Shown here in pieces: positions 1 through 7,499 of a stretch of 7,499 nucleotides of DNA. The stretch is from NCBI GenBank assembly GCA_016839955.1, contig JAEOTI010000139.1, positions 1 to 7,499 of the forward strand, given 5' to 3'. The DNA comes from Candidatus Hodarchaeota archaeon. Its GTDB lineage: Archaea; Asgardarchaeota; Heimdallarchaeia; Hodarchaeales; YT1-057. The position numbers and the translations under genes are program-made. The notes beneath the pieces are model-generated. The model was not told the origin of the DNA and ran no database searches. It saw only the letters and a list, made by a program, of their open reading frames with translations. Position 1 is the stretch's first letter. The number at the start of each line of letters is the position of its first letter.

Positions 1-384
1 GGCATCCATATCTTGACAAATTCTTAATTTCTTGGCATCAGGACTGCTTGGCATGATTTTTATTGGAAACAAAGGATTGGGGGCAACTGATGGCAGTTTT
101 TGTAATAGTTCATCTGTGGGAATAGTCTCTTCGGAAGAATACCAATCATTACAATAAATAATATCCGTTAAATCAATTCCTTCTTCAAAAAGTGAAGTAG
201 AAAGTAATGGGACTTCAAAATCTAAATCTACAATAAGAACACGATAGCCTTGTCGAGAAAATCCTTGAGCTAACCCAATGACAAAAAGAGTTCGTTCCCA
301 AGACATTCCTAATGAGGAAATAGAAATAGTATAGCATTTTGATCCAAATTCTTCTTTCTTTTCAAGATCGGAAGGAACAACCAT
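1..384 (-). CDS. ParA/MinD-like protein with degenerate P-loop (partial, C-terminus off the left edge)
   Basis: The reading frame is open from an ATG at 384 through 128 codons to the window edge, so only the N-terminal part is visible. An AGGAGAG Shine-Dalgarno site lies nine bases upstream. It begins 16 bases after the stop of the ParA gene at 401-1225, so the two are almost certainly co-transcribed. Residues about 17-30 (ISISSLGMSWERT) occupy the P-loop position, but the glycine-rich GGTGK signature and its lysine are absent. The following helix and the strand VLIVDLDFEVP match the Walker A' region of its neighbour (VALIDFDFLGP). The simplest reading is a SIMIBI-class paralogue that has lost nucleotide binding and perhaps serves as a partner or regulator of the intact ATPase. 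The fold is well supported by this parallel, but the role is inference. The Walker B region lies outside the window. Confidence 0.72.
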   Translation of the reverse strand, partial: MVVPSDLEKKEEFGSKCYTISISSLGMSWERTLFVIGLAQGFSRQGYRVLIVDLDFEVPLLSTSLFEEGIDLTDIIYCNDWYSSEETIPTDELLQKLPSVAPNPLFPIKIMPSSPDAKKLRICQDMDA

Positions 385-400
385 TTTTCTACACTCTCCT

Positions 401-1225
401 CTAGATGAAATCTGCAACTGAAGCTAAAATATTAGCACTACATTCCTGGATGGATTTAGCATAAGGGTGATCGGGATAATTTAAGACAAAGATCCTGTCT
501 GCTTGTGAACGAGCAATATCACATAGACAATCTAACCAAGCATACACTTGGATTTCGCTGGATTCAGAAAATTCTGACGCTTCTTTTACGATTTGATGAT
601 AATCTGCATCTGCACAGGATAGTGAACTATGTGGTTGCCAATTTTTATTCAAAGCTCGATTAAAGATAATCCCAACTGCTTTATCTTCTGAGTAACCTTT
701 AATCAATGCTTCAGTTACCATTTTAGTGCCTTCTAGGTCTGATCGTGTTGGTTTCATCACAAGTGCAACGCAATCCGAAATAAAAATCGCATTTGCGACA
801 TCTCGCCGTAATCCGGGTCCAGTATCAATGACGATATAATCATACCCAAGATCTTCCTCTAAGATAGCTTGCATTTCTATTGTTTGTTCTAATGCAGCTT
901 TTAGGGCATCTTCAGTCAATGAATGAATGCCCTGTATCGTCTGTGGGCGAGGATCAGCAATTCCGACAATAAGTTTTCCTCCCCCTGATTCAAACTCAGA
1001 ATGATTATATTCAACTAAAACGTCTTCAATATTAGAATTACTATAGATTGCTTCATTAATAAATTTAAGTTCTGGGTTTTTGAATACGCTGAATAAAGCT
1101 GGTCCTAAAAAATCAAAATCTATCAGAGCAACTTTTTTTTCTTTTGCCAAATGCGCAGAAAAATTAAGGCTGGTCATTGTCTTTCCAGTACCACCCTTAT
1201 AACTGTTAAAAGTAATTGTAGTCAT
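401..1225 (-). CDS. ParA/MinD-family P-loop ATPase
   Basis: This is a 274-residue cytoplasmic ATPase of the SIMIBI class. A deviant Walker A motif KGGTGKT sits at residues 10-16, directly after the first beta strand (MTTITFNSY). The Walker A' strand VALIDFDF is at about 32-39, and Walker B is YDYIVIDTGPG with its aspartate near residue 134. A late NYPDHPYAKSI segment resembles the C-terminal region common in MinD/ParA proteins. Family members use ATP-dependent dimerisation to position DNA, protein complexes or membrane machinery. No ParB-like gene or centromere-like array is visible here, so a partition role is not shown. A GTG nine bases upstream could lengthen the protein by three residues, but that GTG lies inside the Shine-Dalgarno site, so the ATG at 1225 is preferred. 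It is the first gene of a pair with the degenerate paralogue at 1-384. Confidence 0.9.
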   Translation of the reverse strand: MTTITFNSYKGGTGKTMTSLNFSAHLAKEKKVALIDFDFLGPALFSVFKNPELKFINEAIYSNSNIEDVLVEYNHSEFESGGGKLIVGIADPRPQTIQGIHSLTEDALKAALEQTIEMQAILEEDLGYDYIVIDTGPGLRRDVANAIFISDCVALVMKPTRSDLEGTKMVTEALIKGYSEDKAVGIIFNRALNKNWQPHSSLSCADADYHQIVKEASEFSESSEIQVYAWLDCLCDIARSQADRIFVLNYPDHPYAKSIQECSANILASVADFI

Positions 1226-1230
1226 ATTTT

Positions 1231-1236
1231 TCACCT
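1231..1236 (-). promoter_or_regulatory. Shine-Dalgarno site AGGTGA that sets the ParA start
   Basis: On the minus strand AGGTGA lies five bases before the ATG at 1225 and matches the archaeal anti-Shine-Dalgarno sequence well. The alternative GTG start at 1234 falls within it, which argues for the ATG. Confidence 0.7.
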
Positions 1237-1410
1237 AAAACATAAGTGGTGTCTTTTTTGAAGCAGATCTACCAAAATTAATTGTTAATGGCTTGAACAT
1301 CAAGAATAATTTCAGACTCTTTTGATTTGTTCAACATTATATCTTTCTAGGGGAAAAGATGTGGTCCCTTTTTGATCCACCATTGATAAATAAACTGACT
1401 TTTTGTTTTC

Positions 1411-1418
1411 TTTAAATT
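1411..1418 (+). promoter_or_regulatory. Candidate TATA box for the acyl-CoA dehydrogenase-ETF operon
   Basis: TTTAAATT lies about 30 bases before the AGGTG site, so transcription would start near 1440 with a very short leader. The upstream bases are pyrimidine-rich and do not form a good purine BRE. A second AT-rich candidate is GATAAATAAA just upstream (around 1385-1394). The assignment is tentative. Confidence 0.35.
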
Positions 1419-1442
1419 GTAGTTAAATTAGTAATATACTGT

Positions 1443-1447
1443 AGGTG
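1443..1447 (+). promoter_or_regulatory. Shine-Dalgarno site AGGTG favouring a TTG start
   Basis: AGGTG precedes the TTG at 1459 by 11 bases and the in-frame ATG at 1471 by 23 bases. The spacing favours the TTG start, though 11 is on the long side. Confidence 0.45.
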
Positions 1448-1458
1448 GGATTCTGTAG

Positions 1459-2688
1459 TTGAAACAGATTATGAAGATCTTAAAAACATTCAACTTTAGC
1501 AAAGAGGAAGCAGAACAGAATAAAATGATTCTCGAAATGGTTGATGAATTAGTAACAAATGAAATCATAGAAAAAAATATGGACGAGAGTTGGGATCAAG
1601 AAGGGGCTTCTTTTGATCCTGAGACTAAGAAAGTAGCTTATCCTCCCGGTATGATGGATGTTTTCAAGAAATGTCAGCAAAACGAGTTGTTTGGATTAAT
1701 TGTTCCTGAGAGATACAATGGTTTTGGATTATCATATACTCTTCATTGTGCTGTTATTGAATTAATGGCCCGTGGAGCACTTTCATTTTCAATGTTCTTT
1801 CCAAGTCAAGGCTTGAACATAGAAATTATCAAAAATTTTGGAACTGATCAGGCAAAAGAGAAGTATTTGCCTGATTTAGCAAGTGGTAAGCGAATTGGAG
1901 CCATGGCATTTTCCGAACCTGATGCAGGATCTGATATTTCTGCAATAAAAACAAAAGCAACTCGGGAAGGTGACTCATATTACCTTACTGGAAATAAGAT
2001 TTGGCTCTCTCATGGAGGTGCAGCAGGAACCTACATTGGTTTAGCAATCACTGATAAAGAGAAAGGACCAAGAGGCTTGAGCGCGTTCATCATTGATCCA
2101 GAGATCGCAAAAGAGAAACTTGAAGTGATTCGGATTGAGGAAAAAATGGGGCTTCATGGATCAATTACAGCGCAAGTAGCCCTTAATAACTGTGAAGTTC
2201 CTGCAGAAAATCTTCTTGGAAAAGAAAATGATGGTCTTCGGCTAATATTAGGTAGTTTGGCATCCAGTAGAATTGGGATTGGAGCCCAGGCAACTGGTAT
2301 AGCAGAAGCTGCTCTCCTAGAAGCAATAAATCATGCGAACCAACGAACTCAATTTGGAAAACCAATCGGTAAACATCAAGCTATCGGTTTCAAACTAGCT
2401 GATATGGCGACATCTGTTCATAACTCACGACTCCTTTACTTAAATTGTGCACAGATGAAATATAATGGTGAAGATACAAGAGTTGAATCTTCTTATGCAA
2501 AATATTATGGGACAGAAATCGCCCAACAGGTCACTTATGACGCTGTTCAAGTACATGGGGGTTATGGATATTCTAGAGAATATCGAGTGGAGAGATTATT
2601 CCGGGATGCTAGAGTATTAACTATTTACGAAGGCACTAGCGAAATGCAGAAATTAATAATTAGTAGAGCACAGTTATCTCGTGCTTAA
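1459..2688 (+). CDS. Acyl-CoA dehydrogenase (FAD-dependent)
   Basis: This is a 409-residue flavoenzyme that would oxidise an acyl-CoA to the 2,3-enoyl-CoA and pass electrons to the ETF encoded just downstream. The family signatures are clear: AFSEPDAGSD at about 150-159 in the middle domain; TQFGKPIGKHQ at 297-307; and the C-terminal signature beginning QVHGGYGYSREYRVER at 364, followed by LFRDAR. The catalytic base is retained as E391 in IYEGTSE, the position used by medium- and short-chain dehydrogenases. The protein is somewhat longer than the usual 380 or so residues because of an N-terminal stretch before the first helical domain, including ESWDQEG and VAYPPGMMDVFKK. The start is taken as TTG at 1459 on the basis of the AGGTG site; ATG at 1471 is the alternative and would remove four residues. 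Acyl-chain specificity cannot be read from the sequence. It is the first gene of a three-gene operon. Confidence 0.95.
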   Translation: MKQIMKILKTFNFSKEEAEQNKMILEMVDELVTNEIIEKNMDESWDQEGASFDPETKKVAYPPGMMDVFKKCQQNELFGLIVPERYNGFGLSYTLHCAVIELMARGALSFSMFFPSQGLNIEIIKNFGTDQAKEKYLPDLASGKRIGAMAFSEPDAGSDISAIKTKATREGDSYYLTGNKIWLSHGGAAGTYIGLAITDKEKGPRGLSAFIIDPEIAKEKLEVIRIEEKMGLHGSITAQVALNNCEVPAENLLGKENDGLRLILGSLASSRIGIGAQATGIAEAALLEAINHANQRTQFGKPIGKHQAIGFKLADMATSVHNSRLLYLNCAQMKYNGEDTRVESSYAKYYGTEIAQQVTYDAVQVHGGYGYSREYRVERLFRDARVLTIYEGTSEMQKLIISRAQLSRA

Positions 2689-2712
2689 TAGTTGATTTTG
2701 GGGATATGAAAC

Positions 2713-3513
2713 GTGAATATACTAGTTTTTATTAAAGAGACTGTTAGTCGTAATGCTGAACTTTCATCAGATGAAATCTGGCCTGGTGATCGTGACGACG
2801 ACGATATTATGTTAAATGATTATGATAAACATGCTCTTGAAGCTGCATTACAAATTGTGGAATCAAAAGGTGAAGGGAAAGTTACTGCAATTTGTTTTGG
2901 AGCAGAGACTGCAGAAAAAGTACTAAAACGAGCAGTTGCAATGGGAATTAATGATATAATTCGAGTAGATAATGAAGATGAGGAGATCATGGATCCTTTC
3001 CTGGTTTCTAAAGTACTTACTGCTACTGCTAAGAAGTTAGATTACGACCTGATTCTTTTCGGAATGCAAAGTTTTGACTTTGGCACTGCTACTATGGCTC
3101 CTATGGTTGCTGAACGCCTTGATCTTCCTGCTGCTTGTTGGGTAGAAAAAATTGAATTCCAAAATGGGGGAGTTGCCGTAGAGAAGGTAATAGAAGGTGG
3201 AATTCGAAAAATTAAGTTGGATTTACCTGCTGTACTAAGCATCGCATCAACTGGAGACTATGAAGAACCTCGTTACACTAGTGTTCGAAGAATCATGCAA
3301 GCAAGCCGTACTGAAGTTCCAGTCTGGGATCTTGATGATTTAGATATAGATTTAGAGGTTAAATCAAATATTGAAATGGTTCAAGTTACTGAACCTGAAG
3401 CTAGGGCCGAAGAGTGTGTTGTTTTCAAGGAAGACGAACCAGGAGCACTTGTTGACCAACTAATATCGACATTGAAGGAAAAAGGACTGAATATTGGTAC
3501 ATACAAGGAGTAG
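2713..3513 (+). CDS. etfB: Electron transfer flavoprotein, beta subunit
   Basis: This 266-residue subunit forms the EtfAB heterodimer that accepts electrons from acyl-CoA dehydrogenases. The N-terminus MNILVFIKETVS is typical of EtfB and fixes the GTG start at 2713. GGGGA lies eight bases upstream, and the gene begins 24 bases after the dehydrogenase stop. A nucleotide-binding Rossmann-like core covers about residues 1-200. The EtfB signature appears as EGGIRKIKLDLPAV (161-174) followed by EEPRYTSVRRIMQA (184-197). The segment GMQSFDFGTATMAPMVAERL at 117-136 is in the place where electron-bifurcating ETFs, as I recall them, carry a DGDTA motif. Here it reads DFGTA, so bifurcation is neither shown nor excluded. 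The C-terminal arm (about 200-266) should wrap around EtfA. Confidence 0.96.
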   Translation: MNILVFIKETVSRNAELSSDEIWPGDRDDDDIMLNDYDKHALEAALQIVESKGEGKVTAICFGAETAEKVLKRAVAMGINDIIRVDNEDEEIMDPFLVSKVLTATAKKLDYDLILFGMQSFDFGTATMAPMVAERLDLPAACWVEKIEFQNGGVAVEKVIEGGIRKIKLDLPAVLSIASTGDYEEPRYTSVRRIMQASRTEVPVWDLDDLDIDLEVKSNIEMVQVTEPEARAEECVVFKEDEPGALVDQLISTLKEKGLNIGTYKE

Positions 3514-3522
3514 TGAGATCAG

Positions 3523-4491
3523 ATGGCAACAATATTAGTAATTCTTGAAGTCGCAAAAGGAAAGATCGTAGGTCATTCAAAAGAATGTTTATCTGCAGTA
3601 AAAGAACTTTCAGGTCAAATGGGCTCTGCTGATATAGTTGGAGTAATGTTAGGTCATGAAATCGGAACCTTAGCAAATGAAGCTATAAAATTAGGAGTTT
3701 CTAAAGTTTATAAAATTGATTCTTCAGAGCTCAAAGGAATAAATCTCCTTATTCATGTAAGATCCATTAGTAAATTGATTAACGAAATAAATCCAGAGGT
3801 AATTATGGTCGGAGCGAGCCTATACGGTCAAGAAATGATGCCACGGTTAGCTGCACGGTTCGACACTTTTCCTATGGCTGGGCTAAAAGATATCAAAAAA
3901 GAAGGAGAGAATCTTATAGGCCAACACCCACTCTTTGAAGAGAAACTATTTGGCACAATCAAGGGAGATCTGGGTAGTACGGTTTTCATCAGTATCCTGT
4001 CTGGAAATTATTCTGAAGTAGAACTAGATGATTCTCTTTCGGGTGAAATAATTGATTATTCTCCCACAGTTGAAGATAGTGACAACAGGGAGAGTTTCGT
4101 GGAAGAACGAATTGCAGATATTAGTGTTGACATAACTAAGGCCAAATTGATCGTTTCTGGAGGTAGGGGCGTCGGATCTAAAGATAAGTTTCCAGTAATT
4201 TTTGAAGCAGCAAAAACTCTCGGGGGAGAAGTAGGAGCTAGTCGTGCAGCAGTAGATGCTGATTGGGTAGCTTATGATCATGAGGTTGGCCAAACTGGAA
4301 AAATTGTCACACCTGATTTTTATATCGCATGTGGAATTTCAGGTGCGATGCAACACCTTGTTGGCATGAGGAATGCCAAAACTATTATTGTTATCAACAC
4401 TGATGAAGAGGCTCCGATCCTAGAGGTTGCCCATTTCGCTGTAATTGGAGACCTTCATGCGGTACTTCCTGAGTTAGCAAAAAAAGCATAG
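3523..4491 (+). CDS. etfA: Electron transfer flavoprotein, alpha subunit
   Basis: This 322-residue FAD-binding partner of EtfB starts at an ATG nine bases after the etfB stop, which implies coupled expression. The N-terminal domain (about 1-195) is the ETF alpha/beta fold. The C-terminal FAD domain begins at KLIVSGGRGVG (208-218). The flavin-contact residues known from human ETF are all present with the same mutual spacing: R241 in SRAAVD, T258 in VGQTGK and H278 in GISGAMQHLVG. The ETF-alpha signature runs FYIACGISGAMQHLVGM (266-282). There is no fused ferredoxin domain, unlike some anaerobic EtfA proteins. The protein is soluble, with no signal peptide or membrane segment. As the last gene of the operon it is followed by a T-rich terminator. 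Confidence 0.96.
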   Translation: MATILVILEVAKGKIVGHSKECLSAVKELSGQMGSADIVGVMLGHEIGTLANEAIKLGVSKVYKIDSSELKGINLLIHVRSISKLINEINPEVIMVGASLYGQEMMPRLAARFDTFPMAGLKDIKKEGENLIGQHPLFEEKLFGTIKGDLGSTVFISILSGNYSEVELDDSLSGEIIDYSPTVEDSDNRESFVEERIADISVDITKAKLIVSGGRGVGSKDKFPVIFEAAKTLGGEVGASRAAVDADWVAYDHEVGQTGKIVTPDFYIACGISGAMQHLVGMRNAKTIIVINTDEEAPILEVAHFAVIGDLHAVLPELAKKA

Positions 4492-4494
4492 TTA

Positions 4495-4540
4495 GGAAAA
4501 GGGAGAGATCCTTCCTTTTTTCCTTAATTTTCTTCTTTTT
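4495..4540 (+). terminator. T-rich terminator after etfA
   Basis: Directly after the etfA stop, a weak AAGG/CCTT stem is followed by repeated T-tracts at 4516-4521, 4528-4531 and 4536-4540. This fits archaeal termination, which relies on U-rich stretches more than on strong hairpins. It fills nearly the whole 51-bp gap between the convergent genes. Confidence 0.6.
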
Positions 4541-4542
4541 AG

Positions 4543-5766
4543 TTAAATTAATTCAGCAACGATTTCAGCAATATCTTTTATTTCGATTTTTTCCTCGACA
4601 TCCAAAGTTTTTGTAGCATCAATGAAATTTAGCAAACAGAAATAACAAGCTGTTGCCATAAGATTTGCACCTACTTCAAGAGCTTGTTCAACCCTAGGAT
4701 TAGCAAATCGCATTTGGATGGGTGTATCCTGGAAAAATCTTCCTCCTCCACCCCCACAACATAAAGAAAAGTCTCGATTTCTTTTCATTTCTACAAATTG
4801 AATTCCAGGAATTGCCTGAATGATATTCCGTGGTTCATCATAGATCTTGTTATGCCGACCAAGGTAACATGGGTCTTGATAGGTGACTACTTTATCTATT
4901 TTCTTTGAAAATCTTAAAGATCCATCCTTTATTTTTTCTGCAAGAAATTCTGTGTAATGTTGAATTTTGATGTCTTCTGGTAAACCATAGAGTTTGAAAG
5001 CGTTATAAGAATGTGGAGAAGTGGTGATTATTCGGTTAATTTCCATTTTTTTCATTTTTTTCAGATTATCTTTACTTAATGCGTCAAAAAGCATCTCTTC
5101 TCCTAAAGTTTTTGCACAATTCCCACAGTCCTTTTCGTCCTTGAGAACACCCCAATCTATATCGAGATGATTGAGAATTTTTACCATGGACTTTGCTATA
5201 TTCTGTGCTCTTGGATCGTAAGCTGCTGTACATCCAACAAAGTATACAACATCAATTTTATCCTTCTTCTTTAATATGCGGACATCTAATCCTTTTGCCC
5301 AGTCCATTCTCTCTCTTTTTGGGCGCAGCCAAGGATTTCCGTTTTCAAAAAGTGAATCTAATGCATTTGTCACCGTTGTAGGAATATTTCTTCCGTCTTC
5401 AAGAGCTATAGCTCTTAGAGCCGACATAATATCCGGAATTCGAACTCCTCGAGGACATGTTTCGAGGCATTGCAAACACGTCGTACATAACCAAGTATTT
5501 TCTGATTTAGGATCAAAAAGGCCAAATTGAGCTTGCCGGATTATTCTGCGAGAATTAAATTCAATATAATCGCCCCAAGGACAGATGCCTGTACAAGTGC
5601 CACATTGGAAGCAGTAGTCTAGAGTGGCTCCCCCTGCTTCTTTAACCTTATTTGCAAATTCAGGGTTTATATTAGTGATTTTTAATGGAGTTGATTCTTC
5701 TTCTGTCAAAGAATTAACCTTCTTGACGAGTGTTTTTGGTCTTTCTCGCGTCACATTTATGTTCAT
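4543..5766 (-). CDS. HdrD/GlpC-like (Fe-S)-binding oxidoreductase with two 4Fe-4S motifs and CCG domains
   Basis: This soluble 407-residue protein resembles the HdrD/GlpC/GlcF class (COG0247 type). Two ferredoxin-type clusters are complete: C52, C55, C58, C62P and C94, C97, C100, C104P. Two CCG (cysteine-rich) domains follow. The second is intact (C300, then C336-C337-G, then C374 and C377; spacing CX35CCX36CXXC), as needed for an HdrB-type non-cubane 4Fe-4S cluster. The first is degenerate: C179 is kept, CCG reads DCG (213-215), and the usual CPHC is SPHS at 250-253. It has no transmembrane helices, so it lacks the cytochrome b-like anchor of membrane ETF:quinone Fe-S oxidoreductases. A TTG at 5826 would add 20 residues, but they overlap the likely TATA box, so the ATG at 5766 is chosen. 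It converges on the acyl-CoA dehydrogenase-ETF operon, which suggests, without proving, that it takes electrons from EtfAB and passes them to a thiol/disulfide, quinone or unknown partner. Confidence 0.9.
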   Translation of the reverse strand: MNINVTRERPKTLVKKVNSLTEEESTPLKITNINPEFANKVKEAGGATLDYCFQCGTCTGICPWGDYIEFNSRRIIRQAQFGLFDPKSENTWLCTTCLQCLETCPRGVRIPDIMSALRAIALEDGRNIPTTVTNALDSLFENGNPWLRPKRERMDWAKGLDVRILKKKDKIDVVYFVGCTAAYDPRAQNIAKSMVKILNHLDIDWGVLKDEKDCGNCAKTLGEEMLFDALSKDNLKKMKKMEINRIITTSPHSYNAFKLYGLPEDIKIQHYTEFLAEKIKDGSLRFSKKIDKVVTYQDPCYLGRHNKIYDEPRNIIQAIPGIQFVEMKRNRDFSLCCGGGGGRFFQDTPIQMRFANPRVEQALEVGANLMATACYFCLLNFIDATKTLDVEEKIEIKDIAEIVAELI

Positions 5767-5788
5767 TGATATCCAAAGGAGTATAGAG

Positions 5789-5796
5789 TAAATAAA
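5789..5796 (-). promoter_or_regulatory. Likely TATA box of the Fe-S oxidoreductase gene
   Basis: On the minus strand TTTATTTA is centred about 26-27 bases before the ATG at 5766, exactly where an archaeal TATA box would put the transcription start. The mRNA would therefore be leaderless or nearly so. GGATATC just before the ATG is at best a weak Shine-Dalgarno site, which agrees with this. Confidence 0.5.
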
Positions 5797-5838
5797 CTCT
5801 TTTCTGAGATATGGATTCTTTTTCAATTATTTAACAGT

Positions 5839-6039
5839 TTGCCAGAAGTCCCCTTGCGAAAGCTGGGGGATGAATGGTATAATTCCAGTGGCCTCCCTCA
5901 AAGAGTTATAAAGCCTGTTAGTATAGAAAAGGTGGGTATTGCTGAATGTCGTGTGAACCGACGATCCTTGCTGGAATATCATCTGGCGACGGGTGAGATG
6001 GGTGTACAAGGGTCTTCTGCGACAAACCGCCAAATGTAA
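5839..6039 (+). pseudogene. Possible C-terminal tail of a decayed TnpB reading frame
   Basis: A plus-strand frame runs through the hairpin-rich block and stops at 6037-6039, about 80 bases before the element's right end. That is where TnpB stop codons usually fall relative to the right-end hairpin. The peptide (for example IKPVSIEKVGIAECR in its middle) has the low-complexity, poorly conserved look of TnpB tails after the zinc finger. No CxxC pair, RuvC motif or good start signal is present. It may equally be a chance frame across a structured RNA, so it is recorded as a possible remnant, not a gene. Confidence 0.25.
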
Positions 6040-6119
6040 AACGAAAGTTTCTCTTTTCTTAGAGAAAAGAGTTCGGAGGACTCGCAGGAAGCTCCATCCG
6101 AAAGGGTGGGGTAGTTCAC
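5848..6119 (+). ncRNA. Putative omega-RNA-like structured RNA
   Basis: Read on the plus strand, this stretch folds into consecutive hairpins. H1 (5848-5871) has about ten pairs with one mismatch and a GAAA loop. H2 (5948-5962) is GTCG/CGAC. H3 (5963-6014) pairs GATCCTTG with CAAGGGTC and encloses CATCT/AGATG (5980-6000). H4 (6039-6050) is AAAC-GAAA-GTTT. H5 (6051-6071) is a perfect 9-bp CTCTTTTCT/AGAAAAGAG stem. H6 (6091-6112) has nine pairs including wobbles and a GAAA loop. Three of the loops are C(GAAA)G, which is a stable GNRA tetraloop only on this strand. Omega-RNAs of TnpB systems overlap the end of tnpB and finish at the right end, with the guide copied from the flank. The layout here fits, but expression and function are inference. 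Confidence 0.5.
6091..6119 (+). repeat. IS605-type right-end hairpin and terminal AGTTCAC
   Basis: GCTCCATCC (6091-6099) pairs with GGGTGGGGT (6104-6112) around a GAAA loop and is preceded by GCAGGAA. The single-stranded AGTTCAC at 6113-6119 follows. In the family this structure is bound by TnpA for strand cleavage and forms the 3' scaffold of the guide RNA. The flank from 6120 on would be the guide. Confidence 0.55.
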
Positions 6120-6152
6120 GGTTCTATGTTCAAACAAGAATCTAGTTTGAGT

Positions 6153-7337
6153 TTAGTGAAAGAACTCTCGCATTCTATCAAATGCTTTGTCAATCGTTTC
6201 TTCAGGAACACAAAATGACAATCTTAAATGTTCCTCTCCTGTAGGACCAAAAGCTATTCCAGGGGTTGTTGAAACTTTAGCTTCCATTAGAAGTTTCTTA
6301 CAAAAGGTTGTAGAATCTTTTCCTTCCTCTAAAAGAATTTTTGGAAACATTAGATAAGATCCAGTTGGTTTTTGATATTCAAAAACATCCCCCAACTCGT
6401 CTAATCGATCACACATCAAATTTCTAGCTGTTCTGTAATGCTCTCGGAACTTTTCAATACAATCTTGTGGACCTTTTAAGGCTCCTAATGCAGCATATTG
6501 TGAGACTACTGGAGCACATATCGCAAATGGAATGTGTGCTTTTGTTATTTGAGGAATTAGCTCTTCATGAGCATGCAAGTATCCGATTCGCCATCCTGTC
6601 ATGGCATATGTTTTTGTAAATGTATATGTGCTAACGACATTCTTCCTTATTTCAGGAATAGCGGCTATGCTAAAATGTTTGTGACCATCATAAGTAAAAT
6701 ATTCGTAAGCTTCATCTGTTATAATCATCAGGTCATTTTCTAAAGCAATATCTGCTAATTTCCTTAAATGTTGTTCAGGAAAGACTGTTCCCGTGGGGTT
6801 GGAAGGAGAACAGTAGAATATAGCCTTAGTTTTAGGAGTAATAGCTTTTCTAAATCCATCAAGATCTAATGCGAATCCTTGCTCTTCAATTGTAGGAACT
6901 ATGACTGGTTTTCCTGAAGCGAGTAATACTTGTTGAATATGAGTCGAATAGGTTGGAGAAGGAAATAAAACTTCGTCCCCCGGGTCAATTAATGCCAAAA
7001 CAGCAGCTGCTAAGCCTTCAACAGCACCAATTGTAACGATAATTTCTGAAGGATTTGCATTGAAGCCATTATCCCTTTTAATCTTCTTTACTATTTCTTC
7101 TCTTAGTTCTTGGAGACCTGAACTTTGAGAATATCCTCCTGTAAGACCATTTTGGATCGCAACAATTCCAGCTTCTTTGATATGATTTGGTGTGTCTGAT
7201 GTTGGTTTTGCCCAGGATAGAAAAGCTACATCCGTCATTTCCCTTGATAAACGTGTCATTTCATGGATCGCAGATTTTTTAATCTGAGCAACCCTATCAG
7301 AGCCTTTACAATTATTTGACATAATCATCTCTTCCAT
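6153..7337 (-). CDS. Class I/II pyridoxal-phosphate aminotransferase
   Basis: This 394-residue, fold-type I PLP enzyme belongs to the aspartate aminotransferase superfamily and should be cytoplasmic. Cofactor residues are in the expected order: PTYSTHIQQ around 128-136 stacking near the ring, N180 in SPSNPTG, D208 in ITDEAYEYF, Schiff-base lysine K242 in TFTKTYAMTGWRIGY and R250 in the same motif. R372 in HLRLSFC would bind the substrate carboxylate. Length and motifs are typical, with nothing missing. The amino-acid substrate (aspartate, alanine or aromatic) cannot be told from sequence alone. Three in-frame ATGs lie close together (7337, 7328, 7322). The first is used here, but ATG at 7322, preceded by GAGATGAT, is also possible. 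All lie within the end of the upstream DUF89 gene, so translation is probably coupled to it. Confidence 0.93.
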   Translation of the reverse strand: MEEMIMSNNCKGSDRVAQIKKSAIHEMTRLSREMTDVAFLSWAKPTSDTPNHIKEAGIVAIQNGLTGGYSQSSGLQELREEIVKKIKRDNGFNANPSEIIVTIGAVEGLAAAVLALIDPGDEVLFPSPTYSTHIQQVLLASGKPVIVPTIEEQGFALDLDGFRKAITPKTKAIFYCSPSNPTGTVFPEQHLRKLADIALENDLMIITDEAYEYFTYDGHKHFSIAAIPEIRKNVVSTYTFTKTYAMTGWRIGYLHAHEELIPQITKAHIPFAICAPVVSQYAALGALKGPQDCIEKFREHYRTARNLMCDRLDELGDVFEYQKPTGSYLMFPKILLEEGKDSTTFCKKLLMEAKVSTTPGIAFGPTGEEHLRLSFCVPEETIDKAFDRMREFFH

Positions 7338-7499
7338 GATGGATAACTATACTCCCTAAAGGGACATTGAGATCACGAGCAACAATTTTACATTTAGCTA
7401 GCAAGAGGAAGAAGAAATCTTTTTGCTCGCTAAGAGCCTCATAATTTCCCTGGCCTTTACAGATAATGACATCTGCTGTTTTCATAAGGTCAAGAAACC
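7312..7499 (-). CDS. DUF89-family protein, C-terminal part (N-terminus off the right edge)
   Basis: An open frame enters from the right edge (first full codon at 7497) and gives 61 residues ending in a TAA at 7312-7314. It is incomplete at its N-terminus. The segment ADVIICKGQGNYEAL, then FFFLLLAKCKIVARDLNVPLGSIVI, matches the C-terminal part of DUF89 proteins, where KGQGN(F/Y)E and LLKAKCPVVA-type motifs are characteristic. The family comprises metal-dependent phosphatases proposed to remove damaged or excess phosphometabolites. The metal-binding residues seen in family structures lie mostly upstream of this fragment. It overlaps the aminotransferase start by 11-26 bases, depending on which ATG is used, which indicates a shared transcript. 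Confidence 0.75.
   Translation of the reverse strand, partial: FLDLMKTADVIICKGQGNYEALSEQKDFFFLLLAKCKIVARDLNVPLGSIVIHHGRDDYVK

Follow-up and report, generated by a model that had tools for sequence, protein, structure and literature searches.

Stand-alone omegaRNAs, lying apart from a nuclease gene, were reportedly described together with OMEGA systems by Altae-Tran and coworkers in 2021. The transposons closest in structure to the locus considered here are the PATEs of Haloquadratum walsbyi (PMC3119063). In the part of that account dealing with their structure, these are transposase-free elements that, like ours, have IS605-type palindromes near their termini and no terminal inverted repeats; the target oligonucleotide also lies outside the element, and some PATEs arose by internal deletion. 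The paper dates from 2011 and predates the omegaRNA; no such RNA is treated in the sections concerned. Among the closest described RNAs is the omegaRNA (or reRNA) of ISDra2, which, in the parts of the two accounts used here (PMC8612924, PMC10097598), overlaps both the 3′ end of tnpB and the right end of the transposon and takes its guide from the flank, the last 16 nt or so of the reRNA being flank-derived (PMC8612924).

The element and its RNA

The window, i.e. the whole 7,499-nt stretch of DNA analysed, contains at positions 5835-6119 one discrete element without tnpA or tnpB. It is flanked by two minus-strand genes, one for an aminotransferase (6153-7337) and one for an Fe-S oxidoreductase (4543 to about 5766, the latter end being taken from the likely ATG). 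It is directly upstream of the oxidoreductase gene, on the opposite strand. Its features, all on the plus strand, are as follows.

5830-5834, plus: TTTAA, predicted target/TAM motif, outside the element and adjoining its left end
5835-6119, plus: whole TnpB-less element, 285 nt; its two ends can be aligned with those of both longer and shorter copies from relatives
5840-5879, plus: left-end imperfect palindrome TGCCA...TGGTA around CCCC..GGGG, which folds; matched by eye to 15 other elements
5876-5913, plus: possible promoter stretch, weak in the window (GGTATAATT at 5876-5884, GTTATAAAG at 5905-5913)
5945-6119, plus: complete omegaRNA (reRNA) core, positions 1-137 of covariance model R2, 118.7 bits, ending in GTTCAC
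5948-5962, plus: hairpin 1 (GTC/GAC); pseudoknot between its loop GTGAAC (5953-5958) and GTTCAC (6114-6119)
5963-6014, plus: hairpin 2, elongated in the window; 7/7 model pairs standard, 6/7 with double changes in relatives
6002-6111, plus: tnpB C-terminal remnants in two frames (VYKGLLRQTAKCKTKVS at 6002-6052, SEDSQEAPSERVG at 6073-6111)
6017-6087, plus: long-range stem CTGCGA (6017-6022)/TCGCAG (6082-6087), enclosing AAAC-GAAA-GTTT (6039-6050) and a variable hairpin (6051-6071)
6091-6119, plus: right-end hairpin and transposon terminus GTAGTTCAC, the terminus being common to tnpB-bearing and TnpB-less elements
6120-6135, plus: predicted 16-nt guide in the 3′ flank, by analogy with ISDra2

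A sequence-only reading had singled out this block as G/C-richer than its surroundings and as carrying three C(GAAA)G loops on one strand. Indeed, its G+C content is 0.481 against 0.373 for the remaining window, and the plus strand carries the three loops, with first bases at 5857, 6042 and 6099. The limits proposed for the block also fit, the TTTAA at 5830-5834 being followed directly by the element, and the perfect 9-bp stem described is present at 6051-6071. Just outside the element, CTCTTTTCTGAGA at 5797-5809 resembles one arm of this variable hairpin (6051-6063; 12/13), which may be chance. Folding of the plus strand of the block gave -102.2 kcal/mol (z -4.11; none of 200 shuffles as good), and the minus strand a z of -1.58 (18/200 shuffles as good). 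The minimum-free-energy fold differs from the one that relatives support, in which CTGCGA closes on TCGCAG (the long-range stem at 6017-6087). An Rfam scan of the window up to E 1 returned no match within the element; the sole match was to a microRNA model at 4479-4541 (24.8 bits, below the cut-off of 90). A plasmid search yielded only short weak pieces in 5 records.

The claim that the block encodes neither TnpB nor TnpA held as well: Pfam returned nothing up to E 1 for its two short ORFs, and all that was found were tnpB scraps of 12-17 residues. In tblastn searches with the relatives' TnpB proteins, these scraps showed 65-92% identity over 12-17 residues. Since two TnpB C-terminal scraps survive in different frames, the window element descends from a tnpB-bearing copy.

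The RNA at 5945-6119 is a complete TnpB-type omegaRNA scaffold. Covariance model R2 was built from 46 aligned relatives, with the window left out, and comprises six helices and 34 pairs. Searched against the window up to E 1, it gave a single, full-length match (5945-6119, plus strand, 118.7 bits). All 34 stem pairs and all 6 pseudoknot pairs of the window are standard (40/40). Among the 46 relatives, 92.0% of cells hold standard pairs versus 30-45% with slid partners; since one of the 46 sequences served as the template for drawing the structure, the unslid version is favoured, above all in the share of cells paired. The compensatory changes anticipated in the stems were found, 22 of the 34 pairs showing double changes. 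The covariation score is 0.354, as opposed to at most 0.148 in slid controls, and none of 500 shuffles attained the observed value on any of five measures. Double changes affect 8/9 pairs of the right-end hairpin, and in the long-range stem a compensatory G-C to A-U change occurs in 5 of the 46 relatives. Examination of the pseudoknot, in the window and in relatives, was prompted by the part of PMC12558985 that describes archaeal omegaRNAs. In the 46 relatives the hairpin 1 loop and the 3′ end are paired in 99.6% of cells, mostly with invariant letters; as four of the six pairs never vary, those pairs say little. One tnpB-bearing copy carries a paired double change here (ATGGAC with GTTCAT).

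The first hairpin (5840-5879) is part of the DNA left end and lies outside the omegaRNA core. Together with the right-end palindrome (6091-6112) it aligns with 15 other elements, as subterminal imperfect palindromes at both ends; no pair of inverted repeats was found within 5700-6260 at the default seed. The right end had been called IS605-type, a view supported by the terminus common to tnpB-bearing and TnpB-less elements. Of 31 elements whose left end was matched, the window's among them and not all independent, 26 have an exact TTTAA 10-13 nt before the left-end GAAG. The left cut in the window was placed by analogy, and a TTTAAC reading would shift it by one base. After exclusion of 3 of the 31 elements with doubtful left ends, a TATA-like box was found within 50 nt past the left end in 24 of 28, with and without TnpB, mostly at +9 to +13; mononucleotide shuffles gave a mean of 2.3 and a maximum of 8. 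This regularity suggests that the elements may each bring a promoter with them. In the window the box is displaced to +31, outside the usual place. Elsewhere in the window the predicted guide matches once, at 1811-1826 (minus strand) in an acyl-CoA dehydrogenase gene, with 3 mismatches and no adjoining TTTAA. In viral contigs, the predicted empty-site 15-mer had 21 exact matches, taken as chance given the short word, and the Fe-S oxidoreductase protein was not found.

Relatives with and without tnpB

A DNA search of 227 Asgard-phylum genomes, in which the best 3 candidates per genome were scored and copy numbers are thus lower bounds, gave matches in 56 genomes (E up to 0.1). Most fell either in a block at the left end, about 5830-5879, or in a right-hand block, 6016-6119. 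In 15 elements examined, the two blocks frame a tnpB in 3 (L055, L058, L059) and no tnpB in 12. A model made from 21 sequences, the window included, matched 54 of the 227 genomes (best 14 candidates per genome scored, copy numbers again lower bounds). Other copies and relatives, the lack of which the sequence-only reading had listed among its refuting signs, are many. In a second archaeal phylum (398 genomes, best 8 candidates each, likewise lower bounds), 31 genomes had a match at E 0.001. The sole match above 40 bits among these best 8 per genome was G231:C31:1571-1689 (L237, 86 bits), a possible transfer or mis-binned contig.

The search for full-length tnpB copies sharing this 3′ end, also advised beforehand, was successful, for tnpB-bearing copies share both ends and the RNA. 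All six tnpB-like ORFs tested exceed the Pfam OrfB_IS605 cut-off, and 20 aligned tnpB-bearing loci have the same omegaRNA at the tnpB 3′ end, ending at the right-end terminus. One relative, L200, is a complete copy, consisting of left end, a 156-aa Y1_Tnp frame, a 437-aa tnpB frame, omegaRNA and right end. Y1 TnpA occurs in 4 of 8 genomes searched, among them G177 and G178. It was not found in G175 and G176, two small, maybe incomplete genomes that both have the TnpB-less family described below.

Another set of loci (L116-L119, L121-L129, L132 and L133, from G056, G057 and G059-G064) has a related omegaRNA core and another right end, mostly a long hairpin and the terminus GATAGACCAT in place of GTAGTTCAC. 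Where upstream sequence exists, the core usually lies behind tnpB genes. This set represents the same RNA scaffold joined to different ends. Separately, G155, G156 and G102 are rich in copies whose model scores coincide, ten of those in G155 scoring 52.4 bits. Such copies often sit close to the end of a contig and likely reflect a recent expansion that breaks assemblies.

The relatives' TnpB proteins, of which 23 out of 31 were aligned, have Gly at the usual Glu position of the RuvC-II motif, which mostly reads VGDL or VGEL. A Glu in a DERNTSKEC stretch is invariant in 23/23 (e.g., L200:249-1559:-), and so are two Asp residues in the RuvC-I and RuvC-III motifs. TnpBs with a relocated Glu are known. 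Judging from the alignment, the DERNTSKEC Glu is probably the relocated catalytic residue, and its invariance in all 23 proteins speaks against a nuclease-dead partner TnpB. The L058 protein resembles the solved TnpB structures 8bf8 and 8h1j.

Copies without tnpB were surveyed in four genomes, G175-G178, where a model search (150 candidates scored) detected 48 copies. Of 42 examined, 33 had at least 1 kb of upstream sequence and could be classified: an upstream TnpB match of at least 330 residues was present in 14 and absent from 19. (The upstream-TnpB classification used 72 of 86 model matches, those of at least 52 bits, and left out 14 weaker ones.) Sixteen of the 19 TnpB-less copies have a recognisable left end, which L111, L176 and L184 lack. 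Fifteen of the 19 (15/16 with a left end) form a single family of 389-393 nt, distributed over all four genomes, with 81-96% identity over the whole length and RNA cores scoring 95-147 bits against the model. Fifteen near-alike copies in four genomes indicate that one TnpB-less element has multiplied. Other TnpB-less elements measure 301 nt (L169) and, in G053, 445, 453 and 533 nt (L054, L063 and L064); sizes were counted by script from 12 nt before the left-end GAAG, a rule that gives 287 for the window. In one member of this 391-nt family, L185:191-589:-, inspection by eye suggests an inversion of a few bases ahead of the terminal hairpin; the long-range stem is lost and the terminal hairpin kept. 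Two copies, L112 (G178) and L167 (G177), are the same insertion, with flanks 94% and 91% identical. G176 has this locus without the element, the junction being too diverged for base precision.

For the window element itself, the neighbouring aminotransferase has copies with 67-74% identity in ten regions, from nine genomes of the phylum that includes L007, a Helarchaeota bin; the window is accordingly archaeal, of Asgard type. These regions, which are not syntenic with the Fe-S gene, contain no element copy at E <0.1; the best element-like match spans 49 bases (E 0.2). They lack the window's other genes, and no empty site of the window element was identified among them. The best relatives of the Fe-S oxidoreductase in the phylum are 51% identical.

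Upkeep of the RNA and the competing explanations

The sequence-only reading had proposed that the RNA fold was kept while the protein is gone. The first part stands, all 40 pairs being intact in the window; upkeep through use of the protein-less RNA is not established. The share of paired cells is 92.0% in 20 TnpB-less copies and 91.6% in 20 tnpB-bearing ones, with double changes at 16 and 19 pairs, respectively; much of the stem variation in the TnpB-less copies may predate tnpB loss. In the consensus of the 15-copy family, 32 of 34 pairs form and 2 do not. Over all pairs, this family has 21 broken, as compared to 36.9 ± 3.5 in a neutral simulation (p 0.0003), yet the signal becomes weak or absent when changes are counted once: with each distinct state taken once p is 0.048, and without the rearranged L185 it is 0.25. 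For stems 1-5, which are RNA-only, p is 0.042 (0.18 with each state once) and, without L185, 0.13 (0.55). The terminal hairpin gives 0.0007 (0.13 with each state once). Most of the deficit of broken pairs is owed to the terminal hairpin, a structure that TnpA would need as DNA, and pairs in the RNA-only stems of this family are not kept significantly above neutral when changes are counted once. Change rates are 0.056 at paired and 0.058 at unpaired positions. In the one orthologous pair (L112/L167), 2 of 130 positions differ in the RNA part against 74 of 1200 in the flanks (p 0.027), and 15 of 399 over the whole element (p 0.077 against flanks). Purifying selection for a guide function of the TnpB-less copies is suggested at best.

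The family marks carried by the window element are its left end, its right end, the TTTAA on the target side and the complete omegaRNA; tnpA and nearly all of tnpB have been lost. We consider it very probable that the element is a non-autonomous, PATE-like IS200/IS605 derivative mobilised in trans. Mobilisation in trans is inferred from the ends being shared with tnpA- and tnpB-bearing relatives, and the copy L200, with its left end, tnpA, tnpB, omegaRNA and right end, favours the "trans-mobilised element" that the sequence-only reading had put first. The Y1 TnpA of another copy would excise and insert the element as single-stranded DNA through the two end hairpins. If transcribed, the RNA would bring along a guide derived from the 3′ flank and could join a TnpB encoded by a full-length copy at another place. 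That nuclease would then cleave the empty site once re-sealed (TTTAA plus flank), which would favour retention or restoration of the element. We give this second activity, guide-directed cutting of the empty site by a TnpB encoded elsewhere, a little less than an even chance. Counted against the account as a whole are the lack of a Y1 TnpA match in G175 and G176, the like change rates at paired and unpaired positions, the weak once-counted signal in the RNA-only stems, the whole-element p of 0.077 and the window's displaced TATA-like box. A broader extension, which strikes us as rather unlikely, is that of guide-only transposons, i.e. dispersed TnpB-less elements, each with a promoter, an omegaRNA and a locus-specific guide, sharing few TnpA/TnpB copies. 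If true, one nuclease would serve many guides across the chromosome, a two-tier parasitism resembling an unlinked guide array.

The element may have the same identity and be functionally dead, a product of internal IS605 deletion with a leftover RNA fold, mobile only through its DNA hairpins if at all. This possibility deserves serious thought, though we would not bet on it. The tnpB scraps in different frames agree with it, as does the fact that selection on RNA-only stems is not demonstrable in the TnpB-less family, where the terminal (DNA) hairpin carries most of the signal. It is opposed by the intactness of all 40 pairs in the window, pseudoknot included, by the RNA cores of 95-147 bits in a TnpB-less family that has reached 15 copies in four genomes, and by the slower change of the RNA part relative to flanks in the one orthologous pair. 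Exaptation by the host, as a regulatory RNA or as the guide of a nuclease-dead TnpB repressing a host gene, could be imagined from the position just upstream of the oppositely oriented Fe-S oxidoreductase gene and from the missing RuvC-II Glu in the relatives' TnpBs. We regard it as very improbable: no convincing copy occurs in the ten aminotransferase regions (67-74% identity, no synteny with the Fe-S gene); the guide's one other match in the window has 3 mismatches and no preceding TTTAA; and the Glu elsewhere and the two RuvC Asp, invariant in 23 aligned TnpBs, argue for an active nuclease. Nothing was found in favour of the exaptation that the sequence-only reading had entertained. Finally, GNRA-capped hairpins are common in many RNAs, so a group II intron domain, RNase P or a riboswitch might merely resemble an omegaRNA. 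Such an unrelated structured RNA is refuted by the 20 copies with the same RNA downstream of tnpB, and Rfam gave, up to E 1, only the sub-threshold microRNA match elsewhere in the window; we attach practically no weight to it.

Comparison with known systems

With the present case, Asgard archaea gain a well-defined family of omegaRNAs that shows covariation and a pseudoknot. Provided that the RNAs are functional, a single TnpB would guard numerous element sites in trans, which would help to explain how protein-less IS605 elements persist despite removal by single-strand excision. It would also document, in nature, a move from the pairing of a nuclease with a single guide towards the use of many guides by one nuclease. 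Among open-access full texts in PMC, no paper was found on TnpB-less omegaRNA elements in Asgard archaea.

The Sulfolobus SisTnpB1 system, in the sections of PMC10640517 that describe it, is similar in having TTTAA as its TAM, taken from the left-end flank; unlike the window element, it has its TnpB gene. The sotRNAs/omegaRNAs of Halobacterium (PMC12558985) are, in the corresponding part of their description, archaeal omegaRNAs with a right-end hairpin and a pseudoknot to a transposon-encoded motif, as here. They are described in tnpB genes, in which they differ from the window element, and the main text of that paper makes no mention of "orphan", "PATE", "without tnpB", "standalone" or "non-autonomous". 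The window element departs from the ISDra2 omegaRNA in having no tnpB and in giving no Rfam match at the thresholds used. Its difference from the PATEs, as the pertinent part of PMC3119063 presents them, is that it belongs to Asgard-type archaea and has kept an omegaRNA with covarying stems and a pseudoknot.
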